From Spirosoma oryzae (GTDB lineage Bacteria; Bacteroidota; Bacteroidia; Cytophagales; Spirosomataceae), in the NCBI RefSeq assembly GCF_003002825.1, contig NZ_PVTE01000007.1, positions 248,001 through 312,000 on the forward strand: a DNA stretch of 64,000 bases, in the 5' to 3' direction. The notes under the pieces were generated by a model. It worked only from the letters and a program-made list of their open reading frames with translations, made no database searches and was not told the origin of the DNA. This document shows, one piece after another, positions 1 through 64,000 of this stretch. Numbering within the stretch: position 1 is the stretch's first letter; the number at the start of each line of letters is the position of its first letter. A program made the position numbers and the translations under genes.

Positions 1-1
1 G

Positions 2-1471
2 TTGCTGCTGGCGCTGCTGATCGGCGTACCGCTGGGTATCTTGATTGCGCGCCATGCCCGACTGGCGAGTGTAACACTGGGCGTGGCGGGCGTGCTGCAA
101 ACGATTCCTAGCGTCGCCCTGCTGGGCTTTCTGATTCCGGTGCTGGGTATTGGTATCGGGCCGGCGCTGGTCGCTCTGTTCCTGTATGCGCTACTACCCA
201 TCATTCGGAACACCTATGTCGGTATTACGGAGGTAAGCCCGTCGGTGACGGATGCGGCTCGCGGGCTGGGAATGACCGATAATCAAATCCTGCTCAAAGT
301 TGAACTGCCCTTAGCGTTACCTGTGCTTTTCGCCGGTATTCGTACCGCAACCGTCATTAATGTTGGCGTGGCTACCCTGGCTGCTTATGTTGCTGCTGGT
401 GGGTTGGGTGAGTTTATTTTTGGTGGCATTGCGCTGAGTAATACCAGTATGATTCTGGCGGGTGCCATTCCGGCTGCGTTACTGGCCGTTGGGTTCGATG
501 CTGGTCTGGCCTGGCTGCAACATCGATCGGGACGGCGCCTGCGTGTGGGCGCGGTGGTCTTTGCCCTGCTGCTGCCCATGCTATCCGGGTTTGCGCTGCT
601 TCCGGCAGGACATGATAGGCTGGTTGCCGGGTTCGCTCATGAGTTTTATGGCCGGGCCGATGGCTATCCCGGTTTGCAGAAAACGTACGGCTTGCAGCTA
701 ACGCCTAAGCTGATCGACCAGAATCTGATGTACGAGGCCATTCACCGGGGGCAGGTCGACCTTATCAGTGGCTATTCAACCGATGGTCGTATCAAAGCGT
801 TCGATTTACTGGTGTTGGCCGATGACCGACACGCATTTCCACCCTACGATGCCGCGCCCATCGTACGGCAGGCGGCTCTGGATCGCTACCCGGCTCTGGG
901 AACAACGCTGAATAAATTGGCTGGTCGCTTGTCAGACTCCGTCATGACTACGTTGAATTACCAGGTCGATTACCAGAAGCAGTCGCCGGAAGCGGTGGCG
1001 CGTCAGTTTCTGCAACGGACGGGGCTGTATAAAACGCCGTCGCCGGGCGAAAGAACGCAGACGATTGTGATGGGGTCGAAGGTGTTTACCGAGCAGTATA
1101 TTCTGGCCGAAATCTACCGGCAACTGATCGAGGGGCAAACACAACTACGGATGGTCACGAAGACGGGACTGGGCGGTACGCAGATTTGCTTTGATGCCCT
1201 GCGTACTGGTGCCATCGATTTTTACCCCGAATACACGGGGACGGGCCTGCTGGTCATCCTGCAACCACCAGCTGATACGTTGCGAACGATGTCGATGCAG
1301 TCCGATTCGGTCTACGCGTTTGTCGACGCGCAGTTCAGGGTTTCGTACAACATACAGTGGTTAAAACCGCTGGGGTTCAGCAACAGTTATGCGCTGATGA
1401 TGCGTCGCCAGCAGGCGCAGGCATTGGGCATTCGCTCGATACCCGATCTGGTCCGTTACCTACAACGATAG
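2..1471 (+). CDS. ABC transporter permease fused to a circularly permuted glycine betaine/osmolyte-binding domain (5' partial)
   Basis: Inner-membrane permease of an OpuB/ProW-type compatible-solute importer, fused to its own substrate-binding domain. The gene starts before the window. In-window residues 1-200 are permease: the coupling-helix region reads EVSPSVTDAARGLGMT and a last membrane segment lies at about 181-200. The binding domain should follow in the order 'GSK-FTEQ half' then 'EF-RxDGxPGL half'. Here the order is reversed: residues 206-345 match the second half (DGYPGLQKTYG, STDGRIKAFDL, FPPYDAAPIV, VARQFL) and 352-488 match the first half (GSKVFTEQ, GLGGTQ, YPEYTGTG, NSYALMMRR). 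A short linker (about 346-351) joins the old C-terminus to the old N-terminus. The reading frame is continuous and ends in TAG. The ATP-binding subunit is not in the window. The permease call is firm; the permutation is read directly from motif order, while retained binding function is inference. Confidence 0.88.
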   Translation: MLLALLIGVPLGILIARHARLASVTLGVAGVLQTIPSVALLGFLIPVLGIGIGPALVALFLYALLPIIRNTYVGITEVSPSVTDAARGLGMTDNQILLKVELPLALPVLFAGIRTATVINVGVATLAAYVAAGGLGEFIFGGIALSNTSMILAGAIPAALLAVGFDAGLAWLQHRSGRRLRVGAVVFALLLPMLSGFALLPAGHDRLVAGFAHEFYGRADGYPGLQKTYGLQLTPKLIDQNLMYEAIHRGQVDLISGYSTDGRIKAFDLLVLADDRHAFPPYDAAPIVRQAALDRYPALGTTLNKLAGRLSDSVMTTLNYQVDYQKQSPEAVARQFLQRTGLYKTPSPGERTQTIVMGSKVFTEQYILAEIYRQLIEGQTQLRMVTKTGLGGTQICFDALRTGAIDFYPEYTGTGLLVILQPPADTLRTMSMQSDSVYAFVDAQFRVSYNIQWLKPLGFSNSYALMMRRQQAQALGIRSIPDLVRYLQR

Positions 1472-1489
1472 CCGGCTAGTAGCGCTGGG

Positions 1490-2803
1490 TCAACTGGCCG
1501 GCGAAGCCTGCGCGTTTGGTTGGTGCACTGTCTTCCGGAGGACTACTGCGGCTACCAGCATGGCTACTCCACAGCCAATACCAAGCGTCGACGTCGTTAT
1601 CATGGGTTGTAACTGCCCGGCCAGAAAAATGCCGATTACATCTGCCTGATTGCTTATCGCCATATAAAAAGCAAACTGTGACCCTTCGATGCCGCGTTGA
1701 CACAGACTCATCAGCATCGGCAGCGCGGCAATGCTGAAGATTGGTTCGAGTGATTGACGGACCACCAGTCCGGCAGTAGCTACCGTCGGATCGTTCCAGG
1801 ACGAAGCCGCCAGTGCGTACCCAATGTGCAGTATTGCCATGCCCAGCGTGGTGCCCAGCAGCATTCGTTGCGCACCAACAGTGTCGGCCAGCCACCCCCC
1901 CAACAGCGCCAGCAAAACCGCTAGTAGCGTACCATATGTGCCGCTGAGTACAGATACATCGGTGTCGGTCCAGCCCAGTTGCTGAATTAAGTGAATATTG
2001 AATGCGCGCTGGAAGAGCCGTTCGCCGATGAAGACCAGGGCGATAGCCCCAAAAATCAGCAAGGGTCGGGGCAACAGAATGGCCCGTAACAAGGTACGGA
2101 GGAGGGGGCCGAACGACCAGTCTGGTCGCGTAACCGGCAATTTGCCGGGGGCCGGGGTGGGGGTAACTATCCGGCGCTTGAACGAAACGAACGCGTCGCC
2201 GGGTTGTTCCCGGATGAAAAATGTCAGCACGGTAAAGGCCAGCAGCGTAACGGACTGGGCTATAGCCGCTAGCTGAAAACTACCGTTGCGAATCAGGTAA
2301 GCCAGTCCGGCCGCGCCGATTGCCTGCCCCACGACCATGCCGCCTTTCATAAAGGCATTGACGCGGCCCCGCTCGGCTACAGCTACAGTCGAGATGGCGA
2401 GGGCATCGACGCTGACGTCCTGCAACGATGCAAAAACGCCGTGTAATGAGAACGCAATGGCCAGCGCCGAAAACTGACTGACTGGATCACGGATGAATAT
2501 GATACCGACGGATGCAATCAACGCCATGAGTTGAGCGGCCAGTACCCAGGGGCGTCGACGGCCCATAGCTGATGCCTGAAGCCGATCGACAAACGGTCCC
2601 CAGACAAACTTAAAGCCCCAGGGTAAGCCAACGATAGCGCCAAAGCTACCCAAAGCCTGCGGGGTTAATCCTTCCGCTGCGAGGTAATTGGTAACGGCGG
2701 TCAGGGCGAAACCGGAGGGCAGCCCCTGCATGACGTAGAGGTAAAAAAAAGTGCCGTAGCGCAGTGACCGTCGTTGCGACAGCGTCAGGGTAGGTAACGT
2801 CAT
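1490..2803 (-). CDS. MFS transporter, AmpG-like
   Basis: Predicted 12-helix inner-membrane carrier of 437 residues. The N-terminus (YLYVMQGLPSGF, then GLPWGFKFVWGPFVDR and GRRRPWVL) matches the AmpG/acetyl-CoA-transporter branch of the major facilitator superfamily, whose best-known members import anhydro-muropeptides during wall recycling. A second conserved loop, GGWLADTVGAQRM, sits where the second half of the fold repeats the first. The gene converges on the osmolyte transporter with only 18 bases between the stop codons. No amidase or beta-lactamase gene adjoins it, so muropeptide transport is only one possibility; another solute of the same subfamily is equally allowed. Confidence 0.8.
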   Translation of the reverse strand: MTLPTLTLSQRRSLRYGTFFYLYVMQGLPSGFALTAVTNYLAAEGLTPQALGSFGAIVGLPWGFKFVWGPFVDRLQASAMGRRRPWVLAAQLMALIASVGIIFIRDPVSQFSALAIAFSLHGVFASLQDVSVDALAISTVAVAERGRVNAFMKGGMVVGQAIGAAGLAYLIRNGSFQLAAIAQSVTLLAFTVLTFFIREQPGDAFVSFKRRIVTPTPAPGKLPVTRPDWSFGPLLRTLLRAILLPRPLLIFGAIALVFIGERLFQRAFNIHLIQQLGWTDTDVSVLSGTYGTLLAVLLALLGGWLADTVGAQRMLLGTTLGMAILHIGYALAASSWNDPTVATAGLVVRQSLEPIFSIAALPMLMSLCQRGIEGSQFAFYMAISNQADVIGIFLAGQLQPMITTSTLGIGCGVAMLVAAVVLRKTVHQPNAQASPAS

Positions 2804-2988
2804 AGGCTGTCAACCGCTTGTACGGGCCGTAGTGTTTCAGCGAATGACGTTTTGTGTACCTGTTGGTTTTGCTCAGTCAACAGGAGTTGGCGCAGACCGT
2901 TGCGTATGCATAATATAATCGGTTGGTCGGCAGGTATGAGCGACTCTGACAGTCTGCTGGTTCTACAACGTAAATGGGCATCGGTAGT

Positions 2989-3024
2989 AAGAAATAAAGC
3001 ACCCGTTGAGGTGCTTTATTTCTT
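2989..3024 (-). terminator. Terminator hairpin overlapping the mpg stop codon
   Basis: A perfect 15-bp stem (2989-3003 with 3010-3024) and 6-base loop. On the minus strand the upstream arm contains the last codons and TAA stop of mpg, so the hairpin begins inside the coding region. There is no long U tract after it. Confidence 0.7.
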
Positions 3025-3648
3025 GCTGACAAACGGATTGCCGTTGATGTAATAGCGGTACGGTAAGTCGACGCCCTGCGTTAGGCCGATACGCGTCGTC
3101 GTGACCATGTCGAAATCGGTCTGAACCGGCCCACGGATGTAGATGGTACCAGTAATGAGCGAACTGTTGTTATCGCGCTGCCGGCTGATACCCAGTGCAA
3201 TCGTCAGTTTGCCGGGACCGTTACAGAGGTTACGGAAACCCTTTGTGGTGCCGGGGTCGACGGTGTTGTTGCGGTAGCGTTCGAAGCCGGTCTTGAACGC
3301 TTCGTTGCGCCGATCGGCCATCAGGTCGATGCCTTCGGTTGGCTCCAGCGCCCGGATGAGTACGGCTTCCCCCACACCCTCGGGACTGGTAACGACGTTG
3401 ATGCAGTTGTAGTGATTATAGATCTGGTACACGTAGAGCGTTCCGGCGGGGCCAAACATAGCTGCGTTGCGCGTTGTCTGCCGCCGATAGGCGTGACAGG
3501 CGGGGTCGCCCGTCACGTAGCCTTCTGTCTCGACAATGATGCCGGTGGTAAGGCCTTCCGGCGTTTCGTGGACCAGTTCGCAACCCAGCAGCTGTTGGGC
3601 AACGGTCAGCGTGTCGTTGTTGTAAAAAGCTGCGCCAAGCCGTTCCAT
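3016..3648 (-). CDS. mpg: 3-methyladenine DNA glycosylase (AAG/MPG family)
   Basis: Base-excision repair enzyme of 210 residues that removes alkylated purines such as 3-methyladenine and hypoxanthine. Recognisable family features are the AQQLLGCELV opening, the catalytic-region run IIVETEGYVTGDPACHAYR (catalytic Glu in ETE, followed by the DxAxHA-like DPACHAYR), the GTLYVYQIYNHYNCINVV strand, EAVLIRALEP, and the C-terminal NGPGKL and GPRIG-like GPVQT region. Length is typical for the bacterial enzyme. Its start codon shares one base with the stop of yicC upstream (TGATG), so the two are probably translationally coupled. Identification is strong. Confidence 0.93.
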   Translation of the reverse strand: MERLGAAFYNNDTLTVAQQLLGCELVHETPEGLTTGIIVETEGYVTGDPACHAYRRQTTRNAAMFGPAGTLYVYQIYNHYNCINVVTSPEGVGEAVLIRALEPTEGIDLMADRRNEAFKTGFERYRNNTVDPGTTKGFRNLCNGPGKLTIALGISRQRDNNSSLITGTIYIRGPVQTDFDMVTTTRIGLTQGVDLPYRYYINGNPFVSKK

Positions 3649-4535
3649 CAGATCACGTTCATCGTCTGCTCCTTGATCTTCTCTAACTCGTCTTTCATCT
3701 GAACCACGAAGCGCTGAATCGTTGCGTCGTTGGCTTTCGAGCCGATGGTATTGATTTCCCGGCCGATTTCCTGCGCGATGAAGTTGAGTTTTTTGCCGTT
3801 GGCTTCTTCGGTGTTCATGACGTCGACGAAATAATCGAGGTGGTTTTTCAGCCGAACCTTCTCTTCCGAAATGTCGAACTTCTCGACGTAATAAATCAGC
3901 TCTTGTTCGAAGCGGTTCCGGTCGAAGGTTTCACTGTCGAGGAGTTCGCGCACGTTGGTCATCAGCCGCTCGCGCACCGCCGGAATCCGCAGGACGTCCT
4001 GCTTCTCGATGTCGCTCAGGCAGTTGCTGATCGTTTGAATGTATTCGCCGAATTTGCCTTCCAGCACGGCACCATCCTGCTGCCGGAACGCATTGCACCG
4101 CCGGAGAGCTTCCTGCACCGCCTGCTGCACCGCAGACCAGTCGGTCGTGTCGTCGGCGGCTTCGGTAACCTCTGTCTGGTAAACATTGGGCTGACCAAGG
4201 GCCATTTTCAGCAGGTCGCCGTCGGGGATAGTCATCAACAGGCCAGCCGCCGATTCGCGGATGTCGTTGACATAAGCTGTCAGCAGGGGGCGGTTGATAA
4301 CAACGCCCGGCTTCACCGACTGCGTACGGGTAACGCTGACGGACAACTCGACTTTCCCACGCTCAAGCTGCTGCGTAACCAGGGCGCGCAGTTCGATTTC
4401 CTTGTCGGCGTACTGCCGGGGCAGGCGGCAGAAAATATCCAGAAATTTAGAGTTCAGCGTCTTTACTTCGGCGGTAACGGACAGGCTACCGGTTTCTATG
4501 GTCGCGTTGCCGAAACCGGTCATTGACTTAAGCAT
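3648..4535 (-). CDS. yicC: YicC/YloC-family endoribonuclease
   Basis: Member of the YicC family (295 residues), cytoplasmic RNA-cleaving proteins. The N-terminus MLKSMTGFG and the following EVKTLNSKFLDIFCRLP are the hallmark of the YicC N-terminal domain. The C-terminal domain shows ELIYYVEKFDISEEKVRLKNHL and GKKLNFIAQEIGREINTIGSKAND, again typical and carrying conserved acidic residues proposed to bind metal. Full length. It is the first gene of a two-gene unit with mpg, overlapping it by one base. In many Bacteroidota gmk follows yicC; here it does not. Upstream is a palindromic repeat that separates it from pdxA. Confidence 0.95.
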   Translation of the reverse strand: MLKSMTGFGNATIETGSLSVTAEVKTLNSKFLDIFCRLPRQYADKEIELRALVTQQLERGKVELSVSVTRTQSVKPGVVINRPLLTAYVNDIRESAAGLLMTIPDGDLLKMALGQPNVYQTEVTEAADDTTDWSAVQQAVQEALRRCNAFRQQDGAVLEGKFGEYIQTISNCLSDIEKQDVLRIPAVRERLMTNVRELLDSETFDRNRFEQELIYYVEKFDISEEKVRLKNHLDYFVDVMNTEEANGKKLNFIAQEIGREINTIGSKANDATIQRFVVQMKDELEKIKEQTMNVI

Positions 4536-4548
4536 ACGAATGGAGTTA

Positions 4549-4714
4549 CAAGGTTGTAAAGTTGGATGGTTGTAGCGTTAGCCAGTTGTAAAGTTGCATG
4601 GTTGTCGTGTTGTAAAGTTGCCATTCAGCAGCCAGGACGAGTCAGCCCCGGCGGGAAACCGCAACTCTACAGCGCTGCAACTCTGAAACTTTATAACTAT
4701 CCAACTTTATAACT
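4549..4714. repeat. Intergenic inverted repeat (TTGTAAAGTTG family)
   Basis: Left arm built from the word TTGTAAAGTTG in several degenerate copies; right arm from its complement (AACTTTATAACT, CAACTTTATAACTTT). A variable GC-rich core separates the arms. It fills the gap between yicC and pdxA and ends at the pdxA stop codon. Similar elements occur at 61836-61937 and 63313-63419. Confidence 0.75.
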
Positions 4715-6337
4715 TTATTTAAGGGCATTGGCAGCCAGTTCGGCGTATTCCTTGCGCTGCCGGGCCACGTCGATGGCCGTGTAGATAGCCTGCATCATGG
4801 ATGTCTCATCGGCCAGATTTTTTCCCGCAATATCATAAGCGGTGCCGTGGTCGGGGGAGGTCCGTACGGCTGGCATACCGGCCGTGAAGTTGACGCCTTC
4901 CTCAAACGCAATCGATTTGAACGGGATCAGTCCCTGATCGTGGTACATCGCGAGTACCGCGTCGAACTTGCCGTAACTGCGCGTACCGAAGAAGCCATCG
5001 GCCGGGTAAGGGCCAAACACCAGCTGCCCTTTGTTGCGCAGGTCATTCAGCAACGGCTTGATGATGTCCTGCTCTTCGTTGCCCAGCAGCCCTTCTTCTC
5101 CTGCATGGGGGTTAAGGCCCAGCACCGCAATTTTCGGCTTTTCGATACCGAAATCCTGCTTCAGCGACTGCATCATCAGGTTCAGTTTCTGCAAAATCCG
5201 CTCGCGGGTAACGTTTTGCCGTACCCGGCCCAGCGGTACGTGGCCCGTAACGACGCCCACGCGCAACTGCTCGCTGACCATGAACATCAGGTTGTCGGCA
5301 ACGCCAAACTGCTCGGCGAGGTATTCGGTATGACCCGGAAATTTAAACTCCTCAGACTGAATGTTGTATTTGTTGATCGGAGCCGTTACGAGCGCGTCGA
5401 TCTTCCCTTCTTTCAGATCGTCTACGGCGCGTTGCAGGCAGGCGAAGGCCGCTTGCCCCGCTTCGGGTGTCACCTGACCGGGCTGAATTTCCTGCTGCTG
5501 ATCGGGCCAGCACGTGATGACGTTCGTCATCTTATGGCTGATCTGCGAAATGCTGGGGGCTCCGTTGAGGTTCCAGTCTTTCATGTCCAGCAAATTCCGA
5601 TACCGGTTCATGATGCGCATCGACCCATAAATGACCGGCGTACATAGCTTTTGCAGGCGGTTGTACTGAAGGGCTTTCAGGATTACCTCCGGCCCGATAC
5701 CGTTGTAGTCGCCCATCGAGATACCGATCACCAGCCGGTTATCACCCGGTTGACCGCCGTCGCGGTCGGCGCGGCTGGCCTGATCGTCGGATTCATTGAC
5801 GGAAGCGTCACGCTGCCGGGACTCGCGTTGCCGGTTTTCCGGATTTCCGTTTTCCCGGTCACGACCCGACTGCTCCCGATTGCGCGGCTCCTGCTTGTCG
5901 GTCTCCCGTGCCTGACTGGCTTGCTCCCGATTGCGCGGTTCCTGACTGTTCGCATCGCGTTCGCGATTCGCCTGCCGGTCGCCAGTGCGTTGGTTTTGGG
6001 CGGGTCGCTGATTGGTTTCGCGGGTTTGCTGGTCGCGGGTATCGTCGGAACGGCGTCCGTTGTCTCGTTGCGGCCGGCTATCTTTCTGCACCATGTCGTG
6101 CCGTCCGTTCTGCCGGTTGTCGCGCCCGTTGTTGTCGCCCTGCGTAAACTCACGGCGGGGTTGCCCACGCCGGCCTCCTTCGCGCGGATTGGCTGGGGTG
6201 TTTTCAGCGGGGGCAGGCTGGGCAGTTGGCTCCACCGGGGCAGATGCGGTGGGCTGGGTAGCCTCTATATCGACCGATGAGTTGGGCAAGGGCACCAACG
6301 AATCGGGTGTACTATCTTCAGATTGGCGTTGTTCCAT
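4715..6337 (-). CDS. pdxA: 4-hydroxythreonine-4-phosphate dehydrogenase PdxA with long disordered N-terminal extension
   Basis: Enzyme of the DXP-dependent pyridoxal-phosphate pathway: NAD-dependent oxidation of 4-phosphohydroxy-L-threonine, which then feeds PdxJ. Residues 201-540 form the complete catalytic domain: GDYNGIGPEV, VTAPINK, FPGHTEYLA (metal His), VTGHVPL, GLNPHAGE (metal His), YHDQGLIPFK (metal His), VRTSPDHGTAYDIAGK. Residues 1-200 are extra. They are almost free of hydrophobic residues, rich in Arg, Gln, Asn, Asp, Glu and Gly, and carry an internal repeat QEPRNREQ at about 132 and 149. There is no Met between residue 82 and Met208 of the GDYNGIGPEV region, so a conventional start just before the catalytic domain is missing and the extension is probably translated. 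Divergent from the dehydrogenase gene at 6460. Confidence 0.93.
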   Translation of the reverse strand: MEQRQSEDSTPDSLVPLPNSSVDIEATQPTASAPVEPTAQPAPAENTPANPREGGRRGQPRREFTQGDNNGRDNRQNGRHDMVQKDSRPQRDNGRRSDDTRDQQTRETNQRPAQNQRTGDRQANRERDANSQEPRNREQASQARETDKQEPRNREQSGRDRENGNPENRQRESRQRDASVNESDDQASRADRDGGQPGDNRLVIGISMGDYNGIGPEVILKALQYNRLQKLCTPVIYGSMRIMNRYRNLLDMKDWNLNGAPSISQISHKMTNVITCWPDQQQEIQPGQVTPEAGQAAFACLQRAVDDLKEGKIDALVTAPINKYNIQSEEFKFPGHTEYLAEQFGVADNLMFMVSEQLRVGVVTGHVPLGRVRQNVTRERILQKLNLMMQSLKQDFGIEKPKIAVLGLNPHAGEEGLLGNEEQDIIKPLLNDLRNKGQLVFGPYPADGFFGTRSYGKFDAVLAMYHDQGLIPFKSIAFEEGVNFTAGMPAVRTSPDHGTAYDIAGKNLADETSMMQAIYTAIDVARQRKEYAELAANALK

Positions 6338-6459
6338 CTACTTTTGCTAGTTTCGCCAGGTGTTTAGCTACTAAACCAATTGAGGTACCCAATGGGTTAC
6401 CGACGATTGGCGATTTTCCTGTTTCATCGATAAAGCCGCAAGGTACGAAAACCCGACGG

Positions 6460-7407
6460 ATGTCCCAGATTCCCTTCTCTCTTCTGATTGTCGACGAAAT
6501 GCACCCGTCGCTGTTTACCATGCTCGACAACGCTGGCTTCGCCTACAGCTACCAGCCGACCTTGACCCGGGCCGACATACTGACAACGATCGGTGCCTAC
6601 CAGGGGCTGATTATTCGCAGTAAAACCACCGTCGATGCGGACCTGCTGGCGCATGCCCCGGCCCTGCAACTGATCGGGCGGGCGGGTGCCGGGCTTGACC
6701 TGATTGATCTGGACGTGGTCAAGCAGCGAGGCATTCAGGTATTTCATGCCGGTACCGGCAACCGCGATGCCGTGGGCGAGCATGTCGTTGGTATGTTGCT
6801 GGGCCTGATTGCCAATATCGTGAAGGCCGACCGGGAAGTGCGGCAGGGCGTCTGGGACCGCGAAGGTAACCGGGGCTACGAACTGGGTAGTATGACGGTC
6901 GGCATTGTCGGGTACGGCAATAACGGACAGGCCACCGCCCGTCGGCTTAGCGGCTTCGGCTGCCGGGTACTGTGCTACGACAAATACCGGACAAGCTATA
7001 GCGATGCGTTTGCGCAGGAAGCGTCGATGGGCCAATTGCTCGAAGAAGCCGATGTACTGAGCCTGCACATCCCGCTGACCGACGAAACCCGGACGCTGAT
7101 TGATGACAACCTCATTCAGCAGGCGAGTAAACCGTTTTACCTGATCAATGCCGCCCGGGGGGAAATCGCGTCGCTGTCGGCAGTGGTGCGGGGACTGGAG
7201 AGTGGTAAACTGCGCGGAGCCTGTCTGGACGTACTGGAAAACGAAAAACTCGGCAAACTGACACCCGAGCAGCAGACGGCTTTCGACTACCTGCGCCAGT
7301 CAGACAAAGTTGTGCTGACCCCCCACGTAGCGGGCTGGACCCATGAAAGCTACGTCCGAATCAACGAGGTACTCGTTCAGCAGCTAAGTCAGGCACTGGC
7401 TGAGTAA
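6460..7407 (+). CDS. D-isomer-specific 2-hydroxyacid dehydrogenase (phosphoglycerate dehydrogenase-like)
   Basis: Cytoplasmic NAD-dependent 2-hydroxyacid dehydrogenase, 315 residues from the ATG at 6460. The frame is open further upstream, but that part would run into the divergent pdxA gene and has no family similarity, so the ATG giving MSQIPFSLLIVDEMH was chosen. Features: substrate-domain signature RAGAGLDLID, Rossmann motif GYGNNG (about 151-156), catalytic Arg in NAARGE, acid in DVLENE and catalytic His in TPHVAG. No C-terminal ACT domain, so it is the short form; phosphoserine-pathway activity is plausible but erythronate-4-phosphate or other 2-hydroxyacids are not excluded. pdxA lies next door; PdxB, the enzyme before PdxA in the vitamin B6 route, belongs to this same superfamily. 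A strong terminator follows. Confidence 0.88.
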   Translation: MSQIPFSLLIVDEMHPSLFTMLDNAGFAYSYQPTLTRADILTTIGAYQGLIIRSKTTVDADLLAHAPALQLIGRAGAGLDLIDLDVVKQRGIQVFHAGTGNRDAVGEHVVGMLLGLIANIVKADREVRQGVWDREGNRGYELGSMTVGIVGYGNNGQATARRLSGFGCRVLCYDKYRTSYSDAFAQEASMGQLLEEADVLSLHIPLTDETRTLIDDNLIQQASKPFYLINAARGEIASLSAVVRGLESGKLRGACLDVLENEKLGKLTPEQQTAFDYLRQSDKVVLTPHVAGWTHESYVRINEVLVQQLSQALAE

Positions 7408-7418
7408 ACACGATTTTG

Positions 7419-7465
7419 AAAAAGCCCGGAACACCTGCCGACCCGTAGGTGTTCCGGGCTTTTTT
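7419..7465 (+). terminator. Rho-independent terminator after the dehydrogenase gene
   Basis: An 18-bp perfect stem (7419-7436 with 7447-7464) rich in GC in the middle, 10-base loop, flanked by A-run and T-run so it may act on both strands. Confidence 0.9.
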
Positions 7466-7625
7466 ACGTTATAGACGATTAAAGACATATTAAGTGCAAG
7501 CCACATAGGCTATTTGCCCAACTTTATCTACGTCGATTCGCATATGTGTGAAAAGAAGCTAGCATATTTGATATACTCTATCAATTAAATAACAGAATTC
7601 CCTAATCAACTAACTTCATCCTTTA

Positions 7626-10600
7626 ATGATTAAACAACTACGAGCAGGAAGCTTGGTGGTTTTGCTGTGCGGAACGCTGTTAAGCGTTCCCAGGGACGCT
7701 AGTGCGCAGACGCCAACCAAGGAAGCGGCCCGCGTGGCCAAAATGACGCCCGATCTGCTGGCGGTGATGAAGGGTAGGCCAAGTACCAACGGTCGCATGG
7801 CGGCACCGGGGCCCGGCGGGTCTGCTGATGACTACGTAATTGTTGACGGAGCTGTTGCCATTGAAGGCGTAGCGGTCGATCAGCGCGGGGATGCCCTGCT
7901 GGCGCAGCTACAGGCGCTGGGCCTGCGCGAAGGCGTCGCCTTCAAAAGCATGATTTTCGGTTACCTCCCCATCGACAGACTCGATGAGCTGAAGGATGTA
8001 TCCGGCCTGCACTACGCCCGGCCTTATTACAAACCCATCAACAACGCGGGTAAGGTCACGTCGCAGGGCGACAAAAGCCTGCGGGCCGACGTCGCTCGGG
8101 CAACCTATAGCGTAACCGGAGCCGGTTCTAAAGTTGGCGTTATCTCTGATACCTACAACGCGCTGAAAGGAGCCGCTGCCGGTGTGGCTTCGGGCGATCT
8201 ACCCGCCGAAGGCGTGCAGGTTATCGACGATTTACCGTCAGGAACTGATGAGGGGCGTGCCATGGCCGAGATCGTACACGATGTAGCGCCCGGCGCTGCC
8301 ATTGCGTTCAACACGGCTTTCCGTGGTCAGGCTGGTTTTGCTAAAGGGATTATCGACTTAGCCAATGCGGGCTGTAACATCATTGTAGACGACGTCATCT
8401 ACTTTGCGGAACCCTTCTTTCAGGATGGTATCATCGGGCAGGCAGTCGATCAGGTGGTAACTAACAACAATGTCAGCTATTTCTCGTCGGCTGGTAACCA
8501 GGGGCGGGCGTCGTACATGAGTCAGTTTCGCAATTCGGGTATTGTCTTACCCGGTTACGGGGTTGCGCACGACTTTGGTGGGGGCGATATTTACCAGAAA
8601 GTGACCATCCCGACGGGCGGCACGATCCGGCTGTCGTTTCAGTGGGATGACCCGTTTCGATCGGTGAGCGGAGGAACTGGCGCAAAGACGGATCTCGACA
8701 TCCTGATATACCGGGGAAACTCACTTGTTTCTTCTAGTGCTTCTGACAATATTTTTAGTGGTGACCCTGTCGAAATAACGGGCACGTATACCAACACTAC
8801 CGGTGCTCCGCTGGAAGTCAATGTCGTGATTGTGAAATACGCCGGTCCTGATCCGGGCACGATCCGTTGGGTTAACGTCGGGAGCCGAACCAGTATCGTC
8901 GAATACAATACGCAAACGGGGGCTTCCTTCGGGCACAGTAATGCGACACGGGCTATCTGCGTAGGGGCGGCCCCCTATTTCAGCACACCAGCGTACAACA
9001 GCCAGCTATCGACAGCCGTGATCGAAACGTTTTCGTCGGCGGGAGGTGTCCCCATTTACTTCGACGCTACGGGGCAGCGGATCAATGGAACAACGGGTGT
9101 TACGCGGCAAAAGCCCGAGATTACGGCGGTCGATGGCGGCAACAACACCTTCTTCGGCAATGACTACGAACCCGATGGTTTCCCGAACTTCTTCGGTACG
9201 TCGGCGGCTGCGCCACACGCGGCTGCTGTCGCTGCGCTGATGCAGGAGCGTGCCGGTAATAGACTGTCGCCCGCGCAGGTATTGGCCACGATGCAGCAGA
9301 CCGCCCTCGATATGGATGATCCGGTGACGCCGGGCTTCGATACGGGCTTCGACTTCGGTACGGGCTACGGATTCGTTCAGGCCGACAAGGCGCTCCAAAC
9401 GCTGGGTGGCAGCACGCTGGTTATCACGGGGGTCAATACGCTGAGCTGCGTCAGTACCTCGGAAACGGAGCGGCAACTAACGTTCAACCCGCAGTACAGC
9501 GGCTCGAATGGACAGCCCATTGCGTTTCGGGTTGTTAACGAAAAAGACGCGACGACTGATGTAGGTCCGTACACGATACGGATGTACACCGATAATCCAG
9601 TTATTACGTTGCGTGCCGAGCAGGCTGGTGCAGCGGGTATAGCGTCGTTTAGCTATAATTGGCTGGCGGCCTGTACTACCGCTACGACAACCAATCAGCC
9701 ACCGGTATTCAACGGCGTACCGACACTGAGCGGAACGATCAATACGGCGTTTCGTTATGCAATACCCGCTACCGCCTTTACCGATCCTGAAGGGCAACCC
9801 ATGACGTTTGCTATGACGAACCTGCCCGCCGGGCTGGTATTCGACGTGCCGACGCGTGTTATTAGCGGTACGCCCCAGCAGCTTGGTACAACCCATGCGG
9901 CACTAACGGCCACCGATCCGTCGGGTGCGACTACGTCGGGTACGGTGACAATTAGTGTCAGCGATCCAGCACCAACACCAGCCGATCCGGCATCGCTGAC
10001 AATCACCAGCTTTACCTGCAATACCCTTTCGACGAATCGATTCAGTGTCGATTTCGTCGTTGGCTACAGCAACGGCACGTTTACACCGGCGTTGCCCGCG
10101 CTGTTTATGAACGGGGTGACGGGTGATGGCCAGTTGGGCGTTCGCTACACTTATTTCTACGACGAGAATCAGTACATACTGCCGATTCAGGATCAGGCGA
10201 CCCGGTCGACGTACTTCGTCTGGAATTTCCGGGCTGCCTGCGGTAGTGCACCTGTTGCCAACCGCCCGCCCGTCTTCAACGGAACCACGGCGCAGTCGGG
10301 CGTGGTAGGCGTACCATTTAGTTATACGCTACCGGCTACAACGTTCACCGATCCAGACGGACAGGTCGGCCTGACGTATACCGCTGCCAGCCTGCCGCCC
10401 GGCCTGACGTTTACGGCGTCGACACGCGTCATTCGCGGCACACCCACAACCGCTGGTCAGTATACGGTTCAGCTTACGGCCCGTGATCCGGGTGCCCTGA
10501 CAGCAAGGGGAACGCTGCCAATCACGATCACACAAACAGCACCGGTGACCTTTGCCATTACAAGCGTAAACACAACCGGTTGTGAGCGGCTGTCACCGTC

Positions 10601-11093
10601 GCTAAGGCTCGTCACGTTTACGCCACAATACGCAGGTGCGTCGGGGGCACCGATTATGTTCCATGCCGTAAACGAGGCAATGCCAACGACGAACGCGGGC
10701 CCCTATTCACTGAATCTGTACACCGATAATCCAACTATTCTGCTTCGTGCCGAACAGGATGGCACGGTTACGACCTATACCTATAACTGGCTGGCCGTCT
10801 GCACGGCGAATAGTCGCCTGGGTGTGTCGGAGACCCGGGAAGCACTGGATGTCGCGGTACTGGCCAATCCAAGCGCGGGCGAAACCATCGAGGTGGAAAT
10901 ACGGGGTGCGTCGGGTCAGCCGCTCGAATGGCAGTTGGTCGACGAGCGCGGACAGGCGGTAAGCCGCAGTAGCGTGAAACAAGCTGCGACGGTTGAGCGG
11001 CAAACGGTGAAACTGGGTCGTCAGCTTGGTGTGTATCTGTTGACTGTCAGTACGCCGGAGCAAACCAAAACGGTTCGTGTGCTGAAAAACTAA
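7626..11093 (+). CDS. Secreted subtilisin/sedolisin-like serine protease with Ig-like repeats and T9SS sorting domain
   Basis: Exported protein of 1155 residues. An N-terminal signal peptide ends near residue 27 (DASAQ). The protease fold runs about 130-590: Asp175 in VISDTYN, Asn291 in SSAGNQG (oxyanion), Ser526 in FGTSAAAPHAAA. At the place of the subtilisin HGT motif the sequence reads DEGRAMAEIVHDVAPGA, so Glu209 stands where the catalytic His would be, as in the S53-like subgroup of subtilisin-fold enzymes. After it come three copies of a Cys-containing beta module (starts near 595, 790, 978; each begins with an ITSxxC-like strand and ends YNWLAxC or WNFRAAC) alternating with two cadherin/He_PIG-type domains (NQPPVFNG..., NRPPVFNG...). 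The last 80 residues resemble a T9SS type A sorting domain (VAVLANPSAGETIEV to VRVLKN). Substrate unknown. Confidence 0.88.
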   Translation: MIKQLRAGSLVVLLCGTLLSVPRDASAQTPTKEAARVAKMTPDLLAVMKGRPSTNGRMAAPGPGGSADDYVIVDGAVAIEGVAVDQRGDALLAQLQALGLREGVAFKSMIFGYLPIDRLDELKDVSGLHYARPYYKPINNAGKVTSQGDKSLRADVARATYSVTGAGSKVGVISDTYNALKGAAAGVASGDLPAEGVQVIDDLPSGTDEGRAMAEIVHDVAPGAAIAFNTAFRGQAGFAKGIIDLANAGCNIIVDDVIYFAEPFFQDGIIGQAVDQVVTNNNVSYFSSAGNQGRASYMSQFRNSGIVLPGYGVAHDFGGGDIYQKVTIPTGGTIRLSFQWDDPFRSVSGGTGAKTDLDILIYRGNSLVSSSASDNIFSGDPVEITGTYTNTTGAPLEVNVVIVKYAGPDPGTIRWVNVGSRTSIVEYNTQTGASFGHSNATRAICVGAAPYFSTPAYNSQLSTAVIETFSSAGGVPIYFDATGQRINGTTGVTRQKPEITAVDGGNNTFFGNDYEPDGFPNFFGTSAAAPHAAAVAALMQERAGNRLSPAQVLATMQQTALDMDDPVTPGFDTGFDFGTGYGFVQADKALQTLGGSTLVITGVNTLSCVSTSETERQLTFNPQYSGSNGQPIAFRVVNEKDATTDVGPYTIRMYTDNPVITLRAEQAGAAGIASFSYNWLAACTTATTTNQPPVFNGVPTLSGTINTAFRYAIPATAFTDPEGQPMTFAMTNLPAGLVFDVPTRVISGTPQQLGTTHAALTATDPSGATTSGTVTISVSDPAPTPADPASLTITSFTCNTLSTNRFSVDFVVGYSNGTFTPALPALFMNGVTGDGQLGVRYTYFYDENQYILPIQDQATRSTYFVWNFRAACGSAPVANRPPVFNGTTAQSGVVGVPFSYTLPATTFTDPDGQVGLTYTAASLPPGLTFTASTRVIRGTPTTAGQYTVQLTARDPGALTARGTLPITITQTAPVTFAITSVNTTGCERLSPSLRLVTFTPQYAGASGAPIMFHAVNEAMPTTNAGPYSLNLYTDNPTILLRAEQDGTVTTYTYNWLAVCTANSRLGVSETREALDVAVLANPSAGETIEVEIRGASGQPLEWQLVDERGQAVSRSSVKQAATVERQTVKLGRQLGVYLLTVSTPEQTKTVRVLKN

Positions 11094-11111
11094 CCCGTAC
11101 TGGGTGCGCGG

Positions 11112-11154
11112 AAAAGCAGCGATTTCGGCCGGGTCCGGGATCGCTGCTTTTTTA
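11112..11154 (+). terminator. Rho-independent terminator after the protease gene
   Basis: A 12-bp perfect stem (11112-11123 with 11140-11151) followed by a T run. Confidence 0.88.
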
Positions 11155-11254
11155 TGCCGTATTCTCAAAATTCGTTGACTTAGGCCAACCTTTCAGACTC
11201 AGGCCGGTTGTTATAGAGGACTTATTTCTTGCACTGTAAAACGAATCAACGGTT

Positions 11255-12133
11255 ATGAATTTTATCAAAGTAGGCACCGATGCCTCTGGCAACGACATCG
11301 AAGTATTTTACCAGGATCTGGGAACCGGTCGCCCCGTCGTACTGATCCATGGCTGGCCCCTGAGCAGCCAACTCTGGGATTACCAACTGGCAGAATTACC
11401 GAAGCATAACCTGCGGGTAATTGCGTACGACCGCCGTGGTTTCGGCAAATCGTCGCAACCCTGGGACGGCTACAACTACGACACCTTTGCCGACGACCTG
11501 AAAGCGGTACTCGATACGCTGGACCTGCAAAACGTAACACTCGTCGGTATGTCGATGGGTGGGGGCGAAGTAGCACGCTACATGAGCCGTCACGGTGGTG
11601 CCCGGGTATCGAAAGTCGTATTTCTGAGTGCGATCACGCCATACCTGCTCAAAACGGATGACAATCCGGATGGTGTCGATGGCGATGTATTCGACGACAT
11701 GAAGGAAAAACTGACCAAAGACCGGGCCGACTTCCTGCAAACGTTTGGTAAGCAGTTCTATGGTATGGGCTTCCTCGATAAGCCGGTCAGTCAGGCGCAA
11801 CTAGACGGCGATTTCGCCCGCGCCTATGCCGCCAGTCAAAAAGCAACGGTCGATTGCGTAACGGCCTTCGCGGAAACGGACTTCCGCGACGACCTGGCGC
11901 AGATTCACGTACCTACCCTGATTATTCACGGCGATGCCGACAAAGTCGTGCCCATCGAAGCCTCGGCTGAACGTACGGCTGCGGCACTGCCCAACGCAGA
12001 ATATATTGTCTATGAAGGGGCTCCGCACGGCCTGGTCGTGAGCGAGAAAGACCGGGTGATCGAAGACCTGCTGAGCTTTATTCAGGAAGGTGTTTCGGTA
12101 CGCGAGCCTATCGGCACTACGACGCTGTATTAA
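11255..12133 (+). CDS. Alpha/beta hydrolase (non-heme chloroperoxidase/esterase type)
   Basis: Soluble alpha/beta-hydrolase of 292 residues without a signal peptide. The fold is clear: oxyanion-loop HGWPLSS, YDRRGFGKSS, nucleophile elbow GMSMGGGE (Ser100), acid in HGDADKVVP, and the catalytic His in GAPHGL. These motifs match the cofactor-free bromo/chloroperoxidase and esterase subfamily, which hydrolyses small esters and can make peracids in vitro. The physiological substrate cannot be read from the sequence. It is a single-gene unit between two terminators and converges on the AraC regulator gene. Confidence 0.87.
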   Translation: MNFIKVGTDASGNDIEVFYQDLGTGRPVVLIHGWPLSSQLWDYQLAELPKHNLRVIAYDRRGFGKSSQPWDGYNYDTFADDLKAVLDTLDLQNVTLVGMSMGGGEVARYMSRHGGARVSKVVFLSAITPYLLKTDDNPDGVDGDVFDDMKEKLTKDRADFLQTFGKQFYGMGFLDKPVSQAQLDGDFARAYAASQKATVDCVTAFAETDFRDDLAQIHVPTLIIHGDADKVVPIEASAERTAAALPNAEYIVYEGAPHGLVVSEKDRVIEDLLSFIQEGVSVREPIGTTTLY

Positions 12134-12223
12134 GTCGGTTTACGGTTTACGGAAGTCGGTTCTCGGTAGTTTGCATACCCATAAATTATTAACCGAAAAC
12201 TGCTCTCTGAAAACCGTAAACGG
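12134..12223. repeat. Intergenic inverted repeat (GGTTTACGGTTTAC family)
   Basis: Left arm carries GTCGGTTTACGGTTTACGG and a degenerate copy; right arm carries the complementary AACCGAAAAC and AAAACCGTAAACGG words. Related arms occur at 54160-54192, 59019-59166 and 60848-60973. Confidence 0.7.
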
Positions 12224-12224
12224 C

Positions 12225-12270
12225 AGAAACGCAACGACCCCGGCCAGTTGGTCGGGGTCGTTGCGTTTCT
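12225..12270. terminator. Bidirectional terminator between hydrolase and AraC genes
   Basis: A perfect 17-bp stem (12225-12241 with 12254-12270), 12-base loop, placed between convergent genes. Its right arm reaches into the stop codon of the AraC-type gene. Confidence 0.85.
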
Positions 12271-13156
12271 ACAATTGCCGATAGGTTTTGACGTAGCCGG
12301 ATGGAGTAAGTCCGGTAATGTCTTTGAACTGCCGGTTGAAATTGGAGAGTGTACGAAAACCGCTTTCGTAGCTTACCTGGGTAATACTCAGCGGTGTATT
12401 CATCAGTAACTTGCAGGCATGCCCGATGCGTACTTCCGAGACAAACTCAGAGAACGTCTTATTCGCCCGCGCCTTAAAATAGCGGCAGAAGGCCGGGGCC
12501 GTCATCCCCGCCAGATCCGCCACGGTTTCCAGACTCAGCTCCTCGGGAAAGTGATTCAGGACGTAGTCGTGCACGACCTGCATGCGGTGATAGATATTCC
12601 GATCAGCTTCTTCCGGTCGCAGGCTGTTCACATACGTTGCGCTGGCCAGCAACTGATAATCATCACTCTCGGCCAGTTCGTTGAGTAGCGTCAGCAAGTT
12701 CATCAGCCGGCTGAAACTAACCGGCTGCGCTACCAGCTTCGTTAGCGACGATACCGCCCGGTTATGCGTCTGATTCGACCAGGTCAACCCGTGCCGGGCG
12801 TTCGCCAGCAACTGCCGAATCGCGCTCATCTCCTGCTTTTCAAAAAAGCTGTCACCCAGAAAGTCTTCCGGAAAATAGACAACGATACCCTGCGTTGATA
12901 AGGTCGAATGGCGATCGAAGTAGGGCTGGTCACTGCGCCACAGGTGCGGCAAATTGGGTCCGAGAAATACCAGATCGCCGGGGCCGAATGTGCTGATCGA
13001 ATCACCAATGAAGCGGGTTCCCGTGCCTTCCCTGACCAGAAAAAGCTGGTAGTGGGGATGAAAATGCCAGTTCGGGTCGAAGTACGGTTCAACGAGTTCT
13101 TTCACCAGAAAAGAAGCCGCAACGGGTTCAAGCTCTTTGCGTAGTGGCTGACGCAT
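12269..13156 (-). CDS. AraC-family transcriptional regulator
   Basis: DNA-binding regulator, 295 residues from the ATG at 13156 (the frame is open to a TTG at 13183, a weaker start). The N-terminal half is a cupin sensor domain: HFHPHYQLFLVREGTGTRFIGD and FGPGDLVFLGPNLPHLW, expected to bind a sugar-like ligand. The last 100 residues hold two helix-turn-helix units: LSLETVADLAGMTAPAFCRYFK and ITQVSYESGFRTLSNFNRQFK, ending in GLTPSGYVK as in most AraC proteins. It is transcribed divergently from the sugar isomerase/oxidoreductase genes, which makes those its most likely targets, a positional inference. Confidence 0.92.
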   Translation of the reverse strand: MRQPLRKELEPVAASFLVKELVEPYFDPNWHFHPHYQLFLVREGTGTRFIGDSISTFGPGDLVFLGPNLPHLWRSDQPYFDRHSTLSTQGIVVYFPEDFLGDSFFEKQEMSAIRQLLANARHGLTWSNQTHNRAVSSLTKLVAQPVSFSRLMNLLTLLNELAESDDYQLLASATYVNSLRPEEADRNIYHRMQVVHDYVLNHFPEELSLETVADLAGMTAPAFCRYFKARANKTFSEFVSEVRIGHACKLLMNTPLSITQVSYESGFRTLSNFNRQFKDITGLTPSGYVKTYRQL

Positions 13157-13205
13157 GATTTGTGCTTTTATTGCTAAGGGCAAGGGCTAATAGTGCCTTC
13201 TTGTG

Positions 13206-13213
13206 CAAATATA
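13206..13213 (-). promoter_or_regulatory. Possible -7 element (TATATTTG) for the AraC gene
   Basis: Matches the Bacteroidota -7 consensus TAnnTTTG on the minus strand, about 50 bases before the chosen ATG. No well-spaced -33 TTG was found, so this is a candidate only. Confidence 0.35.
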
Positions 13214-13261
13214 TAGTCATTATTTGCCAAAAAAGGCCTTACACCTTATTCGGGCATAAAT

Positions 13262-13269
13262 TAATTTTG
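13262..13269 (+). promoter_or_regulatory. Possible -7 element (TAATTTTG) for the sugar isomerase gene
   Basis: Matches TAnnTTTG 22 bases before the ATG at 13292; -33 element not evident. Shares the divergent intergenic region with the AraC promoter candidate. Confidence 0.35.
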
Positions 13270-13291
13270 TTTACTTATTCAGTGACTGACT

Positions 13292-14164
13292 ATGACTAAA
13301 CTTGGAATGAACTTGTTTGCCTGGACAGCTGCAACGCACGAGTATCTCAGTGATACACTAAGCTACCTGCGGCAGACCGGGTTTGACTTCGTTGAATTAC
13401 CCATCGGTGATACAGACGCTGGGCCGGCTGTACTGTCGAAGTGGGAGCGTATCGGGCAGCAGGCATCCACGCTGGGACTGGGTGTACAAACCTGCGCCAT
13501 TCTACCACCTGATCGCAGCCTGATTAGTCCCGACAACGAGCAGCGGCAGGCTGGTATTTCGTACCTGCGGGCTATGGTCGACTGTTCGGCAGCCGCCGGT
13601 TCTACGATTCTGATGGGTCCGCTCTACGCGGGCTTTTGTGTTTTTACCGGTAAGCCTGCTACCGACGAGGAGTGGAACTGGTCGGTAAAGGCGATGCGGG
13701 AGGTGGCCGAGTATGCCGAGACAAAAGGAGTCGTGCTGGCGATCGAATACCTGAATCGGTTTGAGACGTACCTGCTTACCTGCGCCGACGAACTCGTGCG
13801 CTACGTCGAAGCCGTTAATCATCCCTACTGCCGGGCTGCCTTCGATACGTTTCATGCCAACATCGAAGAGAAACGGATCGGGGAAGCTATCCGCAAAGTC
13901 GCGCCCTATCTGGTTCACGTACAGATTTCGGAAAACGATCGCTCAACGCCGGGGCAGGGACACATTAATTTCGAGGAGGTTTTCGCGGCCTTGCAGGACG
14001 CTGGCTACGAAGGCCCCATCGCCATCGAAGCGTTCGGTATCAACCCGCCCGACCTGGCCGCTGCCACGCACATTTTCCGCCCCATGTTCGACTCCCCGGA
14101 GCAACTGGCCGCCGACGGACTACAATTTTTAAAAGGTAGAATGATTGAGTTGTTGAATAATTGA
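13292..14164 (+). CDS. Sugar phosphate isomerase/epimerase (TIM-barrel, tagatose/psicose 3-epimerase-like)
   Basis: Cytoplasmic xylose-isomerase-like TIM barrel of 290 residues (AP endonuclease 2 superfamily). The metal/catalytic positions of the D-psicose/D-tagatose 3-epimerase group can be seen: Glu in AIEYLNRFE, Asp and His in FDTFHANIEE, His in LVHVQISENDR, and the final Glu in IEAFG. It probably interconverts a keto- or 3-keto-sugar. It is followed after 56 bases by a Gfo/Idh/MocA dehydrogenase, a pairing common in inositol or keto-sugar pathways. The last seven residues and the stop (MIELLNN then TGA) are encoded by the left arm of a palindromic repeat. Confidence 0.88.
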   Translation: MTKLGMNLFAWTAATHEYLSDTLSYLRQTGFDFVELPIGDTDAGPAVLSKWERIGQQASTLGLGVQTCAILPPDRSLISPDNEQRQAGISYLRAMVDCSAAAGSTILMGPLYAGFCVFTGKPATDEEWNWSVKAMREVAEYAETKGVVLAIEYLNRFETYLLTCADELVRYVEAVNHPYCRAAFDTFHANIEEKRIGEAIRKVAPYLVHVQISENDRSTPGQGHINFEEVFAALQDAGYEGPIAIEAFGINPPDLAAATHIFRPMFDSPEQLAADGLQFLKGRMIELLNN

Positions 14165-14219
14165 ATCGCCAACGTCGGTCCAGCTAATCAATCATTCCGT
14201 CACTCATTAATTCAATCAC
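14138..14219. repeat. Imperfect intergenic inverted repeat (ATTGAATGATTGAG family)
   Basis: Words such as AATGATTGAG and AATTGAAT on the left face ATCAATCATT, CACTCATT and ATTCAATCACT on the right. The left arm overlaps the end of the isomerase gene and the right arm touches the ATG of the next gene. Related to the outer arms at 19811-20116. Confidence 0.6.
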
Positions 14220-14220
14220 T

Positions 14221-15330
14221 ATGCTAAACGTTGCTATTGTTGGTCTCGGGTTCGGGGCCGAATTTATCCCTATCTACCAGCGCCATCCACAGGCCAATAT
14301 GTACGCCATCTGCCAGCGTAACGTCGAGAATCTAAATAAGATCGGCGATGCGTATGGCATCGAGGTACGCTACAGCAGCTACGACGAACTACTGGCTGAC
14401 CCGAAGGTCGATGCGGTTCACATCAATTCGCCTATCCCCAACCATGCCGAACAAACGTTGAAAGCGTTGCGGGCCGGTAAGCACGTCGCCTGTACGGTGC
14501 CGATGGCGACATCGGTCGACGATTGCAAAGCCATTGTGCAGGCCTGCAAGGAAAGCGGCAAGAAATACATGATGATGGAAACGGTGGTCTACAGTCGCGA
14601 GTTTCTGTACGTCAAGGAGTTGTACGAAACGGGCGAGCTGGGTAAAGTTCAGTTTCTGAAAGCCAGCCACCAGCAGGATATGGACGGCTGGCCCGATTAC
14701 TGGCCGGGCTTGCCACCGATGCACTACGCTACGCACTGCGTCGGGCCGGTCGCGGGGCTGCTCCGGCTCCAGGCGGATTACGTATCGTGCTTCGGCTCGG
14801 GAACGATCCGCGAAGAACTAGCGAAGATTCACAATTCGCCCTTCGCCGTCGAATCGGCGCACATCAAGTTCAAAGACAGTGACCTGTCGGCGTACGTCTA
14901 CCGGTCGCTGTTCGACGTGGCGCGGCAGTACCGCGAAAGCTTCGAGGTATACGGCGATAAAAAGTCATTTGAATGGCAGCTGATCGAGGATGAGCAGCCC
15001 GTAATTCACACAGCTAAGAAACCCGAACCGGAGATTCCCGAAAAGGTAACCGTTCCCGATTACGCGCACTACCTGCCGGAAGAAATTCAGCGGTTTACGA
15101 CAAAAGGCGTGTACGATGCCGATGAAACCCAGCACCTGTCGTTCACGCAGGGTGGCGGGCATGGTGGTTCGCACCCGCACATGGTACACGAGTTCGTATC
15201 GGCGATTGTCGAAGATCGTGATCCGTTCCCCAACGCGGCTCAGTCGGCCAACTGGACAAGCGTCGGTATCCTGGCGCATGAGTCAGCCCTACGCGGTGGC
15301 GAAATCATGAAACTTCCGGACTTTGATTAG
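14221..15330 (+). CDS. Gfo/Idh/MocA-family oxidoreductase
   Basis: NAD(P)-dependent sugar oxidoreductase of 369 residues. The Rossmann start MLNVAIVGLGFGAEFI, the VDAVHINSPIPNHAEQTLKALRAGKHVACTVPMA stretch (the usual EKP motif reads TVP here), and the C-terminal beta-sheet domain are typical of the family. Candidate active-site residues include the His in GHGGSHPHMV and in MHYATHCVGP. No Tat or Sec signal is visible, so it is probably cytoplasmic, unlike many Bacteroidota family members. It sits in a unit with the sugar isomerase and upstream of a ThuA-containing lipoprotein, a grouping consistent with oxidation of sugars to 3-keto forms; the substrate is not known. Confidence 0.9.
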   Translation: MLNVAIVGLGFGAEFIPIYQRHPQANMYAICQRNVENLNKIGDAYGIEVRYSSYDELLADPKVDAVHINSPIPNHAEQTLKALRAGKHVACTVPMATSVDDCKAIVQACKESGKKYMMMETVVYSREFLYVKELYETGELGKVQFLKASHQQDMDGWPDYWPGLPPMHYATHCVGPVAGLLRLQADYVSCFGSGTIREELAKIHNSPFAVESAHIKFKDSDLSAYVYRSLFDVARQYRESFEVYGDKKSFEWQLIEDEQPVIHTAKKPEPEIPEKVTVPDYAHYLPEEIQRFTTKGVYDADETQHLSFTQGGGHGGSHPHMVHEFVSAIVEDRDPFPNAAQSANWTSVGILAHESALRGGEIMKLPDFD

Positions 15331-15334
15331 TTGC

Positions 15335-15407
15335 TAGTTCGTGGTTTGTGGTTTGTAGTTGGCTGGCGCGAAGCCATTTCACCGGAGAAACGACAAACCA
15401 CAAACTA
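15335..15407. repeat. Intergenic inverted repeat (GTGGTTTGT family)
   Basis: Arms 15335-15349 and 15393-15407 are complementary at 14 of 15 positions; core of 43 bases. Lies between the oxidoreductase and the acetyltransferase. Confidence 0.7.
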
Positions 15408-15415
15408 CAGACCCA

Positions 15416-15832
15416 ATGATTGAACTGGTACTCGAACGGATAACCCCGGCCGATCCGGCTGCGGGACGGGCAATGACCGAGCATTACGCGATCGTAGAAA
15501 CGGTCTCAGGGCAAAGCGTCGGGACGATTCGGTTACGGTTGAGCGATACGGACGATATTCGGTTGTACGCTGGGCATGTCGGCTACCGGGTTAATGAAGC
15601 ATACCGGGGAAATCACTACGCGCAACAAGCGTGCATGCTGCTAAAAGCGCGCGCATTAGAACACGGTTTTAGCGAACTTTGGATTACCTGCGATCCTGAC
15701 AACTGGCCGTCCCGCCGAACGTGTGAACGCATCGGTGCCAGACTGGTCGAGATTATTGATCTGCCGGAAGAGCTGGACATGTATCAGGACGGCGAACGGC
15801 AGAAATGCCGGTATCTGTGGCAGCTTGACTGA
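15416..15832 (+). CDS. GNAT-family N-acetyltransferase
   Basis: Small acetyl-CoA-dependent transferase, 138 residues from the ATG at 15416. The frame is open further upstream, but that part is encoded by a palindromic repeat. GNAT features: beta strand SVGTIRLRL, the core HVGYRVNEAYRGNHYAQQACMLLKARA (with the acetyl-CoA-binding loop RGNHYA in the RxxGxG/A position), LWITCDPDNWPSRRTCERIGAR, typical of the RimJ/RimL-like branch. Target (protein N-terminus, small amine) unknown. Confidence 0.85.
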   Translation: MIELVLERITPADPAAGRAMTEHYAIVETVSGQSVGTIRLRLSDTDDIRLYAGHVGYRVNEAYRGNHYAQQACMLLKARALEHGFSELWITCDPDNWPSRRTCERIGARLVEIIDLPEELDMYQDGERQKCRYLWQLD

Positions 15833-15961
15833 CTACTAGCTTAGGCAACGACGATGAAGCTGATTACACCGTAAACACCGTAAGTAGATACGAATTGGGT
15901 TAGTCGGGTAGAGACGTATCTGGCTAATCAATAACCAACAGTGCCTTTAACCAATACATAC

Positions 15962-18900
15962 ATGAGACAACATAGCTTCATCGCTTTGCTGAGCGCAGTC
16001 GTCCTCCTGACGACGCAGTGCGCCCGGCAAACGAACTCACAAAAAACGAGTGATCGACAGGGGGGGACGAAGGTGGCTGCGAACCGGCCACGTCGAACGG
16101 AGATACTCTTCCTGGGCGATAACGGGCACCACCGGCCCATCGAGCGCGTGCCGGAGATTATGGCCGCACTGGGTAACAAGGGAATAAACTTTACCTACAC
16201 GGATAAGCTGGAAGACCTGAACCCCGAAAACCTGAATAAGTACGACGGGCTGCTGATCTACGCCAACTGGGACAGCATTCCGAAACCGCAGGAGAAAGCC
16301 ATGCTCGATTACGTCGCTGCGGGCCACGGAATCATTCCGGTGCATTGCGCATCGTTCTGCTTTCGGAACTCCCCCGAATACGTCGATAAAGTGGTGGGCG
16401 GGCAGTTCTGGCGGCACCGAATGGATACCATTCAAACGCGGTTTACCCAGCCGAACAGCCCAATCGTAGCGGGCCTGCCGTCGTTCAAGGCGTACGACGA
16501 AACCTACCTGCACAGTCATCTGCAACCCGACAACAACGTACTGGCCGTTCGGGAGGTAAAAGCCGATCAGTTCAAAGACCTGGCTGATGCCGGTCGGCCC
16601 AACGCGAAAGAGGAGCCGTATACCTGGACCCGGACGTACGGCAAAGGCCGGATGTTTTACACCGCCTATGGACACGATGAGCGCACCTGGCGGCAACCCG
16701 GTTTCCAGCAACTGCTGGAGCGCGGTATTCTATGGGCCGTGGGCGATGACGTGAAAAAACTGCACGACGACCTGAAACCGCAGGCATTCGCGTATAAGGA
16801 AGCGCCCCAACTACCGAACTACGAGAATCGTCCCGGCCCACAGATGGAGCAACTGCCCCTGTCGCCCGAAGAGTCGATGAAACATATTCAGGTACCGGCC
16901 GACTTTACGCTCGATCTGTTTGCCCATGAGCCGAACGTGATGCACCCCATCGCCATGGCCTGGGACGAACGGGGTCGGCTCTACGCACTGATTACCAAAG
17001 ATTACCCGAACGAGCGCAAGCCCGAAGGCGGTTCCGACCTGATCGTGATCTGTGAAGACACCGATAAAGACGGCAAAGCGGATAAGTTTACCAACTTCGC
17101 CGAAGGACTGAGCATCCCGACGGGCATGGCCTTTGGCAACGGTGGGCTATATGTGTCGCAGGCTCCGCACATGCTGTTTTTGCAGGACACCAACGGCGAC
17201 GACAAAGCCGACGTCAAAAAGGTCCTGTTTACGGGTTTCGGTACCTTCGATACCCACGCCGGACCCAGCAACCTGCACTACGGTTTCGATAACTGGATCT
17301 GGGGCAGCGTGGGTTACGCTGGTTTCAAAGGACTGGTCGGCGACAGCAAAGACTCGATCCAGTTCGGGCAGGGCTTCTTCCGGTTCAAGCCCGACGGGTC
17401 GAAACTGGAATACATGACCAGCACGTCGAACAACACGTGGGGCCTGGGCTTCACCGAAACGGGCGACGTCTTCGGCAGTACTGCCAACAACGCACACGGT
17501 TGGTACATGGCTATTCCGAATCAGTATTTCCACGGTGGTATGCACCTGCGCGAGAACGGCAGCCGGAGCACCGACACGCACAAAGACATGAAGCCGATTA
17601 CCGAGAAGGTGCGGCAGGTCGACGTGTTTGGTGGTTTCACGGCAGCAGCCGGGCACAACTTCTACACGGCCCGCGCGTTCCCGAAAAAGTACTGGAACAA
17701 AATCGCGTTTGTATCGGAGCCGACCGGGCACATCGTTCACCAGAACGTACTGCAAAAAGACGGTACCGACTTTGAAGATGCCGAAGGGTTCAACCTGATG
17801 GCCGGTGCCGACGAGTGGTTTGCGCCCGTCTTCGCCGAAACCGGTCCCGACGGCGCGGTGTGGGTGGTCGACTGGTACAGCTACATCATTCAGCACAACC
17901 CCACGCCACAAGGTGCCAAAAACGGAGCTGGTAATGCCTACGAAACCCCCCTGCGCGACTTTACCCACGGCCGTATCTACCGCGTCGGCTACGGTAAAGC
18001 ACCTGCTTACACACCGCTGGTACTGAGCAAGGATCGGCCGGCTGAACTGGTCGCTGCGCTGAAAAACAGCAATATGTTCTGGCGCATGACTGCCCAGCGG
18101 CTGTTGGTCGACCGGAAGAACAAAGACGTCGTACCGCAACTGATTGCACTGGTCAATGACCAATCGACGGATGAGATCGGCAACAACCCGGCAGCCATTC
18201 ACGCACTCTGGACCCTACAGGGACTGGGCGCACTGGACGGTTCCGATCAACAGGCGCTGGCGGCTGCTACGCAGGCCCTGAAACACCCTGTCGCTTACGT
18301 TCGCCGGGCCGCCGTTCAGGCATTGCCCAGAACGGCCGAAACGGCTACGGCTGTGCTCAACGCCAACCTGATGACCGATACCGAGCCATTGGTGGTATTG
18401 AGTTCGCTGCTGAAGCTATCGGAGGTGCCGCAGTCGCCCGCCGTACAACAGGCGATTCTGGCGCGGCTCGACAAATCGACGGACGTGAACGACCGCTGGT
18501 TGCCCGAAGCCTTTGCCAGTGCCCTGGTTGGTGAGGATGGCCGGTTGATGAAAGCGTATCTGAAACAAGTGGGGATGAACGCGCCGAAAACGGCGCCGAC
18601 CCACGACATGAGTCAGCATCAGCACGACGCCCATGGTCCCAACGCGTCGGCGGCAACGACACCGGCACCAGCGTCGACCCCGGCCAAACCCGCTGGTATG
18701 ACATCGGCTGATAAACCGGACCTGATCGTTGCTGCCATTCGTACGACGCCACAAAGCCCGGCCCTGCGTGAGCGGGCGCAGATCTTCGTCGACGTAACGA
18801 ACGCGGGTGGGGTCGAAATTCCGGCGGGTACGCCCATCCCGTTGTCGATTCGTATCGAAGGACCATCGAATGCGACGGATAAGTCGAAGATCGATTACGT

Positions 18901-19807
18901 CAGCATGGCACACACTACCGGCATCAAGCCCGGCGAAACGGTCACGATCAGCAAGGGGAACAACGGCCCGTGGTCGACTGACTTCAACGTTAACTTCGAC
19001 CGCCCCGGCGATTACACGATCACGGTGATGCTGGACCGGGATAACAAAATCGTGGAAGGCAACGAGCAGAACAACAACAAGTCGCATAAGCTGACGTACC
19101 GCGCTCCGCAGAATATGAGTTCGTACGTGCTCGAACGGGCCAGCCGTAGTTACGCGTCGGTAGCCCCCATCGATTCGGTCATGGCATTGTTGCGGCAAAG
19201 TCAGCAAATGGGAGCGGAGCAGGGACAGGCTATCGTAAAAGGCGTCAGCGAAGGCTGGAATCCGAAAAAGAAAGTTACGATCCGCCCCGACGACCGGACA
19301 TTCCTGGCCAGTCTGAACAGCTCGGCATCGGCCGACAATCAGCTTCGGCTTCAGCGGCTCTACGAAGCGTGGGGCCTGGTAAGCGAGCAGCCTGCCGATC
19401 CGAACGTCGAAGTGATCCGGATGAAAACGGTACGTGAGGCTATGCGTTTCGACCGGAAAGAGTTTACCGTAACGGCGGGCAAGCAGGTAGAGATCGTACT
19501 CGAAAACCCCGACGCCATGCAGCATAACCTGGTTATCGGTAAGCCGAAGAGTATGGACGTAATCGGTAGCGCGGCTGATAAGATGATTACGGCGAAAGAC
19601 GGGGCGGAGAAAAACTACGTACCGTCGATTCCGCAGGTCATTGCCGCAACGGCGCTCGTCAATCCCGATCAGACCGTCCGGCTGCGCTTTACGGTTCCGA
19701 ACACCCCCGGCGACTACCCATACGTCTGCACCTTCCCCGGCCACTGGCGCCTGATGAACGGGGTGATGCGGGTAATTTCCGCCAAAACGGCATCGGTGAG
19801 TAAATAA
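15962..19807 (+). CDS. Lipoprotein fusing ThuA, PVC-type dehydrogenase, HEAT, CARDB and azurin-like domains
   Basis: Very large exported protein, 1281 residues from the ATG at 15962; an in-frame GTG lies 21 bases upstream, but the ATG places the signal peptide correctly. The signal ends in a lipobox (LLTTQC), so it is a membrane-anchored lipoprotein. Domains in order: ThuA-like (about 45-260, RRTEILFLGDNGHHRP to ERGILWAVGD); PVC-type dehydrogenase beta-propeller (about 300-670, ADFTLDLFAHEPNVMHPIAM, DTHAGPSNLHYG, EWFAPVFAETGPDGAVWVVDWY, GRIYRVGY); HEAT-like helices (about 680-860); a CARDB domain (about 910-1050); and a C-terminal cupredoxin with His1188, Cys1256, His1261 and Met1265, the spacing (C-x4-H-x3-M) of azurin-type blue copper. 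No CxxCH heme motif is present, although PVC-type relatives usually have one. Probably oxidises sugars at the cell surface and passes electrons through copper; this is inference. Confidence 0.88.
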   Translation: MRQHSFIALLSAVVLLTTQCARQTNSQKTSDRQGGTKVAANRPRRTEILFLGDNGHHRPIERVPEIMAALGNKGINFTYTDKLEDLNPENLNKYDGLLIYANWDSIPKPQEKAMLDYVAAGHGIIPVHCASFCFRNSPEYVDKVVGGQFWRHRMDTIQTRFTQPNSPIVAGLPSFKAYDETYLHSHLQPDNNVLAVREVKADQFKDLADAGRPNAKEEPYTWTRTYGKGRMFYTAYGHDERTWRQPGFQQLLERGILWAVGDDVKKLHDDLKPQAFAYKEAPQLPNYENRPGPQMEQLPLSPEESMKHIQVPADFTLDLFAHEPNVMHPIAMAWDERGRLYALITKDYPNERKPEGGSDLIVICEDTDKDGKADKFTNFAEGLSIPTGMAFGNGGLYVSQAPHMLFLQDTNGDDKADVKKVLFTGFGTFDTHAGPSNLHYGFDNWIWGSVGYAGFKGLVGDSKDSIQFGQGFFRFKPDGSKLEYMTSTSNNTWGLGFTETGDVFGSTANNAHGWYMAIPNQYFHGGMHLRENGSRSTDTHKDMKPITEKVRQVDVFGGFTAAAGHNFYTARAFPKKYWNKIAFVSEPTGHIVHQNVLQKDGTDFEDAEGFNLMAGADEWFAPVFAETGPDGAVWVVDWYSYIIQHNPTPQGAKNGAGNAYETPLRDFTHGRIYRVGYGKAPAYTPLVLSKDRPAELVAALKNSNMFWRMTAQRLLVDRKNKDVVPQLIALVNDQSTDEIGNNPAAIHALWTLQGLGALDGSDQQALAAATQALKHPVAYVRRAAVQALPRTAETATAVLNANLMTDTEPLVVLSSLLKLSEVPQSPAVQQAILARLDKSTDVNDRWLPEAFASALVGEDGRLMKAYLKQVGMNAPKTAPTHDMSQHQHDAHGPNASAATTPAPASTPAKPAGMTSADKPDLIVAAIRTTPQSPALRERAQIFVDVTNAGGVEIPAGTPIPLSIRIEGPSNATDKSKIDYVSMAHTTGIKPGETVTISKGNNGPWSTDFNVNFDRPGDYTITVMLDRDNKIVEGNEQNNNKSHKLTYRAPQNMSSYVLERASRSYASVAPIDSVMALLRQSQQMGAEQGQAIVKGVSEGWNPKKKVTIRPDDRTFLASLNSSASADNQLRLQRLYEAWGLVSEQPADPNVEVIRMKTVREAMRFDRKEFTVTAGKQVEIVLENPDAMQHNLVIGKPKSMDVIGSAADKMITAKDGAEKNYVPSIPQVIAATALVNPDQTVRLRFTVPNTPGDYPYVCTFPGHWRLMNGVMRVISAKTASVSK

Positions 19808-19810
19808 TAA

Positions 19811-20116
19811 AATGATTGAATGATTGAGTGATTGAATGAACGGTCCGCCGTCGCGGTGAATAACTGCGTTAGCTCATTCACCGCGACGGCGGACCGTTCA
19901 CTCTTTCGTTTGCTGGTCGTTGAGCCGTAGGTTGGTTATAACGAGCGAAGGGTTTAGCGCAATTACCGAAACGGCAATTGCGCTAAACCCTTCGCTCGTT
20001 ACGTGAATGCCGTTTCTGTACGAATTTCTATATATCAACTACGAAGTCTATGCCTCGTCAGTAATTGATCCCGACCATTGACCCATTCTATCATTCAATC
20101 ACTCCATCACTCAATT
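19811..20116. repeat. Nested inverted-repeat element with two perfect internal palindromes
   Basis: This 303-base gap between the lipoprotein and the histidine kinase holds no gene. Outer arms (19811-19839 and 20091-20116) are made of ATTGAATGATTGAGTGATT words. Inside are two separate perfect palindromes: 19838-19861 with 19876-19899 (24 bp, 14-base loop) and 19939-19964 with 19976-20001 (26 bp, 11-base loop). The right outer arm supplies the last codons and TGA stop of the histidine kinase gene. Confidence 0.9.
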
Positions 20117-21049
20117 AGTCAATCCGGCGTACTGCCGGGAGACGTTGCTCAGATGGGGGTTGACAAGCGCGTCGGGCGGAATCTGAATCGTGAACTCACT
20201 CCCCTGACCGACTTCGCTTTTTACCCAGATATCCCAGTTGTGTGCCTGGACAATGCGCTGCACGTAGCTCAAGCCGAGGCCGAAACCTTTCACGCTGGGG
20301 CTGTTGCGGTCCTGAACGCGGTAGAAAGGCTGGAAAATGTGGGGGATGACTGTTGGCGCGATGCCGACCCCCCGGTCTTTTACCGAAATTACAAAGCCGT
20401 CGACTGAAGATTTGGTTTGGATCGTTACATCGGGCGCATCGGCGCTGTACTTGATGGCGTTGTCGAGCAGGTTGTGCAGGATATTGGTCAGGTGCATCCG
20501 ATCGGCCATCAGGTGATGGTTATTCGAGCCCAGATTAAGTTGCAGGTAGTCGCCATGCCGTTCGGCGATGGAAGACAGCAGGTCGTTGAGGGAAATCGGC
20601 TCCTGATTGAGCGATAACGTGTTGTTGTCGGCACGGGCCAGCGTCAGAATCATCTCGACCTGCTTTTGCAGGCGTTCGTTTTCCTCGCGAATGATCCGAA
20701 AATACTTCCGGGCGCGCTCCGGCTGATTCTGGGCGATGGGCGAGTCGAGAATATCGATTGCCATCCGGATCGCGGTGATCGGCGTCTGAAACTCATGGAC
20801 GATGGCATTGAGCGATTCCGTCTTTACGGTCGACTGCTGCTTTTGCGTCATTAGTTGCCAGAACGCGTATCCGAACAACACCTGCGCAAATAAGGCCAGC
20901 ACGAGCATGACCAGCCAACGCAGCGCCGGCTGACTAGTCAGCGAAAAATGGTCAAGCCCCGGCCAGCTAACACATAGTAGCCCAACTGTCAGAATTGCCA
21001 GAAAAAGCGCAATGATTAATAGAAGTTGTAATGTAGAGCGATGCGGCAT
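20111..21049 (-). CDS. Orphan sensor histidine kinase
   Basis: Membrane histidine kinase of 312 residues. Two transmembrane segments (about 7-28 and 44-66) enclose only a short extracytoplasmic loop, so the signal may be sensed in or near the membrane. The HisKA domain has the phospho-acceptor His85 in AIVHEFQTPITAI. The ATPase domain shows the N box (HNLLDNAIKYS), G1 (DRGVGIAP), F box (IFQPFYRV) and G2 (GFGLGLSYV). No response-regulator gene is adjacent, so its partner lies elsewhere. The final residues (LTN) and stop are encoded by the arm of an intergenic palindrome. Confidence 0.93.
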   Translation of the reverse strand: MPHRSTLQLLLIIALFLAILTVGLLCVSWPGLDHFSLTSQPALRWLVMLVLALFAQVLFGYAFWQLMTQKQQSTVKTESLNAIVHEFQTPITAIRMAIDILDSPIAQNQPERARKYFRIIREENERLQKQVEMILTLARADNNTLSLNQEPISLNDLLSSIAERHGDYLQLNLGSNNHHLMADRMHLTNILHNLLDNAIKYSADAPDVTIQTKSSVDGFVISVKDRGVGIAPTVIPHIFQPFYRVQDRNSPSVKGFGLGLSYVQRIVQAHNWDIWVKSEVGQGSEFTIQIPPDALVNPHLSNVSRQYAGLTN

Positions 21050-21170
21050 ATCGCCTGGGTTTTAAGGTACGATAAAGCTGTAAACAGCAACGGCTATAAT
21101 GTAGAGCGCAAAGCAATTAAGTTATGTAAATATGGGTACGGAATTAATAAAAAGAAAAAAAAGTAAACAA

Positions 21171-21192
21171 AAAATCCCGCTCGGGGCGGGAT
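21171..21192 (-). terminator. Terminator after the histone-H1-like gene
   Basis: On the minus strand a 7-bp GC-rich stem (21174-21180 with 21186-21192) is followed by a T run. Confidence 0.75.
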
Positions 21193-21277
21193 CAGAAAAA
21201 CGGAAGTATCCTACGAATGCGTACGATTGGCCTACTTATTGATCAATTGGAGGCCAATCGTAACCTATTACTCAGTA

Positions 21278-21742
21278 TCAGGCTGTTTGCGTAGTGTCGT
21301 CTGTCGCCGGAGTGGGTTCTGCTGCGGCCGGTTTTTTGGGTTGGGCCGGACGCGTGCGCGACGACGAGGTTGGCTTAGCAGCCGGACGAGCCGGGGTGCG
21401 CTGAGCCGCTGGCGTTGCCGGTGTCTGTTCCGATTTTTCGGCCGATTCTACTTTCTTGCTGATCGCGCGTTTAGCGTTTTTGGCAGCCTTCTTCGCGTTT
21501 TTAGCGGCTTTGTTCGACTCTTTCTTCGCTTTCTTGGCAACGGCTTTGGCCGACTTGTCGGTCTTCTTCTCCGTCTTGCTCATCAACTTGGTCAGCTTCT
21601 TGGCCAGCTTTTCTGCCGATTTTTCAATCGACTTCTTCATTTTTTTGGTAGCTGTGCCTGCTTCGCCTAGTTTTGCTTCGATCGAACTGATCAGATCGGT
21701 GGCCAGTGACTGGTGTTGGGACTTGTTCTTTGGGGTTGCCAT
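21278..21742 (-). CDS. Histone H1-like lysine/alanine-rich protein
   Basis: Small basic protein, 154 residues from the ATG at 21742; an upstream in-frame Met would add a hydrophobic, unrelated leader and was not chosen. After a short head (MATPKNKSQHQ, then SSIEAKLGEAG) residues about 30-100 are dominated by Lys, Ala and Ser in patterns such as KKAKKESNKAAKNAKKAAKN; the tail is Pro/Ala/Thr-rich with Arg. This resembles the histone H1-like Hc1/Hc2 and AlgP-type tails that bind DNA non-specifically. A nucleoid-binding role is inference from composition. Low-complexity sequence makes homology weak. Confidence 0.7.
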   Translation of the reverse strand: MATPKNKSQHQSLATDLISSIEAKLGEAGTATKKMKKSIEKSAEKLAKKLTKLMSKTEKKTDKSAKAVAKKAKKESNKAAKNAKKAAKNAKRAISKKVESAEKSEQTPATPAAQRTPARPAAKPTSSSRTRPAQPKKPAAAEPTPATDDTTQTA

Positions 21743-21814
21743 AATTGGAAGAAAAAAATTTACAAAGAAATACGAAAAATTTGGCAGAATCAAAAGGGTA
21801 ATGTTAAGTTTTTG

Positions 21815-22345
21815 TTACGTTTTCTGCACAAAATCCCAACAAATGATCCCCGCCGTGACGGCAATGTTGAGCGAGTGTTTCGTTCCGAACTGGGGCACCT
21901 CCAGTACACTATCTGCCTGTTCGACAACGGCTTCCTGAACGCCGGTTACCTCATTGCCCAGTACGAACGCATAGCGCTGCTCCGGCTCCGGCTGAAAATC
22001 CGCCAGACTTACGCTGCCTTCCGCCTGCTCGACTGCCATCACCCGCCAGCCCGCCTGTTGCAGTTGTGTGATAAGTTGTGTAATATCCGATACGTGCTCC
22101 CAATCGACGGATTCGGTAGCGCCCAGGGCCGTTTTCGTAATGTCGCGGTGGGGCGGCTGACCGGTTATGCCACAGAGGTACAACTTTTCCGCGCGAAAAG
22201 CATCGGCCGTACGAAAAACAGAACCGACATTGTTCATACTGCGGACATCGTCCAGAATCAGGCAGTAAGGGAACTTGGGGGCCGCTTTGAAAGCATCGAC
22301 AGACAGTCGGTTCAGTTCGTCCAGAATAAGTTTACGGGGGGGCAT
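21815..22345 (-). CDS. SpoU/TrmH-family RNA methyltransferase
   Basis: Cytoplasmic SPOUT-fold 2'-O-methyltransferase of 176 residues. The three knot motifs are present: motif 1 NNVGSVFRTADAF (Asn and Arg of the active site), motif 2 FVLGNEVTGV, motif 3 VPQFGTKHSLNIAVTAGI. It lacks an N-terminal L30e-like substrate domain, so it resembles the short TrmH/TrmL-like forms that methylate tRNA, but rRNA is possible. Confidence 0.92.
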   Translation of the reverse strand: MPPRKLILDELNRLSVDAFKAAPKFPYCLILDDVRSMNNVGSVFRTADAFRAEKLYLCGITGQPPHRDITKTALGATESVDWEHVSDITQLITQLQQAGWRVMAVEQAEGSVSLADFQPEPEQRYAFVLGNEVTGVQEAVVEQADSVLEVPQFGTKHSLNIAVTAGIICWDFVQKT

Positions 22346-22383
22346 ATTGTGCAGTGATGGTGGAAAATGGGCGCAAAGAAAAT

Positions 22384-23298
22384 CTATACCGTTGGTTGTC
22401 CGGCTACGCCCGGCTCGATAATGATGCGTTTCACAAGTGGAAATTGCTGACGAATTGTCTGTCGAATGGCGGGAATCGTTCTGTTTATGTCATCGATGGT
22501 GAGCCGGTCGTTGAAGTCGATTACCAGAATGAGGAACACTTCCTCCGGTGCCATATACATCGATGGCGATTCCAGTACCGCCGATACGGCCGGGTCTGCC
22601 TCAATCATTGTCACGATCCGTTCCAGCGTCTCCTGACTCATGCTTTCGCCCATGAGCAGGCTTCGGCTTTCGCGGGCCAGCATTAGCGATACCGCCGTCA
22701 GGATAAGCCCGATAATGATGGAGGCAATGCCGTCGAAGAGGGGATTGTTTAACTGGTGACCCAGAAAGACGCCCAGAAAAGCAACGATCAATCCCAACAG
22801 GTCGGACGCGTCTTCAAACAGCACGACAAACGTCGACGGGTCTTTACTGCCTTTGACGGCCGACCAGAACGGCGTCGTACCGCGTTGCCGGTTGAATTCG
22901 CGCAGGGCTGTTACGAACGACGTGCCGTCGAGCGCGAACGCTATCCCCAGCACGACATAGTTCCAATATGGGTCTTCGATGGATTTGGGGTGTTGCAGGT
23001 GCGTAATGCCCTCGTAGAACGAAACGCCCCCACCAATGCCAAAGATCAGAATCGAAACGATAAACGCCCAGAAATACAACTCTTTCCCATACCCGAACGG
23101 ACGATTGGCATCGGCCGGTTTATGACTGCGCTTGATGCCGATTAGCAGCAGGATCTCGTTGAGCGTATCGACCAGCGAGTGAATACCCTCCGAAATCATT
23201 GCCGAGCTACCCGTCACACTGGCGGCAATGAACTTGGTGGCAGCAATCCCCAGATTCGCAGCCAGCGCACTATAAATCGGCAGTTTAGAGGCAGCCAT
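22384..23298 (-). CDS. Cation diffusion facilitator (SLC30A9-like)
   Basis: Inner-membrane divalent-metal/proton antiporter of 304 residues with six predicted helices and a C-terminal cytoplasmic metal-binding domain. The transport-site residues are His and Asp in TM2 (EGIHSLVDTLNE) and, in TM5, FEDASDLLG, where Glu takes the place of the usual His. That Glu-Asp arrangement and the loop RPFGYGKELYFWA are typical of the SLC30A9/ZnT9-like branch rather than the ZitB/CzcD branch. Likely metals are Zn2+ or Mn2+; not decidable here. Divergent from the rhodopsin gene. Confidence 0.9.
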   Translation of the reverse strand: MAASKLPIYSALAANLGIAATKFIAASVTGSSAMISEGIHSLVDTLNEILLLIGIKRSHKPADANRPFGYGKELYFWAFIVSILIFGIGGGVSFYEGITHLQHPKSIEDPYWNYVVLGIAFALDGTSFVTALREFNRQRGTTPFWSAVKGSKDPSTFVVLFEDASDLLGLIVAFLGVFLGHQLNNPLFDGIASIIIGLILTAVSLMLARESRSLLMGESMSQETLERIVTMIEADPAVSAVLESPSMYMAPEEVFLILVIDFNDRLTIDDINRTIPAIRQTIRQQFPLVKRIIIEPGVAGQPTV

Positions 23299-23526
23299 AA
23301 ACGGTTGTTGTCGCTAATGCCAACCGGCCAGGGAAGGAATTGTTTATCCAGCTATCCTACCGCCTATGTCAAATCACAATAAGAACGGCTCAAACTCACT
23401 TGTTCCTAACTCGCCGATGCACTAGGGGAAAATTCTAAGGATTTTTACTGAGTAGTTGGCGAACAAGATGTAGATACACAGGTTACGTATCCGTAGTGTT
23501 ATTAAAATAAGATTAAAGAAACGGTT

Positions 23527-24339
23527 ATGGAAAACATGGAGAATCTTTTCAGCTACTCGTCTGTACAGTACGACATTATCAATCACGTGCTGGTATTGGG
23601 GGTGGGCGCTATGATGTCGGGACTCGCTTATTTCATCATGACGATAAAAGACAGTTCACCCCGTTATCGGTTGACCTCGGTCATATCATCCGTCGTTATG
23701 GTGTCGGCGGCTCTGATTCTGTTTAATCAGCAGCAAAGCTGGCAGCATGCGTTTGCGTGGGATGGCAACAAGTGGAATCCATCGGCTACTACCTTTTCCA
23801 ATGGCTTCCGGTATGTCAACTGGTCGATCGACGTGCCGATGCTGCTCACGCAGTTACTAATCGTGCTGGGCGTGTCGGGTGCTGCTTTCCGCCGGCGCTG
23901 GGTTGGTCTGGTCGTCGCGGGTATCCTGATGATTTATACCGGCTACGTCGGGCAGTTTTACGAAACGACAGACATTACCAAGCTACTGATCTGGGGTGCC
24001 ATCAGTACCGTGTTCATGATCTACATCTGCTACATCGTGGGTATCTCGATTGCTGAGACGAATGTAAGTATGCCGCCAAAGGCCGCCAGACTGGCCAAAG
24101 CGCTTTTCTGGTTACTCGTCGTTGCCTGGACATTGTACCCGATCGCGTACCTGATTCCCTGGCTGTCGCCGACGCCGAACGGTATGGTTGCCCGGCAGAT
24201 CCTGTACACCATCGCCGACATCACCTCGAAAGTGATTTACGGGGTGATGCTGGGTCAACTGGCGACCCGACTGAGTGCGGCAGAAGGCTATGAGCCCGCC
24301 CGCGAATCGATGAAATCAGTCATTTACGGACGAGACTAA
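23527..24339 (+). CDS. Microbial rhodopsin with NDQ motif (light-driven sodium pump type)
   Basis: Seven-helix retinal protein of 270 residues. The retinal Lys is K235 in TIADITSKVIYG with its counter-ion partner Asp231. Helix C reads RYVNWSIDVPMLLTQL, giving Asn98, Asp102 and Gln109 at the positions that are D85/T89/D96 in bacteriorhodopsin, that is the NDQ signature of outward sodium pumps such as KR2. Other KR2 residues retained are His30 (here H20), Tyr25 (Y15), Arg109 (R95), Ser70 (S60) and Gly263 (G243). By eye alignment KR2 Asn61 is Ser51 and KR2 Asp102 is Thr here. A carotenoid oxygenase gene follows in the same direction, a probable retinal source. KR2 residue identities are from memory. 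Confidence 0.95.
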   Translation: MENMENLFSYSSVQYDIINHVLVLGVGAMMSGLAYFIMTIKDSSPRYRLTSVISSVVMVSAALILFNQQQSWQHAFAWDGNKWNPSATTFSNGFRYVNWSIDVPMLLTQLLIVLGVSGAAFRRRWVGLVVAGILMIYTGYVGQFYETTDITKLLIWGAISTVFMIYICYIVGISIAETNVSMPPKAARLAKALFWLLVVAWTLYPIAYLIPWLSPTPNGMVARQILYTIADITSKVIYGVMLGQLATRLSAAEGYEPARESMKSVIYGRD

Positions 24340-24353
24340 AAGTCGTCGCTTGT

Positions 24354-24396
24354 CCGGTTGTTCCAGTCGCTTGCTATAGGTGAATGGAACAACCGG
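24354..24396 (+). terminator. Hairpin between rhodopsin and carotenoid oxygenase genes
   Basis: Perfect 12-bp stem (24354-24365 with 24385-24396), 19-base loop, no U tract. It could lower read-through from the rhodopsin into the oxygenase or protect the rhodopsin mRNA. Confidence 0.55.
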
Positions 24397-24486
24397 GTAA
24401 GCTGCCCGGTCAGCCAACGGCAGGGTCGAACATTGCTTAGCCACCCAGGGTTCAGTGTATGAACCGATACACTTCATTGCGCGATT

Positions 24487-25947
24487 ATGGCCATTCAGCA
24501 TTATAAGGTATTGCACGATTACGTTCAGGCCAACGAAACGGTGGTGGATGAGTATGATGATGTTGTACTACCGCTACTGGAAGGGGCGTTGCCGGCCGAT
24601 TTGACAGGTGTGCTGTACCGCAACGGAAACGGTCGGTTTGCGCATCAGGGGGTGTGGTACGATCATCTGTTCGACGGCGATGGTATGATTTCGCGTTTCG
24701 AATTCGACGGCCAACGGGTATGCTACCGCAACCGATACGTACGCACACGGGAGTTCCTGGAAGAGGAGAAAGCGGGTCGGATGCTGCACCGGAGTTTCGG
24801 GACGAACCTGCCGGGGGGCTTACTGAAAAATGCCTTCCGCATGCAGTTTAAAAACGCAGCCAATACCAGCGTTGTCAGTCATGGCGGGCATATGATGGCG
24901 CTTTGGGAAGGTGGCTGGCCCCACCGCATCGATCCGGCCACGCTCGACACCATCGACCGTTACGACTACGATGGCGTACTGAAAAACCAGTTCTCGTGGC
25001 TCGACAGTCAGATTATGCCGGAACTGCCGTTTTCGGCGCACCCCAAGATTCATTCCGACACGGGTGTGCTGTACAATTTCGGTACGGTGGCCGGTACGAA
25101 GCAACGGCTGGTACTGTACAAAGTCGATCCTGCCGGCAAGGCAATGATCGATCAGGTGATTGAGATGGACGATATGACCTTCTCACACGATTTTGTCGTC
25201 ACGCAAAGCGGTCATCGAATCCTGTTTCTGACGCCCGTTGCCTTCGATATGCCACGGGCGCTGCTTGGTCTGACTTCTCCGGCAGCTTCGATTCGGGTCG
25301 ACCGCGACAAGCCGACACTGGTCCTGGTTATCGACCCCGATGGCACAATTCACCGGCTGACGACCGACTTCTGCTTTGTCTTTCACTTTGTCAACGGCTA
25401 TCAGGAGCGCGACGGGACGCTTATTGTCGATGGACTGATGCTGGATTATTTCCCGGAATCGGAGTTGATGAAAGCGTACCTGAACGGCGACGTTGCCGAC
25501 GACGGTACGGGTGCCCGCTTCACCCGCTACGTGATCGACCTGGCTGGTAAGCGGGTAACACACAAACCACTGGCTGATTATGAGGGGGAATTACCCGAAG
25601 TTCATCCCGATCGGGTCGGTAAATCGTACCAGTACGCCTGGGGCATTGGTCGGCCGCTGAGCCATAGTCGCCCGTTGGCCGATCAGCTTGTCAAGATCGA
25701 CGTGACAACCGGACAAGGTATACATACCGGCGATGATCACACCCTGCCGAGTGAACCGATCGTTGTGCCTCGACCCGGAAGTACGGCGGAGGACGACGCG
25801 TGGCTGCTGTATTTACTGTTCGATGATCGAACGAGAACGACGGACCTGATTGTCGCCGATGCCGCCACGCTGACTACTACTGCCCGCCTGCGACTACCCC
25901 ACAACATTCCCCTCGGTTTTCACGGCATGTGGTTGCCGCAACTGTAG
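24487..25947 (+). CDS. Carotenoid oxygenase (RPE65/ACO family), probable retinal-forming enzyme
   Basis: Non-heme iron dioxygenase of 486 residues that cleaves a carotenoid or apocarotenoid double bond. The four iron-ligand His are recognisable: SAHPKIH, FSHDF, VFHFVNGY and the C-terminal GFHGMW. Other family signs are the propeller strand YRNGNGRF and the HLFDGDGMI motif. It lies 147 bases downstream of the rhodopsin gene on the same strand, suggesting that it supplies retinal, as the cyanobacterial apocarotenoid oxygenase can; many bacterial rhodopsin loci use Blh instead. The TAG stop codon is part of a GTAG repeat that starts there. Confidence 0.92.
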   Translation: MAIQHYKVLHDYVQANETVVDEYDDVVLPLLEGALPADLTGVLYRNGNGRFAHQGVWYDHLFDGDGMISRFEFDGQRVCYRNRYVRTREFLEEEKAGRMLHRSFGTNLPGGLLKNAFRMQFKNAANTSVVSHGGHMMALWEGGWPHRIDPATLDTIDRYDYDGVLKNQFSWLDSQIMPELPFSAHPKIHSDTGVLYNFGTVAGTKQRLVLYKVDPAGKAMIDQVIEMDDMTFSHDFVVTQSGHRILFLTPVAFDMPRALLGLTSPAASIRVDRDKPTLVLVIDPDGTIHRLTTDFCFVFHFVNGYQERDGTLIVDGLMLDYFPESELMKAYLNGDVADDGTGARFTRYVIDLAGKRVTHKPLADYEGELPEVHPDRVGKSYQYAWGIGRPLSHSRPLADQLVKIDVTTGQGIHTGDDHTLPSEPIVVPRPGSTAEDDAWLLYLLFDDRTRTTDLIVADAATLTTTARLRLPHNIPLGFHGMWLPQL

Positions 25948-26059
25948 AGACGCGACCCCTCGCGTCTCATTACCCGGATGGCTTCGTCTACATTATAGTT
26001 TGGCTGACACGGCATGTGATTGCTGACGCGTGCTGAGACGCAAAGTATTGCGTCTCTAC
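25944..26059. repeat. REPIN-like element of GTAG-GAGACGC type
   Basis: Starts with GTAG followed by a hairpin (AGACGCGA and TCGCGTCT around a CCCC loop) and ends with a second hairpin (GAGACGCAA and TTGCGTCTC) followed by CTAC, the mirror image of the start. The direct word ATTACCCGGATGG follows the first hairpin and ATTAACCGGATGG the second. The initial GTAG provides the TAG stop of the carotenoid oxygenase gene. Confidence 0.8.
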
Positions 26060-26136
26060 ATTAACCGGATGGTTTTTTACTGTGATAGCCCTGCTGGTTC
26101 GTTGGCTGAAACGGCAGGGTTCCCCTGAAAAATTGC

Positions 26137-26144
26137 TATATTTG
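26137..26144 (+). promoter_or_regulatory. Probable -7 element (TATATTTG) of mutS
   Basis: Exact TAnnTTTG match 25 bases before the GTG start of mutS; a TTG at the usual -33 spacing is not obvious. Confidence 0.45.
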
Positions 26145-26169
26145 TCTAGATCAGCCTACGATAAATTTA

Positions 26170-28830
26170 GTGAAAACAGCCGCTCCAACTAAGTCATCCG
26201 CGAAGAAAAACGAAACGCCCCTCAACCGCCAATACAACCAGATCAAGGCTAAATATCCGGGAGCGCTGCTGCTCTTTCGCGTTGGTGATTTCTACGAAAC
26301 GTTCGGTGAAGATGCCGTGCGGGCCAGTAAAATTCTGGGCATTACGCTCACCAAACGCAACAACGGCGGGTCCAACGAAGAACTGGCTGGTTTCCCGCAT
26401 CACTCCCTCGATACACACCTGCCCAAGCTCGTTCGGGCTGGCGAACGCGTCGCCATCTGCGATCAGCTCGAAGACCCGGCGCTGGCCAAAGGAATCGTCC
26501 GGCGGGGCGTTACGGAACTGGTGACGCCCGGCGTTTCCTACAACGATAACGTACTCGACACCCGGCGCAACAACTATCTGGCCGCCATTCAGTTCGGCAA
26601 GGGCGAGGATGAGTTTGGGGTGTCGTTTCTGGATATATCGACGGGTGAATTTCTGGCGTCGCAGGGCAATGCCGCTTACGTCGATAAACTGCTACAGAGC
26701 TTCAACCCGTCGGAGGTATTGTACTGCAAGCGCAACCGGCAGGAGTTTGGGGCGCTCTTCGGCGACAAGTTTCACACGTATACGCTCGAAGACTGGGCGT
26801 TCACCTACGACTTCGGCTATAACTTTCTGCGGCAGCATTTCCAGACGACCTCGCTCAAGGGGTTTGGCATCGAAGGGTTGCCCGATGGCATCATCGCGGC
26901 TGGCGTAATTCTGCACTACCTCAACGAGACCGAGCACAAAGACCTGCAGCACATTACGCGTATTACGCGGCTGGAGGAAGACCGCTACGTCTGGCTCGAT
27001 CGCTTTACGATTCGTAACCTCGAACTGACCGTCGCGCAGCAGGAGGGGGGCGTCCCGCTGATTCAGATTCTCGATCAGACCGTGACGCCGATGGGTGCGC
27101 GGCTGCTGCGGAAGTGGCTCAACCTGCCGCTTAAAGAAAAAGCCCTGATCGATGAGCGGTTGAACATGGTCGATCTGCTGGTACAGGACCTTGATCTGGC
27201 CGACACCATGATGAACCACCTCCGGCAGATTGGTGATCTGGAACGGCTGGTCTCGAAAGTAGCGGTCCGTCGTATCAATCCGCGCGAACTGGTGCAGCTC
27301 AAGCGGTCGTTGCAGCACGTACTGCCGATCAAGGAAATGCTGATCACGGCGTTGAGTCAGCCCGACGCACCGGATCGCAACCCGGGGTCCCTGAAAAAGT
27401 ACGCCGATCAGCTCAACCCCGTCGCGTTTCTGCTCGATCGCATCGAAGCAGAGCTACGCGAAGATCCGCCGACGCTGTCGAATCAGGGGGGGATGATAAA
27501 GCCCGGTATCAATGCGGAACTCGATGAACTGACGGCCATTGCCTACACCGGTAAAGACTACCTCGTGCAGTTGCAGGAGCGCGAAATTGAACGGACGGGG
27601 ATTACGTCGCTCAAGGTGTCGTACAACAAAGTGTTTGGCTACTACCTCGAAGTAACGCACGCGCACAAAAATCGCGTTCCTGACGACTGGATTCGGAAGC
27701 AGACGCTGGTAAACGCTGAACGCTACGTCACGCCCGAACTCAAGGAATACGAAGAGAAGATTCTGAACGCTGAAGAGCAGATTTTCCAGATTGAAGCGCG
27801 CATGTTCGGCGAACTGGTGCTGGCGGCTGGGGAATATGTCGGGGCTATCCAGCAGAACGCCCGCGTCCTGTCGGTGCTCGACGTCCTGTCGTCGTTTGCG
27901 CGGGTCGCGGTGAAGGACAAATACGTTCGGCCGGAAATCAACGAGAGCAAGGCGCTGAAGATCAAAGACGGCCGTCACCCGGTGATCGAGCAGCAACTGC
28001 CCCCCGGTGAGCCGTATATTCCGAATGACATTTACCTCGACGACGAAACCCAGCAGATCATCATCATCACGGGGCCGAACATGGCGGGGAAATCGGCGTT
28101 GTTGCGACAGACGGCTTTGATTGTACTGATGGCGCAGTCGGGTAGTTTCGTGCCGGCCTCGTCGGCGGCAATCGGTTTGGTCGACAAGATTTTTACGCGG
28201 GTCGGGGCCAGTGATAACCTGTCGCGGGGGGAGAGCACGTTTATGGTCGAGATGACCGAGACCGCCAGTATTCTGAACAACCTGAGCGAGCGGAGCCTGG
28301 TGCTGATGGATGAGATCGGGCGCGGAACAAGTACCTACGACGGCGTATCGATTGCGTGGGCGATCACGGAATACCTGCACAACAAAACCGATTGCCGCCC
28401 CAAAACGCTGTTCGCTACGCACTATCACGAACTGAACGACCTCGCCAACGATAACGAGCGTATCCGCAATTTCAACGTCGCCGTAAAAGAGGTTGGCAAC
28501 AAAGTAATCTTCCTGCGCAAGCTGAAAGAAGGTGGTTCGGAACACAGCTTCGGCATTCACGTCGCGCAGATGGCGGGTATGCCCGCGCAGATCGTGAGCC
28601 GGGCCAGTGAGATTCTGAAGCAGCTCGAATCATCGAACCGGACGGAGCAGAATCGGGAATCGATCCACAACGCTGTGCCGCAGGAGCGGGAACTGGCACT
28701 GAAAATATTCGAAGCGGGCGACCCCAAGGCCGAGTTGATCAAGGAAAAACTCCGCGCCATCGACGTCAACCGGCTGACACCCATCGAAGCCTTGTTGAAA
28801 CTCAACGAACTGCTTAAGCTGGTCGATTAA
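26170..28830 (+). CDS. mutS: DNA mismatch repair protein MutS
   Basis: Mismatch-recognition ATPase of 886 residues, starting at GTG. The mismatch-binding motif is intact: FRVGDFYETFGEDA, with the Phe-x-Glu (FYE) that wedges into mispairs. The connector, lever and clamp domains follow. The ATPase domain has Walker A GPNMAGKSALLRQ (about 634), Walker B LVLMDEIGRGTSTYDG and the FATHYHEL loop, and a C-terminal helical region. Full-length MutS1, not MutS2. The basic leader (KTAAPTKSSAKKNE) before the first domain is common in Bacteroidota. It is a single-gene unit closed by a strong terminator. Confidence 0.98.
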   Translation: MKTAAPTKSSAKKNETPLNRQYNQIKAKYPGALLLFRVGDFYETFGEDAVRASKILGITLTKRNNGGSNEELAGFPHHSLDTHLPKLVRAGERVAICDQLEDPALAKGIVRRGVTELVTPGVSYNDNVLDTRRNNYLAAIQFGKGEDEFGVSFLDISTGEFLASQGNAAYVDKLLQSFNPSEVLYCKRNRQEFGALFGDKFHTYTLEDWAFTYDFGYNFLRQHFQTTSLKGFGIEGLPDGIIAAGVILHYLNETEHKDLQHITRITRLEEDRYVWLDRFTIRNLELTVAQQEGGVPLIQILDQTVTPMGARLLRKWLNLPLKEKALIDERLNMVDLLVQDLDLADTMMNHLRQIGDLERLVSKVAVRRINPRELVQLKRSLQHVLPIKEMLITALSQPDAPDRNPGSLKKYADQLNPVAFLLDRIEAELREDPPTLSNQGGMIKPGINAELDELTAIAYTGKDYLVQLQEREIERTGITSLKVSYNKVFGYYLEVTHAHKNRVPDDWIRKQTLVNAERYVTPELKEYEEKILNAEEQIFQIEARMFGELVLAAGEYVGAIQQNARVLSVLDVLSSFARVAVKDKYVRPEINESKALKIKDGRHPVIEQQLPPGEPYIPNDIYLDDETQQIIIITGPNMAGKSALLRQTALIVLMAQSGSFVPASSAAIGLVDKIFTRVGASDNLSRGESTFMVEMTETASILNNLSERSLVLMDEIGRGTSTYDGVSIAWAITEYLHNKTDCRPKTLFATHYHELNDLANDNERIRNFNVAVKEVGNKVIFLRKLKEGGSEHSFGIHVAQMAGMPAQIVSRASEILKQLESSNRTEQNRESIHNAVPQERELALKIFEAGDPKAELIKEKLRAIDVNRLTPIEALLKLNELLKLVD

Positions 28831-28833
28831 TAG

Positions 28834-28896
28834 AAAATAAGTTGCCCCTGCTACTAGCTTCAGACAGAATCGGTAGCAGGGGTAACTTATTTTTTG
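28834..28896 (+). terminator. Rho-independent terminator of mutS
   Basis: Stem of 28834-28854 with 28873-28893 (21 bp, one mismatch) and an 18-base loop followed by T run; starts just after the stop codon. Confidence 0.9.
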
Positions 28897-28973
28897 TCGT
28901 TTAACAAATCCGTCGAAATTATGCCTACCGTTGGCGTTGAAAATACCATAGCGGGAGCGGGTTGGGGGTGGGG

Positions 28974-29127
28974 CAGGGCTGTTAAGTTCTAGCCTGTTTA
29001 CCCCCCAGCCCCCTAAAGGGGGAGTAGTTTGCTTGCAAATTTCACCCCCTTCAGGGGGGCGGGGGGTATGGTTAGCCGAAGGAAATTTGGCTTCTGGTAG
29101 TATCAAATCAAGAACTTAACAACCCTG
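28974..29127. repeat. MITE-like palindromic element with CCCCCAGCCCCC core
   Basis: Terminal arms 28974-28990 and 29111-29127 are complementary at 16 of 17 positions. Between them lie G/C-rich palindromic blocks (ACCCCCCAGCCCCC ... GGGGG and CACCCCCTT ... GGGGGGCGGGGGG). The whole 28831-29253 gap otherwise has only the mutS terminator and no recognisable gene; G-rich words (GGTTGGGGG) recur on both sides of the element. Confidence 0.75.
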
Positions 29128-29253
29128 CGGGTTGGGGGTTGGGACTTCGTAGCTGGGTTGGCGGGAGTGTCGGATGCCAGTTTGATCGTTGAATGGGTTG
29201 TAATTCTGTGACAGCGTAAGACTGGTATCTGCGGGCTAGTAGCTAGATGAGGT

Positions 29254-30627
29254 ATGCCCTGTCGTTTTCAGTCTTTATTGGTTGTGACAACATCTACTAC
29301 GTATTCTCTTCTGCTGCTGACCGCCAGTATTGGCTTCATCATCTGGCTAACCGCGTACAAGCGAGTTAATGCCTTTTTCGCGTTGCTACTAGCCGCACTG
29401 GGTGTTGGTTTACTGAGTGGCCAACCGCTGGACAGTATCGCTGGTACGCTGAAAACTGGCTTTGGTCACACGATGGAGAAAATCGGGCTGCTGATTATCC
29501 TTGGTACTACGCTGGGCGTTATCTTGGAGCGGACCGGCGCTACGCTGAGCATGGCCAACCGCATACTGCGGCTGGTCGATGAACGCAACGCCCCGCTAGC
29601 CATCGCCCTGACGGGGTTTGTCATCGGCTTTCCAATCTTCTGCGACAGTGGGTTCATTATTCTGAGTGGGCTGAATCAGTCGCTGGTGCGCAAAACGCGG
29701 ATGCCCATGCCGGTTATGGCCGCTGCGCTGGCAACGTCGCTGTATGCCGTACACTGTCTGGTGCCGCCCCATCCGGGGATTACAGCAGCACTCGGTACCA
29801 TGGGGGGAGATGTCGGTATGGTCATGCTGGTCGGGCTGGGACTCGCTATTCCGGCAACGGCCGTTGGCTACGGCTGGAGTATCTGGCGAGGAAAGATCGT
29901 TTCGTACGACCAGCCCGATGCTGCGGCAGAACCGGTAGTCGATGAGCAGCTACCCTCGGCGGGTCTGTCGTTTCTACCGGTCGTTTTGCCAATCATGTTG
30001 ATTGCTGGTAAATCGCTGGCGCTGCTTACAATCTCAGCGCAACAAGCCACTGAACAGCTGGGGTGGCGACTACTTATTTTCGTCGGCGAACCCGTCGTTG
30101 CCCTGGGGGTGGGGATCATTGCGTCGTTGCTGCTCATTCAGTCCCGACACCGCAGCGAACTGACAAACTGGCTGACCGAGGGTGTCGACAAGGCCGGGAT
30201 GATTATCGCGATTATCGCCGGGGGCGGTATGTTCGGCGAAATGTTGCAGGTGACTGGTATCGGCAAAAGTCTCGGCGATGCCCTGAACGGTCTACCGCTT
30301 GGTATTTTCTTTCCGTTTCTGATCGCTGCTTTATTAAAAACGGCGCAAGGTTCCTCGACGGTGGCGGTTATCACGGCGGCTTCGCTGGTAACGCCACTGC
30401 TTGCCAGTCTGGGCCTGCAATCGCCGATGGGCGTCACGCTGGCGGTGTTGAGTATGGGGGCCGGGAGTATGGTTGTCAGCCACGCCAACGACGCGTATTT
30501 CTGGGTAATCAGCCGCTTTTCTGACCTGCCGACAGCCACCATGTTTCGCGTCTACAGCCTGGCTACCATCGCTATGGGAATCGTTGTACAACTACTGATC
30601 TGGGCGCTGTTTTTAGCCCTTAAATAA
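29254..30627 (+). CDS. GntP-family gluconate/organic acid:H+ symporter
   Basis: Inner-membrane symporter of 457 residues with 12 or more hydrophobic segments. Family signs: LNAF-like RVNAFFALLLAALGVGL, GFGHTMEKIGLLIILGTTLGVILERTGA, the conserved FPIFCDSGFIIL loop, LVPPHPGI, GGGMFGEMLQVTGIG, LLKTAQGSSTVAVITAA and SHANDAYFWVISRF. These match GntT/GntP/IdnT gluconate permeases. No gluconate kinase adjoins it, so the acid carried (gluconate, idonate, or another sugar acid) is inferred from family only. The start could also be a GTG slightly downstream of the ATG. Confidence 0.93.
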   Translation: MPCRFQSLLVVTTSTTYSLLLLTASIGFIIWLTAYKRVNAFFALLLAALGVGLLSGQPLDSIAGTLKTGFGHTMEKIGLLIILGTTLGVILERTGATLSMANRILRLVDERNAPLAIALTGFVIGFPIFCDSGFIILSGLNQSLVRKTRMPMPVMAAALATSLYAVHCLVPPHPGITAALGTMGGDVGMVMLVGLGLAIPATAVGYGWSIWRGKIVSYDQPDAAAEPVVDEQLPSAGLSFLPVVLPIMLIAGKSLALLTISAQQATEQLGWRLLIFVGEPVVALGVGIIASLLLIQSRHRSELTNWLTEGVDKAGMIIAIIAGGGMFGEMLQVTGIGKSLGDALNGLPLGIFFPFLIAALLKTAQGSSTVAVITAASLVTPLLASLGLQSPMGVTLAVLSMGAGSMVVSHANDAYFWVISRFSDLPTATMFRVYSLATIAMGIVVQLLIWALFLALK

Positions 30628-30730
30628 GTGGCAAAAACGTTGCAGAAATGGCTAAAAATGGCGATATTCAAGGGTAATTAACCAGGTTCACACCCGCAGC
30701 CAGCCTGTACATACAACACATAAACAACAA

Positions 30731-31231
30731 ATGGAATTGAACGTATTGAACGCTCCGCTGACGGCCCACGAGATCGAATGGCGGGTACAAAGCCAGACCA
30801 AAGATGGCCAGAAAATCATCGTCGTGCCGTACATCACCAACCGGTGTGTGATGCAGCGTTTCGACGAGCAGTTTGGCTGGTCGGGCTGGAACAATGAGAT
30901 CAAGGAGATCGACGGGGGCTTTCTGTGTACCATCACCGTCATGCTCCCCGATGGTAGTGCCGTAAGTAAAACCGATGGTGCCAGCCGCACGGGTATTGAG
31001 CCGGTCAAAGGGGGTATTTCGGATGCGATGAAACGCTGCGCCGTGCAGTTCGGACTGGGCCGGGCGCTGTATGATTTTCCGAAAGTGTTCGTCGAAACGA
31101 CGGATAAATACATTCCCAGCTGGGCGGTCCCGCTGCTCGACGCCATGGTCGCGAAGATTAACGCCGGCGGTGCCGTCCGCGATGTCGTCGTGCTCAAACC
31201 CGAACACGCCAAGCCTGCGCGAGTCGCGTGA
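30731..31231 (+). CDS. Rad52/Rad22-like single-strand annealing protein
   Basis: Protein of 166 residues covering the Rad52-type DNA-binding domain. Key stretches: NAPLTAHEIEWRVQSQ, PYITNRCVMQRFDEQFGWSGWNNEI, and the family hallmark DGASRTGIEPVKGGISDAMKRCAVQFGLGRALYDFPKVFVE. Such proteins anneal complementary single strands in recombination and are often phage-encoded (Redbeta/Rad52 superfamily). Here the neighbours are an ordinary permease and a peptidase, with no phage genes, so it seems a chromosomal repair gene. Own transcription unit, ending in a bidirectional terminator. Confidence 0.9.
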   Translation: MELNVLNAPLTAHEIEWRVQSQTKDGQKIIVVPYITNRCVMQRFDEQFGWSGWNNEIKEIDGGFLCTITVMLPDGSAVSKTDGASRTGIEPVKGGISDAMKRCAVQFGLGRALYDFPKVFVETTDKYIPSWAVPLLDAMVAKINAGGAVRDVVVLKPEHAKPARVA

Positions 31232-31271
31232 AACAACGTAAGCTGTAAACAGCCAGCTGTCTTAAAAAGAC

Positions 31272-31302
31272 AAAAAGCGTCCCGGCTCCGGGACGCTTTT
31301 TT
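31272..31302. terminator. Bidirectional terminator
   Basis: A 14-bp perfect stem (31272-31285 with 31288-31301) with A run on the left and T run on the right, between the convergent Rad52-like and M28 peptidase genes. Confidence 0.92.
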
Positions 31303-31320
31303 AGTAGATAAACCAATCGG

Positions 31321-33519
31321 CTATTTCCCACTACCCAGCGCGGCCGGTACGCTGCCCATGCCCTGCGACAAAGTCTGAAGTTTCTCCGACAGTGATGTGA
31401 TTGCCTTTTTATACTGTGCTTCGATAGCGGGCAGGTTCGCTGTTGATTTCAGCGATGCTTCGTAGAGCAGACCGGGCAGCATCCACGATGCGTACCCACT
31501 GTTCGGGTCCGACGAAGCATAGAGCGATTTATACCAGCCCCCGAAGGCGTTGCCCTTAGGGTCGATAAACGAGCGTTCCAGCATCCGTAGCTCGCGATTC
31601 AGCGCCACCAGTTTGTCGGTGCGGCCTGCCTTGAGATACTGCTGCCGGGCGGCTTCGGCTGCATCGGCGTTACGGCTTAACTCGGTAACAGCGTCGAGCA
31701 GGGGCTTGATCGAGTAGGTGGGCGCGTAGGCCTGAATGGCTTTCTCGGCGGCCTTCAGATGAACGGCTAGATCGGCCGGGTACCGTTTGACGTCGTAGGG
31801 TACCAGATCAGCGTTGGCCAGTCGCAGCGTCATCGTTCCGACAACCTGCTCCATCATCGGACCCATCTTGTAGGTTGGATCGGCGAACTTGTCGTAGAAA
31901 AACAGATCGTCGTACTGCGAGTGGTACAGCGTGGGGCCTTCCATTCCGGCGCTCAACGACGGAATGCCGATGTGCATGTATGGCGCAATATGGTCGGAAC
32001 CACCGCCGAGGTTACCGATCGTCGGTTCACCATCGCCCACCGCCGGGGCCGACGAACCCGTTACACGCGTCGGGTTACCAGCGGCCCGGTTGCCCATCCA
32101 GTGCTGATACACCGTTTTGTTGGAATCGGGGTATTGTACGGCCTGCGTCGCTTCGATAATCAGCTTTTTCATACTCGGTGATGCACTCGCACCGAACGTC
32201 CGACCCGACACGGCCGCGTCGTAATTCATATACGCCACTGCCTTCTGCGTCAGCTCGTCGCGGAACTGCTCGCTCCATTCGGCTGAGCCGATCACGCCCG
32301 GCTCTTCGGCATCCCAATGGCAGACTTTGATCGTCCGGCGGGGTTTCTGCCCGGCCTTGGCCATTTTGCCCAGCGACTCGGTCATACTCAGTAGCATGGC
32401 GGTGCCGGAGTTGGGGTCAGTCGCGCCGTATGACCAGGCGTCGTAGTGGCACCCGGCAATGATCCATTCGTCCGGAAATTCGGTACCGGTCAGCGTGCCG
32501 ACAACCTGATAGATGCGCTGAATCGCTTTTTCCTGCTTGACCATCAGTCGCACTTTTAGGGTCGGCCCACCTTCAAGCCGGTAGGTGAAGGGAAGACCAC
32601 CCTGCCAGCCGTTGGGTACGGGACGGGCACCCGCCATGCGTTTCAGTATCTCGGTGGCCGACCCATACGGCAATGGGGTCACCGGAATCGTGTGCAGCCC
32701 GACGGCTTGCTGATCGAGTCGTTTGGGGGTGTTTTTCGCGTCCAGGGGCAGTGCTGCTTCGCCGGGCGTGAGCGGATCGCCGGTGTAGGGCGTGGTTAGC
32801 AACGAACCGCGCTGAATGATACTTTCCGAGTAATACGGTCCCTCGGGAAAAGTCAGCCCGCGCATGTAGCCGGAATCCGACGGATCGGTGAAGATGATGA
32901 CGCCCGCAGCACCGGCTGCCTGCGCAAACTGCGCTTTGTAACCCCGGAAGTTACCACCGTAGCGCGCCAGTACGATCTTGTCCTTGACCGATATGCCCAT
33001 CGCCTTCAACTGCTCGAAATCCTCCTTACGTCCGTAGTTGGCGTAGACGACTTCGCGCGTTACGTCGCCCGACCCCGACCAGGCATTATAGCCGGGCGTC
33101 AGGCGCGGGTCACTGGCGTATTTGTCCTGCGTGAAGATGAACTCCTTGATGTTGAGGGGTTGCCGGATGGGCTCGACCAGTTCGACGGCAATCTCACCGG
33201 GACCCTTTGGCAGCAGCACATCGTGCGGATAGATGTCGACCTGCCAGCCCGCCTTGCGCATGGTTTCGGCGATGTAGTCGCGGACCTGTTCATTCTCTTT
33301 CGAGCCCGTAATGTGCGGTACGCTACTCAGCTTTTCCAGGTGATTTTTAAACGCAGTCGACGATTGTTTTGCTTTAAAATCGGCCTCGATTTTGTACTGA
33401 TCGGCCTGTCGGGCCGGTACGAAGCCGGACAAAGACTGCTGCGCGAACGATGAGGATAGATTGACAATCAGCGCACTAATGGCTATTGCGCATTTACTGA
33501 TCATGTACGGTTGCTTCAT
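31321..33519 (-). CDS. M28 metallopeptidase, glutamate carboxypeptidase II-like
   Basis: Exported zinc peptidase of 732 residues with a signal peptide (cleavage near SSSFAQ). The architecture is that of GCPII/NAALADase and transferrin-receptor proteins: a PA domain inserted in the N-terminal half (about 130-290, KDKIVLARYGGNFRGYKA), the M28 catalytic domain with both zinc sites (His in GCHYDAW, Asp in GATDPNSGTA, Glu-Glu in WDAEEPGVIGS, Asp in NYDAAVSG, His in YHSQYDD), and a C-terminal helical dimerisation domain. Likely trims peptides in the periplasm or outside the cell; a glutamate preference cannot be read from the sequence. Confidence 0.93.
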   Translation of the reverse strand: MKQPYMISKCAIAISALIVNLSSSFAQQSLSGFVPARQADQYKIEADFKAKQSSTAFKNHLEKLSSVPHITGSKENEQVRDYIAETMRKAGWQVDIYPHDVLLPKGPGEIAVELVEPIRQPLNIKEFIFTQDKYASDPRLTPGYNAWSGSGDVTREVVYANYGRKEDFEQLKAMGISVKDKIVLARYGGNFRGYKAQFAQAAGAAGVIIFTDPSDSGYMRGLTFPEGPYYSESIIQRGSLLTTPYTGDPLTPGEAALPLDAKNTPKRLDQQAVGLHTIPVTPLPYGSATEILKRMAGARPVPNGWQGGLPFTYRLEGGPTLKVRLMVKQEKAIQRIYQVVGTLTGTEFPDEWIIAGCHYDAWSYGATDPNSGTAMLLSMTESLGKMAKAGQKPRRTIKVCHWDAEEPGVIGSAEWSEQFRDELTQKAVAYMNYDAAVSGRTFGASASPSMKKLIIEATQAVQYPDSNKTVYQHWMGNRAAGNPTRVTGSSAPAVGDGEPTIGNLGGGSDHIAPYMHIGIPSLSAGMEGPTLYHSQYDDLFFYDKFADPTYKMGPMMEQVVGTMTLRLANADLVPYDVKRYPADLAVHLKAAEKAIQAYAPTYSIKPLLDAVTELSRNADAAEAARQQYLKAGRTDKLVALNRELRMLERSFIDPKGNAFGGWYKSLYASSDPNSGYASWMLPGLLYEASLKSTANLPAIEAQYKKAITSLSEKLQTLSQGMGSVPAALGSGK

Positions 33520-33650
33520 ATATATTTGGTTAACATAGATTAAAAAATTACGACCTTGCCCAATTTATGTAAAAACCGGAATAATATTTGGTAGTGGTAC
33601 GTTTAATAAATAAAAGTCTACGCAGGTTTTCTATTTGCTTAGACATTATT

Positions 33651-33682
33651 CCGACGAAATTGGACTATTGCTATTTCGTCGG
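33651..33682. other. Hairpin in the 305-base gap before the beta-helix gene
   Basis: A 10-bp perfect stem (33651-33660 with 33673-33682) with 12-base loop. The rest of the 33520-33824 gap shows AT-rich sequence near the peptidase gene and no other structure or gene that I could recognise. Confidence 0.5.
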
Positions 33683-33824
33683 CCCTACGTCCACACGACT
33701 GCTTGCTAGGGGTTACTACTCAGTCCCCGCTACGTGCGTTTCGCTATCCCACTGACCCGCTGTGACTACTGCCCGGCTACTGAAAGCTGAGGAGATTTCT
33801 TTTTAGTACCTATTCCGTTTACTT

Positions 33825-36800
33825 GTGCACCGTTTATTTACTAGCAAACTAAGCAGGCCGGCAAAGGCCCTGCGCCTGACTACCAGCTGGCTACTGCTGG
33901 CCGGTCTTTCGTCGACGAGTTTTGGCCAAACGACCTATTATGTAGCGGCCTCGGGTAACGATGGCAATTCCGGTCGGTCGAGCGACGCGCCGTACAAAAC
34001 GATCGATAAAGTCAACAGCCTGTCGCTCCAGCCCGGCGATCAGGTGTTGTTCCGGCGGGGTGATACCTTCCGGGGAAGCCTTAAAATACGGCAATCCGGT
34101 GTCGCCAACCGGCCCATCGTGGTCGATGCCTTTGGCGAAGGGAACAAGCCCTTGCTGGCGGGCTCCATACAACTCAGCAACTGGAACAACATCGGAAACA
34201 ACACCTGGCAGGCAAGCTGTTCGAGCTGCGGCAACGACGTAACAGGTGTGTACCGCAACGGCGAAGTGTTGCCGCTGGGGCGCTACCCGAATCTGAGCGA
34301 TACCGAGCGAGGTTACCTCAATATCCAGTCGCACAGCGGCAAAACGCAGCTGACCAGCCGACAATCGTTACCCGGTAACTGGACGGGCGGTGAAGTCGTG
34401 ATACGGCCGGTTCAGTGGGTACTCGACCGGGCGACAATTACCGGTCAGAGCGGGAACACGCTGTCGATGGCGGATAATGGAACCAAATACCAGCCGAACG
34501 ATGGCTGGGGCTTTTTCATCCAGAAACATCCGGGTACGCTCGATCAGCCGGGGGAGTGGTATTATAATCCGTCCGACAAAACGATCCGGCTGTTCGATAA
34601 CCAGAGCAACCCCAACAATCAGCAGATTACCGTAACCACGTTTTCGGAGGCTGTCAACCTGACCAATGTATCGTACGTGACGGTTCGTAACCTGCAAATC
34701 GCCGAAACGCTTACCACGGGCATCGCCGTCAACAATGGCTCGAACCTGGTGCTGTCGGGTAACGACCTGAAAAAGCTGGGTGCCGATGCGATTACCGCCG
34801 TCGGTTCGGGGAATACGCTGCTGATCGAGAACAACCTGATTCAGGATGTCAACAACAACGGTGTGTACGTCGGCCCCTACCAGAACGTGACGATCCGGGG
34901 GAACACGCTGCAACGCATTGCCATGGTGCCTGGCCGGGGCGGGAGTGGCGATGGTAGTTACACCGGCTTGCAATCCGTTGCGACGGCTAACGTACTGATT
35001 GAGAGCAACGTGCTGGATTACATTGGCTACAACGGTATCTCGGTGTTCAGTAACTCGACCATTCAGAAAAACGTCGTGTCGAACTTCTGTCTGACGAAAA
35101 GTGATGGCAGTGGCGTCTATTCGTGGAACGGCGACTATGGCAATCCCGGCGGTAACCGTATCATTTCCAACGTGATCTTCAACGGCCTGGGGGCGCCGGA
35201 AGGAACCGTGAACGACTTCTACGCCGGGGCCAACGGTATTTTCCTGGACGACTGCTCGAAGAACGCGGAGATCGTCAACAACACGACGTTCAACTGTAAA
35301 TCGAAGGGGCTGCTGCTGCGCGGTACATCGAATGTCGTAGTGCGGGGAAACACCAGTTACAACAACGGTGAAGAGCAGATCCGGCTGGGCTACAACGAGC
35401 CCTGTGCCTTCCGCAACAACACGCTCCAGGACAATATCTTTGTCAGCCGGACGCCCAATCAGCTGGTGGCCGACTACGAATCGTATGCCAACGACCTGAA
35501 TCAGTACGGGCCGTTCGACAACAACCGGTATATCAGTCCGTTTCAGGATGCGTTTAAAATTCAGGCCGTCTGGAACCCCGGTTCGGGCCTGACGGGTAAA
35601 GTACTGACGCTGGCGGAATGGCAGGCGCAGTGGAATCAGGACCGCAATTCCACCGGTAGCCCGTTTACCTACAAGCAGGAAGTGGTATCGCAGACGGGGG
35701 CTAACCGACTTAATAACTCGTTCTCCGACGGTACCAACGGCTGGAGTGTCTGGTCGCCAAATGGCAACGGACGCGTCGACTGGGACAATTCGAACCGGCT
35801 GGACGGCGGCTCGATGCGGCTTTGGTTTGCGTCGGCCTCGAATCAGCGCAACTCGTATTCGCTCGCCATACAGACTGTCGGGTCGGTGCGGAAAGGACAG
35901 GCCTATCAGTTACTGTTCGACGGTATTGCGTCGTCGGCTACCAAGCGGGTGCAGGTATACCTGCGGCAGCGCGTCGGCAGCTACCAGGATTTGTCTCCGC
36001 GCAAGGATTATGTGCTGAATACCAGCCGACAGGGGTACGATATCACCTTTACGGCTACGGCTGACGAATCTGACGCGATTCTGGTGGTGCAGACCGACGA
36101 AGACGGCCAGTCGGCCTGGCTCGACAATATCCGGCTGAATGAAGTGTCGCTGAGTCCCGTCAACCCGGACGATTACATCAAACTGGTATACAATACGACA
36201 GCGCAGACGAAAGTCGAGTCGCTAAATGGGGCATACCGCGACGCGAAAAACAACTCCTATAACGGGCAGGTCACGGTCGAGCCCTACGCATCGGTTATCC
36301 TGTTCAAAGAGGTCAACAACACCCCGACGCCCCCGCCGGCCGTGACGCTGCGCGATCCCGAAAATCCGGCGTCGACTACCAACGGGCTCGACTACCAATA
36401 CTACGAAGGCAACTGGAGTGCGCTGCCCAACTTCGCTGCGCTGACGCCGGTCAAAACGGGTACGGCTGGGCAGGTAGACCTGTCACCCCGCAGCCGGGAT
36501 CAGAACTACGGTCTTCGCTTCACGGGCTACATCAACGCGCCTGCCGATGGTTCTTACACCTTCTACACGACCTCTGACGATGGTACTAAACTCTATATCG
36601 GCAATACCGAGGTTGTGAGCAATGATGGGGTTCATGGCGATCAGGAACGGTCGGGATCGATTGGCCTGAAAGCGGGGAAACACGCCATCACGGTGGTTTA
36701 TTTTCAGGGGGTGAACGGTCAGTCGCTAAGCGCCAGCTACAGCGGCCCCAGCCTCAACAAACAGGTAATACCAGCCAGCGCGTTCTTCCGCGTCCCGACA

Positions 36801-38030
36801 ACGACACCTACCCCAACCCCATCGGGATCGGGCGTGTATCTGTCAGACCTGAGCTGGACATCGGTCACCAATGGCTATGGCCCCGTTGAGAAAGACAAAA
36901 GCAACGGTGAAGCCAACGCGGGCGACGGGCGGACCATCACCCTTAACGGGCAAACCTACACCAAAGGGCTGGGGGTACACGCGGCTTCGTCGATTAGCTA
37001 TAACCTGGGTGGACAGTATACGCAGTTCATTACCGACATGGGGCTGGATGACGAGATTGCCAGCGTGGGTTGTGGGACGATCGAGTTTCAGGTTTTCCTG
37101 GACGGCAATAAGGTCTATAGCAGTGGAATTGTAAATGCAGCCACCGCAACTAAATCACTGGTGCTGGATGTGTCGGGCAAGCAAACGCTGACGCTGGTGG
37201 TTACCGACGGGGGGGATGGGGCTGCCTGCGACCACGGCGACTGGGCCGGTGCCCGACTGATTCCGACGGGTGGCGCAACAACGACGCCGGTAGCCGGCAA
37301 CGGGTCCGGTACGGGGCTGCGGGGCGACTACTATCCGAATACAACCTTGAGCGGCTCGGCCGCGCTGACGCGTCGCGACGATACCGTGAATTTCGAGTGG
37401 AGTGATAGTTCTCCTGCAGCGGGCCGGGTAGGGACCGATAACTTCTCGGTTCGCTGGACAGGGCAGGTCGAAGCACCCGTTACCGGCAGTTACACATTCT
37501 ACGCCACGACCGATGACGGCGTGCGCCTGTGGGTTAATGGTACGCAGCTTATCGATCAGTGGGTACCGCAGGGACCGACGCTCGTTGCGGGTAAGGTGCT
37601 GAATCTGACGGCTGGCCAACGGTACGACATTCGGATGGAATACTTCGAATACGGCGGTGGCGCTACGGCGAAATTGCTCTGGTTGTATCCTGGTCAGGGG
37701 CAACAGCCGATTCCGCAGGTACGGTTGTACCCGGCCAGTATGGGGTCGGGGCGGCAGGCCGTGGCGGAAGCGAGCCGGGCGACGGTGCTGGTATACCCCG
37801 TTCCGGCGCAGGAAACCGTTTGGATACGTTACGACGCGCCAACCGCCGGAACCGCGACGGTGCAATTAGTTAGTTTGGCCGGGCAAGCGGTGTTACAAAC
37901 TGAGCAGGCCGTTACGGCTGGTGAAAATACTATCCGGCTAAACGTCCGCTCACTCAACCGGGGCAGTTACGTCCTGATGCTGACGCAGGGGAATCAACGG
38001 CAAACGCAGAAGCTGATACTCACGGAGTAA
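33825..38030 (+). CDS. Large secreted beta-helix/PA14/NPCBM protein with T9SS sorting domain
   Basis: Exported protein of 1401 residues starting at GTG; signal peptide to about residue 35 (SSTSFGQ). Domains: right-handed parallel beta-helix (about 36-600, opening TTYYVAASGNDGNSG, with NN ladder-like turns such as NNGVYVG and IRGNTLQ), resembling pectate-lyase-like or polysaccharide-lyase scaffolds; a jelly-roll carbohydrate-binding-like region (about 630-790, FSDGTNGWSVWSP); PA14 domain 1 (about 850-990); NPCBM domain (about 1003-1145, YLSDLSWTSV to GDWAGARL); PA14 domain 2 (about 1162-1302); and a C-terminal T9SS type A sorting domain (from VLVYPVPAQETVWI). Probably a surface enzyme or adhesin for polysaccharide; catalytic residues were not identified. 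Confidence 0.88.
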   Translation: MHRLFTSKLSRPAKALRLTTSWLLLAGLSSTSFGQTTYYVAASGNDGNSGRSSDAPYKTIDKVNSLSLQPGDQVLFRRGDTFRGSLKIRQSGVANRPIVVDAFGEGNKPLLAGSIQLSNWNNIGNNTWQASCSSCGNDVTGVYRNGEVLPLGRYPNLSDTERGYLNIQSHSGKTQLTSRQSLPGNWTGGEVVIRPVQWVLDRATITGQSGNTLSMADNGTKYQPNDGWGFFIQKHPGTLDQPGEWYYNPSDKTIRLFDNQSNPNNQQITVTTFSEAVNLTNVSYVTVRNLQIAETLTTGIAVNNGSNLVLSGNDLKKLGADAITAVGSGNTLLIENNLIQDVNNNGVYVGPYQNVTIRGNTLQRIAMVPGRGGSGDGSYTGLQSVATANVLIESNVLDYIGYNGISVFSNSTIQKNVVSNFCLTKSDGSGVYSWNGDYGNPGGNRIISNVIFNGLGAPEGTVNDFYAGANGIFLDDCSKNAEIVNNTTFNCKSKGLLLRGTSNVVVRGNTSYNNGEEQIRLGYNEPCAFRNNTLQDNIFVSRTPNQLVADYESYANDLNQYGPFDNNRYISPFQDAFKIQAVWNPGSGLTGKVLTLAEWQAQWNQDRNSTGSPFTYKQEVVSQTGANRLNNSFSDGTNGWSVWSPNGNGRVDWDNSNRLDGGSMRLWFASASNQRNSYSLAIQTVGSVRKGQAYQLLFDGIASSATKRVQVYLRQRVGSYQDLSPRKDYVLNTSRQGYDITFTATADESDAILVVQTDEDGQSAWLDNIRLNEVSLSPVNPDDYIKLVYNTTAQTKVESLNGAYRDAKNNSYNGQVTVEPYASVILFKEVNNTPTPPPAVTLRDPENPASTTNGLDYQYYEGNWSALPNFAALTPVKTGTAGQVDLSPRSRDQNYGLRFTGYINAPADGSYTFYTTSDDGTKLYIGNTEVVSNDGVHGDQERSGSIGLKAGKHAITVVYFQGVNGQSLSASYSGPSLNKQVIPASAFFRVPTTTPTPTPSGSGVYLSDLSWTSVTNGYGPVEKDKSNGEANAGDGRTITLNGQTYTKGLGVHAASSISYNLGGQYTQFITDMGLDDEIASVGCGTIEFQVFLDGNKVYSSGIVNAATATKSLVLDVSGKQTLTLVVTDGGDGAACDHGDWAGARLIPTGGATTTPVAGNGSGTGLRGDYYPNTTLSGSAALTRRDDTVNFEWSDSSPAAGRVGTDNFSVRWTGQVEAPVTGSYTFYATTDDGVRLWVNGTQLIDQWVPQGPTLVAGKVLNLTAGQRYDIRMEYFEYGGGATAKLLWLYPGQGQQPIPQVRLYPASMGSGRQAVAEASRATVLVYPVPAQETVWIRYDAPTAGTATVQLVSLAGQAVLQTEQAVTAGENTIRLNVRSLNRGSYVLMLTQGNQRQTQKLILTE

Positions 38031-38043
38031 CGTGATTGACGAA

Positions 38044-38087
38044 AAATCAAATGGCCAGTTCGCAAGCGCGAACTGGCCATTTGATTT
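38044..38087. terminator. Bidirectional terminator hairpin
   Basis: A 20-bp perfect stem (38044-38063 with 38068-38087) with 4-base loop right after the beta-helix gene. Confidence 0.88.
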
Positions 38088-38125
38088 GTGGAGTCGATGG
38101 TATAACCTGACGTATTGTGTAGCCG

Positions 38126-38232
38126 GTGTAGCCTAGACCTCCCGGTCTGGCAGACGCGATAGCGGCCAAAAAGGCTACCGCTTAATGTAGTTGGCCTGAC
38201 GGCCTCCAGACCGGGAAGTTCAGGCTACACAC
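38126..38232. repeat. REPIN-like GTAG element, copy 1
   Basis: GTAG plus hairpin AGACC/GGTCT at the left; inner hairpin GGCC-TGAC-GGCC; mirror-image end CCAGACCGGG ... GGCTAC on the right. Sits 3' of the LolA-like gene. Confidence 0.8.
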
Positions 38233-38239
38233 TCCATAA

Positions 38240-38959
38240 TTACTTAGGTTTCGCGAATACCGACGGATCGACGGGGGCGTTGATCAGCAGCTTCGTTACT
38301 TTCGCCGTGACGGTACCCGGCATACCGCCACCCGTCAGGGTCAGCGTGTACGGCAGGATCAGGCCATCCGTATTTTTGTAGTCAGCAAACATGGCCGAGC
38401 CGTTCACTTTCTGGCCCTGCACCGTGATGTCCGATTTAGTGCCGACCAACTGATAGTTGTTCGCGTCGACGTAATAGCTGTACGTACCTTCAGGCTTCGT
38501 GATTTTGATGTTGTAGACATCCTTGCCGTCCAGTTTTTCCTTGCCGACCAGTTCGTACGGCTGCTTGTTCAGTTTGGCGTAGGCCAGTTGCATACCCGTC
38601 GGCTCGGTAGTGGCTTTTTGTAGTTTCACCACATCCTCAGGTAAATCCTGCGCGGTGGTACCACCCTGCATCGGGTTGATCGCCCAGCCTTTATCGCCGT
38701 CGACCACCTGCGTAATGGTCTGTCCCATAACCGATATGTCGCTACGGGCGGATTTGCCAACCACAACCGACGTTTTGCCGACCAGGTCCATACCGGCAAC
38801 CGACATGGTCTGTTCGTATTGCGCCGTTTTTACACCAGCGACTTTATCGGCACCACCCAGCGCCGTGATGTGCTTGGCAACGATTTCGTCGGCCGTCTGC
38901 GCGAACGACAACGCTGAGGTGCCCAGCAGGACGATCAGCGTATAGAGTTGTTTTTTCAT
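38240..38959 (-). CDS. LolA-like outer-membrane lipoprotein-sorting family protein
   Basis: Exported protein, 239 residues from the ATG that starts MKKQLYTLIV; signal peptide to about residue 20 (SALSFA). The following TADEIVAKHITALGGADKVAGVKT is the usual opening of Bacteroidota periplasmic proteins with a LolA/LppX-like half-barrel, as are the later strands (GWAINPMQG, YNIKITKPEG, YYVDANNYQLVGTKS, ILPYTLTL). It is not the housekeeping LolA itself; the ligand is unknown. Single-gene unit. Confidence 0.75.
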   Translation of the reverse strand: MKKQLYTLIVLLGTSALSFAQTADEIVAKHITALGGADKVAGVKTAQYEQTMSVAGMDLVGKTSVVVGKSARSDISVMGQTITQVVDGDKGWAINPMQGGTTAQDLPEDVVKLQKATTEPTGMQLAYAKLNKQPYELVGKEKLDGKDVYNIKITKPEGTYSYYVDANNYQLVGTKSDITVQGQKVNGSAMFADYKNTDGLILPYTLTLTGGGMPGTVTAKVTKLLINAPVDPSVFAKPK

Positions 38960-39150
38960 GAATAAAGTAGTCAAACTAGGTCAGTAAAGGTAAGCAATAC
39001 GGGCTCAAAGCCGGCGCGAAAATCAGCGGTTGTGGCCGAAATCGCAGCAACATTGGGGCTGGCTGGCAACTTTAGGGGGTAGGCGGCTTGCAGGGCTGAC
39101 GGGTGTTTTTTACCTTCATCCGGTTTAACCCCTAACTTCCTGCAACCTCG

Positions 39151-40365
39151 ATGCTCGCTTCAACCCGCGTAAAATTAATGGTGATGATGTTCCTCCAGTT
39201 TTTTGTCTGGGGTGCCTGGTACGGCCAGATGAGTAAATACATGCTGACGACGCTGCATGCGTCCGGCGATCAGGTCGGCAGTGCTTATGCTGCATTCTCA
39301 CTGGCCATGCTGATTTCGCCGTTTTTCGTGGGTATGATTGCCGACCGCTACTTTGCCGCGCAGAAGGTACTGGGTGTGCTGAACCTGCTGGGTGCCGCGC
39401 TGCTCTACCTGATTACGCAGAACACCAGTCCCGATAATTTCTTCCTGCTCATACTGGGCTACTGCCTAACCTTCGCGCCCACGCTGGCCTTGACCAATTC
39501 CATTGCGATGCAGCAGATGAACGTGCCGGAGAAGGAATTTCCCCCAATCCGGGTACTGGGAACGGTGTCGTGGATCGTGGTGACGAACATTGTCGGTATC
39601 TACGGCTTCGGCGATCAGGTAACGATCTTCCAACTGTCGATGGTAGCCGCCATTGCGCTGGGGATTTTCGCCTTTTTCCTGCCTAATACCCCGCCTAAGG
39701 CAATCGTATCGACTTCATTCACCCAGATCATGGGGCTCGATGCGTTCAAGCTGTTTAAAGACCGGTCGTTCGCTATTTTCTTTCTGTCGTCGGTGCTGAT
39801 CTGTATTCCACTGTCGTTCTACTACGCTATGGCCAACCCCTCACTGACGGATGGTGGCATGCAGAACGTCGAAAATAAAATGTCGCTGGGACAGGCGTCG
39901 GAAGTGATTTTTATGCTGCTGATTCCGCTGGCCTACACCCGCCTGGGCGTCAAGAAAATGCTGATCGTGGGGCTGGTTGCCTGGATTGTACGGTTTATCG
40001 GCTTCGGATACGGCGATGGCGGGTCGGGCGAGTGGCTGCTGTATCTGGCGATCATTCTGCACGGTGTCTGCTACGATTTCTTCTTCGTAACGGGCCAGAT
40101 TTACACCGATAATAAGGCGGGCGACAAGATCAAATCGTCGGCACAGGGGCTTATCTCGCTGGCGACTTACGGCATCGGTATGGGGATCGGCTCGAAAATA
40201 GCGGGTATCGTGCTCGACTATTACACTCGTCCCGACGGGTCGAAAGACTGGCTTGGCGTATGGCTCGTGCCAGCTGGCATTGCCGCCGTCGTCCTTGTCC
40301 TCTTCATCGTCTTCTTCTCCGATAAAAAGCGCGTACTGGCGCAGGAGGATCAGTTGGCGGTGTAA
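39151..40365 (+). CDS. Nucleoside permease (NupG/XapB-like MFS)
   Basis: Inner-membrane nucleoside:H+ symporter of 404 residues. The opening VKLMVMMFLQFFVWGAWYGQMSKYM and the loops GMIADRYFAAQKVLG, FPPIRVLGTVSWIV and HGVCYDFFFVTGQIYTD match the NHS family (Nucleoside_tran). Twelve hydrophobic segments are visible. In Bacteroidota such carriers often sit near purine/pyrimidine nucleoside catabolism or sugar loci; here the neighbours do not help. A long perfect hairpin at 40386-40434 follows. Confidence 0.92.
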   Translation: MLASTRVKLMVMMFLQFFVWGAWYGQMSKYMLTTLHASGDQVGSAYAAFSLAMLISPFFVGMIADRYFAAQKVLGVLNLLGAALLYLITQNTSPDNFFLLILGYCLTFAPTLALTNSIAMQQMNVPEKEFPPIRVLGTVSWIVVTNIVGIYGFGDQVTIFQLSMVAAIALGIFAFFLPNTPPKAIVSTSFTQIMGLDAFKLFKDRSFAIFFLSSVLICIPLSFYYAMANPSLTDGGMQNVENKMSLGQASEVIFMLLIPLAYTRLGVKKMLIVGLVAWIVRFIGFGYGDGGSGEWLLYLAIILHGVCYDFFFVTGQIYTDNKAGDKIKSSAQGLISLATYGIGMGIGSKIAGIVLDYYTRPDGSKDWLGVWLVPAGIAAVVLVLFIVFFSDKKRVLAQEDQLAV

Positions 40366-40385
40366 GTGCCGGTACCTGTACCCCA

Positions 40386-40434
40386 GACCAGTTGGCCCGG
40401 CTACAGGTCTGGTGGCCGCCCGGGCCAACTGGTC
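40386..40434 (+). terminator. Hairpin after the nucleoside permease gene
   Basis: A 15-bp perfect stem (40386-40400 with 40420-40434), 19-base loop, no T run; possible factor-dependent or bidirectional termination site. Confidence 0.6.
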
Positions 40435-40479
40435 AAGGCGTCTTTTCGGGCTTGATATAAAATGGCGCAGTGGGGGTAT

Positions 40480-40616
40480 ATGTAGCCTGGACCGGTCCGC
40501 CGGCGCGGGTCCACGTCCGGGTGCCCGTCAGGGCGACTGTTTCCGGCGGACGCTAACAGGCCGCTTCGCGTCCACCCGGACGTAGACCCGCGCCGGCGGA
40601 CCGGTCCAGGCTACAC
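40480..40616. repeat. REPIN-like GTAG element, copy 2
   Basis: Longest arms of the family: GTAGCCTGGACCGGTCCGCC on the left is mirrored on the right, ending in CTAC. The core has the GCCC-TGAC-GGGC form of the inner hairpin and lies in the opposite orientation to the copy at 54203. Confidence 0.85.
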
Positions 40617-40630
40617 TCACTCCCAATACA

Positions 40631-42469
40631 CTACTTCTTATGGTATTTCGCCAGGATCGCCATGATCTTGTGCTGAATCTCGGTATTCTCGTAGACGCCC
40701 CGGAAGTCGAGCGAATGCGGGCCGTAGGCGAAAACCGGGACCATGACGGCTGAGTGATCGTTGGTGCTGAAATTGCCGTCAACGTAGCCGCGCTTGATAT
40801 CGCCGTCGAGCAGGCTCAGGCCCCCCGTCTCGTGGTCGGCCGTGACGATGACCAGCGTTTCACCATTGCTGTCGGCAAACTTCATCGCTTCGCCGATCGC
40901 CCGGTCGAAATCCTGCATCTCCTGCACGACATAGCCGACGTTGTTGGCATGACCGCCGTAGTCGATCTGCGCGCCTTCGGCCATGATGAAGAAGCCCGCC
41001 GGGTTGCGGCTCAGTTCCTGCGTCGCCTTGTGAAGCGACGGCACCAGAAAGTCGGCCCGTCCTTTGTTCATCGCCACGACGGCGGAATCGTCGAGTAGTA
41101 CGAAGGGGGCTTTCAGCTTGTTCAGGTCAGCAAACGTGTGGCTGGTCTGGAAGCCGCGTTGCCGAAGCGTATCGAGCACCTTTCGCTCATCGAAGTGGCG
41201 GTAGTTGCCCCCAATGAGAATCGAAACGGGACTTTGGAGAAAGTCGGACGCGATTTCGCGCTCGAACATGCGATCGGGCTGATGTGCGTAGAAAGCGGCT
41301 GGCGTCGCGTCGGTGATAGGCCCCGACGAGATGACAGCACTGGTCATCCCCCAGGGTTTGATTTGCACCGGAGTCGCCGGAATCGCCTTGCCCGTTGCAT
41401 CGACACCGATCGCGCGGTTGTTGGTTTTTTCGCCCGTCGCCATGGCCGTACCACCCGCTGCTGAATCGGTAATGTAGGTGTCGGCCGAACTGGTTTTCGA
41501 GAAGCCGATATTCAGCATGTGGGCCAGATTCAGGTCACCCCGGTTACCGGTCAGGCCCGCGTAGATCTGCGTCAATCCCATACCGTCGCCGATCAGTAGA
41601 ATCACGTTTTTGACCCGGCTGCGGCTGTCGTTGTTTCGATAGGTCGGCTGGTAGATAGTGTGTGGCTGATGCGCTTCCTGGTACTCAGCCGCCCGTCGGG
41701 TACTCAGAAACCGGCCCAGTCCCGCCAGGTTGTCGGTGTTGATGTAATCGACGCCCAGGTTCATCAGGGCCTTCCAGGTATTGACGTTGTCGGGCGTGGC
41801 CCAGAAGCGAATCTTTTTGCCCTGCTGATGCGCCTGATCGATGACGGCCTGAATCCGGTCCCGCTCTTTTCGGACAATCAATCCTTTACCATTCCAGCGC
41901 GTGTACGTTGGGAATGCCTGACTAATCAAGCCTACGTGGGCGAGCTGTTCGGGTGTGTAGGCAACACCGGGCCGACCGTCGAACTGAAGCCAGGTGGGGT
42001 ACTGCGCAAACTGCTCGGGCTTAGGTATGTTGCCGCTGACCACGACCTGCACCGGTCCGTTCGGGCCAAAGACATCCGGATACGCGGCAAGCTGCTGCAC
42101 CAGCAAGGGTAGCGATTGAGCGGCCGGCGTTTTCAGGTCGATCAGCCACTGTAGGCCGTACGGCGCGTCGGCGTAGGCTTTGCCTTTGTTGGTCCGCACC
42201 TTCCCGACGATGGGTTGAATATACAGGGCACTGAGGGTGCGGCTGTCGCTGATGTCGACGGAGTCGTGGGCTACGTAAAGCTGACCGTTTCGGGCATAGA
42301 TGTCGGCTTCGATGGAGCCAAACTGCTGATCGTACGCCTGCCAGAACGGAATCGTGTGTTCATAGTCGTTGTGCGCGTGGGCCTGCGCCGGTGAATAAAC
42401 GGGCCGATTCTGCGCCCAGCCTGCATACGTCAGGGTCAGAAAGAGACCCGTCAACACTAGTTTTTTCAT
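40631..42469 (-). CDS. GDPD-like phosphodiesterase fused to alkaline phosphatase
   Basis: Exported two-domain protein, 612 residues from the ATG starting MKKLVLTGLF (the frame is open upstream but without a start fitting a signal peptide). Signal peptide ends near GWAQ. Domain 1 (about 25-260) resembles a glycerophosphodiester phosphodiesterase TIM barrel: HAHNDYEH, EADIY, LYVAHD, WLIDLKT, DYINTDNL. Domain 2 (about 285-612) is an alkaline phosphatase with IGDGMG, nucleophile Ser336 in TDSAAGG, EGAQIDYGGHANN, VTADHETGG and STNDHSAV, all metal ligands present. One protein could therefore release an alcohol from a phosphodiester and then free phosphate. Last gene of the minus-strand glycan locus. 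Confidence 0.9.
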   Translation of the reverse strand: MKKLVLTGLFLTLTYAGWAQNRPVYSPAQAHAHNDYEHTIPFWQAYDQQFGSIEADIYARNGQLYVAHDSVDISDSRTLSALYIQPIVGKVRTNKGKAYADAPYGLQWLIDLKTPAAQSLPLLVQQLAAYPDVFGPNGPVQVVVSGNIPKPEQFAQYPTWLQFDGRPGVAYTPEQLAHVGLISQAFPTYTRWNGKGLIVRKERDRIQAVIDQAHQQGKKIRFWATPDNVNTWKALMNLGVDYINTDNLAGLGRFLSTRRAAEYQEAHQPHTIYQPTYRNNDSRSRVKNVILLIGDGMGLTQIYAGLTGNRGDLNLAHMLNIGFSKTSSADTYITDSAAGGTAMATGEKTNNRAIGVDATGKAIPATPVQIKPWGMTSAVISSGPITDATPAAFYAHQPDRMFEREIASDFLQSPVSILIGGNYRHFDERKVLDTLRQRGFQTSHTFADLNKLKAPFVLLDDSAVVAMNKGRADFLVPSLHKATQELSRNPAGFFIMAEGAQIDYGGHANNVGYVVQEMQDFDRAIGEAMKFADSNGETLVIVTADHETGGLSLLDGDIKRGYVDGNFSTNDHSAVMVPVFAYGPHSLDFRGVYENTEIQHKIMAILAKYHKK

Positions 42470-42571
42470 GTAATGTCGCCCGTTTATCCGTCGGCCGATC
42501 CCGCAAAAATACCGCTCTGATTGCCCACCCGGCCCCGGCAGCCCGTGATTTAACAAACAGATAAAATGGGT

Positions 42572-42669
42572 ATTGACAGGATTACAAGATTGGCAGGATT
42601 TTTTATGGCATGAGCGATGTGTTGAATAAATCCTGTCAATCCGCCCGGCGGCCCGGCTGTAATCCTGTC
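42572..42669. repeat. Intergenic inverted repeat (GACAGGATTACA family)
   Basis: Left arm TTGACAGGATTACAAGATTGGCAGGATT; right arm with AATCCTGTCAATC and TAATCCTGTC. Lies between the phosphatase and acetyltransferase-like genes. Confidence 0.75.
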
Positions 42670-42676
42670 GAAAAAC

Positions 42677-43813
42677 CTAGACACGGATGTAGATGTGCCG
42701 GCGATCGAGCCACCAGCCGGCAGCCCAACAGAGGAGCATGAAGCAGAGGGCGAACAGCAACGAGCCGATCGGGCCGGGGGCTACCGACTGAAAGAGTGCC
42801 GTATTAATGGCGTCGAACGCGCTAATACCCGGACCGACGGGGAGCATGTACAGGATAATGGCCAGCACTTCGGATAGCAGGTAAATGAACAGCGGATTTT
42901 TGCCGGGGATGACGAAGAAACGTGTCCAGTTGTTCCAGGTCCATTCCCGGACTTCGATGACATAAATCAGCGCCCCCATAATCAACAGGTCAAGACCGGT
43001 GGTGAGCAGTACGAACGAACTCGTCCACAGCTTTTTGTTGATGGGAAACACCAGATCCCAGGCGTAGGCTACGAACAGGAACAGAGCACCCGTCAGCAGT
43101 AGTTTAGCGATGCTTTCGTAGCCTTTGCCTTTGTTCTGAACAAACTTGCCGGCATAGTAGCCGACTACAACGTTCACGATAGCCGGTAGCGTGCTGAGCA
43201 AGCCTTCGGGGTCGAAAATCAGACCGTGGCTGTGGTACAGGTGCGCTTCGCCCAGCATAAACCGGTCGAGCCGTAGCACCGCGTTGCCGGTAGGTGTCAG
43301 CGGGTTCAGGGTGTCACCAAAAATTAGTAGTAGCCCCCAGTAGCCGACCAGAAACAGGACGCTTAGTGCGGCCACCGTTCGGAACGAAAAGAAGTAAACC
43401 AGCAGCGACGCGATCCCGTAGCAGACGGCAATGCGCTGTAGCACACCCCAGACGCGCGTATCGCTGAACGGGAACGGCAGGATGTCGCCGGTTGGGCTGA
43501 GCTTGAAAAACGGAAACCAGTACATCAGGTAGCCTAGCAGAAAGATCAATGCCGTGCGTTTGGCGACTTTCGTCAGTACGGCTCCGGTACCCAGCGCATG
43601 GTACTTCTGCATGGCGAAACTCATGGCGTTACCGACGACAAATAGAAACGACGGGAAGACAAGGTCGGTGGGGGTGAAGCCATTCCACTGTGCGTGGTTG
43701 AGTGGTCCGAATGAATCGGAACCGCTGCCGGGGGTATTGACAATAATCATGAAACAGACCGTCATACCCCGAAAGACATCGAGTGATAAAAATCGGGTAC
43801 CAGTGTTGGCCAT
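42677..43813 (-). CDS. HGSNAT-like membrane acyltransferase (DUF5009/NagX type)
   Basis: Polytopic membrane protein of 378 residues; the ATG at 43813 was chosen because it begins the family signature RFLSLDVFRGMTVCFMIIVN. Next come PTDLVFPSFLFVVGNAMSFA, RVWGVLQRIAVCYGIASLLV, and near the end FFVIPGKNPLFIYLLSEV; about ten hydrophobic segments. These match bacterial relatives of heparan-alpha-glucosaminide N-acetyltransferase (YeiB/HGSNAT superfamily). The human enzyme acetylates terminal glucosamine from acetyl-CoA across a membrane. The gene directly follows an alpha-N-acetylglucosaminidase gene, the enzyme that acts next in heparan breakdown. Confidence 0.88.
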   Translation of the reverse strand: MANTGTRFLSLDVFRGMTVCFMIIVNTPGSGSDSFGPLNHAQWNGFTPTDLVFPSFLFVVGNAMSFAMQKYHALGTGAVLTKVAKRTALIFLLGYLMYWFPFFKLSPTGDILPFPFSDTRVWGVLQRIAVCYGIASLLVYFFSFRTVAALSVLFLVGYWGLLLIFGDTLNPLTPTGNAVLRLDRFMLGEAHLYHSHGLIFDPEGLLSTLPAIVNVVVGYYAGKFVQNKGKGYESIAKLLLTGALFLFVAYAWDLVFPINKKLWTSSFVLLTTGLDLLIMGALIYVIEVREWTWNNWTRFFVIPGKNPLFIYLLSEVLAIILYMLPVGPGISAFDAINTALFQSVAPGPIGSLLFALCFMLLCWAAGWWLDRRHIYIRV

Positions 43814-43873
43814 AAAGTCAGGGAGAAGGATTGTAAAGTGACAAGATACATTTTCTAGCCCAGACATCGAAAC

Positions 43874-44001
43874 GTAGCCTGGACCGGTGCGTCGGCTATA
43901 GTAGCCTGGACGTCCACGTCCGGGTGCCCGTCAGGGCAACTGTTTACGGCGGATGCTGACAGGTCGCTTCGCGCCCATCCGGACCTGGAGGTCCAGGCTA
44001 C
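43874..44001. repeat. REPIN-like GTAG element, copy 3
   Basis: Left end GTAGCCTGGACCGG plus a second GTAGCCTGGACGTCCACGTCC hairpin, inner GCCC-TGAC-GGGC hairpin, right end GGTCCAGGCTAC. Read on the minus strand its GTAG supplies the TAG stop codon of the GH89 gene. Confidence 0.85.
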
Positions 44002-46205
44002 TTAGTTACTACCACCGGCCGGTACTGCTTATACAGGGCTTTGGCAACGTCGACGGAACTGCCGGTGGGGGTCGTGGGATAGGGCTCGCGGCTGTTGACC
44101 CAGTTCCACTCCCAGTCGCGCATCTGCTGGTCAAAGGCTGTCAGGTCGAGCGGTTTGCCGGTTTTGAGGGAGGCCTGCGCTTTGTCGAAAAACTGCTGCC
44201 AGCGGGGTTTGTAGAAGCTACGTAACAGGCCTGACCATTGCCGGTTCGAATAATCGTGCAGCGGGCTGTTTTTGTCACCCCACAGTGTAATGAGGTCGCG
44301 GGCGTTCTGCTCATACAGTGCTTTCTCGGCGGGCGACTGTCCCCACGCCTTGGCCGATTCCAGCCAGCGACCCAGCAGAAAGTCGGAGCGGGTAGCCAGC
44401 AGCCGGTCCATGTCATCGATGAGTGTCAGGAACTGACGGCTGTGCTGATCGAGTGCCTTCGTGTCCTTGGCGTCATAGTCGCGGGCGCACTGCTGCTGGA
44501 GCGCGTTGGCATGGTTGGCTAGTACCTGTCGGGTGAGGTCGACGAGGTCGTAGCGGAAGCCATCGCTGGTTTGCAACGTATTGGTGGCGTTCAGAAAATG
44601 ATCCCAGGCGGGCAACAGGTCAGCGGGAGTATAGTTCAGGGTCGTCAGCGTGCGGTGGCCGTCTTTGGCGAACGTCGGGCGGGCCGAAATGATCGATTCG
44701 GGCGTTCCTTCCGTCAAACCACCGTTATACACCGTTTTGCGGAGAATCTGCCAGGCAGCTTCTGCGTCGGCGTTGACCTTGCCGTAGCGCCGGTGGGCGT
44801 AGTCGTTGAGCCAGCTATCGAGCTGAATGGGCTGATCGCGCCAGACGTTGTCAAGCATCAGGGCAAACAGGGCGGGATTCTGTTCGATGCCTTCGGGCGT
44901 CAGGCCAATACCCCGCAGTTTACCCGCGTTGGGGTCGTGGAGCGCGTTGGCCGGGTCGTTGGCGACGTTCTCCATACGCCCGAACATGCCGATGTTGCCG
45001 CCGAAATTCTGCAGCATGCACCACAGCCACGGTTTGCCGTAGTAGGCTTTTGTGTCGCGCCAGGCGGGTTTTGTTTCGCTCCAGAGATCCAGAATCAGCA
45101 TCTTGTCGTCGGGAACGCCACTCAGCAGGGCGCGAATCTGCGGTTGCTGCCAGAACTTGGCCTGGTAGACAAACAACCAGCCCTGCATGATCCAGACGGC
45201 TTTTGGGTCGACTGCTGCCATGGCCTGATACACTTTGCTGCCTGCCTGCGCCAGAAATGTCGAATCGTTGGTCGGCGGGATGTTTTCGTTGAACGTATCG
45301 GCGGTGTACAGGTGATCGGTCCCGAACGTTTTGATCTCTTCCTGAATAAACCGGCGACCAATTTCGGGGAACAGCGGGTCTTCGGGGTCGAGGATGAAGA
45401 CGTCGTCGAAGCCGGCGTCCCAGTTCGTGCGTTTTACGTTGGCTTTCGGAAACTTGTCCTTGAAGGCGGGTGGTACGTGACCTGTGAATGCCGGCAGAAT
45501 GGGTGTCATGCCGAGTTCGCGCTCACGGGCCAGAATCTGTTTTTGTAACGCTTCGTGCCGTTCCATGAACGAGTGCGGCAGCGGACCGCCCCAGCCGTCG
45601 ATGTTACCCATCCAGAACCAGTTGAAAAAGGTCGGTCCGCTGTAAAAGCTTGCCAGGTCTTTGTCGGTCAGTCCCATGCTTTTGTACACCCGGTCCCAGA
45701 TCGAATTCTGACCGGTAATCGCCAGCGGCAGGTTGATACCGTTGAGTGCCATCCAGTCGATTTCCTGTTGCCAGCGGGGCCAGTCCCACCAGCTCATGGT
45801 GTAGTTGAACGTGCAGTAGTTGAGGTAGTACCGGTATTGATAGGGTGTGGTTTTGTGTACCTTTTTCGGTACTACCGGCAGGGGGCTGGGCAGATTAAGA
45901 TTCGTTCCGTTCCAGCTAATGTCGCAGTGGGCGTACTCGTTGAGGTAATGCTTGAGCGCGCTGGCTACCGACACGCCGTTGTTGCCCCGCAGCACGATTT
46001 TTCCGCCCTGACTTTCCAGTTCAAACGCATCATGATCCCCATCTTTCGGAATCGGAGCGATGGTGAACTGTTGCGCGTGACTCGGCAGTATTCGTTTGAT
46101 GAGCGCGTAGGTCGCGCGTTCGTCCAGCCCCGGCGTCGCTGACTGGGCTTGTGTTAGGTTGGCAATACAGAGGGTGATTAGGAATAGCGATAATCGTAGG
46201 GGCAT
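43998..46205 (-). CDS. Alpha-N-acetylglucosaminidase (GH89)
   Basis: Exported glycoside hydrolase, 735 residues from the ATG beginning MPLRLSLFLITL; signal peptide cleaved near LTQAQ. The three NAGLU parts are visible: N-terminal small domain (about 25-105), the catalytic barrel (YRYYLNYCTFNYTMSWWDWPRW, WMALNGINLPLAITGQ, FWMGNIDGWGGPLP, TPILPAFTGHVPP, YTADTFNEN, PWLWCMLQNFGGN), and a helical C-terminal domain. Catalytic acids are expected in DTFNEN (acid/base) and after GLTPEGIEQNP, as in the human enzyme. It removes terminal alpha-linked GlcNAc from heparan-type chains or mucin-like glycans. Stop codon lies in the GTAG repeat. Confidence 0.95.
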   Translation of the reverse strand: MPLRLSLFLITLCIANLTQAQSATPGLDERATYALIKRILPSHAQQFTIAPIPKDGDHDAFELESQGGKIVLRGNNGVSVASALKHYLNEYAHCDISWNGTNLNLPSPLPVVPKKVHKTTPYQYRYYLNYCTFNYTMSWWDWPRWQQEIDWMALNGINLPLAITGQNSIWDRVYKSMGLTDKDLASFYSGPTFFNWFWMGNIDGWGGPLPHSFMERHEALQKQILARERELGMTPILPAFTGHVPPAFKDKFPKANVKRTNWDAGFDDVFILDPEDPLFPEIGRRFIQEEIKTFGTDHLYTADTFNENIPPTNDSTFLAQAGSKVYQAMAAVDPKAVWIMQGWLFVYQAKFWQQPQIRALLSGVPDDKMLILDLWSETKPAWRDTKAYYGKPWLWCMLQNFGGNIGMFGRMENVANDPANALHDPNAGKLRGIGLTPEGIEQNPALFALMLDNVWRDQPIQLDSWLNDYAHRRYGKVNADAEAAWQILRKTVYNGGLTEGTPESIISARPTFAKDGHRTLTTLNYTPADLLPAWDHFLNATNTLQTSDGFRYDLVDLTRQVLANHANALQQQCARDYDAKDTKALDQHSRQFLTLIDDMDRLLATRSDFLLGRWLESAKAWGQSPAEKALYEQNARDLITLWGDKNSPLHDYSNRQWSGLLRSFYKPRWQQFFDKAQASLKTGKPLDLTAFDQQMRDWEWNWVNSREPYPTTPTGSSVDVAKALYKQYRPVVVTK

Positions 46206-46220
46206 AATTGGGAGGGTTAA

Positions 46221-46377
46221 TGTAGCCCAGACCTCTAGGTCTGGTAGCCGCAAGGCTAATTGCGCCGAGCGAAAACTTTATAATGATTGGCCAACTACTC
46301 AATATGGCAACTCTATTGGCCGCTTCGCGTCCTCCAGACCGGGAGGTCTGGGCTACACAGCACCGGTCTAGGCTACA
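46221..46377. repeat. REPIN-like GTAG element, copy 4
   Basis: Begins GTAGCCCAGACCTCTAGGTCTGG (hairpin AGACCT/AGGTCT), ends CCAGACCGGGAGGTCTGGGCTAC plus a partial further end (GGTCTAGGCTAC). The core is diverged from the other copies. Its right edge is one base from the TAA stop of the GH29 gene. Confidence 0.8.
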
Positions 46378-48516
46378 TTACCGCAGCAAGCGTAGGGACA
46401 GGTTGGGCAGGACCAGCGTACGATGGGGTGATGCGGGGTCGTGGGCCTGCCACTGTACCGTTGTCGCCGAGCCACCTGATAGTGTTACTGGTCGCAGATC
46501 CTGCTGGTAAAGCAGTTGAGAAATGCCGTAGTCGATACCGATAGGCATTGTTTTCTGGAAGTTGTTGAACGTCTTCACCAGCAGTTGATTGGCTCCTTTT
46601 TTCAATGGCAGCAATACGACGTCGCGCTGCTCCGGTGCTTTCGCCGGGTTGTTGCGTAACAGCAGGGTTTGTCCGTTGAGCATGACCAGCACGCCGTCGC
46701 CACTCGTGATGCGAACCAATACCCGCCGATCGGCGGGTGCAGTGATGGTCTGGGTGACGAAATAAGCGGTGGTCAGGTCGGCGGGGAGGGTGTAAACGGG
46801 ACCGTTTTTCCAATCGGTCATGGCCTGCCACGATTGGCCCTGTACCGGTTTTTTTAAGTCGACTATCCCGTTTTTTGCTGGCCCTCCTTCAATCCCTGAC
46901 TGAATAGGGCCGAGTTTGTAGAGCGGTCCCCACGTCAGCGTAGCCGGGTCGACATCGAGTTCGGCCGGACTATCGCCCGTAAGCTTTACCGTCTGCGTCG
47001 CGCCGTTGATCGTCAGGTCGATGGACTGGCCTTTTTCTTCATCGGAGAACAGCAGCAGCGGACGATAGGTACCGCCTTGTTCGACCTGTAGCGTCCACGA
47101 TTCGGCAATGGTACTCTGGAACCGCGCATTGTAGTCGACGCCTGAGTTGCTGTAGTGCTTGTACGAGTTGGCGTGGGTCAACCGGGTCGTGTCGGTGAGC
47201 GGAACGGGATTGTACGGGCGTACCCGGTAGCCATTGGTAAACTCGACGGCGACAACGCGGATGGTCTTACCTGCTATGAACCCGGCGGGCAGGTTGATAC
47301 CCAGGCCATCTTTGCCCCGAACGGTTGTGAGTTTGACATTCGGTTCGCCCAGCACCGACACCTGCTTAACCGTACCGCTCAGCCCCGGCAGGGTAAGCTG
47401 ATTCCCGGCCGGCTGACTCATCACGTGCAGATAAAGCTTGTTTGGTCGGCTGGTAATGCTACCCCACGCAAACGACTGATAGAAGGGATCGGCCGACGCG
47501 CCGTAGATTGCTTCCCCGTTTTTCGCCAGCCACTGGCCGATTTGCAGCAGCACGTCGCGTTCGTAGGGTACCACCGAACCGTCGCCTTTGGGGCCGATGT
47601 TGAGCAGGTATTTTCCGCCCCGGCTTACGACCCGAATCAGGCTGGTCAGCTTCTCGTGTTCTTTTTCGGCTTCCGGTACGCGTTTCTGCCACGAGCGATA
47701 TCCCCAGGTTTCATCGAAAAATGAAGCGGGCGACTGCCAGGGTACGCCAATCGTGTAGTCGGGTTCCTGGTTGTCGCCCATGACCGTAAAGTCGCCCATG
47801 TCGTTGCCGATACGGCTACCGATCAGGCAGTTGGGTTGGAGTTTGTGGACGAGGTCGCGCATTTCACGGCTCTGCGTTTCACTCATCGACCCCATGTCGA
47901 ACCACAGTTCCGAGACCGGTCCGTAATTGGTCAGTAGTTCGGTGATCTGCCGTTTGTTATAGTCGTGGTGCTCCGGCGTAATGGGGTCGGAGTTGTGGCT
48001 CGAAATGGGGGACGCCTGCGGGTAGTGCCAGTCGATAAGCGAGAAATACAGACCGAAACTGGTGCCGTTGCGTCGGCAGGCGTCGCTGAGTTCGCGGATA
48101 ATGTCACGGCCGTACGGTGTGGCATCGACCACGTTGAAATCGGTCGTGGCGGTTTTGAACATGCAGAAACCGTCGTGGTGCTTGCTGGTAATGACGATCG
48201 ATCGCATGCCGGCCCGTTTGGCAAGGCTGGCAATCGAGTCGGCGTTCCAGCGCGTCGGGTTGAACCGCCGGGCCACCTTGGCGTAGGTGTCGCTGTAGAT
48301 ACCGGCATGGGCCTGAATCTGCTCGCTCAGTCCCACCGTCACGGGCTTATCGTTCCAGACACCGCCCAGCACGGAATAGATGCCCCCGAAATGGATGAAC
48401 ATCGAGTATTTCTGGTCGCGCCATTCGCGCAGGGCGTTGGGGGCAATCTGGGCAAAGCCGGCGAGGGCGTAGCCGGTGAAGAAAAGGGTTACGATGAGCG
48501 TTCTCAGCACAGCCAT
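46378..48516 (-). CDS. Alpha-L-fucosidase (GH29) with C-terminal beta-sandwich domains
   Basis: Exported glycoside hydrolase of 712 residues, signal peptide to about residue 22 (GFAQ). The GH29 barrel is clear: KYSMFIHFGGIYS, RRFNPTRWNADSIASLAKRAGM, ITSKHHDGFCMF, SLIDWHYP, nucleophile Asp207 in ELWFDMGS, and GKYLLNIGPKGDG. From about residue 320 there are beta-rich C-terminal domains, including one with RVLVRITSGDGVLVMLNGQTLLLRNN that looks carbohydrate-binding. Removes terminal alpha-L-fucose. Belongs to the minus-strand locus headed by ECF sigma, FecR and SusCD. Confidence 0.94.
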   Translation of the reverse strand: MAVLRTLIVTLFFTGYALAGFAQIAPNALREWRDQKYSMFIHFGGIYSVLGGVWNDKPVTVGLSEQIQAHAGIYSDTYAKVARRFNPTRWNADSIASLAKRAGMRSIVITSKHHDGFCMFKTATTDFNVVDATPYGRDIIRELSDACRRNGTSFGLYFSLIDWHYPQASPISSHNSDPITPEHHDYNKRQITELLTNYGPVSELWFDMGSMSETQSREMRDLVHKLQPNCLIGSRIGNDMGDFTVMGDNQEPDYTIGVPWQSPASFFDETWGYRSWQKRVPEAEKEHEKLTSLIRVVSRGGKYLLNIGPKGDGSVVPYERDVLLQIGQWLAKNGEAIYGASADPFYQSFAWGSITSRPNKLYLHVMSQPAGNQLTLPGLSGTVKQVSVLGEPNVKLTTVRGKDGLGINLPAGFIAGKTIRVVAVEFTNGYRVRPYNPVPLTDTTRLTHANSYKHYSNSGVDYNARFQSTIAESWTLQVEQGGTYRPLLLFSDEEKGQSIDLTINGATQTVKLTGDSPAELDVDPATLTWGPLYKLGPIQSGIEGGPAKNGIVDLKKPVQGQSWQAMTDWKNGPVYTLPADLTTAYFVTQTITAPADRRVLVRITSGDGVLVMLNGQTLLLRNNPAKAPEQRDVVLLPLKKGANQLLVKTFNNFQKTMPIGIDYGISQLLYQQDLRPVTLSGGSATTVQWQAHDPASPHRTLVLPNLSLRLLR

Positions 48517-48575
48517 GGCTGGTTAGTGGTTTAGTTGAACGGGCAAAATAACCCATTCAGCCGGGATTGTAGCCG

Positions 48576-48692
48576 TGTAACCCAGACGTTCACGTCTGGA
48601 GGGCGCGAGAGCGACCAAACTAGCTACCGCAACGAGTGATTGGCCTGGCGGCCACCAGACGTGGGCCCACGCGGTGGCCGGTCTGGACTACA
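48576..48692. repeat. REPIN-like GTAG element, copy 5
   Basis: Left end GTAACCCAGACGTTCACGTCTGG (hairpin AGACGT/ACGTCT; GTAG changed to GTAA), inner hairpin GGCC-TGGC-GGCC, right end GGTCTGGACTACA. Touches the TAA stop of the lipoprotein gene. Confidence 0.75.
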
Positions 48693-49103
48693 TTACTTCA
48701 CTGGCGAAAACAGACGAATTTCGTAGACGAGCTGGTTCTTGCCCGAAAACAGCGGTTCCTGCATTTTGCGGAGGACCAGCTTGCCGGGTTCGAACGCCAG
48801 AATACGAAAACTGCTCAACACGGTGCCTGACTTCCCGACATACTGTAGTGAATCGCCATTGATAATCCGGTAGCGAACGGGGCGCGCTTCGGCTTCCTTC
48901 CGCATCGTCATCGTTCCGCTGCCGTCGTAATCGTAAACGATGTTGTCGGCGTCGTTTTGTACCGCTTTCCGTTCCGCAAATCCGTTGGTGTAGCGGTAGA
49001 TGGAATCGGTCTTCCAGGCTCCTTTCAGATCGGACTCAGTGACGCGGACTTTTGATTGACAACCCACGAGCAGCAGGGTAACAAGTAGAAGGAAATAGGG
49101 CAT
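48693..49103 (-). CDS. Small lipoprotein, lipocalin-like, function unknown
   Basis: Protein of 136 residues with a lipoprotein signal (LLLVTLLLVGC; Cys at about 15). The mature part opens ESDLKGAWKTDSIYRYTNGF, with alternating strands (YDYDGSGTMTMRKE, RYRIINGDSLQYVG, FRILAFEPGKLVLRK), as in the lipocalin-like domains frequent in Bacteroidota loci. It follows susD in the same direction and may bind a glycan or protect the outer membrane. No enzyme motif. Confidence 0.65.
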   Translation of the reverse strand: MPYFLLLVTLLLVGCQSKVRVTESDLKGAWKTDSIYRYTNGFAERKAVQNDADNIVYDYDGSGTMTMRKEAEARPVRYRIINGDSLQYVGKSGTVLSSFRILAFEPGKLVLRKMQEPLFSGKNQLVYEIRLFSPVK

Positions 49104-49181
49104 TTACAGGTCGGGTAGTTTGTGTGTATTGCCAGTAGTGCCGGGTCTGGAACGCCGACCCGACACCACCAGTCGATACCA

Positions 49182-50630
49182 TCAATTCACGTAGTACGGA
49201 TTTTGCTTCAGCACACCATTGCTCAGGTCGATTTCGCGCTGGGGCAGGGGGAAATAATAGTGCTTGGGCTTGACGAACGTACGGCCGGGTTTGTACGGAC
49301 CCCGGTCTTTTTTGTAATGCGACACAATGTCGATCAGGCCGGCTTTGTCCCAGCGCATCAAATCCTGGTGCCGTTCGTTTTCGCCCGCCAGCTCGACCCG
49401 GCGCTCGTGCATGATGTCGGTCATGGTCGCGCCCGTTTTCGCTTTCAGACCCACCCGCTTCCGTACGGTATTCAACTCGGTATCGCCCGACTGGCCCGAG
49501 CGGATTTTGGCTTCGGCAACCAGCAGGTAAACATCCGACGTCCGAAGCCAGGGCGCGTTGAGCCCCTGATCCATGTCGCCGGCGTCGGTGAAGTTGGTGT
49601 ATTTGCGGAACGCATGGCCCGTTACACGCGTCAGGTCGGGGGTAAAGGTGCTGATACCGTTCGCTTTCCGGTCGACCTGATCGCCGTCGACCAGTACGGT
49701 GTAAACCCGGCGCGGGTCGCCTGTTTCAAACTCGTTGACGAGGTCGGCGATGGGTTCGTGAAAACCCCAGCCGCCCCATGAGCCCACGGTGTGGTAGTAG
49801 GCCGGGGAGTCGTCGGTTGTCCAGCCCGATTTGTACTGTAGCGAGAACAGGATTTCGGAGTTGTTTTCCGTACCCAACTGGAAATTCTGGTCGAAGCTGG
49901 GGGCCAGCTGGTAGGCCGAGTTGCCAATCACTTTGGTCCCGGTGGCAATGGCTTTAGCCCACTGCGACTGGTACACGTACAGCTTGGTCAGGAACCCATT
50001 GGCGGCTCCCTGCGTAGCCCGACCCACGTCGCTGCCACCGTACGATACCGGTAGCAGACTGGCCGCTTTCAGGAAATCGGATTCGGCCTGTGCTTGTACA
50101 TCCGCCAGCGACGATTTGGCTTTGTTGAAATTGCCGGCCAGTACGTCGGCTTCGAGCAGGATAGGTACTTCACCGTAGATGACCGCCAGCCGCCAGTACA
50201 CGAAACCGCGCAGGAAATACGCTTCGCCCAGACTGCGGTTGCGGATACTCTCGTCCATCGTCACCTTCGGCGCGTTGATCAGTACGGCGTTGGCGCGGGA
50301 AATGACTTCGTACTTGGTCGACCAGGTGTTCAGAATGTGCGTGTTTGTCGGGTCGAAGGTGAACAGTTCGAGCGAGGTTTCATCGGGGTGATCGCCTGCC
50401 CGGTTCATGTCGTCGGAGCAGTTGTCGAAGGTGTATTCGGTATGCGCGAAACCGTCTTCGTCGAGCAGTGGAGCGTAGATTGCGTTGGTTGCCGACACGA
50501 CGTCGTCGCCGTTGCGCCAGAATTTGTTCGACGCCGTCAGGCCGTAGGGCGTCGATTCGAGCAGGTCTTTCTGGCAGCTCGTCAGGCCCAGTACGAACAG
50601 CATACTGGCTAGTACAGGTATATGTTTCAT
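49182..50630 (-). CDS. SusD/RagB-family nutrient-binding outer-membrane lipoprotein
   Basis: Outer-surface glycan-binding lipoprotein of 482 residues that caps its SusC partner. Lipobox LFVLGLTSC at the N-terminus, then SusD features: TPYGLTASNKFWRNGDDVVSATNAIYAPL, LGEAYFLRGFVYWRLAVIYGEVPI, FLTKLYVYQSQWAKAIATGTKVI, the late LVAEAKIRSG, IMHERRVELAGENERHQDLMRW and the terminal PLPQREIDLSNGVLKQNP. Starts 50 bases after the susC stop, in one operon. Confidence 0.96.
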   Translation of the reverse strand: MKHIPVLASMLFVLGLTSCQKDLLESTPYGLTASNKFWRNGDDVVSATNAIYAPLLDEDGFAHTEYTFDNCSDDMNRAGDHPDETSLELFTFDPTNTHILNTWSTKYEVISRANAVLINAPKVTMDESIRNRSLGEAYFLRGFVYWRLAVIYGEVPILLEADVLAGNFNKAKSSLADVQAQAESDFLKAASLLPVSYGGSDVGRATQGAANGFLTKLYVYQSQWAKAIATGTKVIGNSAYQLAPSFDQNFQLGTENNSEILFSLQYKSGWTTDDSPAYYHTVGSWGGWGFHEPIADLVNEFETGDPRRVYTVLVDGDQVDRKANGISTFTPDLTRVTGHAFRKYTNFTDAGDMDQGLNAPWLRTSDVYLLVAEAKIRSGQSGDTELNTVRKRVGLKAKTGATMTDIMHERRVELAGENERHQDLMRWDKAGLIDIVSHYKKDRGPYKPGRTFVKPKHYYFPLPQREIDLSNGVLKQNPYYVN

Positions 50631-50680
50631 TGGGAGAAATGTCGTTTTAAGAGGGTCGTTTCAGACAGAATACGATGGGT

Positions 50681-53600
50681 TTAAAATGCCAGTGTCGCGC
50701 CCAGCGTGAAGGTACGGGCCTGCGGATACTGCGCGTAATCGACGTTTTGCTGCGCGTACTGCCCCTGCGACCGGTCGCCATCGGCAAAGCCCAGTTCGGG
50801 GTTCAGGCCGGAGTACTTCGTGAACGTAAGCACGTTTTGTCCCGTCACGTAAACCCGCGCCTGTGACAGCCCCAGCCGGTTCATCAGCGGCTTGGGCAGC
50901 GTATAGCCGAGGGTCAGGTTTTTCAGCCGCAGGAAGTCGCCCCGCTCGATGAACAGGTCGGAGGTGCGGAAGTTACGGTTCGAGTTGGTGATGCTGACAC
51001 GCGGAATGCTGTTACTCGTGTTTGGGCCGGTCCAGCGGTTCGTTTCGTCGGCGTAGAGGTTAAACGAGTAGCTGGCGTCGAGCCCCTGCATCCGGTCGGC
51101 GTTGTAAATATCGACACCACCCTGCCCGAGGAAGAACAGCGTCAGGTCGAAGCCTTTGTAGGTCAGACCCGTATTCAAGCCGTAGGTAACTTTTGGCTGT
51201 GGGCTACCCAGAATCGTGCGGTCGTTGTTGTCGATTACGCCATCACCGTTCAAATCCTGGAAGCGTACATCGCCGGGATGAATCAGGCCCTGCGCCCGGC
51301 GAGGGTCCTTGGCCAGTGCGGGGTCAGCGTCGATTTCGCCCTGCGTCTGGTAGAGGCCGTTGGTGCGCCAGCCGTAGAAGGTGCCGTAGGCATAGCCCTC
51401 ATAACTGCGGGTAATTTCCTGATCGGTGCGGCCGTACGTCTGCGAGCCGAGGAAGCTGCCGGGCGTCAGCAGTTTAGTGATCCGGTTCTTGATGAATGTC
51501 GCATTACCGCTGACCGACAGGGTCAGGTCGCCCACTTTGTGCTGATAGCTCAGTTCCAGTTCAAGGCCCTGATTGCGTAGCTGCCCTACGTTCTGATCGG
51601 GAATGGAGGCTCGGCCCAGCGTGCCCAGCGAAGGGGGCGACAGCAGCATGTTCTTCGTGTCCTTGATAAAGTAGTTGACCGATGCCTGCAGGCTATTTTG
51701 CAGGAAGCCCGCGTCAAGGCCGAAGTTGCTCATCTCCGCCGTTTCCCAACCGATGTTGGCATTGGCCAGTCGTCCCTGCGCGGAACCCGACGTATTCTGA
51801 TCCCCGAACGAGTAGCGGTAGTTCGAGTTGATCAGCGCGAGGTATTGCAGTGAGTTGATGTTCTGGTTGCCTAGCTGACCCCAGCCGCCGGTCAGTTTCA
51901 GGTTGCTGACGGTCGACAGGGCGTTCTTGAAAAACGGTTCGTCGGAGATGCGCCAGCCAAGCGAGAAAGCCGGGAAGTAACCCCATTTGTTGCCCGGCGC
52001 AAACTTTGATGAGCCGTCGGCGCGGAACGTAGCGGTCAGCAGGTAGCGATCTTTGTACGCGTAGGTACCCCGGCCGAATACCGATTGCAGCGCGTCATAA
52101 CTACGACCGCCATCCTGCCCATTGCCGATGGCGACAATCGAACCGGCGTAGCGCATGTACCGCAGGTCGGGGTCCTCACTGGCGAATTCGCGGCCCCGCG
52201 TTCCCGAATACAGGTCGTTGAAGGTCTGCGAGGTGTAACCACCTACCAGCCCAACCGTGTGCTGCCCGAACGATTTGTCGTACGACAGAAAGTATTCCTG
52301 CAAAAAGGCCCAGTACTTGTCGTTGGTGAGTGTCAACTGGTTATACTGGTTGGTACGGTACTGGTCGGTGATTTTGACAGCAAATTCGCGCGTGTTGGTG
52401 AACGTCGCGTCGAGGGCAAGGTTGGCGCGTGCCTTTAGTCCTTTCGCGATCTCGAACTCACCCGTTACGCTGCCCAGCAGTCGGTTGCGGGCGTTGTCTT
52501 TATCCTGCGTATCGATGGTGTACTGCGGGTTGTTGATGTCGCCGAACGCGCCTTTTCCCTGCGTGGTGCTGTAGGTGCCATCGGCGTTCATCACCGGCAG
52601 GCCGGGGTGAAACCGGATCGCGCTCCAGAGCAGTCCGTCCTGTGCTGAGAGGGTATTGGGCGCGTTGTCGTGGGTGTTGGTAAACTGGAGGTTCTGCCCG
52701 ATTTTGAGCCGCTCGGTAATCTTATGATCGGAGTTAATGCGGAACGTGTACCGTTTGTAATACGAGTTGCCGATGATACCCGTTTCGTTGTAATACCCGC
52801 CCGAAATGGCAAACGACGAGTATTTACCACCCCCGCGCAGCGCTACGTCGAGGTTTTGCGTCGTGCCCTGCCGAAGAATCTGATCCTGCCAGTTGGTCTG
52901 CTGGGTCTGGTACTGCGCATCCTGCCAGATCGATGGAACCGTCAAGCCGTCGTTGGTGTAGGCTTCCCGCTTGATGCCAGCCAGCGTGGGTGCGTCTAGT
53001 ACGGGCAGCGTTTTGATGCGGTTCGATACGCCCGTATAGCCGTTGACGGTGAACCGAAGTTTGTCGTCGAACCGGCCGCGTTTCGTTGTAATCAGGACAA
53101 CGCCGTTCGCAGCCCGCGTTCCGTAAATCGCGGAAGCCGACGCATCTTTTAATACGTCGATACTTTCGATGTCGTTGGGGTTGACATCGTTCATGCTACC
53201 GGCCGGTACTCCGTCGATGACGATCAGGGGGTCGGCATTGTTGACCGTGCCCAGTCCCCGAATGCGGATGGAGCCCGCATTGCCCGGCGCACCTCCGTTC
53301 CGCACGACGTTGACACCCGCTGCCCGGCCCTGTAAGGCCTGCTGTGCCCCACCCGACGGCAGGTTCTGAATATCAGCCCCTTTCACGGCCGAGATGGCCC
53401 CGGTCACGTCTTTCTTTTCCTGCGTACCGTACCCGACAACCACAACTTCGCCCAGTTGCTGGATGTCGTTTTTTAACGTTACGTTGATCGATGCGCGATT
53501 GTTGACCGGAACTTCCTGCGTGGTATAGCCGATAAACGAAAAGACCAGCGTGCCGTTTGCGTCGGGAACGGTCAGCGAATAGTCGCCGTCGGTATTGGTG

Positions 53601-54139
53601 ACGGTGCCGGTATTGGTGCCTTTCAGCACGATGCTGACGCCCGGAATACCCTGCCCGTCCTCGCCCGTCACGCGGCCTCGTACCGTCACGGCAACCGCCT
53701 GCCCGAAATTAGTCCCCAGCGACTCGATGCTGGCATGCGTCGGGTTGGTAGTCGTGGCTGATCCGTCGTTACCTGACCGGTTGGCGGGCTTTACGATGAA
53801 CACATCTTTTTTGACCTGCTTGACCGTCAGATTCTGCGGGATGAGCAGGCGATTCAAGGCGGTTTTCAGATCGGCTGCCTGCATCCAGTCGTCCGACGGT
53901 GCAGGTCGGTTATCGAGCGTAGTGGCGGCATAGCCAATCGTCACACCGTAGCGTCGTTCCAGTTCGGCGAGGGCCTCGCGGGTCGACCGAACGGCTTTGG
54001 ATCGGTGAACGACCTGACTCTGCCGGGTCGTCGCCAGCAGTTGTGGTACGGCAGGTTGCGCGTTTAGCAACTGACAACCCAGCAGGGTCAGCAGCAGGCC
54101 GGTCGCAACGGGGCGGTAAATGGGTAAATCGTTTGGCAT
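50681..54139 (-). CDS. SusC/RagA TonB-dependent transporter with STN domain
   Basis: Outer-membrane TonB-dependent glycan importer of 1152 residues. After the signal peptide there is an STN (secretin/TonB N-terminal) domain (about 50-118, STREALAELERRYGVTIGYA), the part that signals to a FecR anti-sigma protein. Then a carboxypeptidase-regulatory-like domain (about 150-240, VRGRVTGEDGQGIPGVSIVLKG), the SusC plug signature (VVVGYGTQEKKDVTGAIS, GGAPGNAGSIRIRGLGTVNNADPLIVIDG, ASAIYGTRAANGVVLITTKRG) and a 22-strand barrel ending in TFTLGATLAF. The STN domain and the linked fecR/sigma genes point to transport-coupled induction. Confidence 0.97.
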   Translation of the reverse strand: MPNDLPIYRPVATGLLLTLLGCQLLNAQPAVPQLLATTRQSQVVHRSKAVRSTREALAELERRYGVTIGYAATTLDNRPAPSDDWMQAADLKTALNRLLIPQNLTVKQVKKDVFIVKPANRSGNDGSATTTNPTHASIESLGTNFGQAVAVTVRGRVTGEDGQGIPGVSIVLKGTNTGTVTNTDGDYSLTVPDANGTLVFSFIGYTTQEVPVNNRASINVTLKNDIQQLGEVVVVGYGTQEKKDVTGAISAVKGADIQNLPSGGAQQALQGRAAGVNVVRNGGAPGNAGSIRIRGLGTVNNADPLIVIDGVPAGSMNDVNPNDIESIDVLKDASASAIYGTRAANGVVLITTKRGRFDDKLRFTVNGYTGVSNRIKTLPVLDAPTLAGIKREAYTNDGLTVPSIWQDAQYQTQQTNWQDQILRQGTTQNLDVALRGGGKYSSFAISGGYYNETGIIGNSYYKRYTFRINSDHKITERLKIGQNLQFTNTHDNAPNTLSAQDGLLWSAIRFHPGLPVMNADGTYSTTQGKGAFGDINNPQYTIDTQDKDNARNRLLGSVTGEFEIAKGLKARANLALDATFTNTREFAVKITDQYRTNQYNQLTLTNDKYWAFLQEYFLSYDKSFGQHTVGLVGGYTSQTFNDLYSGTRGREFASEDPDLRYMRYAGSIVAIGNGQDGGRSYDALQSVFGRGTYAYKDRYLLTATFRADGSSKFAPGNKWGYFPAFSLGWRISDEPFFKNALSTVSNLKLTGGWGQLGNQNINSLQYLALINSNYRYSFGDQNTSGSAQGRLANANIGWETAEMSNFGLDAGFLQNSLQASVNYFIKDTKNMLLSPPSLGTLGRASIPDQNVGQLRNQGLELELSYQHKVGDLTLSVSGNATFIKNRITKLLTPGSFLGSQTYGRTDQEITRSYEGYAYGTFYGWRTNGLYQTQGEIDADPALAKDPRRAQGLIHPGDVRFQDLNGDGVIDNNDRTILGSPQPKVTYGLNTGLTYKGFDLTLFFLGQGGVDIYNADRMQGLDASYSFNLYADETNRWTGPNTSNSIPRVSITNSNRNFRTSDLFIERGDFLRLKNLTLGYTLPKPLMNRLGLSQARVYVTGQNVLTFTKYSGLNPELGFADGDRSQGQYAQQNVDYAQYPQARTFTLGATLAF

Positions 54140-54159
54140 ATAACGGAGGATTATTCAGG

Positions 54160-54192
54160 TTTTCAGTTCTCGGTTTACGGTTTACGGTGGTT
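54160..54192. repeat. Single arm of the GGTTTACGGTTTAC repeat family
   Basis: Contains TCGGTTTACGGTTTACGG without a mirror arm nearby; directly next to a GTAG element. Confidence 0.55.
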
Positions 54193-54202
54193 GGTGTATG
54201 TG

Positions 54203-54305
54203 TGTAGCCTGGACCTCCAGGTCCGGGTGGACGCGAAGCGGCCTGTTAGCATCCACCGTAAACAGTTGGCCTGACGGCCACCCGGACGTGGACGTCCAGG
54301 CTACA
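54203..54305. repeat. REPIN-like GTAG element, copy 6
   Basis: GTAGCCTGGACCTCCAGGTCC (hairpin GGACCT/AGGTCC), a conserved core, inner hairpin GGCC-TGAC-GGCC, and mirror end GGACGTGGACGTCCAGGCTAC (hairpin GGACGT/ACGTCC). The core is the reverse complement of that in the copies at 40480 and 43874. Confidence 0.85.
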
Positions 54306-54330
54306 CACTAGCGCCAGGCGACACCATCGG

Positions 54331-55350
54331 CTACAGTTTTGGGCTGATACGGATGTGGTTGGGGGTTACGGTGGATACGGTAAGGTCGTTGGCTTCAGCG
54401 ATGGCGGCCAGTAGTATGGCGGGGTCGCGGGTGGGCAAATGAATGGTCATCCGGCGATTACGCAACGTAGAATCAGCGAACTCGATTCGGTAGCCGAGGT
54501 CCTGCGTCAGCAGATCGGCCATATCACCCAGTGTCGTATTGTCGAAAATAAACTGCCGCGTCGTCCAGGCGCTGTACACGGCCGGCTCGACCCGCCGACG
54601 GACAATAGCCTGCCTGGTGTTCGCGGGAATGTCAACCAGTTCGCCCGGTACCATGTTGATGGGCTTCGGCTGACCAGCCATGTGCAGACGAACCCGACCG
54701 CTGTTGAGCACGACGCGTGTTTGCCGTTCCTGCTCATCGACAGTAAAAACCGTCCCCAGCACTTCGACCCGGAGTTGATCGGGGGTTTGTACGATAAACC
54801 GCTGCTTGTTCGACTGATGGGTAACCGAAAACTGCGCCTTTCCCACCAGCCATACCGTCCGGTCTTCGTCGGCCGACCAATGCCGGGGGAACCGCACCGA
54901 CGCGCCGGTATTCAGCACGACCGTCGAGCCGTCGGGCAGCGTTACCGTTCGGGGTTCGTCGGCACCCGCGTACTCGACCACCGGCTGCGTTTGCCAGTAC
55001 CAGACCGTTCCCACCAGCAACAGTACTGCACTGACTACCGTTGCCAGTGCGCCAGTACGCCGGCGACGGGTGGGGGCTGGACGGTGCTGACGAACGGGGT
55101 AGACAGGGCTGTTTTTCTGCGCCTGAACAGCCGCCCAGACCGTAGCCTGCGCGTCGGCCGGTGGGTTGATGGGCGAAAGCTGCCACATCGTCACCAACTG
55201 CCGGGCAAGGTTCAGTTCTGCTGATCGGTCGGGGTGTTGGACCAGCCACCGTTCCCAGACAGCCGTGTTGGTCGGGGTCGGGTGTTGTACCCACTCGATA
55301 AACGCGGGGTCGGCGGCAAGTGCTTCCGCTGAAGAATACTCGTTTTTCAT
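54331..55350 (-). CDS. FecR-family anti-sigma factor
   Basis: Inner-membrane anti-sigma protein, 339 residues from the ATG at 55350. The upstream open frame is in a repeat-rich region and was left out. Cytoplasmic N-terminus of about 120 residues with a sigma-binding FecR N-domain (DPAFIEWVQHP, NLARQLVTMW), one transmembrane helix (TGALATVVSAVLLLVGTVWYW), then the periplasmic FecR domain (TVTLPDGSTVVLNTGASVRFPRHW, VWLVGKAQFSVTH, LRVEVLGTVFTV) and the C-terminal STN-like domain (FDNTTLGDMADLLTQDLGYRIEF). Relays the SusC signal to the sigma factor. Confidence 0.95.
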   Translation of the reverse strand: MKNEYSSAEALAADPAFIEWVQHPTPTNTAVWERWLVQHPDRSAELNLARQLVTMWQLSPINPPADAQATVWAAVQAQKNSPVYPVRQHRPAPTRRRRTGALATVVSAVLLLVGTVWYWQTQPVVEYAGADEPRTVTLPDGSTVVLNTGASVRFPRHWSADEDRTVWLVGKAQFSVTHQSNKQRFIVQTPDQLRVEVLGTVFTVDEQERQTRVVLNSGRVRLHMAGQPKPINMVPGELVDIPANTRQAIVRRRVEPAVYSAWTTRQFIFDNTTLGDMADLLTQDLGYRIEFADSTLRNRRMTIHLPTRDPAILLAAIAEANDLTVSTVTPNHIRISPKL

Positions 55351-55466
55351 GCCTAACGCCCACCCGCTGATACCTGACTGTAGCAAGATTGGGTCGGTTC
55401 GGAAAAGCAATGGCGATTGTTTGGCGTTTTTACCGGGTTGGGGTGAAAAAATTTTGATACTTTTTC

Positions 55467-55627
55467 TAAACACAGAGGAAACAGAGGTTTTCACGGAGCA
55501 CGCAGAGACAAATAAGCTAGTTTCAGCCCGGTCGTCGCGGGTGCATTGTACAGGCGGGCCGAACTTGATCTAATCGGTGCCTTTTCTCCGTTTACTCTGT
55601 GCCTTCCCTCTGTTATCTCCGTGTTTA
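55467..55627. repeat. Intergenic inverted repeat (AAACACAGAGG family)
   Basis: Left arm AAACACAGAGGAAACAGAGG and related words; right arm ACTCTGTGCC, CCTCTGTTATCTCCGTGTTT. It fills most of the gap between the sigma and anti-sigma genes and its right edge forms the sigma gene's TAA stop. Confidence 0.7.
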
Positions 55628-56203
55628 AACCATCAGTCCCATCAGTGTTAATAACCAGAAACCCGGCTGACTCAGCAGTTTACGAAGTCGTTCGAGCGCT
55701 TCATAGACGAGGTTGTATACCGTACGAACCTGCACCGCCATCATATCCGCAATTTCGGGATACGACAGTCCGTCGATATACAGGAGCGTAATGGCTTCTT
55801 TCTGGCGGTGGCTAAGCTGATTGATGGCCTGCCGGAGCTGGGCCTGTTGCTGCTGCTGCACTTCCAGCGTGATAAAATCAAATTCCGGTGAAAACCCCAG
55901 CGAGTTGTCAGCATCAGTACCCATCAATGCGGGCGTCTGTTGCCGGATGGCCCGGTATACTTGCCGACGCATAGCTTTCAACAGGTAAAACTTGATTGAG
56001 TCGGTGGGGGAGAGCGTTCGATGTGCCCGCCAAAGCTCGACAAACAGCGTCTGTATCGTATCTTTCACCAGCTCATCGTCGCTGGCAATGTGGTAGCCAT
56101 ACCGGTACAGCGTGGCGAAATAGGTGTTGTAAATGGCCGTAAAAGCCTGTTCATCACCGGATCGAAAACGTTGCCATAGTTCGTCTTCAGCGGTAACAGT
56201 CAT
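55625..56203 (-). CDS. ECF-type RNA polymerase sigma factor
   Basis: Extracytoplasmic-function sigma factor of 192 residues. Region 2: FRSGDEQAFTAIYNTYFATLYRYGYHIASDDELVKDTIQTLFVELWR; region 4: INQLSHRQKEAITLLYIDGLSYPEIADMMAVQVRTVYNLVYEALERLRK. A short hydrophobic tail (FWLLTLMGLMV) follows region 4. First gene of the minus-strand locus; released by the FecR protein it would transcribe susCD and the downstream hydrolases. 274 bases with a palindrome separate it from fecR. Confidence 0.96.
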   Translation of the reverse strand: MTVTAEDELWQRFRSGDEQAFTAIYNTYFATLYRYGYHIASDDELVKDTIQTLFVELWRAHRTLSPTDSIKFYLLKAMRRQVYRAIRQQTPALMGTDADNSLGFSPEFDFITLEVQQQQQAQLRQAINQLSHRQKEAITLLYIDGLSYPEIADMMAVQVRTVYNLVYEALERLRKLLSQPGFWLLTLMGLMV

Positions 56204-56389
56204 ATTCAGCGGGGCGGGTACGGGCGGGAGTAACTATTTTGTTGGTGAAAGTACAACCTGAGCAGGAAATATCAGGATAGTCCATCGGTTAATTGGCCGT
56301 CTTTCGGGATTGCTGCACAGAACGGTGGTACGATGCACCGACAGCGGTAACTTGCAGTCAATTGGTGGCCATCGCGCCAATAATCAACT

Positions 56390-57169
56390 ATGCAGCTTAT
56401 TTCGTACAACATCAATGGCATCCGGGCGGCACTCCGTAACGGGCTGGCCGATTGGCTTTCTCAGCATAACTTCGATATTCTTTGTTTTCAGGAGGTGAAA
56501 GCGACGCACGACGTTGTCGACCTGACGCCCTTCGAGCAACTGGGCTATCAGTACCACTGGCACGCAGCCGAAAAGAAAGGGTATTCCGGCGTCGCTACGT
56601 TTTCGCGCATCGCCCCGACCAACGTCGTGATGGGCTGCGGTCTGTCGGTCTACGACTGCGAAGGGCGTATCCTGCGCACCGATTTTGATGATCTGACGGT
56701 CCTGAACTGCTATTTCCCGTCCGGTACGACGGGGGAGGTGCGTCAAGGTGTCAAGATGGAATTTCTGCGGGATTTTTACGACTACGTGCAGGAACTCCGT
56801 CGGACGCGACCCAACCTGATTGTAGTGGGCGACTACAACATTGCCCATACTGCGATTGACATTCACGACCCCGTCCGTAACAAGAACGTAACCGGCTTTC
56901 TACCCGACGAGCGGGCCTGGATGGACCGCTGGTTTGCGGCCGACATGATCGATGCGTTCCGCCATAAACACCCTGCCGACGTGGCCTACAGCTGGTGGAG
57001 CTACCGGGCCGGTGCGCGCAGTAGTAACAAAGGCTGGCGTATCGACTATGCGTCGGTCAGCGAACCCCTCCGCCACCGTATTCAGGACTGCACCATGCTC
57101 CCCGACGCCGTCCACGCCGACCACTGCCCCGTTTGGCTGTCCTTAAAGAGCGAAAGAGTGAATGAGTGA
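56390..57169 (+). CDS. xth: Exodeoxyribonuclease III
   Basis: Apurinic/apyrimidinic endonuclease and 3'-5' exonuclease of 259 residues. Family motifs: ISYNINGIRAAL, CFQEVKA (catalytic Glu), GYSGVATFS, NCYFPSGTTGEVRQGVKMEF, VVGDYNIAHTAIDI (catalytic Asp-Asn), FRHKHPADVAYSWWSYRAGARSSNKGWRIDYASVS and ADHCPVWLSL (catalytic Asp-His). Complete. The last residues (SERVNE) and the TGA stop are encoded in the arm of a 33-bp perfect palindrome. Confidence 0.96.
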   Translation: MQLISYNINGIRAALRNGLADWLSQHNFDILCFQEVKATHDVVDLTPFEQLGYQYHWHAAEKKGYSGVATFSRIAPTNVVMGCGLSVYDCEGRILRTDFDDLTVLNCYFPSGTTGEVRQGVKMEFLRDFYDYVQELRRTRPNLIVVGDYNIAHTAIDIHDPVRNKNVTGFLPDERAWMDRWFAADMIDAFRHKHPADVAYSWWSYRAGARSSNKGWRIDYASVSEPLRHRIQDCTMLPDAVHADHCPVWLSLKSERVNE

Positions 57170-57223
57170 AAGAGCGAATCTTCTACACCATCGCTCTTTC
57201 ACTCATTCACTCTTTCGCTCTTT
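57145..57223. repeat. 33-bp perfect inverted repeat between xth and rluE-like genes
   Basis: Arms 57145-57177 and 57191-57223 are fully complementary, with a 13-base loop; composed of GAGCGAAAGAGTGAATGAGTG words. The left arm contains the xth stop codon and the right arm ends 5 bases before the next ATG, where it could sequester the translation start. Confidence 0.93.
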
Positions 57224-57228
57224 GACTC

Positions 57229-57810
57229 ATGTACTACCTTATTTACAAACCGTATCTGATGATGTCGCAGTTTAGCCGGGAGGGCGACAAGACGACACTG
57301 GCTGATCTTGATTTTCGGTTTCCGTCGGATGTATATCCGGTTGGGCGACTCGATGCCGATAGTGAAGGGTTGCTGTTGCTGACCAGCGATAAGCAGCTGA
57401 ATCACCGGCTGCTGAATCCTAAATTTCAGCACGATCGGACCTACTACGTACAGGTCGATGGGGCACTGACGACCGACGCCTGTGCGCAACTGTCGGCGGG
57501 GGTGACGATCTCGGTCGATGGTAAGCCCTACCATACCCGCCCCGCCGATGCGCGGCCGCTGGCCGAGCCCGCCCTGCCCGAGCGCGTACCGCCCATTCGG
57601 TACCGGGCCGCTATCCCGACCTCCTGGCTGTCGATCCGGTTGCACGAAGGCAAAAACCGGCAGGTGCGCCGGATGACGGCCGCTGTCGGATTCCCGACCT
57701 TACGGCTGGTACGCTGGGCTATCGAAGACCTGACCGCTGAAGGTATGCAGCCGGGCGATGTCCGTCAGCTCGACTGGCCGACTGTTCGTCAGGGGCTGCG
57801 ATTGCGGTAA
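57229..57810 (+). CDS. RNA pseudouridine synthase, RluE-like (RsuA/RluB/E/F family)
   Basis: Single-domain pseudouridine synthase of 193 residues without the N-terminal S4 domain. Motifs: YYLIYKPYLMMSQF, catalytic Asp in VYPVGRLDADSEGLLLLTSD, HDRTYYVQVDG and HEGKNRQVRRMTAAVGFPTLRLVRWAI. RluE modifies 23S rRNA in Escherichia coli; the missing S4 domain and length fit RluE best, but the target is inferred. Confidence 0.93.
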   Translation: MYYLIYKPYLMMSQFSREGDKTTLADLDFRFPSDVYPVGRLDADSEGLLLLTSDKQLNHRLLNPKFQHDRTYYVQVDGALTTDACAQLSAGVTISVDGKPYHTRPADARPLAEPALPERVPPIRYRAAIPTSWLSIRLHEGKNRQVRRMTAAVGFPTLRLVRWAIEDLTAEGMQPGDVRQLDWPTVRQGLRLR

Positions 57811-57829
57811 ATCCACCATCCGCGTAAGA

Positions 57830-57878
57830 CTTATGCCCAACTGTATTAACGAAAGTTGTTGATACAGGTGGGCATAAG
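57830..57878. terminator. Hairpin after the pseudouridine synthase gene
   Basis: Arms 57830-57846 and 57862-57878 pair at 16 of 17 positions, loop 15 bases; between two convergent genes. Confidence 0.7.
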
Positions 57879-57951
57879 CCTAAAGACAAAAGTGACTACA
57901 GACCAGGTGTTCAGCGTTCAGACCGAACAGGGCTGGGGCTGAAACGATCTG

Positions 57952-58341
57952 CTAATATTCGATCGATTTGATGATAATGCTGCTGCTGGGTGTCAGCGTC
58001 AGGTAGCGATTCAGGCCATCGTTGCCCGCTTCGCCTATCGTATGGCCCTTATACAGCAGTGTATACGAATCGGGACCAGGGCCGTCGACAACGACGTTTG
58101 TGTACGAATACGTAACCCGCGTTTTACCCGACATGCCTTTTACGAGTATGGCCACGTGCGTATCGTCGGTGGCGGTTACAGTGGCGGTTCCCGTTGGATT
58201 CATATCCAGCGACGTGGCTGTCGAGTACTCGGCGAATTGATATGAGCCGTTTATAGACGATGCCGTTCCGGGGCCGATGGCCGATGTTGAGCAGCCAGCC
58301 AGCAGGAGACCCGCTGCCAGGGGAGCGTAACGTAGAATCAT
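57952..58341 (-). CDS. Small lipoprotein of unknown function
   Basis: Protein of 129 residues from the ATG at 58341 (MILRYAPLAAGLLLAGC, a clean lipoprotein signal); the longer open frame upstream overlaps the next gene and was not used. The mature part is Thr/Ser/Gly-rich with strands (GSYQFAEY, GTATVTATDDTHVAILVKGM, RVTYSYTNVVVDGPG). No motif I recognise; it resembles small beta-sheet lipoproteins of Bacteroidota in layout only. Confidence 0.6.
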   Translation of the reverse strand: MILRYAPLAAGLLLAGCSTSAIGPGTASSINGSYQFAEYSTATSLDMNPTGTATVTATDDTHVAILVKGMSGKTRVTYSYTNVVVDGPGPDSYTLLYKGHTIGEAGNDGLNRYLTLTPSSSIIIKSIEY

Positions 58342-58403
58342 GAGTGGATCAGGTTGTGTGCCTGAAGGTAGCCAAAAGCAGAAAAAGTGCCAATCGACAC
58401 ATT

Positions 58404-59015
58404 TTACAGTTTCATTCGATCGGCGAGCGCAAAGACTTCCTTCAGGCATTTAGCGGTGAGATCCGCGTCTTCCAGCGCATTGTGAAAGCCGTCTTCACGG
58501 GCGAAGCCGAAGTGAGCGGCAATGGCGGTCAGGCTAAGCCGATCCGGTGTTTTCTGCCCGTTGGCTTTGAGCACGCGGAAAGTAAAATAGCCGAGCGTGT
58601 GCAGGTCGAGCAGGACGCGCGAAAAAGGCCACTTCAGCTTTTCGTAGCGGTACGCTTCTTTCAGAAAATTGATGTCGTTGATTACGCTTTGCCCGCAGAT
58701 AATCACGTCGCGGAGGTAGGGCGTCCGATCGAGCTGACCGGCAGGAACGCGAATACCAAGCTGCGTACAAATCCAGTTTTCCAGTTCGGGCAGTACGTCG
58801 TACATCATCGGCGCATCATCCAGATCGGCCAGTGACAGGTTGTGTATCTTCTCCGACGACGACGAAAACGCGTCTTCGTTCTCCGGATATACGTTCGTCA
58901 GGTAGCGTCCTTTCTCGGTCCACTGATCGTCGAACAGCACCGCGCCAATCTGAATAATTTCGTTGTAATCCGGCTCCGGGCCGGTCATCTCCAGGTCAAG
59001 TACAAGGTAAGGCAT
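58404..59015 (-). CDS. DEDDh 3'-5' exonuclease (oligoribonuclease/DnaQ-like)
   Basis: Exonuclease-fold protein of 203 residues. Exo I is YLVLDLEMTG (Asp-x-Glu), Exo II is the SVINDINFLKEAY region (Asp in NDI), Exo III is DGFHNALEDADLTAKCL (His and Asp). This DEDDh set is shared by oligoribonuclease, RNase T and the DnaQ epsilon subunit; EMTGPEPDYNEIIQIGAV is closest to oligoribonuclease-like proteins. Substrate, short RNA or DNA, is not decided. Confidence 0.88.
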   Translation of the reverse strand: MPYLVLDLEMTGPEPDYNEIIQIGAVLFDDQWTEKGRYLTNVYPENEDAFSSSSEKIHNLSLADLDDAPMMYDVLPELENWICTQLGIRVPAGQLDRTPYLRDVIICGQSVINDINFLKEAYRYEKLKWPFSRVLLDLHTLGYFTFRVLKANGQKTPDRLSLTAIAAHFGFAREDGFHNALEDADLTAKCLKEVFALADRMKL

Positions 59016-59018
59016 AGT

Positions 59019-59166
59019 CGTTCAGTTTTCGGTTTACAGTATTCAGTTCACGGTTTATTGGTCGCGGCATAACTGGTAAAACTAGATCCGCATACGGTCG
59101 TAGTCGGTATCCAACATGAATAACGATTTGTGAACCACCGTATACCGTAAACCGAATACCATAAAC
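59019..59166. repeat. Intergenic inverted repeat (GGTTTACGGTTTAC family)
   Basis: Left words TTCGGTTTACAGTATTCAG and TCACGGTTTATTGG face ACCGTATACCGTAAACCGAATACC on the right. Fills the gap between the exonuclease and ribF genes. Confidence 0.75.
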
Positions 59167-59167
59167 C

Positions 59168-60094
59168 TCATACCAACAGTTTTCTCGCTGCGGCTTCGTC
59201 CTGTTTGAGCTGACTGACCAGGGCCGACAGACCATCGAACTTCTGTTCAGGACGCAGGAACGCCCGAAATTGCAACGTCAGGTGTTCGCCGTAAATGTCT
59301 TTGTCGAAGTCGAAGATGTAGGTTTCGATCGTCTGATGCGTACCGGCTACCGTCGGGCGGAAGCCAATGTTCAGCATGCCACTGAATTTCTGGCCGGCAT
59401 ACAGCACATCGACCGCGTAGACACCGTTGGCTGGAATCAGCTTGACTGGGTCATCGACCTGTAGATTCGCCGTTGGAAAGCCGATCGTTCGGCCCAGTTG
59501 CCGCCCTTTCACAACGGTGCCGGACAGACTGTATGGGCGCCCCAGCAGCCGGTTGGCGATGTCGATCTGTCCAGCGTCGAGAGCGGCCCGAATGCGCGAT
59601 GAACTGACGCCCACCGCTTCGATATCCTGCCGGGGAATTTCTTCGACCCCAAACCCGTACTCGTTTTGATGCGCCTGAATGTAGTCGAAACCGCCTTCCC
59701 GGTCGCGGCCAAAGCGATGATCGTAGCCAATCACCAGCTTGCGCGTCCCAATCTTGTCGATCAGCACCTGCCGAATGTATTCCGCCGACGATAGTTCGGA
59801 AAAGGCGCGCGTAAACGGAATGACAACCAGATGATCGACGCCCGCCTGTTCGAGCAGGTCGATTTTCTCGTCCAGCGTCGTCAGGAGTTTCAGGTCCATG
59901 CTATCGTTCGACAGCACGGTTCGGGGATGGGGCCAGTAGGTAATCAGCACGGATTCGCCCCCGCTCGCCCGGGCAACTTCGGTCAGCCGGGCCAGAATTG
60001 TCTGATGGCCCCGGTGTACCCCGTCGAACGTGCCGCTTGTGACAACGGCGTTGGGGAGGGGGTGTAATTCGTCGAGACCGCGATGAATAAGCAT
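59168..60094 (-). CDS. ribF: Bifunctional riboflavin kinase/FAD synthetase
   Basis: Cytoplasmic enzyme of 308 residues making FMN from riboflavin and then FAD. The N-terminal FAD synthetase (nucleotidyltransferase) part has VTSGTFDGVHRGHQTIL, the His-containing ATP motif, YDHRFGRDREGG and SSSRIRAAL. The C-terminal flavokinase has GRTIGFPTANL, GVYAVDV and ETYIFDFDKDIYG. Follows truB in the same direction after 29 bases, as in many Bacteroidota. Confidence 0.96.
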   Translation of the reverse strand: MLIHRGLDELHPLPNAVVTSGTFDGVHRGHQTILARLTEVARASGGESVLITYWPHPRTVLSNDSMDLKLLTTLDEKIDLLEQAGVDHLVVIPFTRAFSELSSAEYIRQVLIDKIGTRKLVIGYDHRFGRDREGGFDYIQAHQNEYGFGVEEIPRQDIEAVGVSSSRIRAALDAGQIDIANRLLGRPYSLSGTVVKGRQLGRTIGFPTANLQVDDPVKLIPANGVYAVDVLYAGQKFSGMLNIGFRPTVAGTHQTIETYIFDFDKDIYGEHLTLQFRAFLRPEQKFDGLSALVSQLKQDEAAARKLLV

Positions 60095-60123
60095 AAACGT
60101 TGATGAGTCGGCAGGTACTAAGG

Positions 60124-60843
60124 TCAGGGCTGTTGGTCAGGCTGCGGCTGTTGGTCAGGCTGCGGCTGTCGGTCTGCCTGACACCGGGCTATGAACGTTT
60201 CGAGTGAATCCGCGTCGTCAATGCGAAAACTGCCGATACGGGTTCGGCGTAACGCACTCATGTAAGCCCCATTGTCCAGCAGCAGCCCAAGGTCGCGTAC
60301 CAGACTGCGAATATAAGTGCCTTTCGAACATACGATACGGAAATCGACTTCGGGGAACCGCGTGGTGTCTACCTCAAAAACCGACACCGTGACCTGTCGG
60401 CTTTTGATCTCCGTTGTTTCGCCCCGCCGGGCTTTTTCGTACAAGCGCTCCCCATTGACCCGAATAGCGGAATAGATGGGCGGCACTTGTGTAACCTCGC
60501 CCGTCAGTTGTCGGGCCGCGTCGCGAATGGCATCTGGCGTAATGCCGCTCGTGTCGTACTCGGCGTCGACGGCTGTTTCCAGGTCGATCGATGGCGTCGT
60601 TTTTCCCAGTACCAGCGTGCCGGTATATTCTTTTTCCTGCGCCTGATACTGATCGATCTGTTTGGTCATCTTGCCCGTGCAAAGAATCAGCAGGCCGGTT
60701 GCCAGCGGATCGAGCGTACCGGCATGCCCGATTTTCTTGAACTTACAGGCGTATTTCAGCTTGTTGGCTACGTCGAACGACGTCCATGTCAGCGGCTTAT
60801 CAATCAGAATGACTTGTCCGGGGTCAGGAGTAGGCTGTGTCAA
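60124..60843 (-). CDS. truB: tRNA pseudouridine(55) synthase
   Basis: Makes the pseudouridine of the tRNA T-loop; 239 residues. Catalytic Asp in [16 protein letters not shown]; other motifs [53 protein letters not shown]. It lacks a PUA domain, the common short form in Bacteroidota. The C-terminus is a low-complexity tail [14 protein letters not shown], coded by an 18-bp direct repeat at about 60129-60172, an apparent recent expansion. Confidence 0.96.
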
Positions 60844-60847
60844 AAAG

Positions 60848-60973
60848 GTATTCAGTTTGCGGGTATACGGTAGTCAGTTTACGGTTTACAGTATTCGGTT
60901 TTCGGATTGCTCCGTTCAGATGGCACATGCTCCCAGCAAAAACCACCGTAAACCGAATACTGAACACTGTAAA
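60848..60973. repeat. Intergenic inverted repeat (GGTTTACGGTTTAC family)
   Basis: Left words AGTCAGTTTACGGTTTACAG and ATTCGGTTTTCGG face ACCGTAAACCGAATACTGAA on the right. Between truB and uppP. Confidence 0.78.
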
Positions 60974-60978
60974 GCCGG

Positions 60979-61824
60979 TTATAATACGTCGATCTTGACG
61001 CCGGCTGCGAGCAGACCCAGCAAAATCAGACCGACAACGATTCGGTAGTAGCCGAACACTTTAAAGCCGTGCTTGGTCAGGAAGCCAACAAAACCACGGA
61101 TCGCCAGCATGCCGACGATGAACGCGATGGTATTGCCAAGCAACAGAATCTTGTAGTCGTCGGGTTGCAGGAGCTCGTAGGTTTTCAGCAGCTTATACCC
61201 CGATGCCGCAGCCATAGTCGGGACGGCCAGAAAAAAGGAAAACTCGGCGGCCTGGGTACGGGTAAGTCCCTGAAACATACCGCCGATAATGGTAGCTGCT
61301 GAACGCGATACACCCGGTACCATCGCGATACACTGGAAAAAACCGATGCGCAAGGCGTCGGGCGCGGTGACGTCATGATCTTTGGGCTGAGCCAGCGTGA
61401 TCTTGTCGATGAAGAGCAGAATAAAGCCGCCGACAACCAGCATGATGGCAACGACCGTTACGTTTTCGAGCAGCGAATCGATAAAGTCGTTGAGTAAGAA
61501 GCCGATGACAGCCGCCGGCAGGAAGGCGATCAGAATTTTAGAATAAAAATCGGCGAGCCGCTGCGTTTTCTGGGGGAGCCGCTGTGCCCAGGCCGGGGCT
61601 ATAAAATCGTCGGTGCGCGTATCGACCAGAAACCGGCGGTGATATAGCACTAATACCGAGAGAATGCAACCGAATTGAACGTCGACCGTGTACAGTTTGG
61701 TGAATTCGTTACCGGCAATGCCCGCCAGTGAAGAGTAAATAATCATGTGCCCCGTCGAGGAAATTGGCAGAAACTCCGTCAGTCCCTCGATAATGGCCAG
61801 CGCAATCGCGTGAATCAGATCCAT
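60979..61824 (-). CDS. uppP: Undecaprenyl-diphosphatase
   Basis: Polytopic inner-membrane phosphatase (BacA/UppP family, 281 residues) that recycles the lipid carrier of peptidoglycan synthesis by dephosphorylating undecaprenyl diphosphate. Both active-site regions are present: [16 protein letters not shown] near the start and [20 protein letters not shown] in the second half. In the conserved Bacteroidota order ftsX, DUF3098, uppP, truB, ribF. Confidence 0.97.
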
Positions 61825-61835
61825 TGAAAAAAGTC

Positions 61836-61937
61836 GTGCAGTTGTAGGGTTGTAAAGTTATAGAGTTGTCGAGTAAGTCCGCCGATATTCATCGCGCCAG
61901 CTAACTATACAACCATACAACCCTGTAACTGTACAAC
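61836..61937. repeat. Intergenic inverted repeat (TTGTAAAGTTG family)
   Basis: Left arm GTTGTAGGGTTGTAAAGTTATAGAGTTG; right arm AACTATACAACCATACAACCCTGTAACTGTACAACTA. The right arm contains the TAG stop of the DUF3098 gene. Confidence 0.78.
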
Positions 61938-62284
61938 TATGCCTGCTTCGGCCGGGCCAGGATGGCAAAAAACTCCAGGATAAAGCCCGCCATTACGACA
62001 ATCGGACCGAGCGTCAGGCCCAGGAAGCCGAAGCCAAACTCTTCTTTGTCGAGGCTCATAATGAAGAAGCCGGCCAGAATAATGCCGATACCAGCCAGCA
62101 TCAGCGTATAGTTCTGCCGGCCAAATGGCAACGCAGCCGCCTGCCGGGAAGGCTCGGATACCGTCGGACGCGTAAACGGGGTCCGGGTGGCTGTATCGGT
62201 CGACGTGGTCGTTGCTGTTTTACGGAGTGGCTCCTCACGCGTCAGCGTCGGTTGAGCCGATTGCTTATCTTTCGCCATGGTCAT
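61937..62284 (-). CDS. DUF3098 small membrane protein
   Basis: Protein of 115 residues: a polar, Thr-rich N-terminal half and two transmembrane helices (NYTLMLAGIGIILAGFFIMSL and LGPIVVMAGFILEFFAILAR) with the D-KEEFGFGFLGLTLGP loop typical of DUF3098. The start could be the second Met (62278). Found between ftsX and uppP in Bacteroidota, which suggests an envelope or division role; none is shown. Confidence 0.88.
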   Translation of the reverse strand: MTMAKDKQSAQPTLTREEPLRKTATTTSTDTATRTPFTRPTVSEPSRQAAALPFGRQNYTLMLAGIGIILAGFFIMSLDKEEFGFGFLGLTLGPIVVMAGFILEFFAILARPKQA

Positions 62285-62335
62285 ACTGTTTCTTCGTTAT
62301 AAAGCCGCCGGGCGGCATTTAGTTTTCAACTACTA

Positions 62336-63220
62336 CTAATACAATTCGTCGAGCGTCAGGCCGAGGTAGCGGTGAACGGCCTGAAACGTACTGACGAAGC
62401 CAATGACGGCTCCTAAACCGACCAGACCTGCCAGCAGCATAATCAGCTTGGGCGTGTCCTGGAAGTAAGCCAGTTCAGGCAGGTTATGCGTGGCTAGCTG
62501 CAACCCGACCAGCAGCATGACGACCGCCAGCACACCGGCTATGACCCCCTGCCACACCCCCCGACCCAGAAAAGGCCGTGTGATGAAGCTGTTGGTTGCA
62601 CCGACCAGTTGCATACTCCGAATCAGCATACGCTGCGAGTATAGCGCCAGCCGAATGGTGTTGTTCATCAGCACCACGATAATCAGGAGCATAACGGCCA
62701 CAAAAACACCCATCACCAGATAAATCCGGTTGATGTTGCGATTGATGCTGTCGACCAGATTTTCCTGGTACACCACTTCAAAGACACCATCGACGCGTTC
62801 CAGGTCTTTCTTGACGCCCGCCAGTTTCGACTCATCGAAGTAGGCTTCGTTGAGCTTGAGCCGGTAGCTGTCGCGTAGCGGATTCTCGTCCAGAAAGCGG
62901 GAAAAATCCTCTTTCGTTTCGGCGATGAACTCACGGGCAGCGGCATCTTTCGACACAAACGTAAGCTGTGGCTTCCCGTCGGTCGACAAGGTGTACGGCT
63001 TGTTGGCCAGCGTGCGGTACATCAGCGTAGCCGCCCGGGTCGAGTCGATGTCCTTGTCGAGAAAGACCCGCACTTCGTAGTTTTCCCGGATGTACTGCAC
63101 CAGTCGTTTGGATTCGATGGCCAGCATCCCGCAAAAACCAATCAGAAACAGCGCCAGCGTGAGACTAAACAGAATCATGCCGGCGGGGTAGGCCCCCACT
63201 TTTTTCTTTTTACGAGCCAT
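62336..63220 (-). CDS. ftsX: Cell division protein FtsX
   Basis: Inner-membrane subunit of the FtsEX complex that governs septal peptidoglycan hydrolases; 294 residues. One helix near the N-terminus (GMILFSLTLALFLIGFCGMLA), an extracytoplasmic domain (about 40-165, VRVFLDKDIDSTRA), and three C-terminal helices with YSQRMLIRSMQLVGATNSFITRPFLGRG, the FtsX signature between helices. ftsE is not in the window. Confidence 0.95.
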   Translation of the reverse strand: MARKKKKVGAYPAGMILFSLTLALFLIGFCGMLAIESKRLVQYIRENYEVRVFLDKDIDSTRAATLMYRTLANKPYTLSTDGKPQLTFVSKDAAAREFIAETKEDFSRFLDENPLRDSYRLKLNEAYFDESKLAGVKKDLERVDGVFEVVYQENLVDSINRNINRIYLVMGVFVAVMLLIIVVLMNNTIRLALYSQRMLIRSMQLVGATNSFITRPFLGRGVWQGVIAGVLAVVMLLVGLQLATHNLPELAYFQDTPKLIMLLAGLVGLGAVIGFVSTFQAVHRYLGLTLDELY

Positions 63221-63312
63221 TCAGCCGGATCGTGTTAGTAAACAAAAATAAGAACCCAATTCGGGCGATGGGCGAATTTAAGAAAATTTAAGCCTTCCGC
63301 CCGGAGGACGGG

Positions 63313-63419
63313 GGTTGTGGGGTTTTAAAGTTGTAGGGTTGAAAAGTTGTTACCGCCAGACTCGGACGCGCCAGCCAACTTTACAACCCTAAAACTTTAA
63401 AACTCTACAACTCAAAAAA
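63313..63419. repeat. Intergenic inverted repeat (TTGTAAAGTTG family)
   Basis: Left arm GGGGTTTTAAAGTTGTAGGGTTGAAAAGTTG; right arm CCAACTTTACAACCCTAAAACTTTAAAACTCTACAACTC. Between ftsX and the GH32 gene. Confidence 0.8.
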
Positions 63420-63421
63420 AC

Positions 63422-64000
63422 TTATTTCCAGATTGGCTCAATCGGCCGAATACTGGCTGAACGCAACCCGTCGCCGAAAAACTGAATGCCCCGACTGTCG
63501 GGCGCGGGAAAAATCTGGTTGGTCAGGGTTACCTGTCCGTCGTTGGCGAATACTTCAACCGACGACCGATCGACCCATATTTGCAGTGACACCCGGCCGT
63601 TCTGCGGTTTTACGGGGGCGGCAAACCGACCCGGAAAGTCACGGGCGAAGGCCACATCACCCGAGCGTGTCCGGTCGACGTAGAGCAGTTGCCGAACGGG
63701 ATCGTAGCCTACCACGGTTTCCTGGTCTGTGTTGCGGCACAGGCGTACGCCGGCTTCGGCTTTCGTCGCTTCCAGATCGAGCGTCAGTTGGTAGGTGTCG
63801 CCCGAAAAGCCGTTGTCGGTCAGGCTTTGGTTGAGCGCGCCCTGGTCAAAGCCCGCCCACTGAAAGGCGGGTCCGAGTAAACTTTTTAACTCCTGAACCG
63901 GGCGCTGCCGCAGTTCGTAGCCCGTCGCGGCTTTCGTCAGGCGCAGTTCGCGGGGCAACGACATGGCCCCCCGGAAGGAACGGGTCGGTGTCTCGGTAGC
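63422..64000 (-). CDS. GH32 fructan hydrolase, C-terminal part (5' end outside window)
   Basis: The visible 192 codons are the C-terminal beta-sandwich of a glycoside hydrolase family 32 enzyme (levanase, inulinase or invertase type). The junction with the missing propeller is RGAMSLPRELRL, the usual end of the GH32 catalytic domain. The sandwich ends with SLQIWVDRSSVEVFANDGQVTLTNQIFP, the family's conserved hallmark. The open frame continues to the window edge without a start. Catalytic residues lie outside the window. Confidence 0.92.
   Translation of the reverse strand, partial: ATETPTRSFRGAMSLPRELRLTKAATGYELRQRPVQELKSLLGPAFQWAGFDQGALNQSLTDNGFSGDTYQLTLDLEATKAEAGVRLCRNTDQETVVGYDPVRQLLYVDRTRSGDVAFARDFPGRFAAPVKPQNGRVSLQIWVDRSSVEVFANDGQVTLTNQIFPAPDSRGIQFFGDGLRSASIRPIEPIWK

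Follow-up and report, generated by a model that had tools for sequence, protein, structure and literature searches.

A circularly permuted receptor domain fused to the permease of a probable glycine-betaine-type ABC importer in Spirosoma oryzae and other Bacteroidota

The 64,000-nucleotide stretch of Spirosoma oryzae DNA that was analysed (NZ_PVTE01000007.1, positions 248,001 to 312,000 of the forward strand; hereafter the window) opens with a gene in which an ABC importer permease is fused to an OpuAC-type binding domain (SBD) whose halves stand in swapped order, the second (C-half) before the first (N-half). The best explanation, given a probability of roughly 0.85, is that the gene encodes the membrane subunit of an ABC importer for a quaternary ammonium compound (QAC), most likely glycine betaine or else a related compound (choline, for instance), with a permuted receptor domain tethered through lobe D2, an ATPase encoded upstream and a single origin of the permutation in Bacteroidota.

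Domain layout of the fusion protein

The full gene encodes 518 residues (L003:7915-9471) and starts 86 bases ahead of the window. It is overlapped by 4 bases by the directly upstream gene for an ABC ATPase of 245 residues (L003:7181-7918), which together with a PF00528 match identifies the product as an ABC importer permease with its ATPase partner. The features were located as follows, with binding residues in the numbering of the 518-residue protein.

2-1471, + strand: fused permease/binding-domain gene, with 489 of its 518 residues inside the window
23-544, + strand: permease domain PF00528 (Pfam, residues 8-181 of the part inside the window, E=4.6e-23 for the protein)
536-613, + strand: extra hydrophobic anchor leading from permease to binding domain (residues 179-204 of the part inside the window, hydropathy maximum 2.37)
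620-1015, + strand: OpuAC second half, here first (PF04069 profile positions 115-256, profile match), carrying E243, R247, Y287 and Y311
641-655, + strand: E243 and R247, equivalent to EgtUC E375 and R379 (residue mapping)
773-775, + strand: cage tyrosine Y287, equivalent to EgtUC Y419 (residue mapping)
845-847, + strand: cage tyrosine Y311, equivalent to EgtUC Y443 (residue mapping)
1016-1060, + strand: new linker from the old C-terminus to the old N-terminus, 15 residues between the Pfam matches
1061-1465, + strand: OpuAC first half, here last (PF04069 profile positions 2-113, profile match), carrying K389, T422, Y440, T443, F488, N490 and Y492
1079-1087, + strand: K389-V390-F391, equivalent to EgtUC K242-I243-G244, with F for G as in the AfProX-like state (residue mapping; PMC9732360)
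1232-1243, + strand: cage residue Y440 (EgtUC F293) to T443 (EgtUC T296) (residue mapping)
1376-1390, + strand: F488, N490 and Y492, equivalent to EgtUC Y337, N339 and Y341 (residue mapping)

The anchor segment is followed by just a few linker residues before the binding domain begins. The protein was placed in PF04069 by Pfam in two stretches (202.1 bits against a cut-off of 21.2, E=1.5e-59), and the corresponding DNA-level stretches scored 119.2 and 86.0 bits, each above the curated cut-off, in one frame with no internal stop, in line with the intact frame claimed in the original prediction. A PDB sequence search aligned residues 138-276 of the EgtUC chain (9egi) with query residues 206-344, and chain residues 6-134 with query residues 353-485. 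The half order predicted from the DNA for positions 617-1471 was thus borne out to the coordinates by Pfam, by the DNA profile match and by the PDB sequence matches; separate matching of the halves to OpuAC-domain proteins, which had been suggested as a check, likewise gave a match for each half (Pfam, EgtUC chain), in swapped order. It had also been claimed that nothing was lost at the break, and no residues are missing there, since the two new ends of the domain are neighbours in normal-order relatives, for example IADLQDHPDLRFGFTNEF in L070. A profile search with PF04069 found the window locus as the sole OpuAC-family locus of its genome. Further along the window, on the minus strand at positions 4715-6337, a putative PdxA-like protein was read by eye from the sequence; its N-terminal extension of about 200 residues is rich in R, Q, N, D and E.

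Predicted fold

The binding domain was modelled with AF2 from 54 alignment rows (26 whole permuted sequences and 28 halves from normal-order kin), yielding a pLDDT of 94.1 and a pTM of 0.90, with mean pLDDT values of 91 and 93 for the blocks of the SBD model that span the linker region (141-160). The first four Foldseek entries for this model were all B. subtilis OpuAC, aligned over the full length (297-307 columns) with a TMq of 0.58-0.60, an rmsd of 5.0-5.3 and 11-13% identity. EgtUC ranked below them, at 44% identity over 142 columns (135 for two chains), and the other full-length alignments among the best 50 reached a TMq of 0.32-0.43. As a control, the normal-order relative L117 was modelled (pLDDT 95.9) and aligned over its full length to EgtUC, OpuBC and AfProX with a TMq of 0.75-0.96; OpuAC of the 2B4L type was absent from its best 50 matches, and 5nxy in that list carries the title OpuAC, yet its chain is named OpuCC in the PDB sequence search. 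The statement that the chain order is shared with OpuAC is based on the difference between TMq values of 0.58-0.60 and 0.32-0.43, together with the positions of the 2B4L halves in the PDB search described below. Structure prediction, also proposed at the outset, is consistent with one domain built from both halves, given a confident AF2 model in which the aligned cage residues are all present; the cage geometry would follow from these aligned residues and the overall confidence of the model.

Binding site

The EgtUC alignment of the PDB search served to map the binding residues, and K389, T422, Y440, T443, F488, N490, Y492, E243, R247, Y287 and Y311 are all in place in the window protein. The site corresponds to that of the Cluster F-III QAC-binding SBDs, with an aromatic cage (four aromatics and N/D) and a carboxylate-binding K/T/R (K389, Y440, T443, N490, Y492, R247, Y287 and Y311); the protein does not have the N-half-before-C-half order of the solved members matched here, so that it is kin by sequence with a different chain order. 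The equivalents of T275, Y293, F337, N339, E375 and Y443 showed no variation across all 29 of the representative fused permutants. Elsewhere the site varies: the K242 position is M in L140 and L142 (second copies in G184 and G134), the Y341 position is H, A or F in L038, L044 and L048, and the R379 position is M in L143 and L144. Because of these replacements, ligands may vary within the clade.

Selection, gene context and route of origin

Comparison of the window gene with 7 of 25 named relatives gave pN values of 0.12-0.24 and pS values of 0.71-0.77 in 7/7 pairs, and the gene is under purifying selection; no ratio is given since dS is saturated. Of the 93 fused locus rows, 75 have an ATPase gene upstream of the fusion on its own strand and, as a clue to the ligand, the gene neighbourhood offers the ATPase alone as a widely recurring upstream gene. 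The 18 fused rows that lack an upstream ATPase comprise 10 short stretches (among L013-L041) and 8 longer ones (L097, L100, L101, L103, L104, L107, L143 and L144), in which no such ATPase was found anywhere in the fetched stretch; the ATPase partner of these eight fusions may be encoded elsewhere or shared.

The duplication-and-deletion origin suggested in the original prediction is a plausible route, by which a duplicated domain would have been trimmed to the present order; a tandem SBD, with either the N-half or the C-half present twice, was found neither among 1695 ORFs of at least 150 residues in 238 loci nor among 9 unusually long frames, a negative result that is weak because many of the loci extend only about 1.5 kb to either side.

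Distribution of the permuted order

For every ORF of the fetched loci, the order was determined from its matches to permease, C-half and N-half. The loci are a non-random set made up of best matches, finds from a scan in which the window protein was the query, and hand picks. Permease-C-half-N-half was found in 95 locus rows (82 distinct genes or matched spans), N-half-C-half in 63 (51 distinct), N-half-C-half-permease in 28 (27 distinct) and permease-N-half-C-half in 15 (13 distinct). C-half-N-half without a permease was found in 10 rows (6 distinct), namely five Bacillota genes and L046, which is scored as stand-alone solely because its contig stops there.

In the window's family, PF04069 matched 109 of 222 genomes, 105 of them with two or more matches, where the rows among the matches listed are half-domain matches; G119 had one normal-order match, and G106, G129 and G150 had one weak match each. 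Matches were also found in 103 of 341 genomes sampled from the order and 88 of 395 sampled from the phylum, two samples that overlap. Several family codes of the order contain permuted fusions, as do f23 and f25 in the class and f43 and f53 in the phylum; N-half-C-half-permease genes (L063, L066) are likewise present in f43. A search of other Spirosoma-like genomes had been recommended with the prediction, and the same order was indeed found in the window's order and in other Bacteroidota, in the 82 distinct genes counted above. The permuted order is the rule in the window's group, nearly without exception. It had been allowed beforehand that all related fused transporters of the group might show the order as an already described type; the first part of this comes close to what was found (105/109, with exceptions such as L004 and L033 keeping the normal order), and for the second part no printed description was found in open-licence PMC texts. 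L004, from G119 in the window's family, is a normal-order SBD-TMD gene broken by an in-frame TAA.

A third architecture, N-half-C-half-permease, was seen in L063-L080, L082, L033, L153, L154, L156, L188, L191, L234 and L236, of which L234 is from one Gemmatimonadota plasmid. Three permease-N-half-C-half fusions from the Pseudomonadota search (L224, L225 and L226) have frames of 773-828 residues, with about 300 residues ahead of the permease match. Plasmid searches gave no evident permuted protein among the matches listed (40 of 988 and 15 of 569 records), where the order was read for H9, H2 and H7 (all normal) and the others were judged by piece number alone.

Outside Bacteroidota, the window protein was used as the query, a permuted relative being expected as a single row across both halves, and few candidates per genome were scored in these phylum searches. 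Among Bacillota, 53 of 199 genomes matched at E<=1e-42, and 3 rows spanned both halves; reading of the DNA identified these as stand-alone lipoproteins (e.g. ...LLSGC) with swapped halves beside permease and ATPase genes. The Bacillota matches had also been considered as tandem intermediates on account of printed frames of 578-609 residues, a candidate that was rejected when the DNA revealed stand-alone permuted lipoproteins of 323-341 residues. With a Bacillota permutant as the query, full-length permuted matches were found in 3 of 22 genomes of its order (two already known) and in 2 of 20 genomes of the class of G1358 (one already known), so that permuted lipoprotein-type SBPs in Bacillota comprise L173, L177, L180, L233 and L237. 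An overlapping Bacillota draw, in which 10 of 109 genomes matched at E<=1e-35, gave separate halves only among the matches listed, and no spanning row was listed for Pseudomonadota (74 of 299 genomes matching at 1e-20), Spirochaetota (13 of 120 at 1e-36) or Actinomycetota (17 of 149 at 1e-36). Gemmatimonadota and Cyanobacteriota, represented by single loci and single plasmid records, had the normal order.

Phylogenetic analysis

The SBD tree was calculated from 96 rows, thinned by identity from 183, with the halves aligned apart. The permuted Bacteroidota proteins formed one clade of 30 rows (97/97) apart from their normal-order relatives, and the SBD-TMD fusions formed another of 21 rows (100/99); this N-half-C-half-permease clade includes Bacteroidota rows as well as rows that came from searching Pseudomonadota and Spirochaetota. 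The three permuted rows of Bacillota (100/91) were nested within normal-order SBPs, with successive forks supported at 98/84, 98/95 and 100/92. The fused permuted clade received support of no more than 83/84 on the permease tree (93 rows), which is built from a domain that was never permuted. One shared origin for all permuted proteins of the family was rejected by the AU test on the SBD tree (p=0.0004) and again on the permease tree (p-AU 0.0002), both tests sharing the limits of the models. L173, L177 and L180 are included in the trees; L233 and L237, found later, are absent.

On this evidence the permutation is proposed to have occurred once in the lineage now found in Bacteroidota, and that of the Bacillota lipoproteins (L173, L177, L180) is, as judged from the trees, a second and independent event at the same loop. 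L173 and L177 match their best normal-order relative at 66% over the N-half and at 71% and 63% over the C-half, against just 39-45% per half for the window protein. The K242 site of L173 and L177 was mapped as S rather than K, apparently because the alignment is one residue out in GSKEFTE. The clusters of L228 (normal order) and L230 (permutant) are both arranged permease - permease - SBP with similar spacing, ATPase genes not being scored.

The break loop

The new ends of the Bacteroidota proteins and of L173, L177 and L180 lie between the SIxDL helix and the next (x)F/GxxxEF strand, near residue 133 of 269 in the normal-order model. When L054, a Bacteroidota OpuA-type protein that keeps the normal order, was used as the query of a PDB search, its C-half matched residues 9-156 and its N-half residues 163-268 of B. 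subtilis OpuAC (2B4L), and L. lactis OpuAC (3L6G) matched it in normal order. The 2B4L chain ends in ...NSIEDLKK, and its C-half starts near TIIGIDPGSG. In hhalign, used here solely for break-loop homology, the normal-order profile aligned with OpuA-type proteins over 236 columns (E=7.8e-10) through the break loop, and the permuted profile over 96 columns covering part of the C-half alone; the loop is taken to be homologous across subfamilies because the 236-column alignment crosses it. The window protein has the chain order of B. subtilis OpuAC, with the C-half before the N-half and the ends in the D2 loop.

At least three permutations seem to use one loop, those of the Bacteroidota fusion, the Bacillota lipoprotein and B. 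subtilis OpuAC, the last being regarded as independent on account of the close match of OpuAC to normal-order OpuA-type proteins. The loop would correspond to the boundary of old half-repeats in type II binding proteins, where a swap would keep each half whole. A further suggestion, speculative and rather doubtful, is that the loop at this ancient boundary is a natural hot spot where permutation has arisen three or more times independently, and that the permutation was kept in the Bacteroidota fusion since the tether moves from D1 to D2, changing both receptor docking on the permease and release to it.

Proposed architecture and alternative explanations

The receptor domain would be a natural circular permutant with the OpuBC/ProX(Af)/EgtU-type fold. 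Its chain would run from the last membrane helix into lobe D2 (the old C-half), through the short new linker in D1 and into the old N-half, ending in D2, to give a two-lobe clamp of the usual kind, its tyrosine cage complete and its tether to the permease running via D2 rather than D1; the ATPase from the directly upstream gene would work with the fused membrane subunit. The EgtUC lobes comprise residues 233-331 and 445-506 (D1) and 341-432 (D2) (PMC9732360), and the new ends are placed in D2, with the tether reaching D2, because they fall near EgtUC residues 363-367, inside the D2 range. The functional permuted fold of the original prediction is supported as probably functional by order, fold confidence, binding residues, selection and conservation; judged from these sequences and the model, the permuted order is confirmed and the importer is very probably functional.

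An assembly error or broken relic has next to no likelihood: nothing was found in its favour, and chance and assembly error are excluded by the occurrence of the same order in 82 distinct genes and by pN far below pS, in a domain that has no internal stop. More serious, if still improbable, is a swapped-dimer receptor in which each C-half would pair with the N-half of the partner subunit and the clamp would form between chains. The related importer OpuA is a homodimer of its fused subunit (PMC11065425), and proposals on how these folds evolved have included swapping and a dimeric ancestor (PMC9815098). However, a single chain was modelled with high confidence, linker included, the same order exists in a stand-alone Bacillota lipoprotein, and the swapped order is seen in a solved structure, that of B. 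subtilis OpuAC.

The shared chain order and the full-length Foldseek match to OpuAC might also suggest a Trp-type OpuAC subfamily member whose order was inherited from the B. subtilis OpuAC kind, a very unlikely origin that was rejected on sequence. Identity to OpuAC is 11-13%, compared with 42-46% for EgtUC and iSnFR-type proteins (C-half), the PDB sequence search gave no 2B4L match at E<=0.001 and an EgtUC chain at 2.8e-55, and OpuA-type relatives such as L054 and L. lactis OpuAC are in normal order. The OpuA-type OpuAC site is a three-tryptophan Trp-prism (PMC2861598), and the window domain has a Tyr cage and one Trp only. As EgtUC proteins are among the closest PDB relatives by sequence, an ergothioneine importer like EgtU is conceivable in place of one for betaine or choline. 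It is unlikely, though the least so of these alternatives: the EgtU signature G244/F293/Y337 is replaced by F391, Y440 and F488, and F/Y/F at these sites marks the AfProX-like glycine-betaine state as opposed to that for ergothioneine (PMC9732360). The permuted QAC importer with a tether through D2 is the preferred reading.

Novelty and comparison with known systems

The original prediction regarded the swapped order as unlike that of known OpuB/ProX-type proteins, which holds for the solved OpuBC/ProX(Af)/EgtU members matched here, all normal, and not for B. subtilis OpuAC, in which the order was known. A different segment order in OpuAC and ProX was reportedly noted by Kempf and Bremer in 1995, which would predate 2008. 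In 2008 circular permutation among the glycine-betaine-binding proteins 2B4L, 1R9L and 1SW1 was reported and said to be unreported before (PMC2395249), and the permuted order as such is already known. No text on permuted fused importers was found in the open-licence PMC literature, subscription papers being outside this search. What looks new is the permuted order in the OpuBC/ProX(Af)/EgtU-type family fused to a permease, together with the Bacillota permutants and the recurrence of permutation at a single loop.

Natural permutations with close unpermuted relatives are useful test cases. Two independent permutations in one receptor family (the Bacillota cluster being laid out like that of its unpermuted relative, L230 versus L228), together with OpuAC, at the same loop allow two questions to be put to the test: what makes certain sites of a fold tolerant of permutation, and whether it matters which lobe of the receptor domain is tethered. 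Annotation and similarity tools built on a single half order may break these importers up or place them wrongly.

Like the window protein, EgtUBC of Streptococcus pneumoniae (PMC9732360; PDB 7TXL) and other fused TMD-SBD OpuBC/ProX(Af) importers have permease and SBD in one chain and a separate ATPase; EgtUBC shares 44% identity over the C-half and the cage positions, but has the normal half order and the EgtU specificity residues, and its chain enters D1 first. The SBD-TMD fusions (e.g. L063-L080, L082, L153, L188, L234) have the same two domains per gene and the same cage residues, but the normal half order with the SBD first, in a separate clade. The CPSARST family also relates 2B4L, 1R9L and 1SW1 by circular permutation; there the structures of distant proteins were compared, and the portion of that report drawn on here contains nothing on a Bacteroidota permuted clade or fused importers (PMC2395249). 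B. subtilis OpuAC (2B4L) resembles the window protein in its C-half-N-half order and its ends in the homologous loop, and differs in its Trp-type site, its stand-alone form, its low identity (11-13%) and its different subfamily. The Bacillota permuted SBPs are of the same family and half order, with the same break loop (read in L173, L177 and L180), but they are stand-alone proteins of independent origin (L173, L177 and L180 in the trees).
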